From Rhodospirillales bacterium (lineage in GTDB: Bacteria; Pseudomonadota; Alphaproteobacteria; ATCC43930; CGMCC-115725), in NCBI GenBank assembly GCA_947473305.1, contig CANJCB010000006.1:62001-126000 (forward strand): 64,000 bases of DNA, read 5' to 3'. The translations under genes were made by a program, and so were the position numbers. The notes under the pieces were generated by a model. That model was not told the DNA's origin. It saw nothing but the letters and a program-made list of their open reading frames with translations, and did not search any database. This document shows positions 1 through 64,000 of the stretch, in pieces. The number at the start of each line of letters is the position of its first letter. Position 1 is the stretch's first letter.

Positions 1-781
1 GGCTCAGGAGCAGGGCGGCGTCCTCGGCATAGGGGCTGTCCGCCGGGACGTCGCGGACCAGTTCCTTGGCGATGACGGCGATGGTGGCGAGCGGGCTGCC
101 GAGCTCATGGGCGGCGGCGGCGGCGAGGCCGCCCACGGCCGAGACCCGCTGCTCCCGGGCGAGCGCCAGCTGCGTCGCGGCGAAGGCATCGCGCATCCGG
201 CGGGCTTCCTCGGCCACGATCCAGGCATAGCCCGCCATGAAGAGGGCGGAGGAGACCAATGCCGTCCAGACCCCCAGAATATAGGGGAAGGGGAAGTCCG
301 GCGGGGGGCCGGGCCAGGGCAAGGGCTGGTGGAGCACGATCAGGATGCTTGCCGCCGCCACCGTCAGCGCGCAAAGCCCGATGATGCTGCGCAAGGACAG
401 GATGGTCGCCGCCACCGAGACCGGCGCCAGCATGAGAAGGGCGAAGGGATTGACGATCCCGCCGGTCAGGAAAAGCAGCAATCCCAGTTGCAGGATGTCG
501 TAGCCGAGATAGAAGGCGGCTTCGCGCTCGCCCAGCCGCGCCCGCGTCGGACGGGGCAATCCCACCACGATATTGACCAGGGCCGAAGCGGCCACCACCG
601 CGAGCGCCAATCCGATCGGCAGGTTATAGCCCAAGCCGAAGTGGACGATGAGCAGGGTCGCCGCCTGGCCGGTCACGCCGATCCAGCGGATCAGCACGAG
701 CATCCGCAGGCTGACCGAGACTGCTCGCCCCGATTTTCGTGTCCCGGCTTTGGCCGCCGGGATTGAACTTGCCTCCTCCAT
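1..781 (-). CDS. regB: RegB/PrrB/ActS-type redox sensor histidine kinase (3' end cut by window)
   Basis: Global redox sensor kinase of the inner membrane. It senses the quinone pool and phosphorylates a RegA/ActR-type regulator. Translating from the ATG at 779-781 gives about 260 codons with no stop before the window edge. A series of hydrophobic segments fills roughly residues 25-190. The quinone-binding heptapeptide GGxxNPF is present as GGIVNPF at residues 107-113. The H-box reads AAAAAHELGSPLATI, with the phospho-acceptor His at residue 225, the same number as in Rhodobacter RegB. The redox-active Cys and the ATPase domain would lie beyond the window start. It is divergent from the ABC exporter. 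No regA is visible here; SenC, often its neighbour in Rhodobacter, is about 8 kb away at 8714. Confidence 0.9.
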   Translation of the reverse strand, partial: MEEASSIPAAKAGTRKSGRAVSVSLRMLVLIRWIGVTGQAATLLIVHFGLGYNLPIGLALAVVAASALVNIVVGLPRPTRARLGEREAAFYLGYDILQLGLLLFLTGGIVNPFALLMLAPVSVAATILSLRSIIGLCALTVAAASILIVLHQPLPWPGPPPDFPFPYILGVWTALVSSALFMAGYAWIVAEEARRMRDAFAATQLALAREQRVSAVGGLAAAAAHELGSPLATIAVIAKELVRDVPADSPYAEDAALLLS

Positions 782-840
782 TGGGCGCCCCTTCCGGGTC
801 TGATTATAGACTACTGTGATCCGGCTGGAAGAAGTGCCGT

Positions 841-1623
841 TTGCACGCCATATTCCTTTGCGTGACCTCCCCCATCCCGAACCCCGTCATCCAAGTCACG
901 GCGCTGACCAAGCGCTATCGCGAGACGCTGGCCGTCGACGCGATCGATTTCTCCGTGGCGCGCGGGGCGACGGCAGCCATCCTGGGCGGCAACGGGGCGG
1001 GGAAAACCACGACCTTGTCGATGCTCCTGGGTCTGTTGCTCCCGACCTCGGGGCAGATCCGGATCTTCGACGAAGACATGCTGCGCCATCGCTACCGGGT
1101 GCTGCCGCGCATGAATTTCTCCTCGCCCTATGTGGAGCTGCCCCACCGACTGACGGTTCGGGAGAACCTGCGGATCTATGGCCGGCTTTATGGGTTGCGC
1201 CGGGTCGAGGACCGGATCGCCATGCTCGCCGAGGATCTGCAGATCGGTGATTTTCTCGACCGGCCGACGGGCAGGCTCAGCGCCGGGCAGAAAACCCGCG
1301 TCGGGCTCGCCAAGGCGCTCATCAACGAGCCGGAGCTGCTGCTGCTCGACGAGCCCACGGCCTCCCTCGATCCCGATACCGGCGATTGGGTCCGCAGCTA
1401 CCTCGAAGCCTATCGCGCCCGCGTCAATGCCACGATCCTGCTCGCCTCCCACAATATGGCGGAGGTCGAGCGGCTGGCGAGCGACGTCATGATGATGCGC
1501 CAGGGAAAGATCGTGGACCGCGGCGCCCCCAATACCTTGGTGGCGCGCTATGGCCGGACGAACCTGGAGGAGGTCTTTCTCCATATCGCTCGCAGCGGCG
1601 CGGTCGAGCAGATGCCCGCATGA
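841..1623 (+). CDS. ABC transporter ATP-binding protein (ABC-2 exporter type)
   Basis: Nucleotide-binding subunit of a two-component exporter; the membrane partner is the next gene. About 260 aa. Walker A is GGNGAGKTTT near residue 51, the signature is LSAGQKTRVGLAKAL, and Walker B is LLLLDEPTASLD, followed by a switch His in LLASHN. The start is taken as TTG 841 because GGAAG lies about 9 nt upstream (827-831). A GTG at 862 is an alternative and would drop seven residues. It overlaps the permease start by 4 nt (ATGA), so translation is probably coupled. The substrate cannot be read from the sequence; drugs or polysaccharide/lipid are typical of the ABC-2 class. Confidence 0.88.
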   Translation: MHAIFLCVTSPIPNPVIQVTALTKRYRETLAVDAIDFSVARGATAAILGGNGAGKTTTLSMLLGLLLPTSGQIRIFDEDMLRHRYRVLPRMNFSSPYVELPHRLTVRENLRIYGRLYGLRRVEDRIAMLAEDLQIGDFLDRPTGRLSAGQKTRVGLAKALINEPELLLLDEPTASLDPDTGDWVRSYLEAYRARVNATILLASHNMAEVERLASDVMMMRQGKIVDRGAPNTLVARYGRTNLEEVFLHIARSGAVEQMPA

Positions 1624-2453
1624 GCCTCGCGGCCTCCTCTCGTCACCCGATGCGCGTGGGGTTCTCCTTCTCCCGCGTCTGGACCATGATGCTGCGCTAT
1701 CTCTATCTTTTGCGCAGTTCCTGGCCCCGGACGGTGGAATTGGCCTATTGGCCGACGCTCCAGATGATCATCTGGGGCTTCATGAGCCAGTTCCTGATGA
1801 CCAACAGCAGCTGGGTCGCCCGCGCTTTCGGTGTGTTCCTGGCGGCGGTGCTGCTCTGGGACGTGCTGTTCCGCGGCCAGCTCGGGCTCTCAATGTCCTT
1901 CCTGGAGGAGCTCTGGTCGCGCAACCTGGGCCATCTTTTCGTGAGCCCGCTGAGGCCATCGGAATGGATGGTCTCGCTCGTCGCCATGAGCCTGGTGCGG
2001 GTCGTGATCGGCACCCTGCCGGCGGCGCTCCTGGCCATCCCGCTTTACCACTATTCGGTCTTCGACCTCGGGCCGCCGCTGATCGCCTTCTTCTTCTGCC
2101 TGATGCTGATGAGCTGGGGGCTGGGGCTCGCGATCTCGGGCCTGATCCTGCGTCATGGGCTGGGCGCGGAGGGTCTCGCCTGGACCCTGATCTTCGTGCT
2201 GGCCCCGATCAGCGCGGTCTATTACCCGGTCTCGGTGCTGCCGTCCTGGCTGCAATACGCGGCCTGGGCGCTGCCCTCTTCCCATGTCTTCGAAGGGATG
2301 AGGGCGGCGATGTTCGACCAGGTCTTCCGCTGGGACCACTTCTTCTGGGCGCTGGGCCTGGACGTGATCTATGTGGCGCTGGGCGCTGGCGCCTTCCTCT
2401 GGTCGGTCCATGTGGCGCGCCAGCGCGGCGCGCTGCTGCAGACCGGCGAGTAG
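1620..2453 (+). CDS. ABC-2 type transporter permease
   Basis: Integral membrane subunit of the exporter, 277 aa, with about six hydrophobic segments from residue 35 to 265. The start is the ATG at 1620, which overlaps the ATPase stop (ATGA); frames open upstream are read-through of the ATPase region. A long first periplasm-facing segment, the LFVSPLRPSEW stretch and the conserved YPVSVLPSWLQYAAWALPSSHVFEGMR region near the C-terminus are typical of ABC-2 permeases of the drug/polysaccharide family. With the ATPase it would form a 2+2 half-transporter complex. It ends in TAG and is immediately followed by the convergent cobT. Confidence 0.87.
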   Translation: MSLAASSRHPMRVGFSFSRVWTMMLRYLYLLRSSWPRTVELAYWPTLQMIIWGFMSQFLMTNSSWVARAFGVFLAAVLLWDVLFRGQLGLSMSFLEELWSRNLGHLFVSPLRPSEWMVSLVAMSLVRVVIGTLPAALLAIPLYHYSVFDLGPPLIAFFFCLMLMSWGLGLAISGLILRHGLGAEGLAWTLIFVLAPISAVYYPVSVLPSWLQYAAWALPSSHVFEGMRAAMFDQVFRWDHFFWALGLDVIYVALGAGAFLWSVHVARQRGALLQTGE

Positions 2454-3482
2454 TCAGCCGCCCTTTCCCGATACGCCCGCTTCGGCGAAGGTCGCCATGT
2501 CGCGGTGACAGGCGATGGCCGCTTTCAGCAGCGGGATCGCCAAGGTCGCGCCCGAGGCCTCCCCGAGCCGCATCCCGAGATCGAGAAGGGGAACCTTGCC
2601 GATCTTCTCCAGGAGCCGGCCATGGCCGGGCTCCGCCGAACGATGCGCCACGATGCAATGGTCGAGCGCCCGGTTGTCCATCGCATAGAGAACCGCCGCC
2701 GCCGCGGTCGCCGCATAGCCGTCGAGAACCACGGGAACGCGGCCGCGCCGAGCCGCGATGATTGCGCCCACCAGCGCCGCGAGCTCGCGCCCGCCCAGCC
2801 GCCGGAGCAGGTCCAGGGCATCCGTCGCCTCGCCCCTATGTCGGGCCAGGCCCGCCTCGACCGTTTCGATCTTCCGTGTCAGCGCCTCGCCCGCGACGCC
2901 GGTGCCGGGTCCTACCCAGTCCTTGGCCTCGCCCCCGAAAAGCGCGCAGCAGAGGGCGGCGGCGGAGGTCGTATTGCCGATCCCCATCTCGCCCAAGGCG
3001 ATGAGATCGACGCCCGGCTCCACCGCCATCATCCCGTAAGCCATGGCCATGGCGCAGTCGCCGTCGCTCATGGCGGGCGCGATGACGAAATCGGCCGTCG
3101 GCTCTTCCAATGCCAGCTCATAGACCCGAAGATCCGCGTCGGCGATCTTGCAGAGCTGGTTGACCGCCGCTCCCCCGCCGATGAAGTTCTGCACCATCTG
3201 GGCGGTGACCGTCGCCGGATAGGCCGAGACGCCCCTGACGGCGACCCCGTGGTTGCCTGCGAAAATGGCGGTGCGGGGATGGTCGATGGTCGGCGGGTGT
3301 TTGCCCTGCCAGGTCGCGAGCCAATGGGTCAGCTCTTCCAGCCGGCCTAACGACCCCGGGGGCTTGGTCAGTTCCGCCTCGCGCGCGGCGGCGGCGGTTC
3401 CGGCTTCGAGGTCCGGTCCCGGCAAGTCGTTCAGGATCGCCCTTATCTCGTCGAGGCTCGCCATGGGGCTCGAATTCGCCAT
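2454..3482 (-). CDS. cobT: Nicotinate-nucleotide--dimethylbenzimidazole phosphoribosyltransferase
   Basis: Cytoplasmic enzyme that activates the lower ligand of cobalamin: NaMN + dimethylbenzimidazole gives alpha-ribazole phosphate. 342 aa from the ATG at 3482 (MANSSP; a second in-frame ATG at 3464 is possible). Family hallmarks are [12 protein letters not shown] near residue 45, the glycine-rich [14 protein letters not shown], the [14 protein letters not shown] segment and the C-terminal [21 protein letters not shown], which includes the catalytic Glu. Length matches the family (about 340-350 aa). It is divergently arranged with cobS, about 106 nt apart. I see no adenosylcobalamin riboswitch in that gap. 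Confidence 0.95.
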
Positions 3483-3588
3483 TGTCTTCCCTATCCGAAT
3501 GAGGGCGGCACTCTCCCCGATCGCCTCGCTCCAGCCAAGCGAAAATCCGCCTCGCCGCTCCGATCGGGGCGGTCTAATCTCACCTCCC

Positions 3589-4368
3589 ATGGCTGACCCT
3601 TTCGCCGACCGCCCAGATCCCCGCTTCGCGATGAGGGACCTTCTGATCGCCGCGTCATTCCTGACCCGGCTGCCGCTCGGTCGTTTCATCGGAGACGGGG
3701 AATATCGGCCTCTCGCCGTGGTTGGCTGGGCCTTTCCGCTGGTGGGGATCGGCGTCGGGCTGGCCGGCGGGCTGGCCTTTGCGGCGGCGGGACGGCTTGG
3801 CGTGCCGGGCCTGGCAGCCGCTCTGATCGCGGTTGCCGCCACCGTGCTTCTTACCGGCGCGCTGCACGAAGACGGGCTTGCCGATACGGCTGACGGCTTC
3901 GGGGGCGGGGCGACGCGCGAGGCGAAACTCGAAATCATGCGCGACAGCCGAAGCGGCGCCTTCGGGGTGCTGGCTCTGATTTTCAGCGTGGGCCTGCGCG
4001 CAACGTCGATCGGAACCCTGGCGGATGCCGGGGCGGTGGTCGGCGCGCTGGTCGTGGCTCATGCCGTCTCGCGCGGGATCCTGCCGGGATTCATGCATTA
4101 CATCGCTCCCGCGCGGACCGATGGCCTGGGCGCGGCGGCCGGGCGACCGGACTTCCAGGTTGTGGCCTGGGCCTTGGGGATAGCCGCCGCGGTGGCTCTT
4201 CTGGGCCTCGGATTCCGCCACGGGCTTGCGGCGCTCGTCCTGGCGGTCCTGGGCGCGGCGGCCGTCGGCTGGCTTACCCGCCGGGAGATCGGGGGACATA
4301 CGGGGGATGTTTTGGGAACTGTTGAACAGGTAGCGGGAGTAATCGTCTTGCTGGTTGCCGCATCGTGA
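3589..4368 (+). CDS. cobS: Adenosylcobinamide-GDP ribazoletransferase (cobalamin synthase)
   Basis: Polytopic membrane enzyme joining adenosylcobinamide-GDP and alpha-ribazole(-phosphate) to form cobalamin. 259 aa from ATG 3589; [16 protein letters not shown] near the N-terminus is characteristic. The [18 protein letters not shown] block around residues 85-102 carries the acidic metal-binding residues, followed by [18 protein letters not shown]. Several Ala/Leu/Val-rich transmembrane segments follow. It is first in a run of four overlapping genes (cobS-cobC-cobU-unknown). The next gene's GTG start overlaps this stop (GTGA), implying translational coupling. Confidence 0.95.
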
Positions 4369-5003
4369 GCCGCGTCACGCGGTGGTGGTGGGTACGTCAT
4401 GCGCCCGTGACCGAAAACAACGGCTGCTGTTATGGCCAGACGGATTTCGGCTGCGATCTGGGCGATGAGGCCGCTTTCGCGGGTCTGGCCCGTCTCCTGC
4501 CGCGCGAGGCCGTCTGGGTCACGAGCCCCCTGAAGCGCACCCACCTGACAGCTGCGGGGATCGTGCGCGCCGGTCTTCCCGGCCCCGATCCCATCCCGGG
4601 TCCCGGCGTCGCGGTCGAAGCGGACCTGATCGAGCAGCATTTCGGCGACTGGCAAGGCCGTACCTATGCCGAAATCGATGAGATGCAGGGCGAGAACCGC
4701 CATCAATTGTGGCTGGCTCCCGCTCAACTCAGGCCCAAGGGAGGCGAGAGCTTCGTCGATCTCCTGGACCGCGCGCGCCCCGCGATCCGTCGGATCTCGC
4801 AGTCGCATGAGGGGCGGGACATCATTTCGGTCAGCCACGGCGGCGTCATCCGCGCGGCCCTCGCCGAAGCCTTGGACCTCGATCCCGAACGCGCGCTCGC
4901 CTTCACTGTGGACAATCTCTCGCTGACGGTGATCGAGCGTTTCAGCGATGCGGGCGTCAATCATGGCTGGCGGGTGGTCGTTGCCAACCGGCCGCCTCGG
5001 TGA
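4365..5003 (+). CDS. cobC: Histidine phosphatase family protein, likely alpha-ribazole phosphatase
   Basis: Phosphoglycerate-mutase-fold phosphatase, 212 aa. In this context it probably removes the phosphate from alpha-ribazole-5'-phosphate or from adenosylcobalamin phosphate. The N-terminal catalytic motif is WVRHAPV (RHA instead of the more usual RHG, as seen in many alphaproteobacterial CobC proteins). The second conserved segments are [10 protein letters not shown] and [15 protein letters not shown], which holds the second His. The start is GTG 4365, inside the cobS stop; its own stop overlaps the cobU GTG. The specific substrate is inferred from the cob neighbourhood. The fold assignment is secure. 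Confidence 0.85.
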
Positions 5004-5530
5004 GCAAGCCCCGGATAACGCTCATTCTGGGCGGAGCGCGGGCGGGGAAAAGCCGTTTTGCCGAAGAAGCGGCGGAGGCTGCCGGCGGCGGGCTTGTGTA
5101 TATCGCGACCGCAGAGGCCGGTGATGCGGAGATGGTGGAGCGGATCCGCCATCACAGGGCGCGCCGCGATGAGCGATGGCGCACCATCGAGGAGCCGCTG
5201 GACCTGGCCGACCGGCTGGCGACGGAGGCCCGGCCCGGGCGTGCCGTGCTCGTCGATTGCCTGACCTTGTGGCTTTCCAACGTGATGCTTGCCGGCCGCG
5301 ATTTGGAGCAGGAAACCGCGAAACTCCTGAATGTATTGGCGTCGGCGGCGGGACCGGTCGTGCTTGTCGCCAACGAGGTCGGTCTCGGAATCGTGCCGGA
5401 TAACGCTCTGGCGCGCGCCTTTCGCGATGCGGCGGGACGGCTGAACCAGGAGGTGGCGGCTTTGGCGTCCCGCGTCGTTTTCGTGGCGGCCGGCCTGCCT
5501 CTCGTCCTGAAAGACGAACCTCGGCGATAA
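5000..5530 (+). CDS. cobU: Bifunctional adenosylcobinamide kinase / adenosylcobinamide-phosphate guanylyltransferase
   Basis: Phosphorylates adenosylcobinamide and then transfers GMP to give the GDP-activated substrate of CobS. 176 aa, the usual size. The P-loop is LILGGARAGKSRFAEE at residues 8-23. YIATAEAGDAEM, RRDERWRTIEEP, and VDCLTLWLSNVM followed by ANEVGLGIVPDNALARAFRDAAGRLNQ are all CobU/CobP landmarks. The guanylylated His lies in the IRHHRARR segment. GTG start 5000 overlaps the cobC stop; the TAA stop overlaps the ATG of the next gene (TAATG). Confidence 0.95.
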   Translation: MSKPRITLILGGARAGKSRFAEEAAEAAGGGLVYIATAEAGDAEMVERIRHHRARRDERWRTIEEPLDLADRLATEARPGRAVLVDCLTLWLSNVMLAGRDLEQETAKLLNVLASAAGPVVLVANEVGLGIVPDNALARAFRDAAGRLNQEVAALASRVVFVAAGLPLVLKDEPRR

Positions 5531-6426
5531 TGCTTTTCGACTCTTATCTGATCGTCGATTGGAGTGCGGCCGCGGTGCCGCGGGTCGGCAAGGACAGCAT
5601 CTGGTTCTGCCATCTGCGGCGGGAAGGCGGCCAGCTTGTGGAGGCGGCCTTGGAGAATCCCGCGACCCGTCTCGCCGCAGGCGACCGACTTCTCGTGCTG
5701 CTGCGAGAGGAGGCTGCTGCTGGCCGGTCCGTCCTGGCGGGCTTCGATTTTCCCTTCGGCTATTCCGCGGGTTTCGCCAAGCGGCTGGACCTGGCATCGC
5801 CGGCCTGGCGGGCGACCTGGGATGTGATCGCCGGGCTGCTTCAGGACGATGGGGCCAATCTCAACAATCGTTTCGCCGTGGCCGCGACACTTAACGAGCG
5901 CGCTACCGGCGGCTTTGCCCCTTTCTGGGCCTGCCCCAGCGGCAAGGCCGGCCCCTATCTCGGCTTGAAGCATCATCGCCGGCATGAGGCGGAAGGCCTC
6001 GCGGAGCGCCGCCTGACCGAACATCGCGTCAGAGGTCCGCAGCCGGTCTGGAAATTGGCCGGTGCGGGCTCGGTGGGCGGGCAGGCCCTCACCGGCATCC
6101 CGGTGGTCCGAGCGCTTCGGGATGACCCCTTGCTTCAGTCCCGGACCCGGATATGGCCTTTCGAAACAGGTCTGGCCATACCCCCCAAGGGCATCGTGCT
6201 GGCCGAAATCTATCCCTCCCTCGTCAAGGCCGAGGGTCATGCGGTGAAGGACGCCGCGCAGGTCAAATCGCTGGCCCGGCATTTTGCCGACCTCGACGCT
6301 CGCGGCGAGCTTGCTCCTTATTTCGCGGGCGACCCCGCGCTTTCGCCGGAAGAACGGGCGCGCGTTGTGGAGGAAGAAGCCTGGATCCTCGGCGTGCGGG
6401 GGTTCCCGGCGATCCGTCGCGCCTAA
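5530..6426 (+). CDS. Uncharacterised protein, fourth gene of the cobS run
   Basis: 298 aa, soluble, with no signal peptide or membrane span. It starts at the ATG overlapping the cobU stop, so it is probably made together with the cobalamin enzymes. Recognisable blocks are LIVDWSAA at the N-terminus, LAGFDFPFGYSAGFAKRL around residue 75, NNRFAVAATLNERA, WKLAGAGSVGGQALTGIPVVRAL and VLAEIYPSLVKAE...VKDAAQVKSLAR. The two acidic DW and DFPFG blocks suggest an RNase-H-like fold, but this is inference. Alphaproteobacterial homologues I remember carry the label 'molybdopterin guanine dinucleotide synthesis', which I regard as unsupported. Function unknown; nucleotide-loop assembly or its quality control is a reasonable guess from context. 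Confidence 0.75.
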   Translation: MLFDSYLIVDWSAAAVPRVGKDSIWFCHLRREGGQLVEAALENPATRLAAGDRLLVLLREEAAAGRSVLAGFDFPFGYSAGFAKRLDLASPAWRATWDVIAGLLQDDGANLNNRFAVAATLNERATGGFAPFWACPSGKAGPYLGLKHHRRHEAEGLAERRLTEHRVRGPQPVWKLAGAGSVGGQALTGIPVVRALRDDPLLQSRTRIWPFETGLAIPPKGIVLAEIYPSLVKAEGHAVKDAAQVKSLARHFADLDARGELAPYFAGDPALSPEERARVVEEEAWILGVRGFPAIRRA

Positions 6427-6467
6427 TCGCTGGCGGCAGCGGGCCGCCTGTGCTACCGCGTCGAGCG

Positions 6468-8117
6468 ATGGCGACCGCGACCGCAGCTTCCGATTTCCTG
6501 GAGCGTTGGAGCCAGGGCTGGCGGCCCTGGGCGCTCCTCGTCCTCTTTTGCCTCGGCCTTTATCTGCCGGGTATCGCGGCCGTGCCGGTGCTTGATCGGG
6601 ACGAGGCCCGCTTCACCCAGGCGACGCGCCAGATGCTGGAAACCGGCGATTTCATCGGCATCCGCTTCCAGGACGAAGCCCGCAACAAGAAGCCGGCAGG
6701 GATCTATTGGCTGCAGGCCGCCGTCGTCGGGACCTTGAGCAATCCCGAGAGCACATCAATCTGGCCTTATCGTCTCCCCTCGCTCCTCGGGGCGCTGGCG
6801 GCGGTACTCTTCTCCTTCGGTTTCGGGGCGCGGCTGGTCGGGCGGCGCGCGGCGCTACTGGGCGCGGGGCTGCTCGCCGGCTGCCTGAGCCTCGTCGTGG
6901 AGGCCCATATCGCGAAGACCGACGCCGTCCTTCTCGCGACCGTGGTCGCGGCGCAGGGGGCGCTGTCGGCGATCCGGCTGCGGGAGGCGCCGCCGGCCCG
7001 GTTCGCCGTGATTTTTTGGATCGCCCAGGCAGTGGGCATCCTCGTTAAAGGGCCGATCACGCCCCTCGTCAGTCTCTTGACTATCGGGGCGCTCTTTCTC
7101 GCCGATCGGCGGGCGGGCTGGCTGCGGGGATTGCGCTTCGCCTGGGGAGTGCCGCTGCTGCTGCTGCTGGTGTTGCCTTGGGTGGTGGCGATCACCGTAG
7201 CGACCTCCGGCGGTTTCTTCGGCGAGGCGGTCGGTCACGACATGCTCGGCAAGGTGGCGGGCGCCCAGGAGGCCCATGGCGCCTGGCCGGGGGCCTATCT
7301 GCTGCTGCTGCCGGCGACTTTCTGGCCGGGCTCGCTTCTGCTGGTGCCCGCCGTCGTCTTGGCCTGGCGCCATCGCCGGGAGCGGGAGACCCAATTCCTC
7401 CTCGCCTGGCTTCTGCCCTTCTGGATCGTCATGGAGTTGGTGCCGACGAAGCTCCCCCATTACGTCCTGCCCGCCTATCCCGCATTGGCGCTGCTGGCGG
7501 GGTGGGCGCTTGTGGAACTCCCGGATATTCGCCGTCGCTGGCCGGGTTTGCTGCTTGCCGGGGTGTGGACGATCCTGGGCATCGGTCTCTCGGCCGCTTT
7601 CATTTTATTGCCCCTGCGCCTGGGCGAAGGGGCCGCACCCGCTTTGGGAGCGGCGGCCCTGGCGCTTCTGGTTCTTGGCACTCTGGCCTTGCGGTGGCGG
7701 ACGCGGGTGACGGGGCCGGTGGCCCTAGGCCTCCTTGCCCTCGTGACCTATGGCGCCGCTTTCCAGTTCCTGCTGCCGAGCCTCGACCGGATCTGGCTCA
7801 GCCGCGAGGCGGCGGCGCTGGTCGCTTCCTACAAGCCGCCCCGGGAGGCTCCGCTTGTCTCCGTCGGCTATAGCGAGCCGAGCCTTGTCTTCATGACGGG
7901 CACGCGGACGCGGTTTCTCTCCCCGGCCGAGGCGGCGCTTTATGTGACCGCGGCCCGGGGGGCGGTGGCGCTGGTGAGCGATCGGGATGCCCAAGCTTTC
8001 CGGGAAGCTCTCGCAAGCCACGGTTTCGCGCCGCGTGAGATCGGCTCTGTCAGCGGGATCAATTATTCCAACGGCCGGCGGGTGACGCTCACCCTCTATG
8101 TGGGCATCCCCGCTTAG
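6468..8117 (+). CDS. ArnT/PMT-family membrane glycosyltransferase
   Basis: GT-C fold glycosyltransferase using a polyprenyl-phosphate sugar donor on the periplasmic side. 549 aa from ATG 6468. The first periplasmic loop carries the expected acidic residues in VPVLDRDEARFTQATRQMLETGDFIGIRFQDEARNKKPAGIYWLQA (residues about 37-83), the signature of ArnT-like enzymes. About 11 hydrophobic segments follow, including VPTKLPHYVLPAYPALALLAGWAL. The acceptor could be lipid A, another glycan or protein; nothing here decides it. A tandem-like start upstream in the same frame is read-through of the previous gene. The stop overlaps that of the convergent ankyrin gene by 4 nt. Confidence 0.85.
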   Translation: MATATAASDFLERWSQGWRPWALLVLFCLGLYLPGIAAVPVLDRDEARFTQATRQMLETGDFIGIRFQDEARNKKPAGIYWLQAAVVGTLSNPESTSIWPYRLPSLLGALAAVLFSFGFGARLVGRRAALLGAGLLAGCLSLVVEAHIAKTDAVLLATVVAAQGALSAIRLREAPPARFAVIFWIAQAVGILVKGPITPLVSLLTIGALFLADRRAGWLRGLRFAWGVPLLLLLVLPWVVAITVATSGGFFGEAVGHDMLGKVAGAQEAHGAWPGAYLLLLPATFWPGSLLLVPAVVLAWRHRRERETQFLLAWLLPFWIVMELVPTKLPHYVLPAYPALALLAGWALVELPDIRRRWPGLLLAGVWTILGIGLSAAFILLPLRLGEGAAPALGAAALALLVLGTLALRWRTRVTGPVALGLLALVTYGAAFQFLLPSLDRIWLSREAAALVASYKPPREAPLVSVGYSEPSLVFMTGTRTRFLSPAEAALYVTAARGAVALVSDRDAQAFREALASHGFAPREIGSVSGINYSNGRRVTLTLYVGIPA

Positions 8118-8686
8118 CGCTTCCTCTGCTGGGCTTCCTCGATGACGCGCTGAACCTGGGGCTGGCTCGCCCAGCCTTTAGGGTCGCGACCCGAGAAATC
8201 CTGTTTTTTGGGATCGGCTCCCGCTTTCAGGAGTTCGCGCACCACGGGCACCGAACCTCGCCCGGCGCCAACCATCAGCGGCGTGACGCCCTGGCGATTG
8301 GCGAGATCGACGCTTGCTTGTGCCTGCAGCAGCATCCGGACCATCTCGAGATTGCCCGTGCCGGCCGCCGTATAAAGGGCGGTCGCGCCGAGCCGGTCGC
8401 GAATATCTATCTTGGCGCGGGCATCGATCAAGAGCTGGAGCGCTTCGATACTATTGACCTGGACCGCCCATACCAGGGCCGGCCGTCCTTCCCCGTCGAC
8501 CGCATCGGGGCTGTCCCCCTTGGCGAGCATCGAACGCAGGGACGGTATGTTCTGCCGCGAAACCGCATGGGCGACATTGTACCAGGTGTCGGGCTTGAAC
8601 TGGGCCAGCACGGGCGGCGCCGCTCCTAGCAGGAGGACGAGCGCGAGAAGGCAACGGCGAAGGGAGAGGAAGGACGATACGGTCAT
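8114..8686 (-). CDS. Secreted ankyrin-repeat protein
   Basis: 190 aa. The N-terminal LRRCLLALVLLLGAAPPVLA is a Sec signal peptide with a likely cut after VLA, so the mature protein should be periplasmic. Residues about 55-175 form four ankyrin repeats, seen in GRPALVWAVQVNSIEALQLL, GATALYTAAGTGNLEMVRML and GVTPLMVGAGRGSVPVVREL, with a fourth partial unit. The C-terminal tail is charged (EEAQQRKR). Ankyrin repeats mediate protein contacts; the partner is unknown. It converges on the glycosyltransferase with a 4-nt stop overlap and diverges from SCO1 across only 27 nt. Confidence 0.85.
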   Translation of the reverse strand: MTVSSFLSLRRCLLALVLLLGAAPPVLAQFKPDTWYNVAHAVSRQNIPSLRSMLAKGDSPDAVDGEGRPALVWAVQVNSIEALQLLIDARAKIDIRDRLGATALYTAAGTGNLEMVRMLLQAQASVDLANRQGVTPLMVGAGRGSVPVVRELLKAGADPKKQDFSGRDPKGWASQPQVQRVIEEAQQRKR

Positions 8687-8713
8687 GGGGGGATTTTAGG
8701 ACGACGCCGGTTC

Positions 8714-9400
8714 ATGTCCATGGCCAACTTTAGGATGGTATATGGCGCGCGCGGCGCGAATGACCTATATGCGGAGGCGCCGCAGCCCAGGAGCTCTCGT
8801 TTGTCACCCAATGCCCGCCGTGGCCTGATCATCTTTCTCGTCGGGGGAGCTATCCTCGCCGCCGTTGCGGTTTTCGATTACTGGTGGATCGGCATGGGAC
8901 CGACCGCCCAGATGTCGCCTGTGGCGATCGGCGGTCCCTACACCCTGACCGATCAGAACGGCAAGGTCCGCCATCCGGAAGATTTCAAGGGCCGGCTGAC
9001 CCTGGTCTATTTCGGCTACACCTTCTGCCCCGATGCCTGTCCCACGGCGCTTTCCGCCATGAGCGCGGCGCTCGATGAACTGGGTCCCAAGGGAGAAGGG
9101 GTCCAACCCCTCTTCATCACGGTCGATCCGGCCCGCGACACGGTCGAGGCCATGAAAATCTACGCTGAGAATTTCCATTCCCGCCTGATCGCCCTGACCG
9201 GCACCCCGCAGGAGACCGCTGTCGCCGCCCGTGCCTATAAGGTTTATTACCAGAAGGTCCAGCCGAAGGAGGGGGGCGACTACCTGATGGATCATTCCTC
9301 CTACATCTATCTGATGGACCGGGAGGGGAAATATCTCGCCCATTTCGGGACCGACGCGACCGCCGGGAGCCTTGCGACTGCCTTGAGGAAATATCTTTGA
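8714..9400 (+). CDS. SCO1/SenC-family copper chaperone
   Basis: Membrane-anchored thioredoxin-fold protein that delivers copper to the CuA site of cytochrome c oxidase (PrrC/SenC in phototrophs). 228 aa, with a cytoplasmic N-terminus, one transmembrane helix (about residues 36-58) and a periplasmic domain. The copper ligands are CPDAC (Cys105, Cys109) in YFGYTFCPDACPTAL and His194 in YLMDHSSYIYLMD; TVDPARDT is also typical. ATG 8714 is used; an ATG two codons later (8720) would serve equally. In Rhodobacter this gene lies with regB/regA, and regB lies 8 kb upstream here. It overlaps the cobB start by 4 nt. Confidence 0.92.
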   Translation: MSMANFRMVYGARGANDLYAEAPQPRSSRLSPNARRGLIIFLVGGAILAAVAVFDYWWIGMGPTAQMSPVAIGGPYTLTDQNGKVRHPEDFKGRLTLVYFGYTFCPDACPTALSAMSAALDELGPKGEGVQPLFITVDPARDTVEAMKIYAENFHSRLIALTGTPQETAVAARAYKVYYQKVQPKEGGDYLMDHSSYIYLMDREGKYLAHFGTDATAGSLATALRKYL

Positions 9401-10716
9401 AAGGCGGGCTTATCCTTGCCGCGCCGGCATCGGGCTGCGGCAAGACGACGATCACGCTGGCGCTGCTCTATCAGCTCCGCAAGATGGGTCACAAGGTTGC
9501 CTCGGCGAAGATCGGGCCGGACTATATAGACCCCACTTTTCATCGGGCGGCTTCGGGCGGCCCTTGCCTCAATCTCGACAGCTGGGCCATGCGGCCGGAG
9601 ACCTTGGGCGCACTGGCCTCTTCGCTCGAGGCGCAGGCGGATCTCATCCTCTGCGAAGGGATGATGGGCCTCTTCGACGGGGCGGGCGTGGACGGAGACG
9701 CGGGCTCGACCGCCGATGTCGCGGCCCGGCTCGGCTGGCCCGTGGTGCTGATCGTCGATGTGGGCGCGCAGGGGGCTTCGGCGGCCGCGACGGTCCTGGG
9801 GTTCGCTAAATACCGGCCCGATATCCATCTGGCCGGAGTCATCTTCAACCGGGTCGGCGGGATCCGGCACGCGGCGATGTTGTCCACGGCCATGGCGGCG
9901 ATGGGGCTCGATATCGACGTGCTTGGCCATGTGCCGACCTACCCGGACATAGCCTTGCCCGAGCGGCACCTCGGCCTCGTCCCGGCAGAAGAGCATCAGG
10001 CATTGGACAAGCTCTTTGCGCGCGCCGGTCAGCTGATCGGGGGCAATGTGGACCTGGGCCGGTTGCCGAATATGGCCCGGCCGGGACGCCATCCGCCCGC
10101 CCGCAGCACGCCCCTGGTTCTGAAGCCTTTAGGCCAGCGAATCGCCGTGGCGCGCGACAACGCCTTCGCCTTCGCCTATCCGGCCACTCTTGACGGCTGG
10201 CGGGCGGCGGGCGCGGAGATCGTTCCCTTCTCCCCCCTCGCCGACGAGCCGCCGGATCCCACCGCCGACGCGATCTTCCTGCCAGGGGGATATCCCGAGC
10301 TTCACGCGGGCACGCTGGCCGCCGCAAGCCGCACCCTGGAAGGCTTGCGCCGGGCAGCTTCCCGCCGGGCGGTGCTCTATGGGGAATGCGGTGGCTATAT
10401 GCTGCTGGGCGCGGGGCTCACGGACGGCAAGGGCGAGCGGCATGCCATGGCCGGTCTCCTGCCGGTCGAGACCAGCTTCGCCGCACCGAGGCTTCACCTC
10501 GGATATCGGTCTGTCAGCCTGATGCGCGACGGCCCCTTGGGAAGGGCGGGCGAGGTCTTCCGGGGACATGAATTCCATTTCGCCTCGACGACCTCCGAAG
10601 ACGAGGGCGATGCGCTCTTCCAGGTGGATAATTCCGACGGAATCTCGCTGGGCCCGACCGGGCTGATGGATGGCAGTGTCATGGGCTCCTTCATTCATCT
10701 TGTGGATCGGGCTTGA
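9397..10716 (+). CDS. cobB: Cobyrinate a,c-diamide synthase
   Basis: ATP- and glutamine-dependent amidase of the corrin ring (CbiA/CobB). 439 aa in two domains. The N-terminal dethiobiotin-synthetase-like ATPase has the P-loop LAAPASGCGKTTITL and KIGPDYIDPTFH. The C-terminal class I glutamine amidotransferase has IFLPGGYPELH and the nucleophile in LYGECGGYMLLG; ERGHEFH-like FRGHEFHFAS lies near the end. The start is TTG 9397, overlapping the SCO1 stop (TTGA), so it is translated from the SCO1 transcript. It sits apart from the other cob genes at 2454-6426. Confidence 0.94.
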   Translation: MKGGLILAAPASGCGKTTITLALLYQLRKMGHKVASAKIGPDYIDPTFHRAASGGPCLNLDSWAMRPETLGALASSLEAQADLILCEGMMGLFDGAGVDGDAGSTADVAARLGWPVVLIVDVGAQGASAAATVLGFAKYRPDIHLAGVIFNRVGGIRHAAMLSTAMAAMGLDIDVLGHVPTYPDIALPERHLGLVPAEEHQALDKLFARAGQLIGGNVDLGRLPNMARPGRHPPARSTPLVLKPLGQRIAVARDNAFAFAYPATLDGWRAAGAEIVPFSPLADEPPDPTADAIFLPGGYPELHAGTLAAASRTLEGLRRAASRRAVLYGECGGYMLLGAGLTDGKGERHAMAGLLPVETSFAAPRLHLGYRSVSLMRDGPLGRAGEVFRGHEFHFASTTSEDEGDALFQVDNSDGISLGPTGLMDGSVMGSFIHLVDRA

Positions 10717-10790
10717 GAGACTAACTACCGATTGATTATGATCCGGCGCCCGACCTAATCTGTCTCGGGGCTGGAGGGAGGCGGAGGACC

Positions 10791-12488
10791 ATGGCGGATC
10801 AAGGGCAGCATCTTCGCCCGCTCTCCGACATAGAGATCGCCCAGGCTGCCAGAATGCAGCCTATCGGCGAGATCGCCGGCAAGCTCGGGCTCTCCCGCGA
10901 TGCCATCGAACCCTATGGGCGCTACAAGGCCAAGATCCCCTTCGAGACGCTTCGTGAGCTTGACGGGAAGCCGGACGGCAAGCTGATCCTGGTCAGCGCG
11001 ATCACGCCGACTCCGGCCGGCGAGGGAAAAACCACCACGACCGTCGGCCTTGGCGACGCGCTCAATCATCTCGGCAAAAAGGCGCTGATCTGCCTGCGCG
11101 AGCCGAGCCTCGGCCCCTGTTTCGGCCAGAAGGGGGGAGCCGCCGGGGGCGGTTACGCGCAGGTCGTGCCCATGGAGGACATCAACCTTCATTTCACCGG
11201 CGATTTCCACGCCATCGGCGCGGCCAACAACCTGCTCGCCGCCATGGTCGACAACCATATCTATTGGGGCAATGCCCTGGGGCTCGACCAGCGCCGGGTG
11301 ACCTGGCGTCGGGCGCTCGACATGAACGACCGGGCGCTGCGGCAGATCGTGGGCTCCCTGGGCGGAGTCGGCAACGGCTTCCCGCGGGAGGACGGCTTCG
11401 ACATCACGGTCGCCTCGGAGGTCATGGCGATCTTCTGCCTGGCCTCCGACCTCAATGATTTGCAGCGCCGGCTCGGCAATATCGTGGTGGGCCAGACCCG
11501 CGACAAGAAGCCCGTGCGCGCCTCGGATCTCCAGGCGGCGGGCGCGATGACCGCGCTTTTGAAGGATGCGCTCGCCCCGAACCTCGTCCAGACCGTCGAG
11601 AACAATCCCGCGATCATCCATGGCGGACCCTTCGCCAATATCGCCCATGGCTGCAATTCGGTCATCGCGACCCGCACGTCCCTTAAGCTCGCCGATTACG
11701 TGGTGACCGAAGCGGGGTTCGGCGCGGATCTCGGGGCACAGAAGTTCTTCGACATCAAATGCAGGAAGGCCGGCCTTGCGCCCGACTGCGTCGTGCTGGT
11801 CGCCACGGTCCGGGCGCTCAAGATGCATGGTGGCGTGGCCAAGGACGACCTGAAGGTCGAAAACCTGGCCGCGCTGGAATCCGGCTTCGCCAATCTCCAG
11901 CGTCATATCCAGAACGTCCGCTCCTATGGCGTTCCGGTGGTCGTCTCGATCAACCGTTTCAGCGCCGATACCGAGGCCGAGCATGAGCTGCTGCGCGACC
12001 TCTGCCGTTGTCAGGACGTCGAGGCGGTCGTCGCCGATCACTGGGCGCGCGGCGGGGCCGGCGCGGCCGACCTGGGCCGGGCGGTGCTGAAAACCCTTGA
12101 GACGACGCCCTCGGCCTTCAAGCTTCTCTATCCCGACGAGATGCCGCTTCTGGACAAGATTCGCATCACCGCCCAGCGCATCTACGGGGCCGAGAACATC
12201 GTGGCGGAGGCTTCCGTCGAAAGCCGGCTGAAGGAATTCGAGGCGGCGGGCTTCGGTCATTTCCCGGTCTGCATCGCAAAGACGCAATACAGCTTCTCCA
12301 CCGACCCGACCCGAAAAGGGGCGCCCAGCGGTCATATCGTGCCGGTGCGGGAAGTGCGGCTGGCGGCCGGGGCCGAATTCGTGGTCGCGATCTGCGGCGA
12401 TATCCTGACCATGCCGGGGCTCCCCCGCGAGCCCGCCGCCAATCATATCTCCGTAACCCCGGAGGGGCGCGTGGTTGGACTCTTCTAG
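10791..12488 (+). CDS. fhs: Formate--tetrahydrofolate ligase
   Basis: Makes 10-formyl-THF from formate, THF and ATP, feeding one-carbon metabolism. 565 aa, close to the family's 555-560. The ATP-binding loop is [14 protein letters not shown] around residues 75-88; [39 protein letters not shown] and the [15 protein letters not shown] block are diagnostic. The ATG at 10791 is preceded by GGAGG about 8 nt upstream. The 3' end overlaps the start of the 5-formyl-THF cyclo-ligase gene by 14 nt, so the two folate enzymes are coupled. Confidence 0.97.
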
Positions 12489-13044
12489 CGACATTACCGC
12501 CTGGCGCCGAACGACGCGGGCCGAGCTGATCGCCCGGCGGATGGCAGAGGACCCCGGTGTCAGGGCCGGTTGGGGCGCGGGCATCGAGAAACGCCTCACG
12601 CAGCTGCTGGCGACCGAACCGCCGAGCCTTCTCGGCATCTATTGGCCGATGCGAGGGGAATTCGACCCGCGGCCGCTGGCCATCGGCCTCCTGAAGCGGG
12701 GCTGGCAGGCCGCGATGCCGGTCGTGACCGCGCCGAAGTCGCCGCTCGAATTCCGGCCTTGGACGCCCGATTGCGCGATGGAATCAGGGGTCTGGGACAT
12801 CCCTGCGCCGCGCGACGGCCCGGCTGTGTGCCCCGATATTCTGCTGGTGCCGGTCGTGGGCTTCGATGCCCGGCGCTTCCGGCTCGGCTATGGCGGCGGC
12901 TATTTCGACCGGACGCTGGCGGCGCTTAGTCCCCAGCCTGTCGCCATCGGCGTCGGCTTTGAATTTCAGCGGCTCCCGAACATCGTGCCGCGCGAATTCG
13001 ATATTCCCATGGATCTCATCGTCACCGAGACGACGATCTACTGA
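12475..13044 (+). CDS. 5-formyltetrahydrofolate cyclo-ligase
   Basis: Converts 5-formyl-THF to 5,10-methenyl-THF using ATP; it recovers the storage/inhibitory folate. 189 aa. The signature is [25 protein letters not shown] near residues 124-142, and [14 protein letters not shown] is the substrate-side block. The start is the TTG at 12475, with a strong GGAGGGG at 12461-12467. It overlaps fhs by 14 nt, a pairing that makes metabolic sense because fhs enlarges the formyl-THF pool. E. coli orthologue: YgfA. Confidence 0.93.
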
Positions 13045-13130
13045 GAGCCGCCTGGCCGGAAAGACGGCTTGTGCCGAAGGGGCCGCTTCTCCATCATCCG
13101 GGGCCTCGTCTCTCAACCGGACTTCAGATC

Positions 13131-14450
13131 ATGCAGACCGCGCCAAACGACCTCGACAGTCTCTGGATGCCCTTCACCGCGAACCGGCAGTTCAAGTCGG
13201 CTCCCCGTCTCCTGGTGAGCGCTGACGGCATGTATTACCGGAACCGGGAAGGCGAAAAGATCCTCGACGGCAGCGCGGGCCTCTGGTGCGTCAACGCCGG
13301 TCACAACCGCAAGCCCATCGTCGAGGCCATTCAGAAGCAGGCCGCGACCCTCGATTTCGCGCCGCCCTTCCAGATGGGCCATCCGGCCGCTTTCGAGCTG
13401 GCGAGCCGCATTCTCGATCTGGTGCCACGGTCTTACAGCGAGGTCTTCTTCTGCAATTCGGGCTCCGAGGCCGTCGATACCGCGCTGAAGATCGCGATCG
13501 GCTATCACCGGGTCAGGGGCGAAGGCGCGCGGACGCGCTTCATCGGCCGGGAACGGGGCTATCATGGGGTGGGCTTCGGCGGCATCTCGGTCGGCGGCAT
13601 CGTCGCCAACCGTAAGCTCTTCGGGCCTATGCTGGCGGGGGTCGATCACCTGCGCCATACCCACGATCTCGCGCGCAACGCCTTCAGCCGTGGCATGCCG
13701 GAACATGGCGCCGAACTGGCCGACGACCTGGAACGGCTGGTGACGCTCCATGACGCCTCGACCATCGCCGCCGTGATCATCGAGCCGATGGCCGGCTCCA
13801 CCGGTGTCCTGATCCCGCCCAAGAACTATCTGGAGCGGGTCCGGGCGATCTGCGACAAGCACGGCATCCTGCTGATCTTCGACGAGGTCATCACCGGCTT
13901 CGGCCGGCTCGGCGCTTCTTTCGCGGTCGAGAAGTTCGGGGTCGAGCCCGACATGATCACCATGGCCAAGGGGCTCACCAACGGTTGCGTGCCCATGGCG
14001 GGCGTCATCTGCCGCAAGGGGCTCTATGACGCCTATTGCGAGGCGACGCCGGAAAACGGGGTGGAATTCCCGCATGGCTATACTTATTCCGCCCATCCGC
14101 TTGCCTGTGCGGCGGGCCTGGCGACCCTGAAGCTCTACCAGGACGAGGGTCTCTTCGAGCGGGCGAATTCCCTGGCGCCCTATTGGGAGCAGGCGATCCA
14201 CAGCCTCAAGGGCACCCGCCACGTGATCGACCTGCGCAATCTCGGCATGGTGGCCGGCGTGGAACTGGAGGCGCGGGCCGGCAAGCCCGGCGCCCGGGCC
14301 TTCGACGCTTTCCTGAAGCTCTACGAAGCGGGCATCCTCACCCGGACCACCGGCGATATCATCGCCCTTTCGCCGCCGCTCATCATCGAGAAGGCGGAGA
14401 TCGACCGGATCGTCGAGACGATCGCCGAGGTGCTTCCGCGCGTCGATTGA
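13131..14450 (+). CDS. Omega-amino acid--pyruvate aminotransferase (class III, PLP)
   Basis: Class III aminotransferase, 439 aa from ATG 13131. The start with LDSLWMPFTANRQFKSAPR is typical of beta-alanine:pyruvate (omega-APT) enzymes. Landmarks are CNSGSEAVDTALKIA for the phosphate cup, ERGYHGVGFGGISVGG, IFDEVITGFGRLG with the PLP-binding Asp, and the Schiff-base Lys in ITMAKGLTNGCVPMAGV. It also has GYTYSAHPLACAAGLATL. The length matches omega-APT (about 440-450 aa). The exact amine donor is not decided by sequence; beta-alanine or a similar omega-amine is most likely. An in-frame start 20 codons upstream is less typical. Confidence 0.9.
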   Translation: MQTAPNDLDSLWMPFTANRQFKSAPRLLVSADGMYYRNREGEKILDGSAGLWCVNAGHNRKPIVEAIQKQAATLDFAPPFQMGHPAAFELASRILDLVPRSYSEVFFCNSGSEAVDTALKIAIGYHRVRGEGARTRFIGRERGYHGVGFGGISVGGIVANRKLFGPMLAGVDHLRHTHDLARNAFSRGMPEHGAELADDLERLVTLHDASTIAAVIIEPMAGSTGVLIPPKNYLERVRAICDKHGILLIFDEVITGFGRLGASFAVEKFGVEPDMITMAKGLTNGCVPMAGVICRKGLYDAYCEATPENGVEFPHGYTYSAHPLACAAGLATLKLYQDEGLFERANSLAPYWEQAIHSLKGTRHVIDLRNLGMVAGVELEARAGKPGARAFDAFLKLYEAGILTRTTGDIIALSPPLIIEKAEIDRIVETIAEVLPRVD

Positions 14451-14463
14451 GCGCAGGCGGGCA

Positions 14464-16137
14464 TCAGCCTCCTGTCTCAACCGAGGGAACGAGCAAGGTC
14501 CTGATCGCTTTGGCCAGCAGGTCGGGGCGATAGGGCTTCGACAGCAGCGGGAACCCCTCCTGGGTCGCCTGCTGCGCGCCGGCGCTATAGCCTGTCGTCA
14601 GCAGGACAGGTAGCCCCGGGAAGCGCGACCGGAGCGAGCGGGCGAGCTCGATGCCGTTCATCTTGCCAGGCATCACGATATCGGTGAATACGAGATCGGC
14701 CTTCTCGCCCCGGACCAGCCGCTCGAAGGCGTCATCGGCGGTTTCGGCGAGCGCGGTCCTATATCCCAGGTTCTGGAGAAGGGTGACGGTGACGTTGCTG
14801 ATTTCCGAATTGTCTTCGACGACCAGGATCGTCCCCAATTCGCGTCCGGCCGTCGTCTCCCGATCTGGCGGCTCCGGGACCAGACTGTCGATCGCGGCAG
14901 AGCGGCGGAAGCGTGGCAGATGCAGGGTGACGGTCGTTCCCTTGCCTTCCTCGCTCTCGATGACGGCGCCGCCACCCGACTGCCGGGCGAAGCCATAGAC
15001 CTAGCTCAGACCAAGGCCGGTGCCCTTCTCTGTCGATTTGGTGGTGAAAAAGGGTTCGAACACCCGGGCGAGGGTGGCGGGGGGAATGCCCGTGCCCGTG
15101 TCGCGGACGCGGACCCTTACGAAATCGCCGCTGAGATTTTCCGGATGTCCTGCCTCGGGGGTCAGGGTCTCGTTGACCGCATCGATGATGACCGCGCCGC
15201 CGCGGGGGAGCGCGTCGCGGGCGTTCATCGCGAGGTTGATGATCGCCAGCTCGAATTCGTTGGGGTCGATCTCCACCGGCCAGAGGTCCGGCGCGATCTC
15301 GGTGGCGAGCGTGATGTCGCCCCGGACGGAATGGCGCAGCATCCCCTTCATGCGGGGGAGCTCGGTCTTCAGATCGATCTCGCGCGGCTGCAGCGTCTGG
15401 CGGCGGCCGAAGGCGAGCAGCTGGCGGGTCAGGCTCTCGCCGCGTTGGAGCGCCCGGTCGATCGCCTCGAACTGCTCGAGCGTTCCCTCGTCGCTGGCAC
15501 GTTGCCGCAGGATCGAGACATTGCCGATGATGATCTGCAGCAGGTTGTTGAAATCATGGGCCACGCCGCCGGTAAGCTGGCCCAGCGCCTCGAGCTTCTG
15601 GGCCTGGCGCAGGGCTTCTTCGGCTCGCTGCCTTTCGCCCATTTCCCGTTGCAGCGCCTCGATCGCCTCGGCGCGTTCGCGGACCTGCACGGACAGATCG
15701 TCGTTGACCTAGCGCAGCATCGAGGGCGAGGGGAGCGCCAAGGCCTTGGGCAGGAGGGGCCAGAGCAGGAAGGCCGTCACCAGCGAGGCCCTGGCGGTCG
15801 CGGCCTTCAGAAGGCCTTGCGTTGCATAATCCGGGTGCCAGAGCGTCCAGATCTCGAACCAATGGGTCGTGCCGCAGGCCAGGATGAAGACAGCGAAAAG
15901 CCAGAAGATCCAGCCGAAGGTCAGGTCGCTGCGTCGCCAGACGAAATAGGCGAGCGCGATCGGTATCGAGTAATAGGCGACGCCGATCACGCTGTCCGAC
16001 GCCACATGGAGCCAGATGAGATCCGGTCGCCAGAGGAGGCAAAAGCCGTGCGGCGTCAGGTCGTCCGCACTGAAGAGATTGAGGAAGCTATTCACGAAGA
16101 GCCCTTCCGTGAAGATGCGGTGAGGTCGGTCATCCAT
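14464..16137 (-). pseudogene. Ethylene-receptor-like hybrid histidine kinase interrupted by two in-frame TAG codons
   Basis: One open frame of 558 codons from ATG 16137, broken only by TAG at 15711-15709 (codon 143) and TAG at 15003-15001 (codon 379). Residues 40-135 hold three hydrophobic helices like the ethylene-binding domain of plant ETR1. Asp48, Tyr55, Ile85, Cys88 and His92 keep the exact spacing of ETR1 Asp25, Tyr32, Ile62, Cys65 and His69; Cys and His bind Cu(I) there. A short coiled region and a HisKA domain with [12 protein letters not shown] (His194) follow, then an ATPase domain ending [21 protein letters not shown], and a receiver domain with VVEDN, FTDIVMPG and LLSKPY. Homologues have GLSQVYGF, so the second amber replaces Gln; the first also fits Gln (CAG to TAG). 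There are no frameshifts. Many genes here end in TAG, so TAG is a true stop. Confidence 0.85.
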
Positions 16138-16255
16138 CTTGTACAAAGACGGAACCGGAAAGTTAATATCGCGTGATATCTTCCGGAGGATTCCGCCCTG
16201 GTTGACAGGGCCGGAAACTTGGCGCGATCCTGGCCGACCATCGAGGAGATCACCT

Positions 16256-17113
16256 ATGGGCAAGCTTCTGACCGACGCACAGGTCGCGCATTTCGATCAG
16301 CAGGGATACCTTCCCGCGATCCCCGTCCTGACACCCGATCAGGCGCGCCATTTCCGCGGCGAGCTGGAACGCTGCGAGAGGCAGTTTCCGGACCAGATGC
16401 GCAAGCTGCGCAGCAAGTCCGAGGTGCTCGCCCCCTGGATCGTCGATATCGCCAAGACGCCCCGCCTGCTCGACGCCTTCGAGGATCTGCTGGGTCCCGA
16501 CCTTCTCCTCTGGAGCATGGCCTGGCGCGTGAAGAAGAATGACGGACAGACTTTCGCCGGCTGGCATCAGGATTTCGCCTATGGCGGCGTCTTGAAGCCC
16601 AAGGTGGTGATCGGCGCCCTCGCGCTGTCGGAATGCGGTCCGGAGCAAGGTTGCCTGCGCGTGATCCCCGGCAGCCATATCGGCGATCCCCTGCCGCATC
16701 AGGATTTCGACGATCCGACCAGCATCCTGGCGCGCGGCCAGCAGATTTCGGTGCCCTTCGACAAGTCGCAAGCCTTCGACCTGGCGTTGCGTCCCGGCGA
16801 GATTGGCCTTTTCGACAGCGCCGTCATTCATGGCTCGGCCCCCAATACCAGCCAGGATCGCCGCATCATGGTGCTGGTCGAGATCATTCCCGCCGCCGCC
16901 TATCGCACGGATGGCCTGGAGGACACGGCCATGCTGGTGCGGGGCAAGGACGAACATCGCAATTTCGCCCCCGAGCCGCATCCGGACGCGGATTTTTCCC
17001 CCGCCGCCCAGGAGGCCTGGAACGAGATCATCCAGATCCGCTCCAAGATGATCTACCGCAACAGCACTGTGAAGCCGGCCGACGGCTATCAGGGGGCGGC
17101 CTCGGCGGCCTGA
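16256..17113 (+). CDS. Phytanoyl-CoA dioxygenase (PhyH) family Fe(II)/2-oxoglutarate oxygenase
   Basis: 285-aa double-stranded beta-helix oxygenase. The 2-His-1-carboxylate triad is visible as WHQD (His and Asp near residue 103) and the distal His in FDSAVIHGSAPNTSQDRR; the Arg of that last block would bind 2-oxoglutarate. CLRVIPGSHIGDPLPH is typical of the family. Start ATG 16256, with GAGGAG about 8 nt upstream. It is divergent from the amber-interrupted kinase, about 118 nt away, and is followed 8 nt later by a CoA-transferase operon. Substrate not predictable; PhyH proteins hydroxylate acyl-CoAs and many small metabolites. Confidence 0.88.
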   Translation: MGKLLTDAQVAHFDQQGYLPAIPVLTPDQARHFRGELERCERQFPDQMRKLRSKSEVLAPWIVDIAKTPRLLDAFEDLLGPDLLLWSMAWRVKKNDGQTFAGWHQDFAYGGVLKPKVVIGALALSECGPEQGCLRVIPGSHIGDPLPHQDFDDPTSILARGQQISVPFDKSQAFDLALRPGEIGLFDSAVIHGSAPNTSQDRRIMVLVEIIPAAAYRTDGLEDTAMLVRGKDEHRNFAPEPHPDADFSPAAQEAWNEIIQIRSKMIYRNSTVKPADGYQGAASAA

Positions 17114-17121
17114 GGCAATCG

Positions 17122-17937
17122 ATGGCCCGGATCTGCGATCTCGACGAGGCGATCGCCGGGATCGAGGATGGCGCTCTTCTCGCCATTCCGGCGGATTATG
17201 CCGGCAATGCCATGACGGCGACCCGCGCGCTGATCCGGCGGGGCGTCAAGGAACTGCGGCTTCTCACCGTGCCGACCTCGACGTTGCAGGCGGAGCTTCT
17301 GATCGGCGCGGGCTGCGTCGCCGCGCTGGAGACCTCGGCTGTCGGTTTCGGCGAATTGGGATCCGCGCCCCGTTTCACGGCGGCCGTCAAGGCCGGGACC
17401 CTGCCGATCAAGGATGCGACCTGCCCAGCCATCCACGCCGCTCTGCGGGCGGGGGAGATGGGCAATCCCTTCGGTCCGATCCGAGGCCTCATCGGTTCCG
17501 ATGTGCTGGCCAATCGGCCGGACTGGCGGGTGATCCAGAATCCTTTCCCGCCCCATGATCCGATCGTGGTCGTGCCGGCCATCCGTCCCGATGTCGCCTT
17601 GTTCCATGCCGCCATGGCCGACCGCGCCGGAAATGTCTGGATCGGCCGCCGCCGCGACCTCTTCCATATCGCCCATGCGTCGATGCGCAGCATCGTGACG
17701 GTGGAGCGCATCGTCGAGGACAACCTGCTCCAGGACGAGACCCTCGCCCCGGCGACGCTCCCCTCATTTTATCTGGATCGGATTGCCGTCGCTCCGCGCG
17801 GGGCCTGGCCCCTCAAGTTCGGCAGCGAATACGAGGAGGATACGCAGCATATCCTCGCCTATATCCGGCAGGCCGCGACCGAGGAGGGCTTCCGCCGTTA
17901 TCTCGACGAGCATGTCTTCGGGCTGGTCGCCGCCTGA
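17122..17937 (+). CDS. CoA-transferase family I, alpha subunit (GctA/IpdA-like)
   Basis: 271 aa from ATG 17122; the frame open further upstream is PhyH read-through. The fold signature of class I CoA-transferase alpha subunits is visible in DLDEAIAGIEDGALLAIP at the start, RRGVKELRLLTVPTS, an acidic SAVGFGELGSAPRF segment, and NPFPPHDPIVVVPAIRPDVALFHAAMADRAGNVWIG. It pairs with the beta subunit, which begins on the base after this stop. The family includes glutaconate CoA-transferase and the ring-opening hydrolase IpdAB of steroid catabolism, and the activity cannot be decided from sequence alone. Confidence 0.85.
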   Translation: MARICDLDEAIAGIEDGALLAIPADYAGNAMTATRALIRRGVKELRLLTVPTSTLQAELLIGAGCVAALETSAVGFGELGSAPRFTAAVKAGTLPIKDATCPAIHAALRAGEMGNPFGPIRGLIGSDVLANRPDWRVIQNPFPPHDPIVVVPAIRPDVALFHAAMADRAGNVWIGRRRDLFHIAHASMRSIVTVERIVEDNLLQDETLAPATLPSFYLDRIAVAPRGAWPLKFGSEYEEDTQHILAYIRQAATEEGFRRYLDEHVFGLVAA

Positions 17938-18681
17938 ATGGAGACGCGCGAGGAAGAGGTCCTGATCGGCGTGATCCACCGGCTGATCCAAGGAACCGGC
18001 CATATCGCCGTAGGGGCCAATTCCCCGATTCCCGCTGCGGCGGCTTTCCTGGCGCAGGCGCTTGCCCCGCCCGGACCCATCGTGTCGCTGCAGCAAAGTC
18101 CCGAGAACAACCTCTGGACGGACGGCGGCCGCGAACTTTTTGACTGCGCCTCCCAGGGTCGGATCGATGTCTTCTTCTTCTCCGGTGCGCAGATCGGCGG
18201 GCAGGGCGATATCAACCTCGTCGCCATCGGAGACTACAAGTCACCTAAGGCGCGATTTCCCGGCTCCTACGGTTCGGCGCATCTTTATTTCATGGTGCCG
18301 CGGATCATTCTCTTCCGCACCGAGCATTCGCGCCGGACCCTGGTCGAGACCGTCGATTTCGTGAGCGCTCCGGGGGTGAGCGCGCCGGGCGTCTATCGGC
18401 GGGGCGGCCCGGTGGCCCTGGTGACGCCGCTCTGCCATTTCGCCTTCGACAAGGCGAAGGGCCGGTTCCGCCTGGAGACGGTTCACCCCGGACATACGGT
18501 GGAGGAGGTGCTCGACAATACGGGATTTGCCTTCGACCGGCCGGAGGCGGCGCCCGTCACGCCCGCGCTGGGCGCGGATGCGATGAACCTCCTGCGGGGG
18601 ACCGTGGCTGAGAAGATCGCCCGGATCTATCCGAAATTCGGCTCGGACGTCTGGGGTCTTCAGGAAAGGTCGATGGCGTAG
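17938..18681 (+). CDS. CoA-transferase family I, beta subunit (GctB/IpdB-like)
   Basis: 247 aa; the ATG follows the alpha-subunit stop with no spacer (TGAATG), so equal synthesis of both subunits is expected. Family segments are IAVGANSPIPAAAAFLA, SPENNLWTDGGRELFDCASQGRIDVFFFSGAQIGGQGDINLVAIGDY and TVHPGHTVEEVLDNTGFAF. In true CoA-transferases a beta-subunit Glu carries the acyl/CoA intermediate. I find no obvious EENG/SENG-type catalytic motif beyond SPENN, where a Glu is present, so both transferase and hydrolase roles remain open. Its 3' end overlaps the convergent DUF2237 gene by 22 nt. Confidence 0.83.
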   Translation: METREEEVLIGVIHRLIQGTGHIAVGANSPIPAAAAFLAQALAPPGPIVSLQQSPENNLWTDGGRELFDCASQGRIDVFFFSGAQIGGQGDINLVAIGDYKSPKARFPGSYGSAHLYFMVPRIILFRTEHSRRTLVETVDFVSAPGVSAPGVYRRGGPVALVTPLCHFAFDKAKGRFRLETVHPGHTVEEVLDNTGFAFDRPEAAPVTPALGADAMNLLRGTVAEKIARIYPKFGSDVWGLQERSMA

Positions 18682-19064
18682 CGTTTCAGGTCTTCGAGCG
18701 CGCAATGCTGCAAGGCGCCCTGGTGGGTAGCGCGCAGCACGACCCGGGGGGCGCTGCCCTCGTCGAGAGCTTCCTGCCAGCGCGGCGCGCAGAGGCACCA
18801 GCGGTCGCCGGGCTTCAGGCCCTTGAAGCCGTAAGCCGGCATGGGGGTCGAGAGATCGTTGCCCTGGGCCTTCGAATAGGCGAGGAATTCCGCCGTCATC
18901 ACCACGCAAACCGTATGACTGCCGACGTCGGAGGGGGCCGTGTCGCAGCAGCCGTTGCGGAAGAACCCGGTCATCGGATCGATCGAGCAGGTTTCGAGCG
19001 CGCCGCCCAGCACATTGCGCGCCGACCTCCCGCCGCCTCCCCCATAGCCCCCATCTCTCGGCAT
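18660..19064 (-). CDS. DUF2237 family protein
   Basis: 134 aa. The sequence NVLGGALETCSIDPMTGFFRNGCCDTAPSDVGSHTVCVVMTAEFLAYSKAQGNDLSTP... followed by YGFKGLKPGDRWCLCAPRWQEA is the complete DUF2237 signature. Conserved Cys residues in GCCDT and WCLCA suggest metal or redox chemistry, but no function is established that I know of. There is no signal peptide. The N-terminus has a Gly-rich stretch (GGYGGGGG) outside the domain. It is convergent with the CoA-transferase beta gene (22-nt overlap) and divergent from the CoxL-like gene. Confidence 0.9.
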   Translation of the reverse strand: MPRDGGYGGGGGRSARNVLGGALETCSIDPMTGFFRNGCCDTAPSDVGSHTVCVVMTAEFLAYSKAQGNDLSTPMPAYGFKGLKPGDRWCLCAPRWQEALDEGSAPRVVLRATHQGALQHCALEDLKRYAIDLS

Positions 19065-19215
19065 GAGCGTCTCCCCATTTGCTTTCGGGGGACAATATAT
19101 CCTGTCGAAGCCGCTATGAGAATCGGTTCCCGCAGGGCTGGTCTTCTGCCGCGAGGGTTGCGGTCTGGCCTATGTCCTTGGCATGATTGATGTCATTCAG
19201 AAAACGGAGGCGGAT

Positions 19216-21543
19216 GTGGGTCAATTCGGAATCGGCCAGGCGGTGCGACGCAAGGAGGATGTCCGCTTCCTCACGGGAGCCGGGCAATATTCCGACGACC
19301 AGAACCTCCCCGGGCAGGTCTATGCCTATGTGCTTCGCTCGCCCCATGCCCATGCGCGCATTCTCGGGATCGATACGGCGGCGGCGCGCAAGGCTCCTGG
19401 GGTGGTGGGGGTTTTTACGGGCGCCGATGTCGCCAATCTCGGGCGGACCCGCTGTGCCGCGCCGGTCATGAACCGCGATGGATCCAACCCCGTCGACCCC
19501 GGCCGGTTGCCGCTTGCGGTGGACCGGGCGCGCCATGTGGGCGATCCCGTCGCGCTGATCGTCGCGGAAAGCCTCGACCAGGCCAAGGATGCGGCCGAAT
19601 TGATCGAGGTTTCCTACGACGCCTTGCCGGCCGTGACCCATCCCGCCCAGGCGCTCCGGCCGGGCGCGCCGCAGATCTGGGAGGAGGCCCCGGGCAATGT
19701 CTCGGTCGATTGGGGCCTGGGCGATGAAGAGGCCGTGAAAGCTGCCTTCGCCAAGGCTCATCGCGTGGTCAAGCTCGACCTCGACATTACCCGTATCGTG
19801 GTGGCCTCGATCGAGGCGCGGTCGGTGCTGGCCGATTACGATCCCGCCTCCGAGCGTTTCACGATCCGGATGGGAACCCAGGGCGTCTTTACCGCGCGAG
19901 GCGTATTGGCCGGCGTGCTCGGCGTCCGGTCCAAGCAGATTCGGATTCTCACGGGGGATGTGGGCGGCAGTTTCGGGATGAAGGGCTTCGCCTATCCCGA
20001 ACATTCGCTCATGCCCTGGGCGGCTCGCGAGGTCGGCCGGCCGGTGAAATGGACCAGCGACCGGCAGGAGGCTTTCCTCAGCGACAGCCATGGCCGGGAG
20101 CAGCAGGTTCATGCGGAACTGGCGCTCGACGCGGAGGCGAAGTTCCTGGCGATCAAGGTCGAGAGCCTCGCGAATATGGGGGCTTACCTCTCGCTTTTCT
20201 CCCTTTTGATCCCGACTCTTGCGGGATACCGGCTGCTGACAGGCGCCTATCGCATTCCGGCGGCCTTCGCCAATGTGAAGGGTGTCTTCACCAATACGGT
20301 CTGGGTCGACGCCTATCGCGGTGCGGGGCGGCCGGAGACTTCCTATGTGGTGGAACGCCTTGTGGACCAGGCGGCGCAGGAGGCCGGGATCTCACGGGAC
20401 GAAATCCGGCGGCGCAACTTCATCCCGCAAGACGCCATGCCCTATGAAACGCCGATGACAGTGACCTACGACAGCGGGGACTTCCAGGGACTTGCCGAGA
20501 AGGCGCTGAAGCAGGCCGATTGGGCCGGGTTCGAAACCCGCCGGGCCGAGGCGAGGAAACGCGGCAAGCTGCGCGGCATCGGCATGGCGTCCTATCTGGA
20601 AGTCACCGCCAACGGCCCGCCCGAAGGCGCCGACATCAAGTTCAAGCCCGATGGCCGGATCCAGATGGGGATCGGCTGCGGTCCCTCGGGCCAGGGCCAT
20701 GAGACCGCCTTCGCGCAGATCCTGGAGGACCGGCTGGGCCTGCCCTTGGACCGGATCGATTTTGTCTGGGGCGATTCAGACGTGCTGACCCGGGGCGGCG
20801 GGACCGGCGGGGCCAAGACCCTGATGCTTGCCGGCACGGCGCTGGTCGATGCCTCGGAAAAGATCATCGCCAAGGGCCGGAAGCTCGCGGGCCATTTCCT
20901 CGAAGCCGCCGAGGTCGATATCGAATTTCGCGATGGTGTCTTCGCCATCGGCGGCACCGACCGTTCGATCTCGATTCTGGATCTGGCGAGCCGCGCGCGG
21001 GAGGCGTCGCAGCTGCCGGAAGACGTGCCCAACACCCTCGACGAGATGGGCATCAGCACCAGCGACAAGAATACCTTCCCCAATGGCTGCCATGTCTGCG
21101 AGCTGGAGATCGACGAGGAGACCGGCGTCATCCGGATCTGCCGCTATGTCTCGATCAACGATCTCGGCGTGGTGGTGAACCCCATGATCGTCGAAGGCCA
21201 GATCCACGGCGGCATCGTCCAGGGCATGGGCCAGACCTTGCTGGAACATGCGGTTTACGACGAAAGCGGCCAGCTTCTGACCGGCTCCTTCATGGACTAT
21301 GGGATGCCCCATGCGGACGACGTGCCAAGCTTCGAGATCGGCTATCACAACGTCCCCTGCACGACCAACGCCCTGGGGATCAAGGGCTGCGGCGAGGCGG
21401 GATCGGTCGGCGCGCTGCCTTCCGTGATGAACGCCGTGGTCGATGCGCTTTCGCCGCTCGGGATCACGCATATCGACATGCCGGCCTCGCCCCGCCGGGT
21501 CTGGCAGGCGATCCAACAGGCGCGAGGGAAAGCCGCCGCTTAA
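19216..21543 (+). CDS. Xanthine dehydrogenase/CoxL-family molybdopterin-binding subunit (form II-like)
   Basis: Molybdenum hydroxylase large subunit, about 775 aa. Start chosen as GTG 19216 (GQFGIGQAVRRKEDVRFLTG), which has GGAGG 5 nt upstream; ATG 19183 would add 11 residues. Domain a/b (residues 1-130) is followed by the cofactor domains. Landmarks are GDVGGSFGMKGFAYPEH, VDAYRGAGRPETSYVVERL (the form II AYRGAGR loop, not the AYxCSFR loop of true CO dehydrogenase), GPSGQGHETAFAQI and the catalytic Glu in KGCGEAGSVGALPSVMNAV. No FAD (CoxM-like) or 2Fe-2S (CoxS-like) subunit gene is adjacent. Substrate unknown. Confidence 0.9.
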   Translation: MGQFGIGQAVRRKEDVRFLTGAGQYSDDQNLPGQVYAYVLRSPHAHARILGIDTAAARKAPGVVGVFTGADVANLGRTRCAAPVMNRDGSNPVDPGRLPLAVDRARHVGDPVALIVAESLDQAKDAAELIEVSYDALPAVTHPAQALRPGAPQIWEEAPGNVSVDWGLGDEEAVKAAFAKAHRVVKLDLDITRIVVASIEARSVLADYDPASERFTIRMGTQGVFTARGVLAGVLGVRSKQIRILTGDVGGSFGMKGFAYPEHSLMPWAAREVGRPVKWTSDRQEAFLSDSHGREQQVHAELALDAEAKFLAIKVESLANMGAYLSLFSLLIPTLAGYRLLTGAYRIPAAFANVKGVFTNTVWVDAYRGAGRPETSYVVERLVDQAAQEAGISRDEIRRRNFIPQDAMPYETPMTVTYDSGDFQGLAEKALKQADWAGFETRRAEARKRGKLRGIGMASYLEVTANGPPEGADIKFKPDGRIQMGIGCGPSGQGHETAFAQILEDRLGLPLDRIDFVWGDSDVLTRGGGTGGAKTLMLAGTALVDASEKIIAKGRKLAGHFLEAAEVDIEFRDGVFAIGGTDRSISILDLASRAREASQLPEDVPNTLDEMGISTSDKNTFPNGCHVCELEIDEETGVIRICRYVSINDLGVVVNPMIVEGQIHGGIVQGMGQTLLEHAVYDESGQLLTGSFMDYGMPHADDVPSFEIGYHNVPCTTNALGIKGCGEAGSVGALPSVMNAVVDALSPLGITHIDMPASPRRVWQAIQQARGKAAA

Positions 21544-21547
21544 GTTC

Positions 21548-22936
21548 TCAGAACTTAGGCGCGGCGATCCCGCTCGCTTCGAGCTGCGCGACAAGCTGGG
21601 TCTTCAGCCGGTCGAGCCCGGCGTCGTCCTTCGCCTCGCAGCGAGCGACCAGGACATCCTGGGTGTTCGACGCGCGGAGCAGCCACCAGCCGTCCGCCGT
21701 CTTGACCCGGACCCCGTCGATGGCGCTCATCTCCGTGCTTGCGGCTTCGAGCCGGCCACGGACCTCGTCGATCACCGCGAATTTCCGAGTGTCGGCGCAG
21801 GGGAAGCGCAGCTCCGGTGTATTCACGACGCTGGGCAGCTTGTCCCGGCGCTGGGCCAGGGTTTCCGGACTGCGCGCCAGGATCCCCAGGAGCCGGACCG
21901 CCGCATAGAGCGCGTCGTCGTAGCCGTAGTAGCGATCGGCGTAGAAGATATGGCCGCTCATCTCGCCGGCGAGGGGGGCACCGGTCTCAGCCATCTTGGT
22001 CTTGATGAGGGAATGCCCGGTGCGCCACATCAGCGGGGTCCCGCCCATGCGCGCCACTTCGTCGAAAAGGATCTGGCTCGCCTTCACATCGGCGATGATG
22101 GTGGCGCCGGGATTCTTCGCGATCACATCGCCGGCCAGCACGACCATGAACTGATCGCCCCAGAGGATGCGTCCCTGTCCGTCGATCACGCCGATCCGGT
22201 CGCCGTCGCCGTCGAAGGCGATCCCGAGATCGGTCTTGTGCTGGGCGACCGCCTCTTGCAGTTGGACGAGGTTCTTCGCCTCGGTCGGGTCGGGATGATG
22301 GGCCGGGAAGGTCCCGTCGATGGTTTCGTTGATCAGGACGTGGCGGCCCGGCAGTTTCTCGACGAGCTTCTTCAGCGCATCGCCCGTCGCGCCATTGCCG
22401 GCGTCCCAGGCGACCGAGAGGGGGCGCTGGCCGTCGTAGTCCTTGAGGATCCGCGCGACATATTCGTCGAGTACCGATTTCTCGGTGGCCGTGCCTATGC
22501 CTTCGGCAAAACGCCCTTCCGCCGCGACCCGGCCCAGTTTCTGAATGTCCTGGCCGAAGAAGGGTTTCTTCTGGAAGACCATCTTGAAGCCGTTATGGGT
22601 CGGCGGATTGTGGGAGCCCGTGACCATGATGCCGCCGTCCACCTCCTGGGTGGCGGTCGCGTAATAGAGCATCGGCGTGGGCCCCAGGCCCACGCGCAAC
22701 ACGTCGATCCCGCTTTGGGTGAAGCCCTCCACCAGCGCGGTCTCAAGTTCGGGCGAACTCAACCGCCCATCGCGGCCGACCGCGACGCGCTTGCCGCCGG
22801 CTTCCTTGAGCAAGGTCGCGAAACTGCGCCCGATGGCGCGGGCGTCGGCTGGATGAAGGGTTTTCCCCACGACGCCCCGGATGTCGTATTCGCGCAGGAT
22901 GGTGGGATCGAAGCGATGTCCCTGGTTGCCGCTCAT
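21548..22936 (-). CDS. Phosphomannomutase/phosphoglucomutase
   Basis: Alpha-D-phosphohexomutase interconverting hexose 1- and 6-phosphates for nucleotide-sugar synthesis. 462 aa from ATG 22936 (SGNQGHRFDPTILREYDIRGVVG). The phosphoserine loop is MVTGSHNPPTHNGFKM, the metal site is GIAFDGDGDRIGV, the sugar-binding loop is GEMSGHIFY, and RASNTQDVLVARCEAKD is the C-terminal phosphate-binding loop. It lies 10 nt downstream of galU on the same strand, forming a two-gene unit that supplies UDP-glucose/GDP-mannose precursors, as expected for exopolysaccharide or LPS synthesis. Confidence 0.93.
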   Translation of the reverse strand: MSGNQGHRFDPTILREYDIRGVVGKTLHPADARAIGRSFATLLKEAGGKRVAVGRDGRLSSPELETALVEGFTQSGIDVLRVGLGPTPMLYYATATQEVDGGIMVTGSHNPPTHNGFKMVFQKKPFFGQDIQKLGRVAAEGRFAEGIGTATEKSVLDEYVARILKDYDGQRPLSVAWDAGNGATGDALKKLVEKLPGRHVLINETIDGTFPAHHPDPTEAKNLVQLQEAVAQHKTDLGIAFDGDGDRIGVIDGQGRILWGDQFMVVLAGDVIAKNPGATIIADVKASQILFDEVARMGGTPLMWRTGHSLIKTKMAETGAPLAGEMSGHIFYADRYYGYDDALYAAVRLLGILARSPETLAQRRDKLPSVVNTPELRFPCADTRKFAVIDEVRGRLEAASTEMSAIDGVRVKTADGWWLLRASNTQDVLVARCEAKDDAGLDRLKTQLVAQLEASGIAAPKF

Positions 22937-22946
22937 GATTTTTCCC

Positions 22947-23822
22947 TTAGCCGCAATAGCTGTCGAGGATGGACCGGACATCGGCCGCCATTTCGGGGCG
23001 GGTGAGCGCGAAGGCGATGTTGGCTTCCAGCCAGCCGACCTTGTCGCCGCAATCGAAGCGCTGACCTTCGAAGCGGAGGCCGTGGAAGGGATGATCCCCC
23101 GCGATGAGCATGGCGAGCGCGTCGGTCAGCTGGATTTCGTTGCCGGCCCCGCGCTCGGTGCGCTCCAGATAGTCGAAGACCTCGGGCTGGAGAATGTAGC
23201 GTCCGATGATCGATAGGTTTGACGGCGCCTTCGAGGGATGGGGTTTCTCCACCACGCCCTTGATGCTCACCAGCCTGCCGTCGTCCTTGGCGATGTCGAG
23301 AACGCCGTAGCGGTTGGTATGCTCATGGGGCACTTCCATGGCCGCGACCACATTGCCCCTGGTCTCCTCGTGAGCCTCGACCATCTGCTTCAGGCAGGGT
23401 TTCTGGGAGAGGATCAGATCGTCCGCGAGCAGGACGGCGAAGGGCTCCCGGCCGATCAGGTTCTTGGCGCAAAGCACCGCGTGGCCGAGCCCCAGGGGCT
23501 CCTGCTGGCGCGTGTAGGCGATCTGCCCCGCCTTGGGGAGCCAGGACGTCACCTGGTCGAGCTGCAACGCCTTGTTACGCTCGCGCAACGTATCTTCAAG
23601 CTCGTAGGAGCGATCGAAATGATCCTCGATGGCGGTCTTGGAGCGGCCGGTGACGAAGATGAATTCCTCGATCCCGGCGGCCTGCGCCTCCTCCACCGCG
23701 TATTGGATCAGCGGCTTGTCCACCACGGGAAGCATTTCCTTGGGCATCGCCTTGGTGGCGGGCAGGAACCGGGTGCCCAGTCCTCCAACCGGGAAGACCG
23801 CCTTACGAACGTGCTGGACCAT
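22947..23822 (-). CDS. galU: UTP--glucose-1-phosphate uridylyltransferase
   Basis: Forms UDP-glucose from UTP and glucose-1-phosphate. 291 aa. The nucleotidyltransferase signature AVFPVGGLGTRFLPATKAMPKEMLPVVDKPLIQYAVEEA is at the N-terminus; FAVLLADDLIL holds the metal-binding Asp, and VEKPHPSKAPSNLSIIGRYIL and DCGDKVGWLEANIAFAL complete the family pattern. The ATG at 23822 is first in the galU-phosphomannomutase unit. About 247 nt of non-coding sequence separate it from the divergent DTW-domain gene; that gap holds an A-rich stretch but no convincing structured RNA. Confidence 0.96.
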   Translation of the reverse strand: MVQHVRKAVFPVGGLGTRFLPATKAMPKEMLPVVDKPLIQYAVEEAQAAGIEEFIFVTGRSKTAIEDHFDRSYELEDTLRERNKALQLDQVTSWLPKAGQIAYTRQQEPLGLGHAVLCAKNLIGREPFAVLLADDLILSQKPCLKQMVEAHEETRGNVVAAMEVPHEHTNRYGVLDIAKDDGRLVSIKGVVEKPHPSKAPSNLSIIGRYILQPEVFDYLERTERGAGNEIQLTDALAMLIAGDHPFHGLRFEGQRFDCGDKVGWLEANIAFALTRPEMAADVRSILDSYCG

Positions 23823-24069
23823 TCGGGATCGCTTTCGACAGAGAACTGCGCCGAGATAACGCGCGAAGGCATTGAAATGTTCCCAAAAAAAGAGAAGCCG
23901 CCCTCGCGCGACGGGGCTTTATAATCGCGCCCGCTTCCTGGCGCCAGTGCGCCTTTGAACACTCTTTACGAGAAATCGGCCGCTCTAAACGCGATCTGGG
24001 CGCGGGTAATTGGCGACTGCGCTACCCACCGCTGTTGAAGGTGGCCGCTGGCCGGCGTATAGGCACGCC

Positions 24070-24663
24070 ATGACCGATCCAGAAAATGTCCCGCCGATCG
24101 CCCATAAGATCGCCGTCCTGATCCTCCAACACCCCCAGGAGCAAGACCGCGATCTCGGCACCGCCCGGCTGACCGCGAGCCGCTTGGCGAATGTGGTCTT
24201 CAAGGTCGGCCTCTCCTGGCCTAGCCTGACCAAGGCCCTGGGCCGCGAGGCCGATCCCCGCCGCTGGGCGACGCTCTATCTGGGCTCGGCGAAAGCGTCC
24301 GAGTTGGCGCCCGGCCAGGAAGTGGTGGCGCTCGATGCCAAGGGGAAGCCGCTTGCCGACCAGCGGGCCGCGCTTTCCGGGATCCAAGGGATCATCCTGC
24401 TCGACGGCACCTGGAGCCAGGCGAAGACGCTCTGGTGGCGCAATGCCTGGCTGTTGAAATGCCGGCGCGTGATCCTGGGGCCGTCGCGCCCGTCCCATTA
24501 TGGCAAGGTGCGCCGCGAACCGAGACGCGACGCCCTGTCGACGATCGAGGCTGCGGGGATGCTGCTGGCCCGGCTGGAGGGTAAGCCGGCCATCGAAACG
24601 GCGCTGGTCGCGAGCTTCGACGAATTCCTGGCGAATTATAAGGAAGCGCCTAAGCCGGCCTGA
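24070..24663 (+). CDS. DTW-domain protein, likely tRNA-uridine aminocarboxypropyltransferase
   Basis: 197 aa from ATG 24070. The DTW-domain landmarks are KIAVLILQHPQE, ILLDGTWSQAKTLWWRNAWL (here DGTW), the SRPSHYGKVRREPRRDALSTIEA stretch and a C-terminal FDEFLANY. The family includes E. coli TapT (YfiP), which puts an acp group on U47 of tRNA using SAM. Unlike TapT, this protein has no N-terminal Cys-rich zinc segment and is a short form. The tRNA target is inferred. Its 3' end overlaps the convergent molybdopterin oxidoreductase gene by 14 nt. Confidence 0.82.
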   Translation: MTDPENVPPIAHKIAVLILQHPQEQDRDLGTARLTASRLANVVFKVGLSWPSLTKALGREADPRRWATLYLGSAKASELAPGQEVVALDAKGKPLADQRAALSGIQGIILLDGTWSQAKTLWWRNAWLLKCRRVILGPSRPSHYGKVRREPRRDALSTIEAAGMLLARLEGKPAIETALVASFDEFLANYKEAPKPA

Positions 24664-26710
24664 TCCAGACGGCGGTGTCATGGAACACCGCCCCGCCGTT
24701 CGGCGCGCCGGCCTCGGCGCTGGTCAGGGCGTTGATCCCGATCCCTTCCTCATAGGCGTGGTTGGGCCAGATCCCCTCGACCACCAGCACGCCCCGCTGC
24801 AGACCGTCGAAACTCTTGGCGACGAGAACCACGCTTCCCCTGTCGTTGCCGAGCATTACCCGGTCATTCGTCTTGATGCCAAGCGCGGCCATATCGTCGG
24901 AATGAACGAGAACGGTCGGCTGCCCTTCCCGCGCCACGCTCGACGGCGTGTTGTTGAAGGAGGTGTTGAGGAAGGATCGCGCGGGCGGCGCCATCATGCG
25001 GAAAGGCCGCTCGGCATCCGCGGCGTCGATAATTTCCACATGATCGGGCAGGGCGGGCAAGCGCTTGTGGTCCGGTCCGACCTCACTCCAGTCGGCGACG
25101 AAATGGAAGCGCTTGTCCTGGTGTCCGAAACCTTCGAGGAAATGGGCGCGCTCGAAGGGCAAGGCCATGTCGAGGCGGACCCCGTCCTCCCATTGATCGA
25201 CCGGGGGCAGGCCCGAGGCTTTTAGCGCCTCCTCGATCAATTCCATTTCGCTCATCTCGAAACCGCGATGGCTGGCGCCCAACCGCTTGGCGAGTTCGCA
25301 GATGACGTGATGGTTCGGCCGCGCTTCGGCATAGGGTTCGACGGCCTTGCGCGCGACCTGGAAATAGACGTGGCCGCTCGCGCCATAGATATCGTCGTGC
25401 TCCAGTGCCGTGGTCGCCGGCAGGACGATGTCCGCATAGGCTGCGGTCTCGGTCATGAACTGCTCGTGGACGGCGACGAAGAGGTCGTCGCGCAGGAAAC
25501 CCTCGCGAACCTTCAGGCTTTCCGGCGCCACCACGGCGGGATTGGTGTTCTGGATCAGCATCGCCGTGACCGGCGGCCCGTCGCCGAGATCCCGCCTGTC
25601 CCCGGTCAGCACCGGCCCGATCCGGGACATGTCCAGCACGCGGGTCTTGGGATCGACGCGGTCCAGGCCTTCGATCAGGGTCTTGTCCACCGCATGGAGC
25701 GCGGAGCCGCTATAAAGCGCTCCGCCGCCCTCGTATTGCCACGCCCCGGTGACGGCGGGGAGGCAGCTTGCGGCGAAAAGCTGGGCGGCACCGTTGCGGG
25801 ACCGGGAAAAGCCATAGCCGATGCGCAGGAAGCTGCGCTTCGTCCTTCCATAGAGTCGTGCGAAATCGACGATCTCCTGGACCGGGATGCCGGTGATCTT
25901 TGCCGCCCATTCCGGGGTCCGACTTTCGAGATGCGCCTCAAGCTCTGCCGCCCCGGAGGTGTATTTCGCCATATAGGCGCGGTCGGCGAAGCCCTCCTTG
26001 AACAGCACATGCATAACGGCGCAGGCCAGCGCGCCGTCCGTCCCCGGCCTCGGCATCAGGTGGATATCGGCGACTTCGGCGGAAGGCGTGCGATAGGGGT
26101 CGATCACCACCAGGGGGGCCTTGCGGTCTTTTCGCGCCCGGGTGATATGGGTCATGAGGTTGACCTGGGTCGCGACCGGATTGCCGCCCCAGACGACGAT
26201 CAGGTCCGATTTCGCGATTTCGCGGCTGTCGGTCCCGTATTTGATGCCGACCCCGGCCTTCCAGCCGGCGTCCGAGAGGCCGACGCAGATCGTCGAATGC
26301 TGCCTGGAATAGCCCATCGTGTGGCGCAGCCGCTCGATCCCGTCGCGCTGCACATAGCCCATGGTGCCGGCGTAGAAATAGGGCCAGACCGTTTCCCGCC
26401 CGTAGCGTTTTGCAGCACTCGTGAAACGCTCCGCGATTTCGTCGAGCGCCTCGTCCCAGGAAATCGGCTGGAAGGCTTCGCGCCCGACGCCCTTCGCGCC
26501 GATCCGCCGCATCGGGCGGTCGAGCCTCAGGGGATGGTGTTGCCGTTCCGCATAGCGCCCGACCTTGGCGCAGACCACGCCCGCCGTGTAGGTCTGCTTC
26601 GTCGATCCCCGGACCCGGCCGATCGTATGCGCGTCGATCCGCTCGACCTCCAGCGCGCAGGCGCTGGGACAATCGTGGGGGCAGACGGAAGGAACGATAT
26701 CGAGGGGCAA
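24650..26710 (-). CDS. Molybdopterin oxidoreductase with one [4Fe-4S] cluster
   Basis: 686-aa member of the DMSO reductase superfamily. The N-terminal CPHDCPSAC...VCAKVGR carries four Cys for one [4Fe-4S] cluster. The molybdopterin domains follow: ISWDEALDEIAERF, GYSRQHSTICVGLSDAGWKAGVG (no obvious Sec/Cys or Ser Mo ligand can be assigned by eye), VVWGGNPVATQ, VVIDPYRTPSAEVAD and MPRPGTDGALACAVMHVL. The C-terminal MGD-binding domain has NTSFNNTPSS and NDRVMLGNDRGSV. There is no twin-arginine signal, so it should be cytoplasmic. It resembles the assimilatory/BisC-like group; the substrate is unknown and no partner electron-transfer subunit is adjacent. Confidence 0.87.
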   Translation of the reverse strand: MPLDIVPSVCPHDCPSACALEVERIDAHTIGRVRGSTKQTYTAGVVCAKVGRYAERQHHPLRLDRPMRRIGAKGVGREAFQPISWDEALDEIAERFTSAAKRYGRETVWPYFYAGTMGYVQRDGIERLRHTMGYSRQHSTICVGLSDAGWKAGVGIKYGTDSREIAKSDLIVVWGGNPVATQVNLMTHITRARKDRKAPLVVIDPYRTPSAEVADIHLMPRPGTDGALACAVMHVLFKEGFADRAYMAKYTSGAAELEAHLESRTPEWAAKITGIPVQEIVDFARLYGRTKRSFLRIGYGFSRSRNGAAQLFAASCLPAVTGAWQYEGGGALYSGSALHAVDKTLIEGLDRVDPKTRVLDMSRIGPVLTGDRRDLGDGPPVTAMLIQNTNPAVVAPESLKVREGFLRDDLFVAVHEQFMTETAAYADIVLPATTALEHDDIYGASGHVYFQVARKAVEPYAEARPNHHVICELAKRLGASHRGFEMSEMELIEEALKASGLPPVDQWEDGVRLDMALPFERAHFLEGFGHQDKRFHFVADWSEVGPDHKRLPALPDHVEIIDAADAERPFRMMAPPARSFLNTSFNNTPSSVAREGQPTVLVHSDDMAALGIKTNDRVMLGNDRGSVVLVAKSFDGLQRGVLVVEGIWPNHAYEEGIGINALTSAEAGAPNGGAVFHDTAVWIRPA

Positions 26711-26772
26711 GGCAGAATCCCGGGCGAGAGACTAATCACAGGGTCGATCTGAACCGTAGCGCGGACGAGGCC

Positions 26773-27060
26773 TTACAGCAAATCCGGTAAATGACGGGCT
26801 CCGTGGAGCACTCTTACAATCTCGATGCCAGCGAGAGTTTCCCGATAAAGGACGAGATAGCGTCCGGTCGCCAGATATCGAAGATCCGGCGCGAGATCGG
26901 GTCGAGCGGCTCCAATCTGCGGATGCCGACCGATCCTTTCGAAGGCGTCTTCCATCCGGTCTAGTGTCTTATCGGCGGCCGTCGGATTGTCTTCCGCAAT
27001 ATGGAGCCAAATTTCGATCAGATCCTCATCGGATCGGCTCGTGCGGAGGACGGGAGGCAT
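26773..27060 (-). CDS. parE: ParE/RelE-family toxin
   Basis: 95 aa. The RelE/ParE fold pattern is clear: LRTSRSDEDLIEIWLHIAEDNPTAADKTLDRMEDAFERIGRHPQIGAARPDL followed by LRYLATGRYLVLYRETLAGIEIVRVLHGARHLPDLL. ParE toxins poison DNA gyrase, whereas RelE toxins cut mRNA. The HGARHLPDLL C-terminus and the ParD-like partner 6 nt upstream favour ParE. It is second in the operon, behind the antitoxin, and should be repressed by the ParD-ParE complex at the operon promoter. Confidence 0.88.
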   Translation of the reverse strand: MPPVLRTSRSDEDLIEIWLHIAEDNPTAADKTLDRMEDAFERIGRHPQIGAARPDLAPDLRYLATGRYLVLYRETLAGIEIVRVLHGARHLPDLL

Positions 27061-27066
27061 TGTGCT

Positions 27067-27336
27067 TCAGCTCTGGGCGGCTTTCCGGCGCCGAGCTTCT
27101 CCCTTGATCGCATCCATGCCGTCGAAGCGGCTGGGTCCGCTCGCCAGACCTTCAGCCCAGAGGCGGCGAAGTTCGTCCCTTTCGGCGTGAAGCAGAGAGC
27201 GCCGAGTCTTCCATTCCCGCAAAGCCTCGCGGACAACTTCACTTCCGGAAGCATATTCGCCGCTATCGACGGCTGCGCGGACCAGCTCGGCCATTTCGGT
27301 CGTGAGCGCGACACTCATCTTGGCAATGTTGGACAA
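27067..27336 (-). CDS. parD: ParD-family antitoxin
   Basis: 89 aa if started at the TTG at 27336 (SNIAKMSVALTTEM, which matches the common N-terminus of ParD proteins). A GGAGGT lies at 27341-27346 (complement), close upstream. A GTG at 27342 or an ATG at 27318 are less likely. The N-terminal SVALTTEMAELVRAAVDSGEYASGSEVVREALREW is the ribbon-helix-helix DNA-binding domain. The C-terminal part (RRSLLHAERDELRRLWAEGLASG) is the flexible toxin-binding tail. It partners the ParE gene 6 nt downstream. Confidence 0.88.
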   Translation of the reverse strand: MSNIAKMSVALTTEMAELVRAAVDSGEYASGSEVVREALREWKTRRSLLHAERDELRRLWAEGLASGPSRFDGMDAIKGEARRRKAAQS

Positions 27337-27402
27337 GGGCACCTCCAGGCAAGAAAGTAGCAATCTTTCCTACCATCGGCAATTTCCGACTGTGTGGAGG
27401 CG

Positions 27403-27822
27403 CTAAGAGACGGGGAGCCCTTCGCCCCGTTTGAGCATCATATTGCGTCCGACCGCGATGCCGAGTTGGAGGCTCTCGCCGATCCGCTGGGCGCGTTCGA
27501 CGAATTGGCGCGCGACGGCCTCGGGGAAAAGCTCCCGGGCGGTCTCTTCGAAGAGCTCGAGCCAATGGGCGAAATGCTGCTTGTCGATCGGCAGGGGTAC
27601 ATGCTTGGGCAGGGGCTGCCCCTTATAGGTCCCGCTCGTGAGCATGACGGAAGACCAGAAGCGGCACATGGTCTGGAGATGCGGCTCCCAATCGGCGATG
27701 CGCGAAGCGAAGACCGGACCCAGCAGGGCGTCGTCGCGGACCTTCGAGTAGAAGCCGCGAACCAGCCGTTCGATCATAGCTTCGTCGATGCCGTCAGGGG
27801 ACTTCTTCTCAGCGTTTGTCAT
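27403..27822 (-). CDS. Group III truncated hemoglobin
   Basis: 139 aa from ATG 27822, with AGGAGG about 6 nt upstream. The 2-on-2 globin pattern of group III is visible: IERLVRGFYSKVRDDALLGPVFASRIADWEPHLQTMCRFWSSVMLTSGTYKGQPLPKHVPLPIDKQHFAHWLELFEETA. HFAHWLELF includes the proximal-His region. These proteins bind heme and are associated with NO/oxygen chemistry, and their role varies. It sits beside parDE but is probably a separate unit, 40 nt from parD. No FNR/NnrR-type palindrome is evident upstream. Confidence 0.9.
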   Translation of the reverse strand: MTNAEKKSPDGIDEAMIERLVRGFYSKVRDDALLGPVFASRIADWEPHLQTMCRFWSSVMLTSGTYKGQPLPKHVPLPIDKQHFAHWLELFEETARELFPEAVARQFVERAQRIGESLQLGIAVGRNMMLKRGEGLPVS

Positions 27823-27917
27823 GATGCCCTCCTGGAAGGCTATATAGGTACAGCCATGGCGGCTCATAAGAGACGGCAAAGGCGCTAGGATGTCGCAGGT
27901 CTGATCCGAGGAACGGG

Positions 27918-28514
27918 ATGCCGAAAATCATCGATTACTATCTGTCGCTTGGTTCGCCCTATACCCTCATGGGCGCTGAGCGGGTTGAGGCAATGGCCCG
28001 GGCGGCAGGAGCGACGCTCGTCTATAAGCCCCTCGATCTTGCCCGTCTCTTCCCGTTATCCGGAGGCCTGCCCGGTCCCAAGCGCGCCCCGCAGCGTCAG
28101 GCCTATCGGCTTGTCGAGATCCGGCGCTGGGCGGATTTCCACAAGCTGCCGTTGAACCTCCATCCGAAGCATTTTCCCGTGCCGACAGAGGCCGGCTGCC
28201 GGCTGGTCGTTGCGGCTCTCGACATGGGCGCCGATGGCGGCGATCTCAGCCGCCGCCTGATGCGCGCCGTCTGGATCGAGGAGCGCGATATCGCCGATCC
28301 CGCGACGCTGGGCGCGATCTGCGGAGAGGCCGGTCTCGATGGCGATGCCTTGCTCGCTCATTCCCGGACGCCCGAAGTCGTTTCCCGCTACGAAGCCATC
28401 CAGCAGGAGGCTTTGGAGGCGCAGGTCTTCGGGGCGCCCACCTATGTCTATGAAGGCGAGCTCTTCTGGGGACAGGATAGGCTCGACTTCCTGGAACGCG
28501 CGCTCGCGCGCTGA
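27918..28514 (+). CDS. 2-hydroxychromene-2-carboxylate isomerase-like protein (DsbA superfamily)
   Basis: 198 aa. The thioredoxin-fold start IIDYYLSLGSPYTLMGAERVEAMARAAGATLVYKPLDLARLFPLSGG has a Ser in the active-site loop (SPYT), where kappa-class GST-like isomerases use glutathione. The C-terminal QVFGAPTYVYEGELFWGQDRLDFLERAL is the family signature. NahD, the best-known member, isomerises 2-hydroxychromene-2-carboxylate in naphthalene degradation; many members act on unknown substrates. It is followed 9 nt later by a P450 gene on the same strand, suggesting co-transcription. Confidence 0.9.
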   Translation: MPKIIDYYLSLGSPYTLMGAERVEAMARAAGATLVYKPLDLARLFPLSGGLPGPKRAPQRQAYRLVEIRRWADFHKLPLNLHPKHFPVPTEAGCRLVVAALDMGADGGDLSRRLMRAVWIEERDIADPATLGAICGEAGLDGDALLAHSRTPEVVSRYEAIQQEALEAQVFGAPTYVYEGELFWGQDRLDFLERALAR

Positions 28515-28523
28515 TCCCGCATC

Positions 28524-29879
28524 ATGAGCGATCCCGTCCTTGCCGCCCCGCCGCGCCATGCCAAGCGGCTGTCGCCCCTGAAGCTGTTGCGCACCATCAA
28601 GGAGAGCTCCATCGCGAGCTTTGCCGCGGCCGCCTTCGAGAAGGAGATTGTCGAAAGGCGCTTCCTCTGGCGCAGGCATGTCATCGTCAATTCGCCGGAG
28701 GCGGTGAAGCGCATCCTCCTCGACAATGTGGAGAACTACGCCAAGAGCGACCTTCTCCGGCACCTCCTGGAGCCGGGTCTCGGCAAGGGGCTGATCACGT
28801 CCTCGGGGGAATTGTGGCGCAGCCATCGCCGGATCATGGCGCCCGCTTTCGATCCCCGCAGCCTCGCGGCCTATGCCCCGCCCATGATCGAGGAGGCCGG
28901 GGCGGTGCTCGCCCGCTGGGATGCCTTGCCGGCCGGGGTGACGATCGATGCCGCGAGCGAGATGATGCGGCTGACGCTGGCCATCATCGCCCGCGCCATG
29001 TTCTCGACCTCCGATCCTGAGCTTCTCGATACGGTCGAGCGCGGCATGGCGACCTATCAGGAGGTGGTGCGGCCGGGGCTCTTCGACCTTCTGGGGCTGC
29101 CGTCCTGGATCCCGCGACGGGGAGCCGCCGCCGGCCGTCGTGCGCTGGCCGGGGTCGACGATCTCATCGCAAGGCTCATGGCGCGGGGCAAGGACACGCC
29201 GGATCTTCTCGGCCGTCTTCTGTCCGCGACCGATCCCCTGACCGGCCAACCCCTGTCGCCACGCGAGGTGCGGGACGAGGTGGTGACCATCTTCGCGGCG
29301 GGGCACGAGACCACGGCCCAGGCGTTGACCTGGACCTGGTATCTCCTATCCCAGCATCCTGAAGCGGTCGCGGAACTGGAGGCCGAACTCGACCGGGTGC
29401 TCGAAGGGAGGTCCCCACGCTACGAGGACATCCCGCAATTGGCCTATGCCCGCATGGTGATCGAGGAATCGATGCGCCTCTATCCGCCGGCCCACACCAT
29501 GTCGCGGATCACGCTGGCCGATGACGACCTGCCCCTCGCCGAAGGATCCTATCGTGTGCGGCGAGGGACGCTCGTGCTCATTGTCCCCTGGCTTCTTCAT
29601 CGTCATGAGCTGCTCTGGAACAGGCCGGAGCGGTTTCGGCCCGAGCGCTTCGCGCCCGGCGCCACGGCCAAGCGGCATCGCTTCGCCTATATGCCTTTCG
29701 GTGGGGGCCCCAGGGTCTGCATCGGGGCGGGTTTCGCCATGACTGAGGCGATTCTGATCCTGGCTTCGGTTGCCCAGCGCTATCGCTTGCGGCCCGCGCC
29801 GGGGCATGTGGTCGAGCCGGTCGGCCTGATCACGCTCCGCCCGCGCAACGGCCTCAAGCTCGTGCTGGAGCGCCGCTAG
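28524..29879 (+). CDS. Cytochrome P450
   Basis: 451-aa bacterial P450. The I-helix oxygen-binding motif is IFAAGHETTAQALTW, the ExxR is in EESMRLYPPAH, the PERF meander is FRPERFAPG, and the heme-ligand loop is MPFGGGPRVCIGAGFAM with Cys399. Like many CYP102/CYP4-related soluble forms it has no transmembrane anchor. The redox partner is not encoded nearby. It is downstream of the HCCA-isomerase-like gene and abuts the convergent thiolase gene (stops adjacent at 29879/29880). Substrate unknown; an aromatic or fatty acyl compound is plausible. Confidence 0.93.
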   Translation: MSDPVLAAPPRHAKRLSPLKLLRTIKESSIASFAAAAFEKEIVERRFLWRRHVIVNSPEAVKRILLDNVENYAKSDLLRHLLEPGLGKGLITSSGELWRSHRRIMAPAFDPRSLAAYAPPMIEEAGAVLARWDALPAGVTIDAASEMMRLTLAIIARAMFSTSDPELLDTVERGMATYQEVVRPGLFDLLGLPSWIPRRGAAAGRRALAGVDDLIARLMARGKDTPDLLGRLLSATDPLTGQPLSPREVRDEVVTIFAAGHETTAQALTWTWYLLSQHPEAVAELEAELDRVLEGRSPRYEDIPQLAYARMVIEESMRLYPPAHTMSRITLADDDLPLAEGSYRVRRGTLVLIVPWLLHRHELLWNRPERFRPERFAPGATAKRHRFAYMPFGGGPRVCIGAGFAMTEAILILASVAQRYRLRPAPGHVVEPVGLITLRPRNGLKLVLERR

Positions 29880-31079
29880 TCAGTCCACCTCGACCATCAG
29901 CGCGTCGCCCTGGCCGAAGCCGCCGCAGATCGCGGCGACGCCGGTTCCGCCACCGCGTCGGCGCAGGCCGTTGATCAAGGTCATGACGAGCCGCGCTCCG
30001 CTCGCGCCGAGCGGATGGCCGATGGCGACCGCTCCGCCATGGATATTGGTGCGGCCCCGGATCTTCGAGGCTTCCGACTTGTCTCCATCGGCTAAGGCCA
30101 GCGTGCTGACGAGCGGAGTAGCGGCATAGGCCTCGTTGATCTCGATCAGATCCCATTGACCATGGCCACGGTTATGCCGCCGCGCCAGCTTCATGATCGC
30201 GGTGCCGGGCGTCACGGTGCCCGAGGTCGGGCCGCCCGCGACCTGCACGTAGTCCACGAGCCTTGCGAGGGGCGTAAGGCCGTTCTCCTCAGCGAAGTCG
30301 CGCCGCATCACGACCAGGAAGGCCGCGCCGTCGCTGAGGCCGGGCGCGTTGCCGGCGGTGACGGTCTTGCCGCCGTAAACGGTCTTCAGGGTGGAGAGCT
30401 TCTCGGCCGTCGTATCGCGGCGCGGCGCTTCGTCGGAGGTGAAGTTTTGCGTCCTGCCCTTGGCGTCGGAGACTTCGACCGAGAAACGTTCCGGCTCGAA
30501 ATAGCCCTTTTCCTCCGCCGCGAAATAGCGTTCGTGGCTTTGCCGCGCCCAATCGTCCTGCATGGCGCGGTCGACGCCGTGGCGGATCGATTCGTCGCCC
30601 GTATAGACCGCGATGGGCCGGTCCACGACCAGACCCCGGATGACGAGCGGATCGGTGACGTTCACATCGCCGAGCTTGGCCTTCTGCCGGGGCCAGAGCA
30701 CCGGGGTATTGCTGAGGGATTCGAAGCCGCCGCAGAGCAGGGCGCGGGCTTCTTCCAGCCGGATGTCCTTCATGCCGAGCCCGATGGAAGTCATGCCCGA
30801 GCAGCAGGCCCGGTCGATGGTCGCCGAGGGCGTCGTTTCCGGCAGCTTAGACATCAGGAGCGCCTGACGCACGGGAGTGATGATCGCGCCCGCCATCATG
30901 CCGATGCCGCCGAATACCGCGTCGATCTTCTGGGGATCGAGGCCGGAGCGGTCCAAAGCCTCGTTCATCGCGAGCGCACCCAACTGGGGGGCGTTGATCC
31001 CCTTGAGCGCACCGTCGAAACGACCGAAGGGTGTGCGGGCGATCGCCGTGACGACGATATCGGTGGGCTGGCCTGACAT
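29880..31079 (-). CDS. Thiolase (acetyl-CoA acetyltransferase family)
   Basis: 399 aa from ATG 31079. Thiolase landmarks are VVTAIARTPFGRFDGALKG; the acyl-enzyme Cys in IDRACCSGMTSIGLG; NIHGGAVAIGHPLGASGAR with the catalytic His; and the second Cys in AAICGGFGQGDALMVE. EINEAYAA is also present. It catalyses either beta-ketoacyl-CoA cleavage or acetoacetyl-CoA synthesis; the direction cannot be told from sequence. It lies between the P450 and cupin genes in what looks like a catabolic stretch, and diverges from the cupin-nitrilase pair across about 178 nt. Confidence 0.92.
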   Translation of the reverse strand: MSGQPTDIVVTAIARTPFGRFDGALKGINAPQLGALAMNEALDRSGLDPQKIDAVFGGIGMMAGAIITPVRQALLMSKLPETTPSATIDRACCSGMTSIGLGMKDIRLEEARALLCGGFESLSNTPVLWPRQKAKLGDVNVTDPLVIRGLVVDRPIAVYTGDESIRHGVDRAMQDDWARQSHERYFAAEEKGYFEPERFSVEVSDAKGRTQNFTSDEAPRRDTTAEKLSTLKTVYGGKTVTAGNAPGLSDGAAFLVVMRRDFAEENGLTPLARLVDYVQVAGGPTSGTVTPGTAIMKLARRHNRGHGQWDLIEINEAYAATPLVSTLALADGDKSEASKIRGRTNIHGGAVAIGHPLGASGARLVMTLINGLRRRGGGTGVAAICGGFGQGDALMVEVD

Positions 31080-31256
31080 GATTGCCTTTCCGGAGGGCAT
31101 AGACGATTGCCTCTCATATAATGTCAGCAGCGATCCATGCGAACCAAATATGGGACGATGTGCCGAAAATCGGCTTGCATGGAAAAGCGATCCGCTGTCT
31201 CTATGGGCCGCTGCCAGGGGGGCTGGCAGCGAAACCTATGAAGGACGATAAAGACG

Positions 31257-31664
31257 ATGATTGGCGCAAGTCTCGACGACGCAAAGCTTCTGGCTTCCGA
31301 GGAACTGGTTTTCGGCGGCAACACCGTCGGCTCCGAGGAGCGCTTCAAGGTACAGTTCCTGGTGAACGACCGCCGTGGCACCTTGGCCTATGAATCCTTT
31401 GCGCCGGGCTCCACGGTGAATTGGGCATTCTGGCACGACGAGGTCCATGTGATCATGGGCGGCGAGTGCAAATGCACATATACGCTGGCGCCCAATCATC
31501 GCAAGCAGGTCGTCAAGACCTTCAAGAAGGGCGACACTTATCTGATCCCGAACGGCGCGCGCGTCCGTTTTGAAGTCCAGGGCTCCGAGCCCTATCTGCA
31601 TGTCTGCGTGATCATGCCCCGCTTCGAATATTCGAAGGACGAGCGCCTTGACACTTACAGCTGA
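31257..31664 (+). CDS. Cupin-domain protein
   Basis: 135-aa small single-domain cupin. The beta-barrel pattern is VNWAFWHDEVHVIMGGECKCTYTL (first motif, with His and Glu), then FKKGDTYLIPNGARVRFEVQGSEPYLHVCVIM (second motif). The usual metal-binding His set is only partly visible, so metal dependence is uncertain. Start ATG 31257, with GACGATAAAGACG directly upstream and no strong SD. Its last 17 nt overlap the nitrilase start, which argues for joint function. It may be a sugar/acid isomerase-like or binding protein; the function is not known. Confidence 0.75.
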   Translation: MIGASLDDAKLLASEELVFGGNTVGSEERFKVQFLVNDRRGTLAYESFAPGSTVNWAFWHDEVHVIMGGECKCTYTLAPNHRKQVVKTFKKGDTYLIPNGARVRFEVQGSEPYLHVCVIMPRFEYSKDERLDTYS

Positions 31665-32571
31665 GGCCGATGCCCCCGTTGCGGGGGCGCAGGTCGCCGT
31701 CGCCCAGATCTCCGCGATCCAATGCTGGTCGGATCCGTCGGGCCTTGAGGTCAATACCGCCAAGGTCCAGGACTGGTACGGCAAGGTCGCCGACAGCACC
31801 GATCTGGTCGTTTTTCCTGAATTGACGCTATCGGGATATATCCCCCTCAAGGGATACGACCAGAACAAGAAGCGGATCCTGTCGGAGGTCGCCGACCGCG
31901 CCGCCGGCAAGTCGCTACCCGAGTTGGCCAAGGCCACCAAGGGCCGCCGCGCGGCCATGGTCGTGGGCTTCATGGAGCCCACCAGCATGCGCCACGAGAT
32001 GTACAACTCGGTGGCGCTGCTCCAGGACGGAGCGATCCTCGGCGTCTATCGCAAGATGCATCTGCCGGTGGAGGAGAACCACTATTTCGTCCCTGGCGAC
32101 GAGACGGTGGTGGTCGACTGCCGGGCGGGCCGGGTCGGGCTTACGATCTGCTACGATATCGTCTTCCCGGAATCGGCGCGGATGGCGGCGCTCCAGGGCG
32201 CCGAGATCGTGATCGCGACCTCCAATTGGCTCGCGATCCAGGACCTCCAACGCCTGGGCGAAGTGCTGCCCGTGGCGCGGGCGCTGGAACAGCAGTGCCA
32301 TGTGATCTTCGTGAACGGCGTGGGCCAGTTCGAGATCCGGGGCCGGGTCTGGGACCTCTATGGCGCCAGCACCATCGTCAGCGCCAAGGGCGAGGTCGTG
32401 GCGAAGGCCGGCAATGGCGAGGAACTGCTGCAAGGCTTCCTGCCGCGCTCGGCGCTGGCGGATGCCGCCAATGTCTTCCCCTTAATGCGGGATCGTCGTC
32501 CCGACGCCTATGGGGATATCGCCGGTGGCCGCACCCGTTTCGCCAAGGTAAAGCCGGGGACGCCGGTTTAG
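31648..32571 (+). CDS. Carbon-nitrogen hydrolase (nitrilase superfamily)
   Basis: 307-aa amidase/nitrilase-fold enzyme. The catalytic triad is complete: Glu58 in VVFPELTLSGYIP, Lys136 in YRKMHLP and Cys168 in GLTICYDIVFPESAR. That set defines the superfamily, which cuts amides, carbamyls or nitriles. N-carbamoylputrescine amidohydrolase and beta-ureidopropionase are the closest types by feel, but substrate class is inference. The start is TTG 31648, inside the cupin gene, so translation is coupled to the cupin. A REP-like inverted repeat follows 9 nt after the stop. Confidence 0.9.
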   Translation: MTLTAEADAPVAGAQVAVAQISAIQCWSDPSGLEVNTAKVQDWYGKVADSTDLVVFPELTLSGYIPLKGYDQNKKRILSEVADRAAGKSLPELAKATKGRRAAMVVGFMEPTSMRHEMYNSVALLQDGAILGVYRKMHLPVEENHYFVPGDETVVVDCRAGRVGLTICYDIVFPESARMAALQGAEIVIATSNWLAIQDLQRLGEVLPVARALEQQCHVIFVNGVGQFEIRGRVWDLYGASTIVSAKGEVVAKAGNGEELLQGFLPRSALADAANVFPLMRDRRPDAYGDIAGGRTRFAKVKPGTPV

Positions 32572-32580
32572 AGTTCGGTT

Positions 32581-32720
32581 GAGCCCTTCTCCGCCCTTTT
32601 CAGGGGGGAGAAGGATTTAGGATGAGGTGGGGCGAGGGTGCCGATGCGCCCGAGCATCGTGCCGCCGGATGAAACCCACCTCACCCCAGCCCTCTCCCCC
32701 CTTGAAGGGCGGAGAGGGAG
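32581..32720. repeat. REP-like imperfect inverted repeat (palindromic intergenic element)
   Basis: About 140 nt between the nitrilase stop and the convergent lytic-transglycosylase stop. The left arm (32585-32635, containing CCTTCTCCGCCCTTTTCAGG and GATGAGGTGGGG) is the reverse complement, with few mismatches, of the right arm (32672-32720, containing CCCACCTCACCCC and CTTGAAGGGCGGAGAGGG). Each arm also folds on itself. The centre holds a small GATGC...GCATC hairpin at about 32643-32658. The arrangement matches the common proteobacterial REP/small mobile palindromic elements. It could also end transcription from both sides. Other copies would be expected in the genome. Confidence 0.8.
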
Positions 32721-32725
32721 AAAAA

Positions 32726-33523
32726 TCAGCTCTCTTCCGCGTATTTCACGAACTGCCGCCGCATCGTTTCCACCTGCTTCAAGTACGCTGCGGGACTGTG
32801 CTCGCCGCAGCGCTCGCCGGGTGCGAGCCTGAAGCCGCGCTTGGCGAAAGCGACGGCGCGCGTCGGACCGCAGAGATGGATGATCGCCGCGAGATCCTGC
32901 TTCTGCTTGGGGCTCGCGGCTTGCTTCCGCTTGCTCAGGATCGCCGAGATATTGCGGTGGAGCAGCGAGGCGGTGAGTTCCGTCGACGGAGCGGGATCGG
33001 TGCGGGCGGAGGTCCCGTGCGGTCGGCAAGTGTCGCTCGACCGGGCCGCCACCACCTGGTGGTCCCGGATGCAGTGGCCCTGCGCATAGGCGAAAGCGGC
33101 GTCGGTCATCTGGAACATGCCGGTAGCGCTCGACGCCGGCCGGACCGCGTAATAGGGGCCGACCGCGTGCTTCTTATAGGGCCGTGCCACCGGATTGCCG
33201 CCACTCTCCACCTGGGCAAGGGCCGCGAGCAATTCGGGCGGGACCGATGAGGTCGAATATTCCCGGAAGACCGAAGCATATTCCCGCCATGTCCCGGCCG
33301 GTGTCTTGACCACCCCGGCCTGCTCCGGAACGGGAGCGATCTCGGGCGTCAGTTCGGGCAACGGCGTCAAAAGGAGCGAGACGGGGATGGCCGCGAGCAT
33401 CAGCCCGACAGCCAGCCCTATGCAGATCATCTGACCCAGCGCTCGGGACTTCGGCTGGACACCGACCGGGATAATCGGCGCTGTGGCGGGCAGGAGGGGC
33501 ATGACCCGCACAATCGCGGGCAT
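32726..33523 (-). CDS. Lytic transglycosylase (SLT domain), membrane anchored
   Basis: 265 aa. A single hydrophobic segment (about residues 30-52, MICIGLAVGLMLAAIPVSLLL) anchors it to the inner membrane with the rest periplasmic. The SLT-like catalytic core begins VPPELLAALAQVESGGNPVARPY, with the catalytic Glu in QVESGGN, and continues through SSATGMFQMTDAAFAYAQGHC. It would cut peptidoglycan glycan strands. The usual GLMQ is replaced by TGMFQ, as in several SLT families. Its stop lies just beyond the REP-like element. Start ATG 33523 is used; ATG 33502 is an alternative. Confidence 0.8.
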   Translation of the reverse strand: MPAIVRVMPLLPATAPIIPVGVQPKSRALGQMICIGLAVGLMLAAIPVSLLLTPLPELTPEIAPVPEQAGVVKTPAGTWREYASVFREYSTSSVPPELLAALAQVESGGNPVARPYKKHAVGPYYAVRPASSATGMFQMTDAAFAYAQGHCIRDHQVVAARSSDTCRPHGTSARTDPAPSTELTASLLHRNISAILSKRKQAASPKQKQDLAAIIHLCGPTRAVAFAKRGFRLAPGERCGEHSPAAYLKQVETMRRQFVKYAEES

Positions 33524-33564
33524 TTACGACAAATCTAAGGCTGGATCTGGCCGCTTTCGCGGCT

Positions 33565-35940
33565 TCAGTGTCCCGCTTCGCTCAGCATCCGGCGGATGTT
33601 GTTGGGATTCAGGGGCACGGAGGTGATCTTGACGCCCAAGGGCTCCAGCGCCATGGCCACCGCATTGGTGAGCGCGCCGCCGGTGGCCAGGATGCCCCCT
33701 TCGCCGGCGCCCTTCACTCCCAGCGGATTGAGCTTCGAGGGATGGCGGCCGAGGCTGATCGCCTCGACGACCGGATAGTCGGTTGCCGTCGCCAGCAGAT
33801 AATCCGCGAAGCTTCCCGTGAGCAATTGCCCATCCGGCCCATAGACCATCTCGTCGAGGAAGGTTCCCCCGATCCCCTGGACCGCCCCGCCGATCACCTG
33901 GCCATGGGCCAGGAGCGGATTGATCGAATTGCCGATGTCCTCGACGATCAGATAGCGCAGCACCTCGACCCGCCCGGTCTCCAGATCGACCGCCACATGC
34001 GCGACATGGGTCCCATAGGGGAAGGTCTTGACCGTCTGCTCGAACTTCGCGGTTTCCTCGAGCGCCACACCGAGATGCGGGCGGCTTGTCCCGGGCGACA
34101 GCTCCGGCGCCGCTTGCGCCAATTCCTGGAGCGTCATCAACGCGGGTCCGTTGCCGTCGCGGCGGCGGATCGCTCCGCCGGTAAAATCGATCTCCTCGAC
34201 GCCGAGGTTGAGCCGACGCGCCGCGACCGCCAGCGCCGTCTGCCGGAATTTCTGCGCGGCCAGCAGCACCGCGCTGCCCGCCATGACCGCGCCCCGGCTG
34301 TGATAGGTGCCGCAGCCATTCTCGACGATGCTGGTGGTACCGTGGAAAACCTGGATGTCGTCCATATGCATGTCGAGGGCGTCGGCGGCGATCTGCGCGA
34401 AGACCGTCTCATGGCCTTGGCCGGAAGTTGCGACGCCGACGCTCACCGAAATCTTGCCCTCGGTCGAGAGCGCCGCCCGCGCGGTCTCGAAGGGGCCGGC
34501 GCCGCTGCTCTCGACGAAACAGGCGATGCCGACGCCGGTCCGGATCTTGTCCGATCGCGGGGCCTGGGCCTCGCGGACCAGATCGTCGTAGCGGATTTCC
34601 GCCAGCGCCCGGTCCAAGGGCTCGAAGAAATTGCCGGTGTCATAGGCGTCCGAGGACTCATGCGGGACCAGCTTCGGGGCCTCGAAGGGCATTTCCTCGG
34701 GCCGGATCATGTTGCGCTTGCGGAACTCGACCGGGGTCAGGCCGAGATCCTTTGCCATGAGGTCGAAAAGCCGTTCCCGGAAAAAACAGGCTTCGTAGAG
34801 ACCGGGGCCGCGATAGGTGCCGACCGGCGTCTTGTTGGTCACGACCGCTTCGATGGTGATGTCGATCGCGGGATAGCGATAGGGGCCCGGCAGCCATTGG
34901 GCGCATTTCGACGGCACCACCCCGCCGTTGGTCCGCACATAGGCGCCCATGTCCGCGCAGAGCGTAGCCTCGATCCCCAGGATATGGCCTTCCGCGTCGG
35001 TCGAAACTTCCACCTCGCATTCGATCTCGCGGGAGTGGTTCGAGGACATGAGGTGCTCGCGCCGGTCCTCGGTCCATTTCACGGGGCGCTTCAGATGCAT
35101 GGCCGCGAAGGGGACGAGGAAATCCTCGGGATAGAACTCGCCGCGCGAGCCGAAGCTGCCGCCGACATCCACCTCGATGAACTCGATATCCTCCTGCGGC
35201 ATGTCGATGAGGCTCGCCAGGATGCGGCGGTTGTGAAAGGTGACCTTGGTGGGACCCCAGACCCGCAGCTTGTAGGGCGAGCCCTCCGGGTCCCAGGTGG
35301 CGAGCAGTCCCCGCGTCTCCATGGGGCAGGCCGCCTGGCGATGGCTGCGGAAGGTTTCCTTGCGCCGATAGGCTGCGCCCGCCGTGGCTTCCGCGATGGT
35401 GGAGCCCGAGGTCACCGTGTAGCGCGTCGCGAGATTGGTGCCCGTCGCCTCGTGAAGAATGCTGCTGTCCCGCATCGCCTCGGCGCGGCTGGTCACCGGC
35501 TCCAGGGGCTCGCAATCGACCTCGACGAGTTCGAGCGCGTCTTCGCAGATGGCGCGGCTTTCGGCGAAAAGCATCGCGACGGGCTCGCCGACGAAAAGCA
35601 CCTTGTCACTGGCAAGCGGCCGCTGGAGATATTGATGGAACCCCGGCAGAGGCCCCAATCGCAGCGGGATCATGCCGGGATATTGGGCGATATCGGCGGC
35701 CGTGATAATGCCGAGGACGCCTGGCAGCTTCAGGGCTTCGGTGGCGTCGATCCCCTTGAGTCGCGCATGGGCGTGCTGACTTCTGACGGTAATCGCATGG
35801 ACCATGCCCTCCATCTGGAGGTCGTCGATAAAGGTGCCCTTGCCGGTCAGGAAACGCTCGTCCTCCACCCGGGGAATGGATCGGCCGAAGAATTTCCCGT
35901 CCTCCGCTTCATCGTGGCCATGATGCGCCGCGACATTCAT
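33565..35940 (-). CDS. Xanthine dehydrogenase/CoxL-family molybdopterin-binding subunit (second copy)
   Basis: 791-aa molybdenum hydroxylase large subunit, clearly diverged from the copy at 19216. Start region: RSIPRVEDERFLTGKGTFIDDL. The substrate loop is GTYRGPGLYEACFFRERLFDLMAKDLGL, which departs from the AYRGAGR of form II. Other landmarks are VDVGGSFGSRGEFYPED, GVATSGQGHETVFAQIAADAL and the catalytic Glu in GVKGAGEGGILATGGALTNAVAMALEP. Again there is no adjacent medium (FAD) or small (2Fe-2S) subunit gene. It diverges from the crotonase-led catabolic operon at 36114. Confidence 0.9.
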   Translation of the reverse strand: MNVAAHHGHDEAEDGKFFGRSIPRVEDERFLTGKGTFIDDLQMEGMVHAITVRSQHAHARLKGIDATEALKLPGVLGIITAADIAQYPGMIPLRLGPLPGFHQYLQRPLASDKVLFVGEPVAMLFAESRAICEDALELVEVDCEPLEPVTSRAEAMRDSSILHEATGTNLATRYTVTSGSTIAEATAGAAYRRKETFRSHRQAACPMETRGLLATWDPEGSPYKLRVWGPTKVTFHNRRILASLIDMPQEDIEFIEVDVGGSFGSRGEFYPEDFLVPFAAMHLKRPVKWTEDRREHLMSSNHSREIECEVEVSTDAEGHILGIEATLCADMGAYVRTNGGVVPSKCAQWLPGPYRYPAIDITIEAVVTNKTPVGTYRGPGLYEACFFRERLFDLMAKDLGLTPVEFRKRNMIRPEEMPFEAPKLVPHESSDAYDTGNFFEPLDRALAEIRYDDLVREAQAPRSDKIRTGVGIACFVESSGAGPFETARAALSTEGKISVSVGVATSGQGHETVFAQIAADALDMHMDDIQVFHGTTSIVENGCGTYHSRGAVMAGSAVLLAAQKFRQTALAVAARRLNLGVEEIDFTGGAIRRRDGNGPALMTLQELAQAAPELSPGTSRPHLGVALEETAKFEQTVKTFPYGTHVAHVAVDLETGRVEVLRYLIVEDIGNSINPLLAHGQVIGGAVQGIGGTFLDEMVYGPDGQLLTGSFADYLLATATDYPVVEAISLGRHPSKLNPLGVKGAGEGGILATGGALTNAVAMALEPLGVKITSVPLNPNNIRRMLSEAGH

Positions 35941-36113
35941 CCGCCGTTGCTTTCATGAAGGCAGAACCGGCTTGCCATGCTACCCATTCCCGCTTAATTG
36001 TGACCCGCCCAAAATGCCTTTTGTAGGATTGTAGTCAAGTAACGCTGTGGGGGCGGTTCGATGATTGCTAAATTAGCCTCCCCGCGACGGGGTGGCCAGA
36101 GAGGGATCGACCG

Positions 36114-36950
36114 ATGACGGATGCCGCCGTTACTCAGGACGGAGCGCCTTTGCCCCTTATCGTCGAGCGGAACGGGCCGATTTTCCACATCGTCTTCAAT
36201 CGGCCGAAAAAGCGCAACGCTCTGACCTCCGAGATGTTCGGCCTTTTCGCCGAGGCCCTTGCCGAAGCCGAGCGCGACAGCTCCATCCATGTCGTGATCC
36301 TGCGCGCGGCCGGCCGCGATTTCTGCGCCGGTTTCGACCTGTCGCGGCTGCGGTCAGACGAATTTCACGAAGACCGGTTCAAGCGCGAAGAGGAGGACCT
36401 CTATAACCGGGGCTTGGCGCTGCGCAACCTCTCGAAGCCGACCATCGCATCGATCCAAGGCGGCTGCATCGCCGGCGGGCTGCTCTTCTCCCAGATGTGC
36501 GACCTCATCGTCGCCAGCGACGACGCCTATTTCTACAACCCGCTCGTCCGCATGGGCGGGGTGGCGCTGGAACTCCTGATGGAGCCCTGGGATCTCGGGA
36601 TCCGCCAGGCCAAGCGTTACCTCTTTACCGGCGACAAAATCCCCGCCGATGTCGCCTTGAAGCTCGGCATGATCACGGATCTGACGCCCCGGGCCTCGCT
36701 TGAAGCCACGACCCTGGAGATCGCCCAGAAGATCGCGGCCATGCCGCCGATGACGATGAGGCTCCTCAAGAAATCGATCAACCGCACCCAGGATCTGATG
36801 GGGATGCGCGCGTCGCTCGACTATCACTTCGCAGTGCATGAATTTGGTCACACCACCCAGGAATCGGCGAAGCTCCTCCACGAAGCGCGGGAGAAACGCT
36901 CGCTCAAGGAATACTTCGCCAAACGCGATACAGGAGACTTGAAGGAATGA
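36114..36950 (+). CDS. Enoyl-CoA hydratase/isomerase family protein
   Basis: 278-aa crotonase-fold protein. Landmarks are VFNRPKKRNALTSEMFGLF, LRAAGRDFCAGFDLSRL for the first oxyanion residue, and KPTIASIQGGCIAGGLLFSQMCDLIVASDDAYFYNPLVRMGGVALELL for the second oxyanion hole and catalytic region. The YFYNPLVRMGG variant differs from classical hydratases (FGLPE), so the reaction may be an isomerase or hydrolase type. ATG 36114 follows GAGAGGGATCGACCG. It overlaps the luciferase-like gene by 4 nt (ATGA) and heads a three-gene operon with that gene and a CoA ligase. Confidence 0.9.
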   Translation: MTDAAVTQDGAPLPLIVERNGPIFHIVFNRPKKRNALTSEMFGLFAEALAEAERDSSIHVVILRAAGRDFCAGFDLSRLRSDEFHEDRFKREEEDLYNRGLALRNLSKPTIASIQGGCIAGGLLFSQMCDLIVASDDAYFYNPLVRMGGVALELLMEPWDLGIRQAKRYLFTGDKIPADVALKLGMITDLTPRASLEATTLEIAQKIAAMPPMTMRLLKKSINRTQDLMGMRASLDYHFAVHEFGHTTQESAKLLHEAREKRSLKEYFAKRDTGDLKE

Positions 36951-37972
36951 GCGTCGAAGCTTCCCCCAACCGCAAGCCGATGGAATTCGGCTTCATGATG
37001 GGCGTGAGCCCGCGCGAGCCGATCCAGCGGTTCGGCCAACTCGCGGCGCTTGCCGAGGAGAAGGGCTTCAGCCAGGCCTGGATGGCCGATTCGCAGCTCT
37101 ATACCAAGGATCCCTGGACGGCGCTGGCGCTTGCCGCGACCATGACCAAGACCATCAAGCTGGGGCCTGGCGTCACCAATCCGGCGACCCGGCATGTCAC
37201 GGTGACCGCTTGCACCTCCGCCGCGCTCAACGAGGTCAGTGAAGGCCGTTGCGTCTTGGGTTTCGGATCGGGCGATGCCTCGATCTATCCCCTGGGCATG
37301 ACGGTGAAGGTCGATGACCTGCGCATCGCCATCGAGCGTATCCGCACGCTGTCCGAAGGCGGCAAGATCGATATCGACGGGCGCCAGGTCGGCGTTGCAA
37401 CCGCCAAGACCCGCGTGCCGATCTATCTCGCCGCGAGCCAGCCCCGCATGCTGCGTCTGGCCGGTGCGGTCGCCGACGGCGTCATCCTCATGGGCGCCGC
37501 CCAGCCGGAACTGACCCGCTGGCAGCTGGAGCATGTGGCCGCCGGCGCTGCCGAGGCCGGCCGCACTTTGGCCGATGTGCATGTGGACCTCTGGTTCACC
37601 CTGTCGCTGTCCGACGACAAGGCGAAGGCCCTCAACGACGTGCGGCCCTGGGCAGCGAGCCAGGCGCGCATGTTCGCCAAGTGGAAGGAACTGCCGGGCG
37701 GCCTCGACCGCTTCGTGCCGGATTTCAAGCATGCGGCCGAGGCTTACGATTTCTCGCGCCATCTGTCGCGCGCCGGCGAGCCTGAGCCGGTCTCCGACGA
37801 TTTCGTGCAATGGGTCGGCGTCGCGGGCTCGACCGAGGAAGCCGTGGAGAAGATCAAGCCGCTCCTGAAGCTCAAGGTCGACAGCATCACCTTCGCCCTT
37901 CTGCCGGGTGGCCGCGAGGCCCGCGTCCGGCAATACGGCGACGAATTGATCCCGCTCCTGCGCAAGGCTTGA
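36947..37972 (+). CDS. LLM-class flavin-dependent oxidoreductase
   Basis: 341-aa bacterial luciferase-like TIM-barrel protein. The N-terminal EFGFMMGVSPREPIQRFGQLAALAEEKGFSQAWMADSQLYTKDPWTALALAATMTKTIKLGPGVTNPATRHVTVTA pattern and GRCVLGFGSGDAS, then TRVPIYLAASQPRMLRLAGAVADGVILMGAA, are typical of the F420/FMN-dependent LLM family; the VIL-MG-A and RLAG segments bind the flavin. Similar in outline to F420-dependent methylene-THMPT reductase-like enzymes, so cofactor choice is open. It is coupled to the crotonase (ATGA) and 13 nt before the ligase. Confidence 0.88.
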   Translation: MSVEASPNRKPMEFGFMMGVSPREPIQRFGQLAALAEEKGFSQAWMADSQLYTKDPWTALALAATMTKTIKLGPGVTNPATRHVTVTACTSAALNEVSEGRCVLGFGSGDASIYPLGMTVKVDDLRIAIERIRTLSEGGKIDIDGRQVGVATAKTRVPIYLAASQPRMLRLAGAVADGVILMGAAQPELTRWQLEHVAAGAAEAGRTLADVHVDLWFTLSLSDDKAKALNDVRPWAASQARMFAKWKELPGGLDRFVPDFKHAAEAYDFSRHLSRAGEPEPVSDDFVQWVGVAGSTEEAVEKIKPLLKLKVDSITFALLPGGREARVRQYGDELIPLLRKA

Positions 37973-37985
37973 GGACTTAAGGCGA

Positions 37986-39290
37986 ATGGCGAAGATCTCC
38001 GATTTCGGCAATTGGAAGCGTGCCGCCGAACTTCTCGCGACGGAAGCGGCGCGCAACCCCTTCGTGCAGCGTCAGATCGAACGCTCTTCGACCAATGCGG
38101 CCGAGCTCTCGTCCGATCCCGACGCCTGGGCGAAGCTCGCCTTCGTCATGAAGGACGACATGATGGAGGATCAGCGGCTGAAGCCGCCTTTCGGCACGCG
38201 CTGCACTTTCGATGTGCCGGATCTGTCGATCATCGTCGAATCGAGCGGGACCACCGCCATGGGCAAGGAGGTGCATTGCATCACCAAGCCCGACTACGAC
38301 AAGACCATGGCCACCTGGGGCGTCTCCCTGAAGCAGATGGGGATCGGCCCGAAGGACATCATCGCCATGACCCTGCCTGTGGGCATGTCGGGCGGCGGGG
38401 TCAAGCATGTGGACGCCTATGTGGCCTTGGGCGCGAAGATGATGCGGCTCGCGAACCTCTCGACCCGCGCCAAGCTCGACGCCATGGCCTATTACGGGAC
38501 GACCGTCGCCATCGGGACGCCCTTCTATATCGACCGTCTCGGCGCCATCGCCGACGAGGCCGGAATCGACGTCTCCAAGCTCAAGGTCAGGAAGCTCATC
38601 GTCGCCACCCAGTCGGTGACCGTCGATTGGATCAAGGCGACGGAAGCGAAGTGGAACGCCAAGCTTTACGAGTGGTACGGCACCGCTTCGGGCATGATCG
38701 CCTTTTCCTGCGGGCAGGGCATGCTCAACGACAAGGGCGAGCGGGGCACGCTCCATTGGGATCCCGATTTCGAGTTGAACGAGATCCGCAACGAGGAGAC
38801 GGGCGAACTGGTCGAGGACGGCCAGCGCGGCGAGGTGATCGCCACCCCCATGGTCAGTGAGGCGGAGCCTTTGTTCCGCATCCGCACCCGCGACGAGGCA
38901 ACCTTCCGCGCTCCGGGCAAATGCGCCTGCGGTTCCCATTGGCCGGGGATCGAGGCGGGCACTGTGCGGCGGCTCGACGGTACCTTCAAGGTGAAGGGCG
39001 TCAATATCTGGCCGTCCCATTGCGAGGCGGTGATCTTCAGCCTGGGATTTGTTCGCGACTATCGTGTCCGCATCCATGCGAAGGGCGGCCGCGAAGCCAT
39101 GCAGCTCGATCTTTTGGCTGATGGTGCGAAGACGCCGCCAGATCTCGCCCACCAGCTGGGCGAAAAGCTCAGGCAGCAGACGGGCCTCGGTTTCGATGTG
39201 GTCGTGACCGAGGATTCCGCGGGCTGGCTGCACGAAACCACAGGCGAGATCGCGAAGCCCCGCCGCTGGGTCGACGAGCGCATGAAGTAA
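37986..39290 (+). CDS. PaaK-like AMP-binding carboxylate-CoA ligase
   Basis: 434 aa, close to phenylacetate-CoA ligase size. The phosphate-binding loop is IIVESSGTTAMGKEV. The adenine/ribose-binding blocks are YEWYGTASG, RIRTRDEATF and GTFKVKGVNIWPSHCEAVIF, with the C-terminal PaaK-type lid. CACGSHW is a conserved Cys pair of the PaaK group. It should activate an organic acid to its acyl-CoA. As third gene in the crotonase-LLM-ligase operon it may start or re-activate the pathway, but the substrate is unknown. A GC-rich hairpin follows the stop. Confidence 0.87.
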   Translation: MAKISDFGNWKRAAELLATEAARNPFVQRQIERSSTNAAELSSDPDAWAKLAFVMKDDMMEDQRLKPPFGTRCTFDVPDLSIIVESSGTTAMGKEVHCITKPDYDKTMATWGVSLKQMGIGPKDIIAMTLPVGMSGGGVKHVDAYVALGAKMMRLANLSTRAKLDAMAYYGTTVAIGTPFYIDRLGAIADEAGIDVSKLKVRKLIVATQSVTVDWIKATEAKWNAKLYEWYGTASGMIAFSCGQGMLNDKGERGTLHWDPDFELNEIRNEETGELVEDGQRGEVIATPMVSEAEPLFRIRTRDEATFRAPGKCACGSHWPGIEAGTVRRLDGTFKVKGVNIWPSHCEAVIFSLGFVRDYRVRIHAKGGREAMQLDLLADGAKTPPDLAHQLGEKLRQQTGLGFDVVVTEDSAGWLHETTGEIAKPRRWVDERMK

Positions 39291-39292
39291 AA

Positions 39293-39314
39293 AGGCCGGC
39301 TTTTCAGCCGGCCT
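39293..39314 (+). terminator. Hairpin after the ligase operon
   Basis: AGGCCGGCT (39293-39301) pairs perfectly with AGCCGGCCT (39306-39314) around a 4-nt TTTC loop. It begins 2 nt after the ligase stop. The downstream tract is CCCTAACTC, not a run of T, so intrinsic termination is uncertain. Confidence 0.45.
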
Positions 39315-39343
39315 CCCTAACTCTCTTCATCCCGGAAGAACTC

Positions 39344-39590
39344 TTAAGGTGTAAGACCCTTGAGGGTCTTCAATCGCGGGCCGAAGTAGTGGGCTTTCAC
39401 GAAGTCGGCAAGGTGGTGGAGCTGCTCATGGCTTGCATGGTTGAGCCACCCGTGCCGGGCGTCGTGAACCGAATGCTATTGTCGGTGAGCACCGTGTCCC
39501 CTTTGTCGGGCACGGCCGCAATCAGGTTCCTGAGGAAGTCGCCCCAGACCGCGGTGGTTGCTTCGCCATCAAAGTCCGGGATTAAACATC
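39344..39590 (-). pseudogene. IS481-type transposase 3' relic
   Basis: The 356-nt stretch 39291-39646 has no intact gene but holds a decayed transposase end on the minus strand. In one frame (about 39590-39430) it reads ATTAVWGDFLRNLIAAVP...VLTDNSIRFTTPG, matching the IS481 core around the second catalytic Asp (LTDN). In another frame it then reads SHEQLHHLADFVKAHYF and continues to KTLKGLTP and TAA at 39346-39344, matching the typical C-terminal SHEQLRTHLADF...ARRLKTLKGLTP. The segment between, including the catalytic Glu, is lost and the frame has shifted. No terminal inverted repeats are evident. It is a fossil, not a functional element. Confidence 0.75.
39353..39370. other. Perfect small hairpin inside the transposase relic
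   Basis: AAGACCC (39353-39359), TTGA loop, GGGTCTT (39364-39370). It coincides with the KTLKGL codons of the relic, so it may be chance rather than a terminator. Confidence 0.4.
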
Positions 39591-39646
39591 CAGGGCACCG
39601 TAGCGGACTCTTGCCAGACCCCTGCGGCATCGGACATAAGGGATTC

Positions 39647-40441
39647 ATGTCCCTGAGCAACGCGCCGATGATCGACTTCGTCCGCCTCGGTCGCGCCGAG
39701 CTCGCAAAGATGGCCGCCTGCGGACATGAGATCCTGGAGATCGAGCGTATCCTCGCCAAGACCGGGGTGAACGTGGTCGGCGAAACCCTGCAAGGGTCCG
39801 ATCTCTTTTACGAGTGGACCCACTATCCCGGCGGCGACGTCTACGATCCGGAGAGCCACGGCCAGTTCTTCTACCATGCCCATCCGGCCGGGGGGCGGTT
39901 GCCGGAGCACGGGCATTTTCATGCCTTCATGCGGCCTCGGGGCATGGAGTCGGGAACCGTGCCGCTCATGCTTCCGGAACTTGCTATCGCCGATGCGCCG
40001 TCCCAGCCGGACAGCCCGGTCATGGGTCCGGCCGCCCAGCCCAATCAGGGCAGCGACAACGACAAGCCCAGTCACCTTGTCGCCATCGGCATGGATGCCG
40101 CCGGCCGGCCGATCCGGCTTTTCACCACGAACCGCTGGGTCACCGGCGAGACCTGGTATGCCGCTCCCGACGTCATCGCCATGCTGGACCGCTTCGTGAT
40201 CGACCTGGCGCGGCCGTCCTGGGCGCTGAACCGGTGGATCACCGCCATGTTCGGCCTGTTTCGCCCGCAGATGGCGGAACTCGTCGCGGCGCGCGACGCG
40301 ACCATCATGCATTGGCGTCGCCGGCATCGCGGCAAGGTGCATGTCTTCGAGGATCGCCGGCTCGAAATCACCTCCTCTGTCGATATCGACATCGCGGCGC
40401 AACTTACCGCGGTCGAGCACGCGCTGAAGGCCGCCGCCTAA
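39647..40441 (+). CDS. Uncharacterised protein (DUF6969-like)
   Basis: 264 aa from ATG 39647; the open frame to the left is a run through the transposase relic. No signal peptide and no transmembrane segment. The middle carries a His-rich block, GQFFYHAHPAGGRLPEHGHFHAFMRPRG (about residues 74-101), with five His residues that could bind a metal. Further on, HLVAIGMDAAGRPIRLFTTNRWVTGETWYAA and FVIDLARPSWALNRWI are characteristic stretches that I recall from proteins labelled DUF6969 in Alpha- and Gammaproteobacteria. Function unknown. Its TAA overlaps the LysE stop by 4 nt, convergently. Confidence 0.75.
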   Translation: MSLSNAPMIDFVRLGRAELAKMAACGHEILEIERILAKTGVNVVGETLQGSDLFYEWTHYPGGDVYDPESHGQFFYHAHPAGGRLPEHGHFHAFMRPRGMESGTVPLMLPELAIADAPSQPDSPVMGPAAQPNQGSDNDKPSHLVAIGMDAAGRPIRLFTTNRWVTGETWYAAPDVIAMLDRFVIDLARPSWALNRWITAMFGLFRPQMAELVAARDATIMHWRRRHRGKVHVFEDRRLEITSSVDIDIAAQLTAVEHALKAAA

Positions 40442-41055
40442 CCTTCGAACCAGAGGCCCGCAATCGAGGCCGCCAGCAGGGCTGCCATCGCCAGGTTGAA
40501 AAGCCGCAACTGGGCCTCCGTCCTGAAGAATGTCGCCACCCCCGCGCCGATCCCCGCCCAAAGGCCGCTGGTGCCGATGCCGATCACCAGGAAGATCCCC
40601 GCCATGACGAGCACGGAAAGCGTCGTTTCCGGGCCGCTTCCGGCGGCATAGGTCGCCGCTCCGCTGACCGCCATGGCCCATCCCTTGGGGTGGAAAAGCG
40701 CCGCCTGAAGAAATGTAAGCGGCTGCATTCGCGCAGAAGTGGCCAGTCCGCTTCCAACCTTGGGTCGGGTCCGTGCGATCCTTATGGCGAGCCAGAGGAG
40801 ATAGGCGGCCGCGACCCATCGCAGCGCTTCATGCAGCGCGGGATGCGTGCTTATGGCCTCGCCACCCAGGAGCGCGATCACCGTCAGCATCGCGGAATAC
40901 CCGATCCCAATGCCGAAGATATGAGGGAGCGTGCGGGTGATTCCGAAGGTCGCGCCGGAGGAGGCGACCATCGCGTTGTTCGGCCCCGGCGTCGCGCAAG
41001 CGGCGATCGCAAAGCCTGTAACCGACGCCAGCCAGACGATACTCAGGGAGCCCAA
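40438..41055 (-). CDS. LysE-family amino acid exporter
   Basis: 205-aa inner-membrane exporter with about six hydrophobic helices. The N-terminal ATPGPNNAMVASSGATFGITRTLPHIFGIGIGYSAMLTVI contains the LysE/RhtB signature (TPGPNN...A....G...G....G...G). FLQAALFHPKGWAMAVSGA is the second conserved stretch (usually NPK; here HPK). Members export lysine, homoserine, threonine or related amino acids; the substrate is not determined. Its stop overlaps that of the DUF6969-like gene by 4 nt. Confidence 0.9.
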   Translation of the reverse strand: MGSLSIVWLASVTGFAIAACATPGPNNAMVASSGATFGITRTLPHIFGIGIGYSAMLTVIALLGGEAISTHPALHEALRWVAAAYLLWLAIRIARTRPKVGSGLATSARMQPLTFLQAALFHPKGWAMAVSGAATYAAGSGPETTLSVLVMAGIFLVIGIGTSGLWAGIGAGVATFFRTEAQLRLFNLAMAALLAASIAGLWFEG

Positions 41056-41099
41056 CTACCCCTCCGCCAGTCCCGTGACGCCGAGCGGCAAGAACAAAG

Positions 41100-41215
41100 A
41101 GCCCCTATGCGCCGTCACGATAAAATAGAGGGGCTGTTCTGTTGTTAAGGTTAACATCAATTATATCGAGATTCGCGCCACAATAAGCTCACATTTAATA
41201 CTAACTTAGGATGTT
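41100..41215. promoter_or_regulatory. AT-rich divergent control region with a hairpin and a near-CtrA half-site pair
   Basis: This is the only strongly AT-rich spot in the neighbourhood, between divergent lysE and the DUF2336 gene. AGCCCCT (41100-41106) can pair with AGGGGCT (41129-41135) across a 22-nt loop. TTAATACTAACTTAG at about 41194-41208 is TTAA-N7-TTAG, one base from the alphaproteobacterial CtrA consensus TTAA-N7-TTAA. GTTAAGGTTAAC also occurs just upstream. The promoter role is inferred. Confidence 0.35.
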
Positions 41216-41284
41216 CCGCCTGATGATTGCGCTATGGACGTGGCTTCAACAAGCGGGACCGACAGTCGCACGGGTGGCAATGGC

Positions 41285-42394
41285 ATGAGCGACAGCCTGA
41301 CCAAAGCCGATGTGAAGCGTCTCCTGAACGACCCCTCCGCGGCAGTTCGTGAAGAACTGGCCACGAAACTCGCCCGGCATTTCAATCGCGGGGAGCTCAC
41401 GGGGGCCGAACGAAAGCTTGCCGAGGATATTTTCCGGTCCCTGGCCCGACATGCCGCCGAACGTGTCCGGCGGGCGCTGTCGGAAAATCTCAAAGACAAT
41501 CCCGGCCTCCCGACCGACGTGGCCCTCACGCTGGCGCGAGATATCGATCGCGTCGCCTTGCCTATCCTGGAGTATTCCGTCGTTCTCAACGAAGCGGATC
41601 TTGTTGCGATCGTGCGCGATGCCGGCGTCAAGAAGCAGCTCGCCATCGCTCGCCGTAGGGCGGTATCCGCGGCGGTATCGGAGGCGCTGGTGGAGGCGGA
41701 TCACATCGAGGTCCTGTCGACCCTCCTGGACAATGAAGGGGCCGAGCTTCCTGAACTCCAGCTCATGAAGATGCTCGACCGCCACGAGACGGAAGATCTG
41801 GTGCAGATGCCCATGGCGCGGCGAGGCATTCTTCCGGTGACTGTTCTGGAGCGGCTCGTGGCGCAGGCCTCCGTGGAACTCAGCAAGCTGCTCATCGCGC
41901 GCCAGGACGTACCGCCGCGGCTGGCGAGCGTGCTCGCCATCCAGGTGCGGGAAGACGTGACGGTCGAACTGCTGCCGCCCGGAGCGCCTGCCAAAGATAT
42001 CGTCGCCTTCGTCGAGCATCTGCGCCGTTCCGGCCGGTGGAGTTCCTCCCTCTTGCTGAGGGCGATATGTTCTGGAGATGTCGCCTTCGCCGAAGTCGCC
42101 TTCTCCGTGCTCTCCGGCATTCCCCTGCGCAACGCGAAGCTTCTCTTCCACGACATAGGGCCGCTGGGCTTTCAGTCGCTATACGAGCGGTCGGGGATGG
42201 AACTGGCGCTCCTGCCCGTTTTCCGCACGGCGCTCCATGTGATTTTCGACGAGCCCTTCGAGGGCGGCGAGGATAAAAGGGATTGGTATCGGCGGCGCAC
42301 GATTCAGCGCGTGTTGCACCACTTCGAGCATCTTGGCGCCGGCGATCTCGACTATCTGGTGGAGAAAATCCTGGACGAGAGTGCGGCGCTTTAG
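41285..42394 (+). CDS. DUF2336 domain-containing protein
   Basis: 369 aa from ATG 41285 (SDSLTKADVKRLLNDPSAAVREELATKLARHF). An upstream ATG at 41234 adds 17 residues but has no SD. The whole protein consists of helical HEAT-like DUF2336 repeats: PSAAVREELATKL, AAERVRRALSENLKDNPGLP, IARRRAVSAAVSEALVEA, and so on. Short runs of LADDxA-like segments are typical. DUF2336 proteins are found almost only in Alphaproteobacteria and have no agreed function. A CtrA-like site upstream could place it in cell-cycle or motility control; this is conjecture. Confidence 0.8.
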   Translation: MSDSLTKADVKRLLNDPSAAVREELATKLARHFNRGELTGAERKLAEDIFRSLARHAAERVRRALSENLKDNPGLPTDVALTLARDIDRVALPILEYSVVLNEADLVAIVRDAGVKKQLAIARRRAVSAAVSEALVEADHIEVLSTLLDNEGAELPELQLMKMLDRHETEDLVQMPMARRGILPVTVLERLVAQASVELSKLLIARQDVPPRLASVLAIQVREDVTVELLPPGAPAKDIVAFVEHLRRSGRWSSSLLLRAICSGDVAFAEVAFSVLSGIPLRNAKLLFHDIGPLGFQSLYERSGMELALLPVFRTALHVIFDEPFEGGEDKRDWYRRRTIQRVLHHFEHLGAGDLDYLVEKILDESAAL

Positions 42395-42547
42395 AAGGCG
42401 CCGGCATATATCCCTCTGAATTCCTATTCGAGCTCGTTTCCAGGTGGACCAAAGCCTTGGGAAGGCTAGCGTGAATTCCAGCAAAAAGAATTGTCTTCTA
42501 GGGAAATCGCTGGCTTCCTATAGGAATAACTCCAGGGGGAAACAGCC

Positions 42548-43702
42548 GTGCAATTGCGCATGGACGGCATTTTCGAACTGCTTGATACAAAGGCTACCGG
42601 TCCAGGCGCTAAGATCGCGCGGCTTATCCATCAGGTCGGGATCGCGCTCGGCGTCGCGGCCATGGTGCTGGCGACCGAGCCTTCGATAGAGGCTCATGCG
42701 GGCCGCCTGATCGATGGGGTTTTCTGGACCGTCGCCGTCCTCTTCGCCGTGGAATATATCATGCGGCTCGCCATAGCGCCTTGGGCCCATTGGGCGCACC
42801 GGGGCGAGAGCTGGCTCGCGCGATGGCATTTCGCCAAGTCATTCTTCGGCTTGATCGATTTCGCCGGCACTTGGCCGCTGATCGCCCTGGCCGCCGGCAT
42901 GAATCCCGATCCAGCCCGGCTTTTCGGCGCACTCTGGCTGATCAAGCTGACACCCTATGCGGAGGGGCTCGATCTGGTCGGGCGGGTCCTCAAGACGGCG
43001 CGGGGACCTCTCCTCAGTCTCTTCCTCGGCTTTCTGATGGTGCTCCTCACGGCCGCAACCCTGGCCTATGTGCTGGAGGGAGAGGGGCAGCCTCAGGGCT
43101 TCGGTTCCATTCCGCTGGCGCTTTGGTGGGGCATCGTGACCCTGACCACCGTGGGCTATGGCGACGTGGTTCCGCAAACGGCGGCGGGCCGGATCCTGGC
43201 TGGTATGGTGATGGTGAGCGGCATCGGCGTCTTCGCCCTCTGGGCCGGCATCCTGGCGACCACCTTCTCGGACGAGATGCGGCGCCGCGCCTTTCTCAGG
43301 ACCTGGGACCTTGTCGCCCGCGTACCCTATTTCAACGGGCTGGGAGCGGGGATCATCGCCGATGTGGCCCGCCTTCTGAAAGTCTGGGATGTCGCGGCCG
43401 GGACGACGGTCATGCGGCGTGGCCAGCCGGGCGACTGCATGTATTTCATCGGATCGGGCGAGATATCGGTGAAGATCCAGCCCGAGCCGTTTCGACTGAA
43501 AGAGGGGGCCTTCTTCGGCGAGATCGCGCTTATCACCGGAGAACCGCGATCGGCGACCGCCGTCGCGGAAACCGACTGCCAACTGCTGGCGCTCGATATC
43601 GCCGATTTCCGCGAACTCGCGGCCCGGCATCCCGACCTCACCGCGGTGATCGATCAGGAGGCCAAGCGCCGCCAGGCCCAGTTCCAAAGCAGCGACGACT
43701 AG
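42548..43702 (+). CDS. Cyclic-nucleotide-gated K+ channel (MlotiK1-like)
   Basis: 384 aa. The N-terminal half contains transmembrane helices S1-S6, with the pore loop TLTTVGYGD and the selectivity filter TVGYGD at residues 201-206, and a long hydrophobic S6 following. The C-terminal residues about 285-375 form a cyclic-nucleotide-binding domain: GQPGDCMYFIGSGEISVKI, FFGEIALITGEPRSATAVAETDC, with the phosphate-binding FGEIAL...RSATA cassette. This is the MlotiK1 layout: six helices then a CNBD with a short linker. The start is GTG 42548, with CAGGGGGA about 8 nt upstream; ATG 42560 is possible. The stop overlaps that of MATE by 4 nt. Confidence 0.92.
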   Translation: MQLRMDGIFELLDTKATGPGAKIARLIHQVGIALGVAAMVLATEPSIEAHAGRLIDGVFWTVAVLFAVEYIMRLAIAPWAHWAHRGESWLARWHFAKSFFGLIDFAGTWPLIALAAGMNPDPARLFGALWLIKLTPYAEGLDLVGRVLKTARGPLLSLFLGFLMVLLTAATLAYVLEGEGQPQGFGSIPLALWWGIVTLTTVGYGDVVPQTAAGRILAGMVMVSGIGVFALWAGILATTFSDEMRRRAFLRTWDLVARVPYFNGLGAGIIADVARLLKVWDVAAGTTVMRRGQPGDCMYFIGSGEISVKIQPEPFRLKEGAFFGEIALITGEPRSATAVAETDCQLLALDIADFRELAARHPDLTAVIDQEAKRRQAQFQSSDD

Positions 43703-45009
43703 GCGAGCCCTCGGCTGAGGCGCGGCAAGAAGGCCGCCAGGAAGATCCCCCGCGCGGCCATGAGGACCAGCAGCGCCATCCATAGCCCGTGATTGCCGAA
43801 AGGACCTCGCAGGAGGAAAAGCGCCGCGAGAAAAGCCATGACGGCCAGCACCATGGAATTCCGCAATTCCCGGGTTCTCGTCGCGCCGATGAAGATCCCG
43901 TCGAGGAGATAGCTCCAGACCGAAATGACGGGCGAAATCGCCGCCCAGGGCAGATAAAGAGCCGCCGTCGACCGGACATCCGGGATACCGCTCAGAGCGG
44001 CGATCAGGAGATCCCCGGCAAGGAAATAGGCAAGGCTGAAGAAACTGGCCATCACGAAAGACCACAGCAACGATACCCGGACCGAGATCCAGAAGCCGGT
44101 CCGGTCGCGCGCCCCGATGGAGGTGCCGACCAAGGCCTCCGTGGCATGAGCCAAACCGTCGAGTCCAAAGGCCATGAGCGTCTGGAAATAAAGCAGGACG
44201 GCATTGGCGGCGAGTACGGTGTCGCCCATTTCGGCGCCTTGGCGGGCGAAGAACGCGAAGGCGAAGACGAGGCAGAGGGTGCGGAGGAATATGTCCCGGT
44301 TGACCGCGATAAGCCGGCGCATCGCCGGCCCGTCGAAAATCAGCGCAAGCCGATACCTCCCTTCGGAAGGCCGCAGAAAGCGCCAGCCGACCGCCAGCCC
44401 CGCCACCAACCCGACGACATCGGCAATCGCCGTCGCCCCGGCAGCGCCCGCGGCGTTCCAGCCGAATCCCTGGACGAAGAGAACGGCCAGGGCCGCATTG
44501 ATACCGTTGATGAGAACCTGAAGCGCCAGGGCGACGCCGGTCCGTTGCCGTCCCAAAAGCCAGCCCAGCACCACGTAGTTGCCCAGGGCTGCCGGCGCGG
44601 CCCAGATGCGGATGAGCACATAGTCGCTGGCCGCCTGCTGCACTTCCGCGCTGCCGCCCAGGAACTGAAGCGCGGCCCAGAGCACTTGGTGCCGCAGCAG
44701 GACGATGGCGATCCCAAGACCGGCGGCGACGATCAGCGCCCGGGTCAGGATCAGCCGGATTTCGCTCTCATCGCCCGCGCCGACCGCCTGCGCGGTGAAA
44801 CCCGAGGTTCCCATACGCAGAAAGCCGAAGCCCCAGAAGACGAAATTGAAGGTCTGCGCGCCCAGCGCGACGCCGCCCATGTAATAGGCGGCAGGAAGGT
44901 GCCCGACGACGGCCGTATCGACCGCGCCCAGCAAGGGCACGGTCAGGTTGGAGAGGATGATCGGAATCGAGAGCCGCCACAGACGGCTGTGGGGTCCTGG
45001 CCCGGTCAC
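43699..45009 (-). CDS. MATE-family multidrug/metabolite efflux transporter
   Basis: 436-aa cation-coupled exporter with about 12 hydrophobic helices. Start LWRLSIPIILSNLTVPLLGAVDTAVVGHLPAAYYMGGVALGAQTFNFVFWGFGFLRMGTSGFTAQAVGAGD is the MATE N-terminal signature. A duplicated half follows, with AYYLGG...-like FALGLDGLAHATEALVGTSIGARDR in the DinF-type arrangement (SGFTAQA, ATEALVG). The DinF subgroup is the best fit. Convergent with the K+ channel gene, stop overlap 4 nt. ATG 45009; substrate unknown. Confidence 0.9.
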   Translation of the reverse strand: MTGPGPHSRLWRLSIPIILSNLTVPLLGAVDTAVVGHLPAAYYMGGVALGAQTFNFVFWGFGFLRMGTSGFTAQAVGAGDESEIRLILTRALIVAAGLGIAIVLLRHQVLWAALQFLGGSAEVQQAASDYVLIRIWAAPAALGNYVVLGWLLGRQRTGVALALQVLINGINAALAVLFVQGFGWNAAGAAGATAIADVVGLVAGLAVGWRFLRPSEGRYRLALIFDGPAMRRLIAVNRDIFLRTLCLVFAFAFFARQGAEMGDTVLAANAVLLYFQTLMAFGLDGLAHATEALVGTSIGARDRTGFWISVRVSLLWSFVMASFFSLAYFLAGDLLIAALSGIPDVRSTAALYLPWAAISPVISVWSYLLDGIFIGATRTRELRNSMVLAVMAFLAALFLLRGPFGNHGLWMALLVLMAARGIFLAAFLPRLSRGLA

Positions 45010-45028
45010 CTCGGCGGATCTCCTTCGA

Positions 45029-45430
45029 TCAAGCGTGATCGGCTGCGGAGGTTATGACGGGGCTGCGGGAAAAAAGGGGGACACGCCGCCCGAGATTGTG
45101 CGAGATCCGCCGCACCCAGCCCGCCAGAAGGGAAAGCGGCAGGTAGAAAACGCCGTAGATGATAAGAGGCGCCAGGATGAGCAGGATTGCTTTGGCCTGT
45201 TCCTTCGCGACCAGCTTACGGCCCGTGGCGACAGCCTTAATATAGCAAATCTCAGCACTGGCCCCGACACGTTGGCCGCAACTGTCTTCCACGTAGTCGG
45301 CGAAGGAGATGACATGGCCCTCGCTGCGCATCCCATCGCGGAAATGAGGATAGATTTTCCAGCTGATCGCCGCGATCCAGACGAGCGTCAGAACCAGAAA
45401 ATAGCGTGGCACTCGGAAAGTTAAACGCAC
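45029..45430 (-). CDS. Small two-helix membrane protein of unknown function
   Basis: 133 aa. A hydrophobic N-terminal segment (residues 8-25, PRYFLVLTLVWIAAISW) and a second at about 78-102 (AILLILAPLIIYGVFYLPLSLLAGWV), with two Cys in the loop between (CGQR and EICYI) that could form a disulfide if periplasmic. The C-terminus is basic (RRISHNLGRRVPLF). I do not recognise the family. It lies 19 nt upstream of the MATE gene on the same strand and could be co-transcribed with it. Confidence 0.65.
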   Translation of the reverse strand: MRLTFRVPRYFLVLTLVWIAAISWKIYPHFRDGMRSEGHVISFADYVEDSCGQRVGASAEICYIKAVATGRKLVAKEQAKAILLILAPLIIYGVFYLPLSLLAGWVRRISHNLGRRVPLFSRSPVITSAADHA

Positions 45431-45522
45431 GGGCCAGCCTGTCGAAAATGTTTTTAAAAAATATCGAGCGTCCGAGATATTTTACGAATCGGGCTATTTG
45501 TCAACTGTCGGTAGGCCCGCGC

Positions 45523-45554
45523 GCTCCCGATCACCGTTCAGGCTGATCGGGAGC
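45523..45554 (-). terminator. Hairpin downstream of the small lipoprotein gene
   Basis: GCTCCCGATCA (45523-45533) and TGATCGGGAGC (45544-45554) form a perfect 11-bp stem with a 10-nt loop. It lies 11 nt past the lipoprotein stop on the minus strand. There is no T run, so it may be a transcript stabiliser or Rho-associated end rather than a strict intrinsic terminator. Confidence 0.6.
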
Positions 45555-45565
45555 CGCCATCTGGT

Positions 45566-45682
45566 TTAATAATAGTGCCAGTAATGCCTATGATGATAAC
45601 CGGGCTCGTAAACAACACAGCCGCCCAGCAGAGAAGCGGTCGTCACGAGCGCCGCCAGAGTGAGCAAAACTTTGCGTTTCAT
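45566..45682 (-). CDS. Small lipoprotein, 38 aa
   Basis: Short gene from ATG 45682. The sequence is MKRKVLLTLAALVTTASLLGGC followed by a short mature part, VVYEPGYHHRHYWHYY. LLGGC is a clear lipobox with the lipidated Cys at position 22; the preceding MKRK and hydrophobic core make a classic type II signal peptide. The mature part is only about 17 residues, rich in Tyr and His (four His). Small Tyr/His-rich lipoproteins of this sort are common in alphaproteobacteria and their role is unknown. A hairpin lies just downstream. Confidence 0.75.
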   Translation of the reverse strand: MKRKVLLTLAALVTTASLLGGCVVYEPGYHHRHYWHYY

Positions 45683-45827
45683 CTTATGTCTCCATGCCGC
45701 GCTTCATGCGCTCATGCATGATATAAGGGCCAAAAAGCCGATTCGTGCCTGAAGATGACGGAACTTTAATGTTGGAACAGAGTCGGCGTCTCAACCGTTG
45801 TCGCGCTCCCTTCGCGAATAATCTGCG

Positions 45828-46439
45828 GTGCTGACGGCCCGTCATTTCCGTTTCGGGGTGAAGCCCGCCGTCTTCGTTTGTGCGTCGGTGCCGATCCTCC
45901 TGCTCGCCTATGACGCGCTCTGGACGCCCCTACGGGCGAACCCTTATCCGACGCTTGTGCGCGAAACAGGCTATTGGTCCCTGCGGTTTCTCATCCTCTG
46001 CCTGGCCGTGACTCCGCTGCGCGTCTGGAGCGGCTGGGCGGCGCTCGTCCGGTTGCGCCGGATGCTGGGCCTCTTCGCGGCCTTTTATGCCGGCGCCCAT
46101 TTCGGGGTCTGGGCCATGGACTACGGCTTCGATTGGCCGTTCATCGTCGGTGAGATCGCCGCCCGGACATATCTCTGGATCGGATTCATCGGCACCGCGT
46201 TTCTGCTGCTCCTGGCCCTGACCTCCGTGAAGCCGGCGCTTCGCGCGCTCGGCGGCCAGGCCTGGCAGCGGCTTCACCGGCTGGTCTATCCGGCGGCGAT
46301 CCTGGCCTGGCTGCATTATTGGCTGGCGGGGCGTCTGTCGGCGGCGGAACTGCCGCTCGATAGTTTCCTGCTGCTGGTGCTGCTGGGATGGCGCCTCTGG
46401 CGGTCGGGCGCGAAGCCCGCTCAAAGCCGCCACAGTTGA
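45828..46439 (+). CDS. msrQ: MsrQ-like heme-binding membrane subunit
   Basis: 203-aa inner-membrane protein of the ferric-reductase-like transmembrane family. MsrQ passes electrons from the quinol pool/flavin to the periplasmic molybdoenzyme MsrP, which repairs oxidised Met. The N-terminal VRETGYWSLRFLILCLAVTPLRVW, LRRMLGLFAAFYAGAHFGVWAMDYGFDW with a heme-ligand His, and LGGQAWQRLHRLVYPAAILAWLHYWLAGR with further His residues give the pattern. Start GTG 45828. No msrP gene is next door, which is unusual because the two are normally paired; msrP may be elsewhere. Confidence 0.85.
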   Translation: MLTARHFRFGVKPAVFVCASVPILLLAYDALWTPLRANPYPTLVRETGYWSLRFLILCLAVTPLRVWSGWAALVRLRRMLGLFAAFYAGAHFGVWAMDYGFDWPFIVGEIAARTYLWIGFIGTAFLLLLALTSVKPALRALGGQAWQRLHRLVYPAAILAWLHYWLAGRLSAAELPLDSFLLLVLLGWRLWRSGAKPAQSRHS

Positions 46440-46472
46440 TTTGAGGCCTCTCGATAAGCTAGACCCATCCCC

Positions 46473-48059
46473 ATGGAATCCCTCGCCGCCGAAATCGCCA
46501 GACGGCGCACCTTCGCGATCATCGCCCATCCCGACGCGGGCAAGACCACCCTGACCGAGAAGCTTCTGTTGTTCGGAGGGGCGATCCAGCTCGCGGGCGA
46601 GGTGAAGGCTAAGGGTGAACGACGACGCGCGCGGTCGGACTGGATGGAGGTGGAGCGCGAGCGCGGCATCTCTGTGAGCTCCGCGGTCATGACTTTCGAG
46701 CATGACGGGCTCATCTTCAATCTGCTCGACACGCCGGGCCACCAGGATTTCTCCGAAGATACCTATCGCACGCTGACCGCCGTCGACAGCGCGGTCATGG
46801 TGCTGGACGCCGCCAAGGGCATCGAGGAGCAGACCTTGAAGCTCTTCGAGGTCTGCCGGTTGCGCGACGTGCCCATCGTCACTTTCGTCAACAAGATGGA
46901 CCGCGAGGCGCAGGACCCTTTCAATCTCCTGGACGAGATCGAGCGGACGCTGGCGCTCGATGTAACGCCCGCGAGCTGGCCCATTGGCATGGGGCGGGAT
47001 TTCCTCGGCACCTATAATCTCTTGGCCGATACGCTCCTGCTTTTCGACCGTGACGCGAGTAATCGGCAGACCGAGCCTGTCAAGCTGGAGGGCCTCGATG
47101 ATCCGAAGATGGCGGATTATCTGCCCGAAGCTGCGATCAGGCGCCTGCGCGATGAGGTCGAGATGGCGCGCGGGCTTTGCAAGCCCTTCGATGGGGGGAG
47201 CTATCGCGAGGGACACCTGACACCGGTCTTTTTCGGTTCCGCGATCAATAACTTCGGCGTGCGGGAGTTGCTCCAGGGGATCGCGGAGATGGCCCCTCCG
47301 CCCCGGCCCCAGCCCGCCGATCCCAAGCCTATAGAGCCCGCCGATCCCAAGGTCACAGGGTTCGTCTTCAAGGTGCAGGCGAATATCGATCCCCAGCACC
47401 GCGACCGGATCGCTTTCCTGCGGCTCTGCTCGGGCCGTTTCAAGCGCGGCATGAAGCTGAAGCACGGCCGGACCGGCCGGATGATGGCCATTCAGAATCC
47501 GGTCTTCTTCCTGGCCCGTGACCGCAACCTCGCCGAGGAGGCCTGGCCGGGCGACATCCTGGGCATCCCGAACCACGGCACGCTCAGGATCGGCGACACG
47601 CTGACCGAGGGCGAGGCGATCAAGGTCACCGGCATTCCGAATTTCGCGCCGGAAATCCTGCGGCGGGTCCGGCTCGACGATCCGATGAAGTCGAAGCATC
47701 TGCGCCGCGCGCTGGAGCAGCTTGCCGAGGAGGGCGTCACCCGGATCTTCAAGCCCTATCTGGGGGCCGACTGGATCGTCGGCGTGGTGGGCGCGCTGCA
47801 ATTGGAAGTGCTCGCCGCCCGTATCAAGACCGAATACGAGCTGGGCGTTCGCTTCGAGCCCGCCCCCTATGAGACGGCGCGCTGGGTCACCTCGGAGGAT
47901 CCGCTGGAATTGAAGCGCTTCGTCGACACGGTGCGTTCGAGCCTCGCGGAAGACCACGACGGGGCTCCGGTCTTTCTGGCGCGCAACCGCTGGGACCTCG
48001 ACACCACCACGCGGGAATGGCCGAAGCTGCGCTTCAACGCGACCCGGGAGCAGGCGTGA
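46473..48059 (+). CDS. prfC: Peptide chain release factor 3
   Basis: GTPase that recycles RF1/RF2 from the ribosome after termination. 528 aa. The G-domain has G1 AHPDAGKTTLTEKLLLFGGAIQ, G3 LLDTPGHQDFSEDTYRTLTAVD and G4 VNKMDREAQDP. The RF3-specific domains II/III follow: VFFGSAINNFGVRELLQ, RTGRMMAIQNPVFFLARDRNLAEEAWPGDI and VGVVGALQLEVLAARIKTEYE. ATG 46473. Its TGA overlaps the GTG of a decayed luciferase-like gene, showing the former operon. Confidence 0.96.
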   Translation: MESLAAEIARRRTFAIIAHPDAGKTTLTEKLLLFGGAIQLAGEVKAKGERRRARSDWMEVERERGISVSSAVMTFEHDGLIFNLLDTPGHQDFSEDTYRTLTAVDSAVMVLDAAKGIEEQTLKLFEVCRLRDVPIVTFVNKMDREAQDPFNLLDEIERTLALDVTPASWPIGMGRDFLGTYNLLADTLLLFDRDASNRQTEPVKLEGLDDPKMADYLPEAAIRRLRDEVEMARGLCKPFDGGSYREGHLTPVFFGSAINNFGVRELLQGIAEMAPPPRPQPADPKPIEPADPKVTGFVFKVQANIDPQHRDRIAFLRLCSGRFKRGMKLKHGRTGRMMAIQNPVFFLARDRNLAEEAWPGDILGIPNHGTLRIGDTLTEGEAIKVTGIPNFAPEILRRVRLDDPMKSKHLRRALEQLAEEGVTRIFKPYLGADWIVGVVGALQLEVLAARIKTEYELGVRFEPAPYETARWVTSEDPLELKRFVDTVRSSLAEDHDGAPVFLARNRWDLDTTTREWPKLRFNATREQA

Positions 48060-48206
48060 GCGATCTTATCCTCAGCGTTCTCGACCAGTCGCCGATCCGC
48101 CAGGGGGGCACACGCCGGCCCTGGCGATCAACGAGACGCGGGATCTCCGCGCCTGACGGACGGGCTTGGGCTTCACCGCTATTTGGGTGGCCGGGCATCA
48201 TTCCTC
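48056..48206 (+). pseudogene. 5' relic of a luciferase-like (LLM) flavin oxidoreductase gene
   Basis: The GTG at 48056 overlaps the prfC stop (GTGA) and begins SDLILSVLDQSPIRQGGT, the typical start of LLM-class oxidoreductases. Reading on across frame changes gives PALAINETRDLR (about 48119-48154), LTDGLGLHRY in another frame, then WVAGHHSSS (48187-48210), the expected order PAxAINETxxLxxxTDxLGFHRYWVAEHHSS. At least three small indels break it. It is cut off where pssA's 3' end begins (48213). So the rest of a former prfC-linked gene has been deleted. It is too short and damaged to be functional. Confidence 0.75.
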
Positions 48207-48212
48207 CAGCCT

Positions 48213-49028
48213 TCAGGCCCGCGCGCCCTCGTCCTGAGCGGCGGTCTCCGCCGCCTGCTGGCGCAGAGCGTGGGCGCGGAGCTTCTGGTAGGAGCGGATG
48301 CTGAAGGGGATGGTCAGCAAATAGGCGATGGCGATGCCCGCCATGGTGCCCCAGGGCTCGGTGGTGAGAAGCGCCGCCAAGACACCGACCAGCACCAGGA
48401 CCGGCAAGGCGTAATGGGCGGGCACGCGCGAGCGTTTGAACGAATAGGTCGGGACCCGGCTGACCATGAGCGCCGCCACCGACAGGATCACCACGGCGTT
48501 GAGATAGGGGGAGCGGAATAAGGTCCCGCCCCATTCCAGCGTCGCATAGATCGGCATCAGCACAAGGCCCGCAGCGGCGGGTGAGGGGATGCCGGTGAAG
48601 AAGCTATAGGCGTAGGGCGGCAGCTCCGCCCCGAGCTGGGTGTTGAAGCGCGCCAGCCGTAGCGCGCAGCAGACCCCGTAGAGCAAGACAACGACCCAGC
48701 CGAAGGCCTGGAGCTGGGACATCGTCCAGATATAGAGAATGATCGCGGGCGCGACGCCGAAACAGATGAAATCCGATAAGGAATCGAGCTGCGCGCCCAG
48801 GCTCGATGTGGTCTTCAGAAGCCGGGCCACCCGCCCGTCGAGCCCGTCCAATATGGCGGCCACCAGGATCGCCAGCACCGCCGACATGAAGCGCCCGTTG
48901 ATGGCGAAGCGGATCGCGGTCATGCCCGCGCAAAGCGCCAGGAGCGTCAGGATATTGGGGATCATCCGGGTGAGCGACAGGCTTCCCAGGTGACGTACCC
49001 GCGCCCGAACGCGCCTCGGCCGCATCAT
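48213..49028 (-). CDS. pssA: CDP-diacylglycerol--serine O-phosphatidyltransferase
   Basis: 271-aa type II (membrane) phosphatidylserine synthase. The CDP-alcohol transferase motif is complete: DGLDGRVARLLKTTSSLGAQLDSLSD (DGxxARx8Gx3Dx3D). Around eight hydrophobic helices, with SLTRMIPNILTLLALCAG leading and PPYAYSFFTGIPSPAAAGLVL in the middle. It transfers phosphatidyl from CDP-diacylglycerol to serine; its product feeds the decarboxylase psd encoded 1-2 nt upstream. Ends TGA at 48213, just beyond the LLM relic. The C-terminal tail is charged and Ala/Gln-rich. Confidence 0.95.
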   Translation of the reverse strand: MMRPRRVRARVRHLGSLSLTRMIPNILTLLALCAGMTAIRFAINGRFMSAVLAILVAAILDGLDGRVARLLKTTSSLGAQLDSLSDFICFGVAPAIILYIWTMSQLQAFGWVVVLLYGVCCALRLARFNTQLGAELPPYAYSFFTGIPSPAAAGLVLMPIYATLEWGGTLFRSPYLNAVVILSVAALMVSRVPTYSFKRSRVPAHYALPVLVLVGVLAALLTTEPWGTMAGIAIAYLLTIPFSIRSYQKLRAHALRQQAAETAAQDEGARA

Positions 49029-49029
49029 T

Positions 49030-49716
49030 TCAATGCACCACGCCCTGGCGCTGGGGCTCGTCGGTCAGGGCATCGGCGATCACCGTCTCGCCGCCGATCA
49101 CGCGCTGCCCGACCAGCGCGAGCGGCGTCCAATCGGTCGGCATATAGATATCGGTCCGGCTGCCGAAGCGGATGAGGCCGAAGCGCTCGCCCGTCGCCAC
49201 CTGCCGGCCCTCGTGGATGTTGCAGACGATCCGGCGCGCGACGAGGCCCGCGATCTGGATCACCGCGATATGGGGCCCGTCGTCCGTGGCAATGCGAACG
49301 GCCATGCGTTCATTGTCCTCGCTCGCCTTGTCGAGGCTCGCATTGACGAACTTGCCGGGCCGGTAACTCAGCTTGACGACCTTGCCGCCAACCGGGATGC
49401 GGTTGATATGGACGTCGAAGACGTTGAGGAAAATGCCGATCCGCGTCATGGCCTCGGGCCCCATCTCCAATTCCGGTGGGGGCACGGCGGGGCCGATCGA
49501 CACAACCAGGCCGTCGGCGGGACTGATCACCAGACCCGCCCGCGTCGGCGTGACCCGCCAGGGGTCGCGAAAGAAATAGGTGCACCAGGCGGTCGCGACG
49601 AGCCCCAGCCAGCCCAAGGGCTGCCAGACCCAGAAAAGAACCAGGGCGACGACTGCGAAGATCGCGATGAATTTCCATCCGTCCGGATGGATCGGCGTCA
49701 GGACATCTTTGAGCAA
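49030..49716 (-). CDS. psd: Phosphatidylserine decarboxylase (short archaeal-type form)
   Basis: Makes phosphatidylethanolamine from phosphatidylserine. 228 aa, the short form with one N-terminal hydrophobic segment ([36 protein letters not shown], residues 13-50). The pro-enzyme self-cleaves between Gly and Ser in [12 protein letters not shown] to create the pyruvoyl group. HIN(R)[32 protein letters not shown] is typical. The start is TTG 49716. It lies directly upstream of pssA, so psd and pssA form the standard lipid operon. Confidence 0.94.
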
Positions 49717-49780
49717 GGTATTATGGCTTTCCGTCCGCTAAGAGCATGGACGGCAAGGTAGCGGAAATGACAGCCCGAGC

Positions 49781-51142
49781 CTACTTCTTCCCGAAGGCGG
49801 CATTGATCCGCTTGTGGCCGTCCATCATCACACGTTCCGCCGCGGCGGGTCCTTCGGACAATTCGACCAGCCGGGTCGAATGGCTGAGGTGCGCTTCGGC
49901 GGCCCTGCGGCCTTCGGGCGTGGCGGGCTGAGAGCCGAGTTGATCGAGGGCGGAGCGGATCTGCTTCTCGACCTCGGTGGCGATGGCCTTGAGCTTCTGC
50001 TGCACCACAGGCCCGAGGTTCATGGCGGGATCCACATCCGAAACCTGGCAGAGGGCGAGGACCCGATCCTCTGCCTTCGCCATGTCGGAAAGATCGGGTT
50101 GCGTTCCCAATTCGTCGGCATTGAGGCCGGGCAGCGTCGCCATGACGCTTTCCATCGCGCCCTCGACAACGACCTCCCGCACCATTTCCTGCAATTCGAC
50201 CGCGATCCGGTCGACCTGCTCGGCGAGGTGCTTGCGGCTTTTGGCCAATTGCTTGGCCGAGGCGAGGGTGGCGGCCATGTGCACGGCCTGGGATGCGACG
50301 TCCGAAGCGCTTCCGGAGGTCGAGGCGCGTTCCCGCGTCCGTCCGACCTCGGCCTCGAGCTGGTTGACGGAGCGGTCCACCATCGGCCCGACGGCGGGGG
50401 TCGGCTCGAAGCTCCGCTGTTTCAGGAATTGCATCAGGAAGTCGATGGGATTGGCCATGCGCGCCGACATGACCCAGACGAGTTGCCAGGGGTCGCCCGT
50501 GCGGCCTTCGCGGATCCGCTTCATCGCCCCGATGAGGGCGCTGTAGTCCTCGTCGTCGAAGGTCACCACGGGATTTTCTGGGAAACGCTCCTTCAGTCCA
50601 ACCGCTTCTCCCGCGATCTTATAAGCTTCCGAAAGGTCGCCGACGATGGCGACGCTCTCGGGACTGCCCAAATTCTGGCTGGCGTAAGCGCTATCTTCCT
50701 TGGCGCGCGCCGCAGCCTCTCCGAGGGAGGTGGCGGCCAAGACCCAGATCCGCTCGCCGGCCTTTTTCAGCTTTTCCCACTCGGTCGAGAAGATTTCCGA
50801 GGCCTGGACATTGAGGCGCTGGAATTCGGCCTTGTCCGCGTTGTCCTGGATAAGCCTCCAGCAGATCGCCATCAGATCGCGACCGATCCGCCCCTCTTCC
50901 GCAGCCTGAACCGCCGAATTGGTGAGCAGGTCTTCCATCGGCAAGTAGAACAGCCGCCGCAAATCCATCCGTCGAGGGGGACGGAGTTCGATCAGTCGCG
51001 ATCGGGCCGCATCGAGCGCTCGCTGGGTACTGGGGTGGCCCTTGACGCGCTCCAGGAGTGAGATCGCCTTCAGGAAGCGATCGTTTGGGAGCAGCAGGAT
51101 CTCCCCGGCGATGGCCTCGATCGGGTCGACCCCGCTGCTCAT
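49781..51142 (-). CDS. Uncharacterised protein, second gene of an unknown two-gene operon
   Basis: 453 aa, soluble, with no signal peptide and no transmembrane segment. Residues 1-110 are helical, with Arg/Leu-rich stretches (IELRPPRRMDLRRLFYLPMEDLL). Residues about 265-345 carry long amphipathic helices with coiled-coil character (SQAVHMAATLASAKQLAKSRKHLAEQVDRIAVELQEMVREVVVEGAMES). No enzymatic motif is recognisable. The start ATG (51142) overlaps the stop of the preceding gene by 4 nt (ATGA), so the two are expected to be made together. It lies 64 nt from psd on the same strand. I cannot assign a family. Confidence 0.7.
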   Translation of the reverse strand: MSSGVDPIEAIAGEILLLPNDRFLKAISLLERVKGHPSTQRALDAARSRLIELRPPRRMDLRRLFYLPMEDLLTNSAVQAAEEGRIGRDLMAICWRLIQDNADKAEFQRLNVQASEIFSTEWEKLKKAGERIWVLAATSLGEAAARAKEDSAYASQNLGSPESVAIVGDLSEAYKIAGEAVGLKERFPENPVVTFDDEDYSALIGAMKRIREGRTGDPWQLVWVMSARMANPIDFLMQFLKQRSFEPTPAVGPMVDRSVNQLEAEVGRTRERASTSGSASDVASQAVHMAATLASAKQLAKSRKHLAEQVDRIAVELQEMVREVVVEGAMESVMATLPGLNADELGTQPDLSDMAKAEDRVLALCQVSDVDPAMNLGPVVQQKLKAIATEVEKQIRSALDQLGSQPATPEGRRAAEAHLSHSTRLVELSEGPAAAERVMMDGHKRINAAFGKK

Positions 51143-52140
51143 GCAGCCTCTGCCTTGATAGCCTCGATCCGGCTTCTGAGCTCCATGTCGATCTCACCGG
51201 TGCGCCAATTCTGATACATGCGCACCCATTTCTTCCGGATGGCGCCGAATTCGCGATGGGTGCCCGCGCGGTCCGAGACGAATTCCTTGGTCGGGATGCG
51301 GGGCAGGATGCGGGCGATGCCGACCAAGGCATCGATCTGCTCGTAGCGGCTTTTGGGCTTCGCCGTCTCCCACCACTTGGTCACGAAATCCCAGCCGTCG
51401 AGAAGCCAAGCCGAACGCATGGCAAGGCGACGCAACATCTCGCTGTCGTCAGTGAAATTTTCGACCACGCCTTTGACGTCGGCGATCTTCGAGTCGAATT
51501 CAGCCACCAGCTTCAATCCTACCGACAGCGACTCATCGGCGACTTCGGCGCAGATTTGCGCAAAGGCCGCCTGCTCAGGCGCTGCTCCCTCTTGCCAACT
51601 GTAGAGGGAATCGCGAAAGGGGCCAAGCTGTTCCAAAGAATTCCGAAGGGTTGGAGGATCCTTTCCAGCAAGATGCCAGAAGGGAGCAATGGCGATACTC
51701 AACCCAGAGATATCTTTTTCTTCATCAAGCTCAACCTTTGCGGCCGAGGCTGCTTCTCGCAGCAGATCGGAGACGGCCTTCTGAATTGCCTCTTCCGCGG
51801 CGAGGGCGTCGATTGCCGCCTGGGTATTTGCCGGTCCGGCGAGCCCGCTCGCGGCGACTTTCCGTTCGACGCGGCGTACGACGAGCGGGCTGAACTCTTC
51901 CAGCTGGCCGATCTCGGTGCAGAGCATCCGGTCATGGACGGTGAGCGTCACCGATTCCTTGAGGTTCGCCCAGGGGATCACATAAGTGCTCTCGTTCTCG
52001 GCGAGATTGGGGATCAGGAGTTCGTAGGCGTTCCGGTAGTTCTTGCGAACCCGGCAGCCGGTGAGCAACGGCGTGGTGAACATCACCGCCGCGCCGCGGT
52101 CGTCGAACGTTGCTGCTGTGAGTGAACGTATGGTGGCCAT
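51139..52140 (-). CDS. Uncharacterised protein, first gene of an unknown two-gene operon
   Basis: 333 aa, soluble, with no signal peptide or membrane segment. The N-terminal 75 residues look like a small beta-rich domain (TFDDRGAAVMFTTPLLTGCRVRKNYRNAYELLIPNL). The rest is helical, with KAVSDLLREAASAAKVELDEE and a Trp-rich stretch, SAWLLDGWDFVTKWWETAKPKSRYEQIDALVGIARILPRIPTKEF. I recognise no motif. It is coupled to the 453-aa gene by an ATGA overlap. A 15-nt palindrome at 52183-52197, 43 nt upstream of the ATG, is the only regulatory candidate. Confidence 0.7.
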   Translation of the reverse strand: MATIRSLTAATFDDRGAAVMFTTPLLTGCRVRKNYRNAYELLIPNLAENESTYVIPWANLKESVTLTVHDRMLCTEIGQLEEFSPLVVRRVERKVAASGLAGPANTQAAIDALAAEEAIQKAVSDLLREAASAAKVELDEEKDISGLSIAIAPFWHLAGKDPPTLRNSLEQLGPFRDSLYSWQEGAAPEQAAFAQICAEVADESLSVGLKLVAEFDSKIADVKGVVENFTDDSEMLRRLAMRSAWLLDGWDFVTKWWETAKPKSRYEQIDALVGIARILPRIPTKEFVSDRAGTHREFGAIRKKWVRMYQNWRTGEIDMELRSRIEAIKAEAA

Positions 52141-52182
52141 ATGGCGGGCGCCGCCTCCATGCGACCCGGCCGAGCCGGTGAA

Positions 52183-52197
52183 ATGAACCTAGTTCAT
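52183..52197. promoter_or_regulatory. Perfect 6-3-6 palindrome upstream of the unknown operon
   Basis: ATGAAC-CTA-GTTCAT, arms at 52183-52188 and 52192-52197. It lies in a 161-nt AT-rich gap upstream of the 333-aa gene and downstream of the membrane-protein gene's 3' end. It has the shape of a small dimeric repressor operator. It is not the alphaproteobacterial LexA box (GTTC-N7-GTTC). Confidence 0.45.
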
Positions 52198-52301
52198 TAA
52201 AAGCAGATTAAGTCTGAAGAAAAAATTACCTTCGAGCCGTGACGTAGCGCACAGCAGCCACCTTTTTCTGTAAAGCGTGCTCAATGGGGTATTTTAGGGG
52301 T

Positions 52302-54398
52302 TCAGCGCCCCTCCCGCCGCCAAGCCGCGATGAAGGCCGCAAGCGCGAGGATCAATGCCGCGACGCCGGGGAGGAGAGAGGTTTCCTTCACCCCCGTGAC
52401 CACATAATCGGCATTCTCGCGGAAACCGATCCAGTTGCGCCCCGTCGCCGCCCGGTCCGCGCTGACCCTGCGCAGATCCGGCAGGTTGCCCGGGCCTACC
52501 CAGTAGAGGCCTCCGCCTGTCGCCTGGATGGCGGGTTGAAGCTTCTCCGCCGTGGCGCGCACATCCGCGAGTTCTATCGGGTTCAACGATCCCGCCGCGG
52601 CCAGCGCGGTGCGGGTGCCGTCGGTCACGCGATAGAGCCCGCTTTCCTGGACCGGAATGGAACCCGTGCTCCGCCCGCCGCTGTCGGGATTGAGCTTCAG
52701 TTCGGAAAGCTTCCCGTCCGGACCGGTGACCCGCACGGGCCGGTCCTCAGGCTCCAACGACTGGCGGGTGACCGTCAGGCGATTGCCTTCGACCGTGGCG
52801 CGGAGATCGTTTTCCTCGAGGTCAGGCTCCTTCATGAGCCAATAGGCGAGGCGTCTCACCAGCTCCGCCTGGGGGCCGCCCCCCTCGAAGCCCCGGGTCC
52901 AGAGCCACATCTCGTCCGAGAGGAATTGCGCGACCCGGCCCTCGCCGACCCTGTCCAGCACCAACAGGGGCCGCTGCTGGACGCCGCTCATGATCGGCGT
53001 GCCCCGATGGGGGTCGCTGTCTACCTGGCGGAACCAGCGGCCCCATTGGGGCTTCTGGGCGGCGTCCGCATTGCCGCCGGGCAAGCCGGCCGTGACTGGA
53101 TGGCGTTCGCCAACCGCGGTGATCGTGGGCAGGAAGCCTTCCTCGAACACTTGTCCTGAGGGCTCGGTCGGGAGCACCTGCCCCAAGGGCGTGCGATAGA
53201 GGCTCGCGGGTGTGCCGAAATTGGGTCCCGCCGCTTCGAGCAGCGCTCCGCCCTTCCGGACGTATTTCGCGATATTGTCGAGATAGACGTTGGGCAGCAC
53301 GCCGCGCCGCGTATAGCGGTCGAAGATGATGAGGTCGAATTCCGATAGCTTCACGTCGAAAAGCTCGCGGATCGGGAAGGCGATCAGCGACAGCTCGCGG
53401 ATCGGGGTGCCGTCCTGCTTTTCCGGGGGGCGCAGGATGGTGAAATGGACGAGGTCGACCGAGGGATCGGATTTCAGGATATTGCGCCAGGTCCGCTCGC
53501 CCTGGTGGGGCTCGCCGGTGACCAGCAACACCTTCAACCGGTCACGCACCCCGTTGATGACGAGCGCCGCGCGGTTGTTGTCGAGGGTCAGCTCGTTCGG
53601 ACCCGCTTCGGTCTCAAGCTCGATCACATTCGGCCCGCCATGGTCGATGGCGACCGATATCTCGGTCTCGCGTCCGACCGGCACGATCATCTGGACGGGC
53701 TGACCGCCGTCCTTGCGCAAAGTCAGACGGGTCCGCGCGTTGGTCGGGGCGCCTGTCGAAGGAAGATCCTCGACCTTCACCTTGAGCTTCAATTCCCTGC
53801 CCACGAGCCCGAAGCTCGGCGCCTCGTCGATAACCAACCGGCGATCGGCTTCTCCCTGGGCGCCGGAGAGCAGCACGTGCAGCGGCGCGGCGAGGTCGAG
53901 CCGGTCGGCCGGAGGCGCGTCGTGGACCTGCCCGTCCGTGATCATCACGACGCCGGCCACCCGCTGGCGCGGCACATCGGACAGCGCCTGTCCCAAGGCG
54001 GTGAAAAGCTGCGTTCCCTTGTCGGCGAGGGGGGCGTCCGGATCGGGCGCGCCGGCGTGGACGACGCGGACATCGAGGTCCTTGAACTGGGCGAGCTTGT
54101 CGGTGACGTGCTGCAGCGCCTCCTGGGCGTAGCGGCGGCGCTCCCCGATACGCTGGCTCGGGCTCTCGTCCGTCAGGACGACGGCGACATCCCGCTGGGG
54201 CTGGCGCTGTTCCTCGATGAGCGAGGGATTTATCAGGATCAGGATCAGGATCGCGAAGGCGACGAGCCGCCAGAACGCCCCTCTCGCCCGCCGCAGCGCG
54301 CCGAAGAGAATAGCCAGCGCCGCGACACCGCCGAAAGCCGCGATCGCCCACCAGGGCAAGAGGGGTGCCGTGCCCAAGGCATAGCCCGCGCCCATCAT
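52302..54398 (-). CDS. Large membrane-anchored protein with VWA/GATase-like folds (Bat-type operon)
   Basis: 698 aa. Two transmembrane helices at the N-terminus (about residues 14-34 and 42-58, WWAIAAFGGVAALAILF and AFWRLVAFAILILILI) and one near the C-terminus (about 673-690, LLPGVAALILALAAFIAAW). The long periplasmic part includes a VWA-like region (DVAVVLTDESPS...VAGVVMITDGQVHD) and a class I glutamine-amidotransferase-like region (LIIFDRYTRRGVLPNVYLDNIAKYVRKGGALLEAAGPNFG) without an obvious catalytic Cys. It is the last gene of the MoxR-DUF58-DUF4159 operon, coupled to the DUF4159 gene by ATGA. It resembles the Bat (aerotolerance) family in design; the function is unknown. Confidence 0.8.
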   Translation of the reverse strand: MMGAGYALGTAPLLPWWAIAAFGGVAALAILFGALRRARGAFWRLVAFAILILILINPSLIEEQRQPQRDVAVVLTDESPSQRIGERRRYAQEALQHVTDKLAQFKDLDVRVVHAGAPDPDAPLADKGTQLFTALGQALSDVPRQRVAGVVMITDGQVHDAPPADRLDLAAPLHVLLSGAQGEADRRLVIDEAPSFGLVGRELKLKVKVEDLPSTGAPTNARTRLTLRKDGGQPVQMIVPVGRETEISVAIDHGGPNVIELETEAGPNELTLDNNRAALVINGVRDRLKVLLVTGEPHQGERTWRNILKSDPSVDLVHFTILRPPEKQDGTPIRELSLIAFPIRELFDVKLSEFDLIIFDRYTRRGVLPNVYLDNIAKYVRKGGALLEAAGPNFGTPASLYRTPLGQVLPTEPSGQVFEEGFLPTITAVGERHPVTAGLPGGNADAAQKPQWGRWFRQVDSDPHRGTPIMSGVQQRPLLVLDRVGEGRVAQFLSDEMWLWTRGFEGGGPQAELVRRLAYWLMKEPDLEENDLRATVEGNRLTVTRQSLEPEDRPVRVTGPDGKLSELKLNPDSGGRSTGSIPVQESGLYRVTDGTRTALAAAGSLNPIELADVRATAEKLQPAIQATGGGLYWVGPGNLPDLRRVSADRAATGRNWIGFRENADYVVTGVKETSLLPGVAALILALAAFIAAWRREGR

Positions 54399-57112
54399 TG
54401 CCCCAGCCTTTCGAGGATCGAGGGCACATGGACTTGATCGGTCTTGTAGTTGCCGGTCAGGGTATACATCACGAGATTGACCCCGAAGCGGTAGGCCATC
54501 TCGCGCTGCTGCTCGCCGCCGGGGACCACGGGCAGTATCGGGCGGCCGCGCTGATCCACGGCCCAGGCACCCGCCCAGTCGGCGCCGCCGACGATCACCG
54601 AGGCGACGCCGTCATTGACCTGGTCCTCGACCGGCTCGACCCAGAGCTGCCCGCCCGCCCAGCGGCCCGGAAAATCCTGGAGCAGATAGAAGGATTTGGT
54701 CAGTACATGCTCGGGCGAGACAGGCGCCAGGGAGGGGATGTTGAGTCCTGCCGTCAATTGCCGGAGCTGATCCGTGGCGCCCCCCGACAGCCGGCTTCGC
54801 GTCCCCTGGTCGCGGGTGTCGAAGAGGATCGTGCCGCCCGTCGACAGATAGCGATTGAGCCGCTCGATGCCCTTGGCGGAGGGCAGCTGCTGACCCACCG
54901 CCACCGGCCAATAGAGCAGCGGGAAGAAGATGAGCTCGTCGGTCTCGGGATCGACCTCCATGGGCGCGGTCGCCTCGACCGCCGTCCGGGCGCGCAGGAT
55001 CGTGGTGAGCCCGGTAAGCCCCGCCCTCGTCTGGTCGTCCACTTCCGGGATGCCGGTGCGGATATAGGCCAGATGCAGCGAGGTCGTGGCCTGGAGCGTG
55101 AAGCGCTCGTCGGTCTGCGCCAGGACCGGATGGACGGCCAACAAGGTGAGAAGGAACGCGGCCACGCTGGCACTGCGCCGCCGCCCGAGACCGGAGAAGA
55201 AGCCGCGCAAGGCATAGGCGACCAGCAGGTCGATAAGCGCGAGGCTCAAGGCTCCGCCCAAAAGCCAAGGCCGGAAATCGACCTCGTCACCCTTCGCATA
55301 GGTCTCCCGGATAGCCCCGCCCGGCAGCGCGCCGATCGGCTGGAGCTGCGTCACGGAAGCGGACAAGTTCAGGGCGCGACGGGCATCCGGGGTCCCATAG
55401 AAGCCGGGTGGCCGGGTGGGACCGACCGCGGCGCCTTGAAAGCCTCCTGCCTGGATGGTTTGTGCTGACGAGGGAGCCCGCTGCAACCGGCCGAAACCAT
55501 CGAGGGTTTCCACGGGCGGCAGCGCCACATCGGCCCCTTCGCCGACGCCTTCGCTCAGCGAGACCACCCGGCGCAGCATGCCGATGAAAAGCCCCGACAT
55601 GGCGAGGTTCGACCATTCGGGATCGGAGGTCGTATGGACCAGCACCAGCCGGCCCTTGCCGCGCTTCTCGGCGGTGACGAGCGGCGTACCGTCGGTCAGC
55701 CTCGCCCAGGTCTTGCCGGCAAGATCGATCGAGGGTTCGGCGAGGACCTGGCGCGAGACCGTCACGTCTCCCGGGATCGGCAGGCCGGCGAAGGGGCTGT
55801 CGGCGGTGAAGGGCGCCAGACGGGCCGGCTGCTCCCAGGACAACGCGCCGCCGAGCGTGCGGCCCCCGCGTCGGAGCTGGACCGGAAGCAGGCTGTCGTC
55901 GCGCTGATCCGCCAGGCCGTTGCCGGCAAAGCGAAGCAGGGTCCCGCCGTTCTCCATCCACTTCTGGATGCGGTCGCGCTCGGTGGGACCTGCCGGGGTG
56001 GCGTCGGGCAGGATCATCACCGCGATCTGGCGCGAGAGAAGCTGATCCACCGTGCCGCGCCGGATCTCGGAAAAGGGACTGAGCGCCCGCTCCAGATAGT
56101 AATAACCACTCAGAAGCGGCTGGGCCGCTTCCACCGGCTTCGGCGCGATGATGCCGACCGGCCGCCGCCGCCAGCGTTCGTCGAGCAAGAATACCGCTCC
56201 GGCCGAGGCCTCGCCTTCGATCTGGATAGAGGCGGCCAGGTTTCTGAGCTCGCTCGGCATGGGAAGCTTCACAAGCCGCTGGGTGTCGCCATTGGCGAAT
56301 TTGCTTTCTTGTCGGGTCAGCAGCCTGCCGTCATCGGCCAGGGCACGGACCGAGACCGGGGCTTCGCCGCGCCGGTCGGCGCGCTTCACCAGGACGGAAA
56401 GGTCCTTGTCGTCAGGATCTCCGGCCGCCGCGAGCCTGGCCAGATCGCCGCCGTCGTCGGTCATCACCCGGAGCGGTCCGAGCTTGTCCAGCCCGGCAGC
56501 GAAGGCCTGGGCGGAGCCGTCGTCGATCCCGTCGCTGAGCCAGACGACCTGGGCGGTGCCTTCGATGGTCAGGGCCTGCAGCCGCGCCAGCGCCGCCTTG
56601 CGATCCACCGCCCAGGGGCGCGGCTGGAGCGTTTCCGCCGCGGCCCGCGCATCGGCGGGACGCTGCACGGAGGGAACCGGAGCCGGCTGATCGCCCGGCA
56701 GGCCCGCCGTCGACAGCAGCACCACGCGACGATCCTCCCGGTCGGCCTGATCGAGCAGGGTCTGCATCGCCGCCTGCCGCTTGTCCCAGCCGCGCGCCGC
56801 CGCCCAGCCATCGTCGACCGCGAGGATCAGGGGACCGGTGCCGCCCAGTCGCGCATTGGGATTGAGCAGCGGGTGGGCCAAAGCCACGATGATGAGCCCG
56901 GCGAGCGCCATCCGCAGCAGAATGAGCCAGAGCGGGGTCCGAGCGGGAGTTTCTTCCCGGGGGCGCAATCCCAGCAGGAGTTGCAAGGCCGGGAACTGCA
57001 GCCGCTTCGGGGCCGGCGGCGTCACCCGCAGCAGCCACCAGAGCACCGGCAGCACCGCGAGCGCCGCGAGCAGCCAGGGCGAAGCGAAGGCGAGGGAGCC
57101 GAGGGAGAGCAT
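54395..57112 (-). CDS. DUF4159 protein with N-terminal BatA-type membrane domain
   Basis: 905 aa. The N-terminal MLSLGSLAFASPWLLAALAVLPVLWWLLRVTPPAPKRLQFPA stretch is the aerotolerance N-terminal (BatA) signature, followed by a second helix (LWLILLRMALAGLIIVALAHPLLNP). A periplasmic VWA-like region (PLILAVDDGWAAARGWDKRQAA) and a GATase-like part follow. Two further helices lie near residue 620-640 and 660. The C-terminal DUF4159 begins RFTLQATTSLHLAYIRTGIPEVDDQTRAGL and includes IFFPLLYWP and GGTILFDTRDQG. It sits between DUF58 and the 698-aa gene; all four probably form one membrane complex with a MoxR chaperone ATPase. Confidence 0.87.
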   Translation of the reverse strand: MLSLGSLAFASPWLLAALAVLPVLWWLLRVTPPAPKRLQFPALQLLLGLRPREETPARTPLWLILLRMALAGLIIVALAHPLLNPNARLGGTGPLILAVDDGWAAARGWDKRQAAMQTLLDQADREDRRVVLLSTAGLPGDQPAPVPSVQRPADARAAAETLQPRPWAVDRKAALARLQALTIEGTAQVVWLSDGIDDGSAQAFAAGLDKLGPLRVMTDDGGDLARLAAAGDPDDKDLSVLVKRADRRGEAPVSVRALADDGRLLTRQESKFANGDTQRLVKLPMPSELRNLAASIQIEGEASAGAVFLLDERWRRRPVGIIAPKPVEAAQPLLSGYYYLERALSPFSEIRRGTVDQLLSRQIAVMILPDATPAGPTERDRIQKWMENGGTLLRFAGNGLADQRDDSLLPVQLRRGGRTLGGALSWEQPARLAPFTADSPFAGLPIPGDVTVSRQVLAEPSIDLAGKTWARLTDGTPLVTAEKRGKGRLVLVHTTSDPEWSNLAMSGLFIGMLRRVVSLSEGVGEGADVALPPVETLDGFGRLQRAPSSAQTIQAGGFQGAAVGPTRPPGFYGTPDARRALNLSASVTQLQPIGALPGGAIRETYAKGDEVDFRPWLLGGALSLALIDLLVAYALRGFFSGLGRRRSASVAAFLLTLLAVHPVLAQTDERFTLQATTSLHLAYIRTGIPEVDDQTRAGLTGLTTILRARTAVEATAPMEVDPETDELIFFPLLYWPVAVGQQLPSAKGIERLNRYLSTGGTILFDTRDQGTRSRLSGGATDQLRQLTAGLNIPSLAPVSPEHVLTKSFYLLQDFPGRWAGGQLWVEPVEDQVNDGVASVIVGGADWAGAWAVDQRGRPILPVVPGGEQQREMAYRFGVNLVMYTLTGNYKTDQVHVPSILERLGQ

Positions 57113-57116
57113 TCCC

Positions 57117-57995
57117 CTACCTTCCCACTGGACGCGTCATCGCGCCATAGAGCGCCAGCAAGGCCGTATGGGGCGGCCGGTCCGTCCCATGCATCCCGAA
57201 GCTCCAGCCCGCCGCCCGGGCGATGGCCGCGAGGCCGTCCCGGTGCCGCTGCAGCCGGTCGAGATATTCGTCGCGCACGGTTTCGACCCGGCTCAGGAGC
57301 AGGGCTTCCTCCCCTTCGAGGCCCTCGAAACGCACCCGCCCGTCGAAGGGCAGGGTTTCTTCGGCTGGATCCAGCACCTGGACCAGATGGCCCCGGATAC
57401 CCGAGCCAGAGAAGCGCGACACGAGAGCGTGAATTTCCGGCAGGGGCGCCAGAAGGTCGCCGATCATCACGATCTGCCCATGGCGCGGCAGCGATTCGAA
57501 GGCGGGCAGGTTCGCCTTGGCCTGCCCTTCGCGCTCGGTGGTGGCGGCAAGCCTCGTCAGGACCGCGCGTCCATTGGCGGGAAGCTGTCCCGAGCCCATG
57601 AGGGTCACGCGCTCGCCACCCCGGATCAGGAGGGCGGCCAGCGCCAGCAGGAGAAGATCGGCCCGCCGCCGCTTGGTCGGCAAGGAGGGTCCCGATGTCC
57701 AATCCATCGAGGCGGAGGCGTCGCGCCAGAGCCAGACGCTCTGCGCCGCCTCCCATTCGGTTTCGCGGACATAGAGCCTTTCGGTCTTGGCGCTTTCGCG
57801 CCAGTCGATGCGGGAAGCGGCATCGCCGGCCTGATATTGGCGGAACTGCCAGAAGGTCTCGCCCTGGCCGACGCGCCGCCTGCCGTGGACGCCCTGCGCC
57901 ACCGTCGCCGCCACCCGCTCCGCCGCGACGAGCAGCGGCGGCAGCCGGGCCGCCGCCTGTTCGGCAAGCGGTTGAAGCGCCGCGCGGTCAGCCAT
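57117..57995 (-). CDS. DUF58 domain-containing protein
   Basis: 292 aa. The N-terminal helical region is followed by the DUF58 core GRRRVGQGETFWQFRQYQAGDAASRIDWRESAKTERLYVRETEWEAAQSVWLWRDASASMDW. The DASASM segment is a degenerate metal-ion-dependent adhesion site (DxSxS), typical of the VWA-like fold. It is encoded directly downstream of the MoxR gene (20-nt gap) and just 4 nt before the DUF4159 gene. In known systems MoxR ATPases act with DUF58/VWA proteins to mature or activate membrane or metal enzymes. The target here is unknown. Confidence 0.9.
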   Translation of the reverse strand: MADRAALQPLAEQAAARLPPLLVAAERVAATVAQGVHGRRRVGQGETFWQFRQYQAGDAASRIDWRESAKTERLYVRETEWEAAQSVWLWRDASASMDWTSGPSLPTKRRRADLLLLALAALLIRGGERVTLMGSGQLPANGRAVLTRLAATTEREGQAKANLPAFESLPRHGQIVMIGDLLAPLPEIHALVSRFSGSGIRGHLVQVLDPAEETLPFDGRVRFEGLEGEEALLLSRVETVRDEYLDRLQRHRDGLAAIARAAGWSFGMHGTDRPPHTALLALYGAMTRPVGR

Positions 57996-58015
57996 CTAGG
58001 TTCTCTCCGCTCCCC

Positions 58016-59020
58016 TCACTGAAGCGGCGCCACGAGGCGGTCGATGATGCGGGTCATGGTGATGCCGTCCGCGCGGGCGGCGAAATTGAGCGCCATGCGG
58101 TGGCGAAGCACCGGCGGGGCCAGCGCCACCACATCGTCGATCGAAGGGCTGAGCCGTCCTTCGAGCAACGCGCGGGCGCGGCAGGCGAGCATCAGCGCCT
58201 GGCTCGCGCGGGGGCCGGGACCCCAGGCGACATGGCGCTTGGTCTCGTCGACATCGGAGTCCTCGGGGCGCCCGGAGCGCACCAGGCTTAGGATCGCCTC
58301 GACCACGCTTTCGCCCACCGGCACGCGGCGGACGAGTCTTTGCGCCGCGGCGAGTTCCGTCGAGGTCATCGCCGCGACCGCTACATCCTCCGCAACACCC
58401 GTGGTGGCGATCAGCATGCGGCGTTCGGAGTCGATATCGGGATAGCCCACGTCGATCTGCAGCAGGAAGCGGTCGAGCTGGGCTTCCGGCAGGGGATATG
58501 TGCCTTCCTGCTCCAGCGGGTTCTGGGTCGCCAGGACATGGAAGGGCCGGGGGAGCGGATGATATTGGCCGCCGACCGAGACGCGGCCTTCCTGCATGGC
58601 CTGCAAGAGCGCCGACTGGGTGCGGGGGCTCGCGCGGTTGATTTCGTCGGCCATCAGGAGCTGGGCGAAGACGGGGCCGGGAATGAAGCGGAAGCTGCGC
58701 CGCCCCGACTCGCTTTCTTCCAGCACCTCGGAGCCCAGGATATCCGCCGGCATGAGGTCCGGCGTGCATTGGATGCGCTTGTCATCCAGCCCCAGAACCG
58801 TGCCCAGGGTCTCGACCAATCGCGTCTTCGCGAGGCCGGGGACGCCGATGAGCAGACAATGCCCGCCCGCGAGCAGCGTGATCAGCGCTTGATCCACCAC
58901 CTCCCGCTGGCCGAAGATGACCCGGCCGATGCGTTCGCGCACCTGCGCCAGTTTCTGGCCCAGGGCATCGACCTCGGCAACCAGATCGGTGGCGCCAGTG
59001 AGGATTTCAGGGTTGGTCAA
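58016..59020 (-). CDS. MoxR-family AAA+ ATPase
   Basis: 334 aa. The Walker A is HCLLIGVPGLAKTRLVETLG, the Walker B is QLLMADEINRASPRTQSALLQAMQEG, sensor 1 is FHVLATQNPLEQEGTYPLPEAQLDRFLL and the arginine finger region follows (Glu-Gly-Thr-Tyr-Pro-Leu is the MoxR hallmark). It is first in the operon of four genes ending at 52302. MoxR ATPases remodel partner complexes and are almost always linked to DUF58/VWA proteins as here. Start ATG 59020, which is divergent from the DUF1285 gene across 33 nt. No promoter element is obvious. Confidence 0.95.
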   Translation of the reverse strand: MTNPEILTGATDLVAEVDALGQKLAQVRERIGRVIFGQREVVDQALITLLAGGHCLLIGVPGLAKTRLVETLGTVLGLDDKRIQCTPDLMPADILGSEVLEESESGRRSFRFIPGPVFAQLLMADEINRASPRTQSALLQAMQEGRVSVGGQYHPLPRPFHVLATQNPLEQEGTYPLPEAQLDRFLLQIDVGYPDIDSERRMLIATTGVAEDVAVAAMTSTELAAAQRLVRRVPVGESVVEAILSLVRSGRPEDSDVDETKRHVAWGPGPRASQALMLACRARALLEGRLSPSIDDVVALAPPVLRHRMALNFAARADGITMTRIIDRLVAPLQ

Positions 59021-59053
59021 GGATTGCGCTCCTCTGGAGGATAGGCAAAGGCG

Positions 59054-59635
59054 ATGACGGGGTCCGTACCGGAAACTCTAGGGCCTGACGGGCTGGCAGG
59101 CCAGCTGGAAGTCAAGCCCGGCCAAGGGCCTAGCCGCCGTGTCCCCCAGGATTGCGGTGATTTCCAGATCCACATCGCCCGGAATGGTAGCTGGTTCTAT
59201 CTTAACTCTCCAATCACCCGTCCGGCATTGGTGAAGCTCTTCAGCTCGGTCCTGAGCCGCGACGAGGATGGCATCTATTGGCTGACCACTCCAGTTGAGC
59301 GCGGTCGGGTCACGGTAGAGGACGCGCCCTTCACCGCCGTCGAGTTGGACGTCGAGGGCGAGGGCCAAACCCAAGCGCTCATCTTCCGGACCAATCTTGA
59401 CGAAAACGTGACGGCCGGCGAGGACCATCCACTGAGAGTCATGACGAACGAGGCGACCGGCGAGCCCAATCCCTATATATTGATCCGGCAGAATCTGGAG
59501 GCGCGGCTTACCCGGTCGGTCTTCTATCAGCTGGTGGAACTGGGAATGGAGGAAAGGGTCGGCCACGAGACCCTGTTCGGTGTATGGAGCAAGAACAAGT
59601 TCTTTCCCCTGGGAAGCCTCAGCGACAAAAGCTGA
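59054..59635 (+). CDS. DUF1285 family protein
   Basis: 193 aa. The DUF1285 pattern is visible: CGDFQIHIARNGSWFYLNSPITRPALVKLFSSVLSRDEDGIYWLTTPVERGRVTVEDAPFTAVELDVEGEGQTQALIFRTNLDENVTAGEDHPLRV. It ends YILIRQNLEARLTRSVFYQLVELGMEE. It is a cytoplasmic protein of unknown function, conserved in Proteobacteria. Its 3' end overlaps the NUDIX start by about 52 nt, an unusually long overlap, so the annotated NUDIX start may be early. It is divergent from the MoxR operon. Confidence 0.88.
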   Translation: MTGSVPETLGPDGLAGQLEVKPGQGPSRRVPQDCGDFQIHIARNGSWFYLNSPITRPALVKLFSSVLSRDEDGIYWLTTPVERGRVTVEDAPFTAVELDVEGEGQTQALIFRTNLDENVTAGEDHPLRVMTNEATGEPNPYILIRQNLEARLTRSVFYQLVELGMEERVGHETLFGVWSKNKFFPLGSLSDKS

Positions 59636-60255
59636 CCCCTGACTTCGTCCGGCGTCGGATCGAGGCCTATGAGCCTTTGGTGCGGGGCCTTTCGGAAGAG
59701 CAGTTGGCGGAGCTGCGGGGCGATCACACGCTCGATTCCGCCATGCCGGGGTCGCCGCTTTTCCGGCCGGCCGCCGTGCTCATCGGATTGATCGAGCGCG
59801 AGGACGGTCTCCATGTGCTGCTGACCAAGCGCACCGAACACCTGTCGTCCCATGCCGGCCAGGTCGCCTTTCCGGGCGGCCGGATCGAAGCCTTCGATGA
59901 AAGTCCCGCCGCCGGTGCGCTCCGTGAGGCGCAGGAGGAGGTCGGCCTGCCGCCGGATTACGTGGAGATCATCGGGCGGCTGGACACCTATCTCACCCGC
60001 ACGAGATTCGAGATCGTCCCCATCGTGGGCTTCGTGCGCGCGCCCTATCCGGTGACGCCCGATCCCTTCGAGGTGGCCGACGTCTTCGAGGTGCCGCTCG
60101 ATTTTCTCGTCGATCCGGTGAACCACCAGCGCAATGAGCGCGATATCAAGGGCAAGATGCACACCTTCTTCGCGATGCCCTATCGCGAGTGGCATATCTG
60201 GGGGGTGACGGCGGGGATCCTGGTCAATCTGGCGGAAGCGCTTAATCCAACATGA
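59584..60255 (+). CDS. NUDIX hydrolase, CoA pyrophosphatase type
   Basis: 223 aa. The Nudix box is complete: GGRIEAFDESPAAGALREAQEEVGL (G-x5-E-x7-REUxEExGU) at about residues 97-121. Upstream, AVLIGLIEREDGLHVLLTKRTEHLSSHAGQVAFPGG is the CoA-pyrophosphatase type signature (UPF0035 motif: LLTKR...HLSSHAGQVAFPGG). It hydrolyses CoA or its derivatives to 3'-phosphoadenosine 5'-phosphate and 4'-phosphopantetheine. The start used (ATG 59584) overlaps DUF1285 by about 52 nt. It overlaps the small membrane protein gene by 4 nt (ATGA). Confidence 0.92.
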   Translation: MEQEQVLSPGKPQRQKLTPDFVRRRIEAYEPLVRGLSEEQLAELRGDHTLDSAMPGSPLFRPAAVLIGLIEREDGLHVLLTKRTEHLSSHAGQVAFPGGRIEAFDESPAAGALREAQEEVGLPPDYVEIIGRLDTYLTRTRFEIVPIVGFVRAPYPVTPDPFEVADVFEVPLDFLVDPVNHQRNERDIKGKMHTFFAMPYREWHIWGVTAGILVNLAEALNPT

Positions 60256-60536
60256 GCCGGATGATCCTCACCATCCTGCTGCCGTTCGTCCTGCCGACCG
60301 TTCTTTATCTTGCCTGGACCGCGGCCGCGCAGAAATTCGAGCTGCCCGGCAGTGAGTTGCCTGCCTTCCCCTTCCCCTGGCTTCTGGTCGCTGGGGTTGT
60401 GCTCGTCGCGCTGACGCTTTTCGTGTTCGACGTGCATTACGGACGGTCCCAGGAAGGCACCTATGTGGCGCCCCATACGGAGAACGGACGGGTCGTGCCG
60501 GGCCATATCGTGCCGGACACGCCAGCCCGGCCATGA
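60252..60536 (+). CDS. Small two-helix membrane protein (DUF6111-like)
   Basis: 94 aa. Two transmembrane helices, residues 4-24 (MILTILLPFVLPTVLYLAW) and about 42-60 (PWLLVAGVVLVALTLFVF), with a short C-terminal tail (YGRSQEGTYVAPHTENGRVVPGHI). I associate the arrangement NUDIX-small membrane protein-CCA enzyme with alphaproteobacterial DUF6111 proteins. The tail VAPHxENGRVVPGHI looks conserved. ATG 60252 overlaps the NUDIX stop and its own stop overlaps the CCA enzyme start. Function unknown. Confidence 0.8.
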   Translation: MSRMILTILLPFVLPTVLYLAWTAAAQKFELPGSELPAFPFPWLLVAGVVLVALTLFVFDVHYGRSQEGTYVAPHTENGRVVPGHIVPDTPARP

Positions 60537-61744
60537 ACCCGGTGGAGCGGATCGTCCTTCAGCCCTGGATGGAGGAGCCGCCGACCCGCAAGGTGATGGC
60601 GGCGCTGCGGGCGGCGGGGTCGCCCGCCCGTTTCGTCGGCGGTTCCGTGAGAGACGCGCTCCTCGGGCGGCCTGTGCTGGATATCGATATCGCAACGCCT
60701 GAGCCGCCCGACCGGGTTATGGCTCTCCTGGCCGCCGCCGGCATCAAGACGGTGCCTACGGGGCTGGCCCATGGCACGGTGACGGCGGTGGTTAAGCCCC
60801 GCCATTTCGAGGTCACGACGCTCCGCCGTGATGTCGAGACCGACGGGCGTCACGCGACGGTCGCTTTCACCGACGATTGGGCGGCGGACGCTTCGCGCCG
60901 GGATTTCACGATGAACGCCCTGTTTCTCGATAGCGAGGGGCGGATTTACGATCCCTTGGGCGGATTGCCTGACCTGCGGGCCGGATATGTCCGCTTCGTG
61001 GGGGATCCCGCGTCCCGGATCCGCGAAGACGTGTTGCGGATCCTGCGGTTCTACCGGTTCCTCGCCCGATACGGGAAAGGTGAGCCCGACCGGGCGGCGC
61101 GCGCCGCCTGCCGCGCGCTTGCCAATCTGCTGCCGACCCTGTCGGCGGAGAGGGTCGCGACGGAATTCCTCAAACTCCTCGGCGTCCCGGATCCGTTGCC
61201 GGTGCTGGGGATCATGGCCGAGGATGGCGTGTTGCCGATCCTGCTGCCCGAGGCGACCAACTTGCCTCGCCTGGCGGCGCTCCTTCCGCTGGAACCGGAG
61301 GCGGATCCCCTACGACGCCTCGGCGCCCTGCTTCGCGGCGACGGCGAGGCGGTGGGGCGCCGTCTCAAGCTATCCAACGACCAGGTGGACAGGCTTGCAG
61401 CGCTCAGCGATCCGCCCTGGCCGGTTGATCCCGTTGGGGATGCCTCCGCCCAGCGCAGGGCGCTTCATCATCTAGGACCGCAGCGCTATGGGGATCTGCT
61501 GCTCTTGCGTATCTCGGAAACCGGAGAAAAGGGCCGGCTGGAGTCGCTGTTCGCGGCGGCGGGCGCCTGGAAACCCCGGGTCTTTCCTCTGCGCGGGGCA
61601 GATTTGTTGGAAGCTGGACTTCCGCCTGGGCCGGAGATGGGGGGGCTGCTTGCGGCTATCGAGGCCTGGTGGGAGGAGAACGATTTTCAGCCGGATCGGG
61701 CGGCCTGCCTCGCCCGGCTGGCGGAAATCCAGGGCCAGGCCTAG
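60533..61744 (+). CDS. cca: CCA tRNA nucleotidyltransferase
   Basis: 403-aa class II enzyme that adds or repairs the CCA end of tRNA. The head domain has [35 protein letters not shown], with the GGSVRD flexible loop and catalytic Dx[56 protein letters not shown] includes RRDFTMN, and [37 protein letters not shown] is the neck. It starts at ATG 60533, overlapping the preceding stop. The TAG stop overlaps the TAG stop of hemF by 4 nt (CTAG shared by both strands). Confidence 0.95.
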
Positions 61745-62592
61745 GGCCAGGCCACTTCCGGCGGCAGCGACATCAGGATCGCCTCGACATTGCCGCCGGT
61801 CTTGAGGCCGAAGAGCGTGCCCCGGTCGTAGAGCAGGTTGAATTCCACATAGCGGCCGCGCCGGACGAGCTGATGCTGACGCTCCTCCAGCGTCCAGGGC
61901 TCGTACATATGCCGCCGCACCAGCGCCGGATAAGTCGCGAGGAAAGTCTCGCCCACGTCGCGGGTGAAGGCGAAGTCCTTCTCCCAGTCGGCTTCCAGGT
62001 AGTCGTAGAAAATTCCGCCGACGCCGCGCGGCTCGTTGCGGTGCTTCAGGTGGAAATAATCGTCGCACCATTTCTTGAATTTCGAGTGGTAGGCGGGATC
62101 GTGGCGGTCGCAGGCCGCCTTCAGCGCGCCATGGAAAGCGTCGGTGTCCGCCTGATCGGGAACCATCGGTGTCAGATCCGCCCCACCGCCGAACCAGGCC
62201 TTGGTCGTCTGGATATGCCGGGTGTTCATATGGACCGCCGGCACCTTGGGCGAGCGCAGATGCGCCACCAGCGAGATCCCGCTGGCCCAGAAGCGGGGGT
62301 CCTCCGAGGCGCCAGGGATCTGCCCGCGAAAATCGGGGGAGAATTCGCCTTCCACGGTCGAGACGTTGACGCCGACCTTCTCGAAGACCCGGCCCCGCAT
62401 CAGGGACATGACCCCGCCGCCGCCTTCCGGCCGGTCCCAGGCCTTGCGCTCGAAACGGCCGGCGGACCCTTCCTCCGGGCGCGCGGCGGCATAGTCCTGC
62501 TCGATCTTCTCGAAGGTGGCGCAGATCCGGTCGCGCAGGGCCTCGAACCAGGCTCGGGCGGCTGCCTTGTGCTGGATCGCCTCGTCGCTCAT
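61741..62592 (-). CDS. hemF: Oxygen-dependent coproporphyrinogen-III oxidase
   Basis: Aerobic heme-synthesis enzyme, 283 aa. Landmarks: [42 protein letters not shown], then [59 protein letters not shown], and [43 protein letters not shown]. The ending [39 protein letters not shown] matches the usual tail. Convergent with cca (4-nt overlap) and 4 nt overlap with trmL upstream. Being oxygen dependent, it marks an aerobic heme pathway next to petAB. Confidence 0.97.
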
Positions 62593-63056
62593 GTCTTCGC
62601 TCCACCCATTCCCGGCAAAAGTCCCGTCTGACGCAAGGCCTCGCCCAAAACGATCGCCGCTGCAAGCGCGACGTTGAGAGATCGCCGGCCGGCCATCAGG
62701 GGTATCGCCAGACGCGCGTCCGCCGATTGATGCACATCAAGCGGAACGCCCGCCGATTCGCGGCCCAGAAGCAAGGTGTCCTCGGGCTGGAATGAAAAAT
62801 GATGATAGGCGGCGTCGCCTTTTGTCGTGAGCAGGAGCAGGCGGCCCTTCCGTGCTTTGAGATAAGCGTCCCAGGAGGCGTGCCTCACGAGGTCGAGCCC
62901 TTCGAGGTAATCCATGCCCGTCCGCCGCAGTCGCCGGTCGCTCAAGACGAAGCCCAGAGGCTCGATCACGTCGACGCCCACGCCCAGGCAAGCGCCCAGC
63001 CGCATCAACGCGCCGGCGTTCTGGGGAATATCGGGTTCATAGAGGGCAAGGCGCAT
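62589..63056 (-). CDS. trmL: tRNA (cytidine(34)-2'-O)-methyltransferase
   Basis: SPOUT-class methyltransferase, 155 aa from ATG 63056 ([52 protein letters not shown]). The C-terminal knot is [16 protein letters not shown]...[28 protein letters not shown]. TrmL/YibK methylates the wobble base of tRNA-Leu. The stop overlaps the hemF start by 4 nt (ATGA). A start six codons upstream (63074) is possible but non-standard. It is divergent from petA, about 206 nt away. Confidence 0.94.
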
Positions 63057-63169
63057 GGTGCGACGCGAGAGCATCTTTTCAAGCGGGAGGCGAATGGATT
63101 ATACCCGTCGCGGCTTACCGGTACCGGCTTTTATTTCCCGGTGTTTTCGGCTGTCCCGCTAGGATTTAT

Positions 63170-63184
63170 GCGGCAGGATGTCGC
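63170..63184. promoter_or_regulatory. Near-consensus RegA/RegR-type box upstream of petA
   Basis: GCGGCAGGATGTCGC on the plus strand; GCGACATCCTGCCGC on the minus strand. The pattern GCGNC-N5-GNCGC is matched perfectly. On the minus strand it agrees with the published RegR-type box GNG(A/G)C(A/G)TTNNGNCGC at 14 of 15 positions (one T to C). It lies 79 nt upstream of the petA ATG, within a slightly longer TATGCG...CGCATA inverted repeat. RegA controls petABC in Rhodobacter, and a RegB gene is present at the left of the window. Binding is inferred. Confidence 0.55.
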
Positions 63185-63262
63185 ATAGCGGGGATCGTTC
63201 AACAGTATAGCTTGCGCGCCAGCGGGGTCCCCGCCGGGAGCGGGCGGACGAGGGGTGTTTCA

Positions 63263-63799
63263 ATGGCGGATTCGACGCATGACGGGCACGCGAGCCGTCG
63301 CGATTTCCTGACGCTGACGGCGTCGGCAATCGGCGGCGTGGGCGCAGCCGCTGCGGTTTGGCCTTTGATCAGCAGCATGAACCCGGCCAAGGACACCTTG
63401 GCGCTGTCGACCACCGAGGTCGATGTGGCGTCGGTCCAGGTCGGGCAGCGGCTGACCGTCACCTGGCGCGGCCATCCGGTTTTCATCGACCACCGCCCCG
63501 CCGAAGAGGTCAAGGCGGCGCAGGAGGTCGATATCTCGAGCCTTCCCGATCCGCAGACCGACCAGTCCCGGGTCAAGAAACCCGAATGGCTCATTGTGGT
63601 CGGCGTTTGCACGCATCTGGGCTGCATCCCCCTGGGACAGAAGGGCACCGACGTGCGCGGCGAATTCGGCGGCTGGTTCTGCCCCTGCCACGGCTCGCAA
63701 TACGATACTTCGGGTCGCATCCGGAAGGGTCCGGCGCCCAAGAACCTCGAAGTTCCGCCCTACGCCTTCACGGGCGACACCAAAATCCTCATCGGTTAG
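63263..63799 (+). CDS. petA: Ubiquinol-cytochrome c reductase iron-sulfur (Rieske) subunit
   Basis: 178 aa from ATG 63263 ([40 protein letters not shown]). The N-terminal RRDFLTLTA is a twin-arginine signal that also serves as the membrane anchor (residues about 15-37). The Rieske 2Fe-2S ligands are CTHLGC and CPCHGSQYD. It is part of the cytochrome bc1 complex, moving electrons from ubiquinol to cytochrome c. It precedes petB by 12 nt. The RegA-type box lies 79 nt upstream. An in-frame start 17 codons earlier is possible. Confidence 0.97.
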
Positions 63800-63811
63800 G
63801 AGCGGCGCTCG

Positions 63812-64000
63812 ATGACTGCCCCCGCCTCACAGAACAGGCTCGTGCGCTGGATTGACCATCGCCTGCCGATCTTCACCTTCATCAATCACGAACTGCACGA
63901 ATACCCGACCCCGAAGAACTTGAACTACTGGTGGAACTTCGGGTCGCTCGCCGGGATCATGCTCGTGATCATGATCGCCACCGGCATTGTGCTCGCGATG
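63812..64000 (+). CDS. petB: Cytochrome b of the bc1 complex (5' part, cut by window end)
   Basis: The first 63 codons are present, from ATG 63812: [64 protein letters not shown] followed by the first transmembrane helix is the N-terminal signature of cytochrome b. It forms the di-heme membrane core of the bc1 complex. petA-petB spacing is 12 nt, so the standard petABC operon continues beyond the window. Confidence 0.96.

What the first reader, a model, noticed from the sequence alone, without database searches (positions are those of the whole stretch)
63170..63184. RegA/RegR-type box before petA, with regB at the other end of the window
The motif GCGNC-N5-GNCGC is exact and lies 79 nt upstream of petA. 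RegB at 1-781 keeps GGxxNPF and His225. The co-occurrence suggests that redox control of the bc1 operon, known in Rhodobacter, holds in this lineage.
Basis: partly seen in the sequence, partly recalled or inferred. Interest (0 to 1): 0.55.

Follow-up and report, generated by a model that had tools for sequence, protein, structure and literature searches.

The report
Conserved RegA-type site before petA
A short mirror-image DNA site just before the cytochrome bc1 genes is kept in the same place across many alphaproteobacteria that carry the RegB/RegA redox-sensing pair and is mostly missing where RegA is missing, so redox control of this respiratory complex is probably old and widespread.

Summary
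The 15-mer GCGGCAGGATGTCGC is at 63170-63184, 79 nt before the petA ATG (63263), in the trmL-hemF/petABC divergent gap. As a pattern it means nothing: 12 hits in the window against 12.3 expected, 658 in the genome against 741 for the reversed control. Comparison of orthologous promoters rescues it. In a class-wide sample, 47 of 98 genomes with RegA carry the box in the 350 nt before petA, against 5 of 48 without RegA; shuffles expect 3.4. With at most one mismatch to GCGNC-N4-TGNCGC it is 72 of 98 against 5 of 48, the latter at shuffle level. An unbiased dyad scan ranks TGCG-N6-TGTC first (38 of 98, expected 0.25). The site fits the published RegA and PrrA consensuses in full, the RegR one not. 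The genome has a RegB-RegA operon with GGIVNPF, His225 and Cys265; its RegA DNA-binding region nearly equals that of PrrA. In relatives a TATAGCTT -10 lies at fixed distance, centring the box near -42. Best reading: a RegA activator site of the bc1 operon, conserved across much of the class. Binding is not shown.

The parts
63170..63184 (+). RegA-type box GCGGC-N5-GTCGC
   Evidence: conserved in orthologous petA promoters
63169..63185 (+). Extended palindrome TGCGGCA-N3-TGTCGCA; full match to PrrA consensus YSCGGC(5)GWCRMA (only such match in the window, expected 1.04); its inner 15 bases match the R. capsulatus RegA motif SSGNVRDNHYSNCSS
   Evidence: consensuses as quoted in PMC5506826; flanking T in 27 of 28 and A in 24 of 28 aligned sites
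63206..63213 (+). TATAGCTT, probable -10 element at fixed distance from the box in relatives
   Evidence: alignment of 28 sites; outside the own order TANNNT at box+38 in 7 of 38, next best position 2; no consensus sigma-70 promoter found
63263..63799 (+). petA, Rieske iron-sulfur subunit of cytochrome bc1
63813..64000 (+). petB, cytochrome b (runs out of the window; cytochrome c1 follows in L002:4035-4805)
62589..63074 (-). trmL-type tRNA methyltransferase, divergent from petA (start perhaps at 63056; TrmL equivalog score 127 is below its cut-off 190)
   Evidence: in 93 of 104 relatives' petA regions
61741..62592 (-). hemF, oxygen-dependent coproporphyrinogen oxidase, behind trmL
2..781 (-). 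regB (5' part), ActS/PrrB/RegB histidine kinase; regA follows outside the window

Best explanation
The box is an operator for the response regulator RegA in the petABC promoter. RegB (quinone motif GGxxNPF, redox Cys265, phosphorylated His225) senses the redox state of the respiratory chain and phosphorylates RegA. A RegA dimer binds the two half-sites GCGGC and GTCGC, centred about 42 bases before the inferred start and next to the -35 region, and activates transcription of the bc1 genes from a promoter that lacks a good -35 hexamer. Shown here: the site, its conservation with fixed spacing and orientation, its association with RegA, the RegB-RegA operon and the near-identity of RegA's DNA-binding region to PrrA's. 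Inferred: binding, dimer, activation rather than repression, the signal and the start site.
For: RegB and RegA pass the equivalog cut-offs NF033792 (518.9, cut-off 350) and NF033791 (300.1, cut-off 250); GGIVNPF, His225, Cys265 present. The DNA-binding region aligns without gaps to the PrrA effector domain 1umq, differing at one residue (N to K) within RNVSETARRLxMHRRTLQRIL. Site matches RegA and PrrA consensuses fully. Relatives: 30 of 104, shuffles 2.3. Class-wide: 47 of 98 RegA genomes against 5 of 48 (Fisher p 6e-6); form with T before the proximal half-site 43 of 98 against 2 of 48 (p 2.6e-7), 30 of 59 families against 2 of 36; RegA still adds with GC and genome size as covariates (likelihood ratio p 0.002). 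One of those 2 RegA-minus genomes, G060, has a RegA of 249.3 bits, just under the cut-off of 250. In families f28 and f86 the members without RegA also lack the box. Control promoter groES, in genomes mostly chosen for a petA box: 1 of 30. Box also in 8 of 25 RegA-genome regions without divergent trmL, so it goes with petA. RegA binds the bc1 promoter in R. capsulatus (passage), PrrA directly controls fbcFBC in R. sphaeroides (passage), RegA strongly induces bc1 in Brucella suis (passage).
Against: No footprint, gel shift or expression data. About half of RegA genomes (51 of 98) lack an exact box and 26 of 98 lack even a one-mismatch T-type box. In nine further RegA genomes with divergent petA, including f23, 5 have a box and 3 the T-type. 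RegA-minus genomes are smaller and lower in GC, so another regulator lost with genome reduction could give part of the association; only one RegA-minus genome exceeds 4 Mb. Genome-wide neither the loose box nor the PrrA consensus is in excess (658 against 741; 64 against 75). The RegR consensus is not met: GG stands where TT is required.
Confidence: 0.8

Rival explanations
1. A different regulator, lost together with RegA in reduced genomes, binds this palindrome.
For: RegA-minus genomes are smaller and lower in GC; the box recurs little elsewhere in the own genome, 10 strict palindromes mostly in open frames, odd for a global regulator.
Against: Full match to two published RegA/PrrA consensuses; association survives covariates (p 0.002) and the 3-4 Mb stratum gives 7 of 25 against 0 of 13; RegA/PrrA known at bc1 promoters.
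Confidence: 0.13
2. The conservation reflects a promoter core element (an extended -35) or a shared trmL/petA constraint, not an operator.
For: The proximal half TGTCGC lies near the -35 position relative to the conserved -10.
Against: Conservation covers a 17-base palindrome with both halves, spacing 5 only; at shuffle level in RegA-minus genomes, which also need the promoter; kept in 8 of 25 regions without trmL.
Confidence: 0.05
3. Chance match in a GC-rich genome.
For: Pattern at background in window and genome.
Against: Orthologous promoters: 30 of 104 against 2.3, 47 of 99 regions against 3.4, top-ranked dyad.
Confidence: 0.02

Closest known systems
RegA sites of Rhodobacter capsulatus (ChIP-seq motif SSGNVRDNHYSNCSS)
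   Same: Full 15-base match; RegA binds the bc1 promoter there (passages)
   Different: A distant lineage, in the order of Stella; regB and regA adjacent on one strand here
PrrA sites of R. sphaeroides (YSCGGC(5)GWCRMA)
   Same: Full 17-base match; fbcFBC is a direct PrrA target (passages)
   Different: PrrA/RegA sites are described as a degenerate repeat with spacer of varying length; here spacing 5 dominates
RegR box of Bradyrhizobium (GNGRCRTTNNGNCGC)
   Same: Same half-sites and spacing
   Different: TT at positions 7-8 not present
Brucella suis RegA control of bc1 (PMC5435760)
   Same: RegA-dependent bc1 genes (passage)
   Different: Sites predicted there with spacers 0-10; no class-wide comparison in the passages seen

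Membership tests
RegB/PrrB/ActS kinase | Equivalog model NF033792 over cut-off | tested here: met
   518.9 against 350
RegB/PrrB/ActS kinase | GGxxNPF, phosphorylated His (225) and redox Cys (265); functions and R. capsulatus numbering partly recalled | tested here: met
   GGIVNPF at 107, His225, Cys265
RegA/PrrA/ActR regulator | Equivalog model NF033791 over cut-off, with receiver and Fis-type HTH | tested here: met
   300.1 against 250; PF00072, PF02954; near-identity to 1umq
RegA/PrrA binding site | Match to R. capsulatus and R. sphaeroides consensuses | tested here: met
   both full
RegR box | Match to GNGRCRTTNNGNCGC | tested here: not met
   no match in the gap
RegA/PrrA binding site | Conserved in orthologous promoters and tied to presence of RegA | tested here: met
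RegA/PrrA binding site | Bound by RegA and needed for regulation | not testable with these tools
   needs footprint and reporter

The most novel reading that the evidence does not exclude
RegA control of the bc1 operon through one fixed operator, TGCGGCA-N3-TGTCGCA placed like a class II activator site, is ancestral to much of the Alphaproteobacteria and is the steadiest target of a regulon otherwise described as differing markedly between species; it would have been in place before the families split.
Probability: 0.45. Interest if true: 0.65.

Novelty: new member of a known kind. Interest (0 to 1): 0.5.

Why it matters
RegA sites are described as degenerate, with no strong motif found for PrrA by ChIP-seq and only nine of 61 RegA sites shared between two Rhodobacter species. 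A sharply defined, position-fixed site before petA in 33 of 59 families with RegA gives a testable reference operator and suggests that setting bc1 levels is a core job of RegB/RegA, beyond its known role in phototrophs. The searches made here (open-licence papers only, listings and passages read) showed no report of this conservation.

Tried and rejected
The loose 15-mer and the PrrA consensus as genome-wide predictors: no excess over controls; a half-strict form GCGNCRNNNYGNCGC gives 248 against 162, not followed by gene. The PrrA consensus hits were only counted, not placed by gene. GCGRCANNNTGYCGC gives 10 hits against 0 for the reversed control, but most lie in open frames, so no regulon was read from it. 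ccoN promoters: 11 of 30 in 450 nt, other spacings 1 to 7; weak, not claimed. A class-wide alignment of 47 sites shows no conserved -10 column; the -10 claim rests on the own order and relatives and a modest peak elsewhere. The sharing of a window by regB and petA was rejected as evidence. Rfam: no match. The regB/ABC-transporter gap (window 782-840) was looked at by eye only.

Rows dropped: 110 loci gave 104 distinct regions (6 duplicates). Of 159 class genomes with petA, 146 were used; the 13 beyond the listing were looked at later with 3 others: of the genomes new there, RegA-plus 5 of 9 with a box, RegA-minus 0 of 5. L281 and L282 were fetched but not used, as their genomes are not in the class sample. 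RegA presence was tested for 50 of the 80 named loci.

Full report
The site. GCGGCAGGATGTCGC is at 63170-63184. The gap in which it lies separates petA-petB-petC (plus strand) from a TrmL-type methyltransferase gene and hemF (minus strand). The genome is an alphaproteobacterium in the order of Stella: G038, 'same order', has the contig length and petA coordinates of AP019702.1, Stella vacuolata.

Chance. The ten-base pattern is at background: 12 in the window against 12.33 plus or minus 3.49 and 658 in the genome against 741 for the pattern read backwards. The stricter PrrA consensus has one hit in the window, this one, but 1.04 is expected, and 64 genome hits against 75. So the single sequence proves nothing.

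The regulator. The full regB (L001:5453-6781) and the following regA (L001:4881-5516) overlap slightly as open frames on one strand and pass NCBI's equivalog cut-offs. RegB has GGIVNPF at 107-113, His225 and Cys265; that these are the quinone, phosphorylation and redox residues with the same numbers in R. capsulatus is partly recalled. RegA's DNA-binding region aligns to the PrrA effector domain 1umq with one change in the HTH stretch RNVSETARRL-x-MHRRTLQRIL.

Relatives. 110 petA loci gave 104 distinct upstream gaps, 93 with divergent trmL. 30 of 104 hold the box; 300 shuffles give a mean of 2.3 (maximum 7), the reversed pattern 0, and other half-site spacings 1-7. Twenty-eight aligned sites show T-GCGGCA-GNN-TGTCGC-A with TATAGCTT beginning 36 bases after the box start. 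With a start about 7 bases past the -10 (general knowledge) the palindrome centres near -42. No consensus sigma-70 promoter is found, as expected for an activator-dependent promoter. Of 50 named loci tested for RegA, 13 of 19 genomes over the cut-off have the box, 0 of 3 with sub-threshold matches, and 2 of 28 without a match: L003, which appears to be the genome G030 of 79% completeness, and L038, whose box lacks the T.

Class-wide test. The class sample had 193 genomes of at least 95% completeness; 159 have petA at 1e-40 and 107 RegA over cut-off. Upstream regions of 146 genomes were read. Box in 350 nt: 47 of 98 RegA genomes, 5 of 48 others (Fisher p 6e-6). Shuffles: 3.4 and 0.98 expected. 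By spacing, 5 gives 47 RegA-genome regions, the next best 14. The form GCGNC-N4-TGNCGC, either strand: 43 of 98 against 2 of 48; 30 of 59 against 2 of 36 families. One of the two RegA-minus cases has a RegA at 249.3 bits under a cut-off of 250. Best-match counts on the forward strand: RegA genomes 41 with no and 31 with one mismatch (shuffles 0.6 and 12.2); RegA-minus 2 and 3 (shuffles 0.1 and 3.4). An unbiased scan of 4+4 dyads puts TGCG-N6-TGTC first in RegA genomes (38 of 98, expected 0.25); it is not among the top 20 in the others. Other high dyads there seem to come from trmL coding sequence (my reading of the sequence).

Confounders. RegA-minus genomes are lower in GC (0.47 against 0.56 in the upstream regions) and smaller. 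Logistic regression with both as covariates leaves RegA significant (chi-square 9.5, p 0.002), and at 3-4 Mb it is 7 of 25 against 0 of 13; above 4 Mb there is only one RegA-minus genome. Families with both states that I looked at: f28 and f86 lose both together; f101 has no T-type box in either member; in f22 both members have the box, one with RegA just under the cut-off. Genomes in a family are not independent, and no tree-based test was made.

Controls. groES promoters, in genomes mostly chosen for their petA box: 1 of 30. ccoN: 11 of 30 in 450 nt, hardly above other spacings. T-type box without divergent trmL: 8 of 25 RegA-genome regions.

Literature. Passages only: PMC5506826 for the three consensuses and for failure to find a motif in Acidithiobacillus; PMC5359404 for RegA at the bc1 promoter and the limited overlap between species; PMC4263372 for fbcFBC as a direct PrrA target and no strong motif; PMC5435760 for bc1 induction by RegA in Brucella; PMC5643017 for bc1 expression staying static between growth modes in R. 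capsulatus, a caution that control may balance rather than switch. Also searched within: PMC4064962, PMC4634722, PMC4344238, PMC4999443.

Verdict. It is a new member of a known kind; the breadth and fixed geometry are what is new.

Noticed in passing
L002:6051-8969 (own genome, C6:129050-131968, beyond the window): Coenzyme F420 genes cofC, cofD, cofE and an npdG-type F420 reductase shortly behind petABC in an alphaproteobacterium; all four pass curated cut-offs.
   Followed up: partly
window 61741-63262: The box lies between bc1 and a trmL-hemF pair, so one operator might also touch haem synthesis; trmL is divergent in 93 of 104 relatives. No test of an effect on hemF was made.
   Followed up: partly
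L119 (own genome, C11:92483-92497): Another strict palindrome, GCGACACCATGCCGC, in a gap between a macrodomain-like gene and a decarboxylase-like gene (names from reading the sequence).
   Followed up: no
genomes G114, G116, G184, G221: Some genomes carry two good petA copies; in G116 one copy has the box and the other not, which would allow a test within one cell.
   Followed up: no
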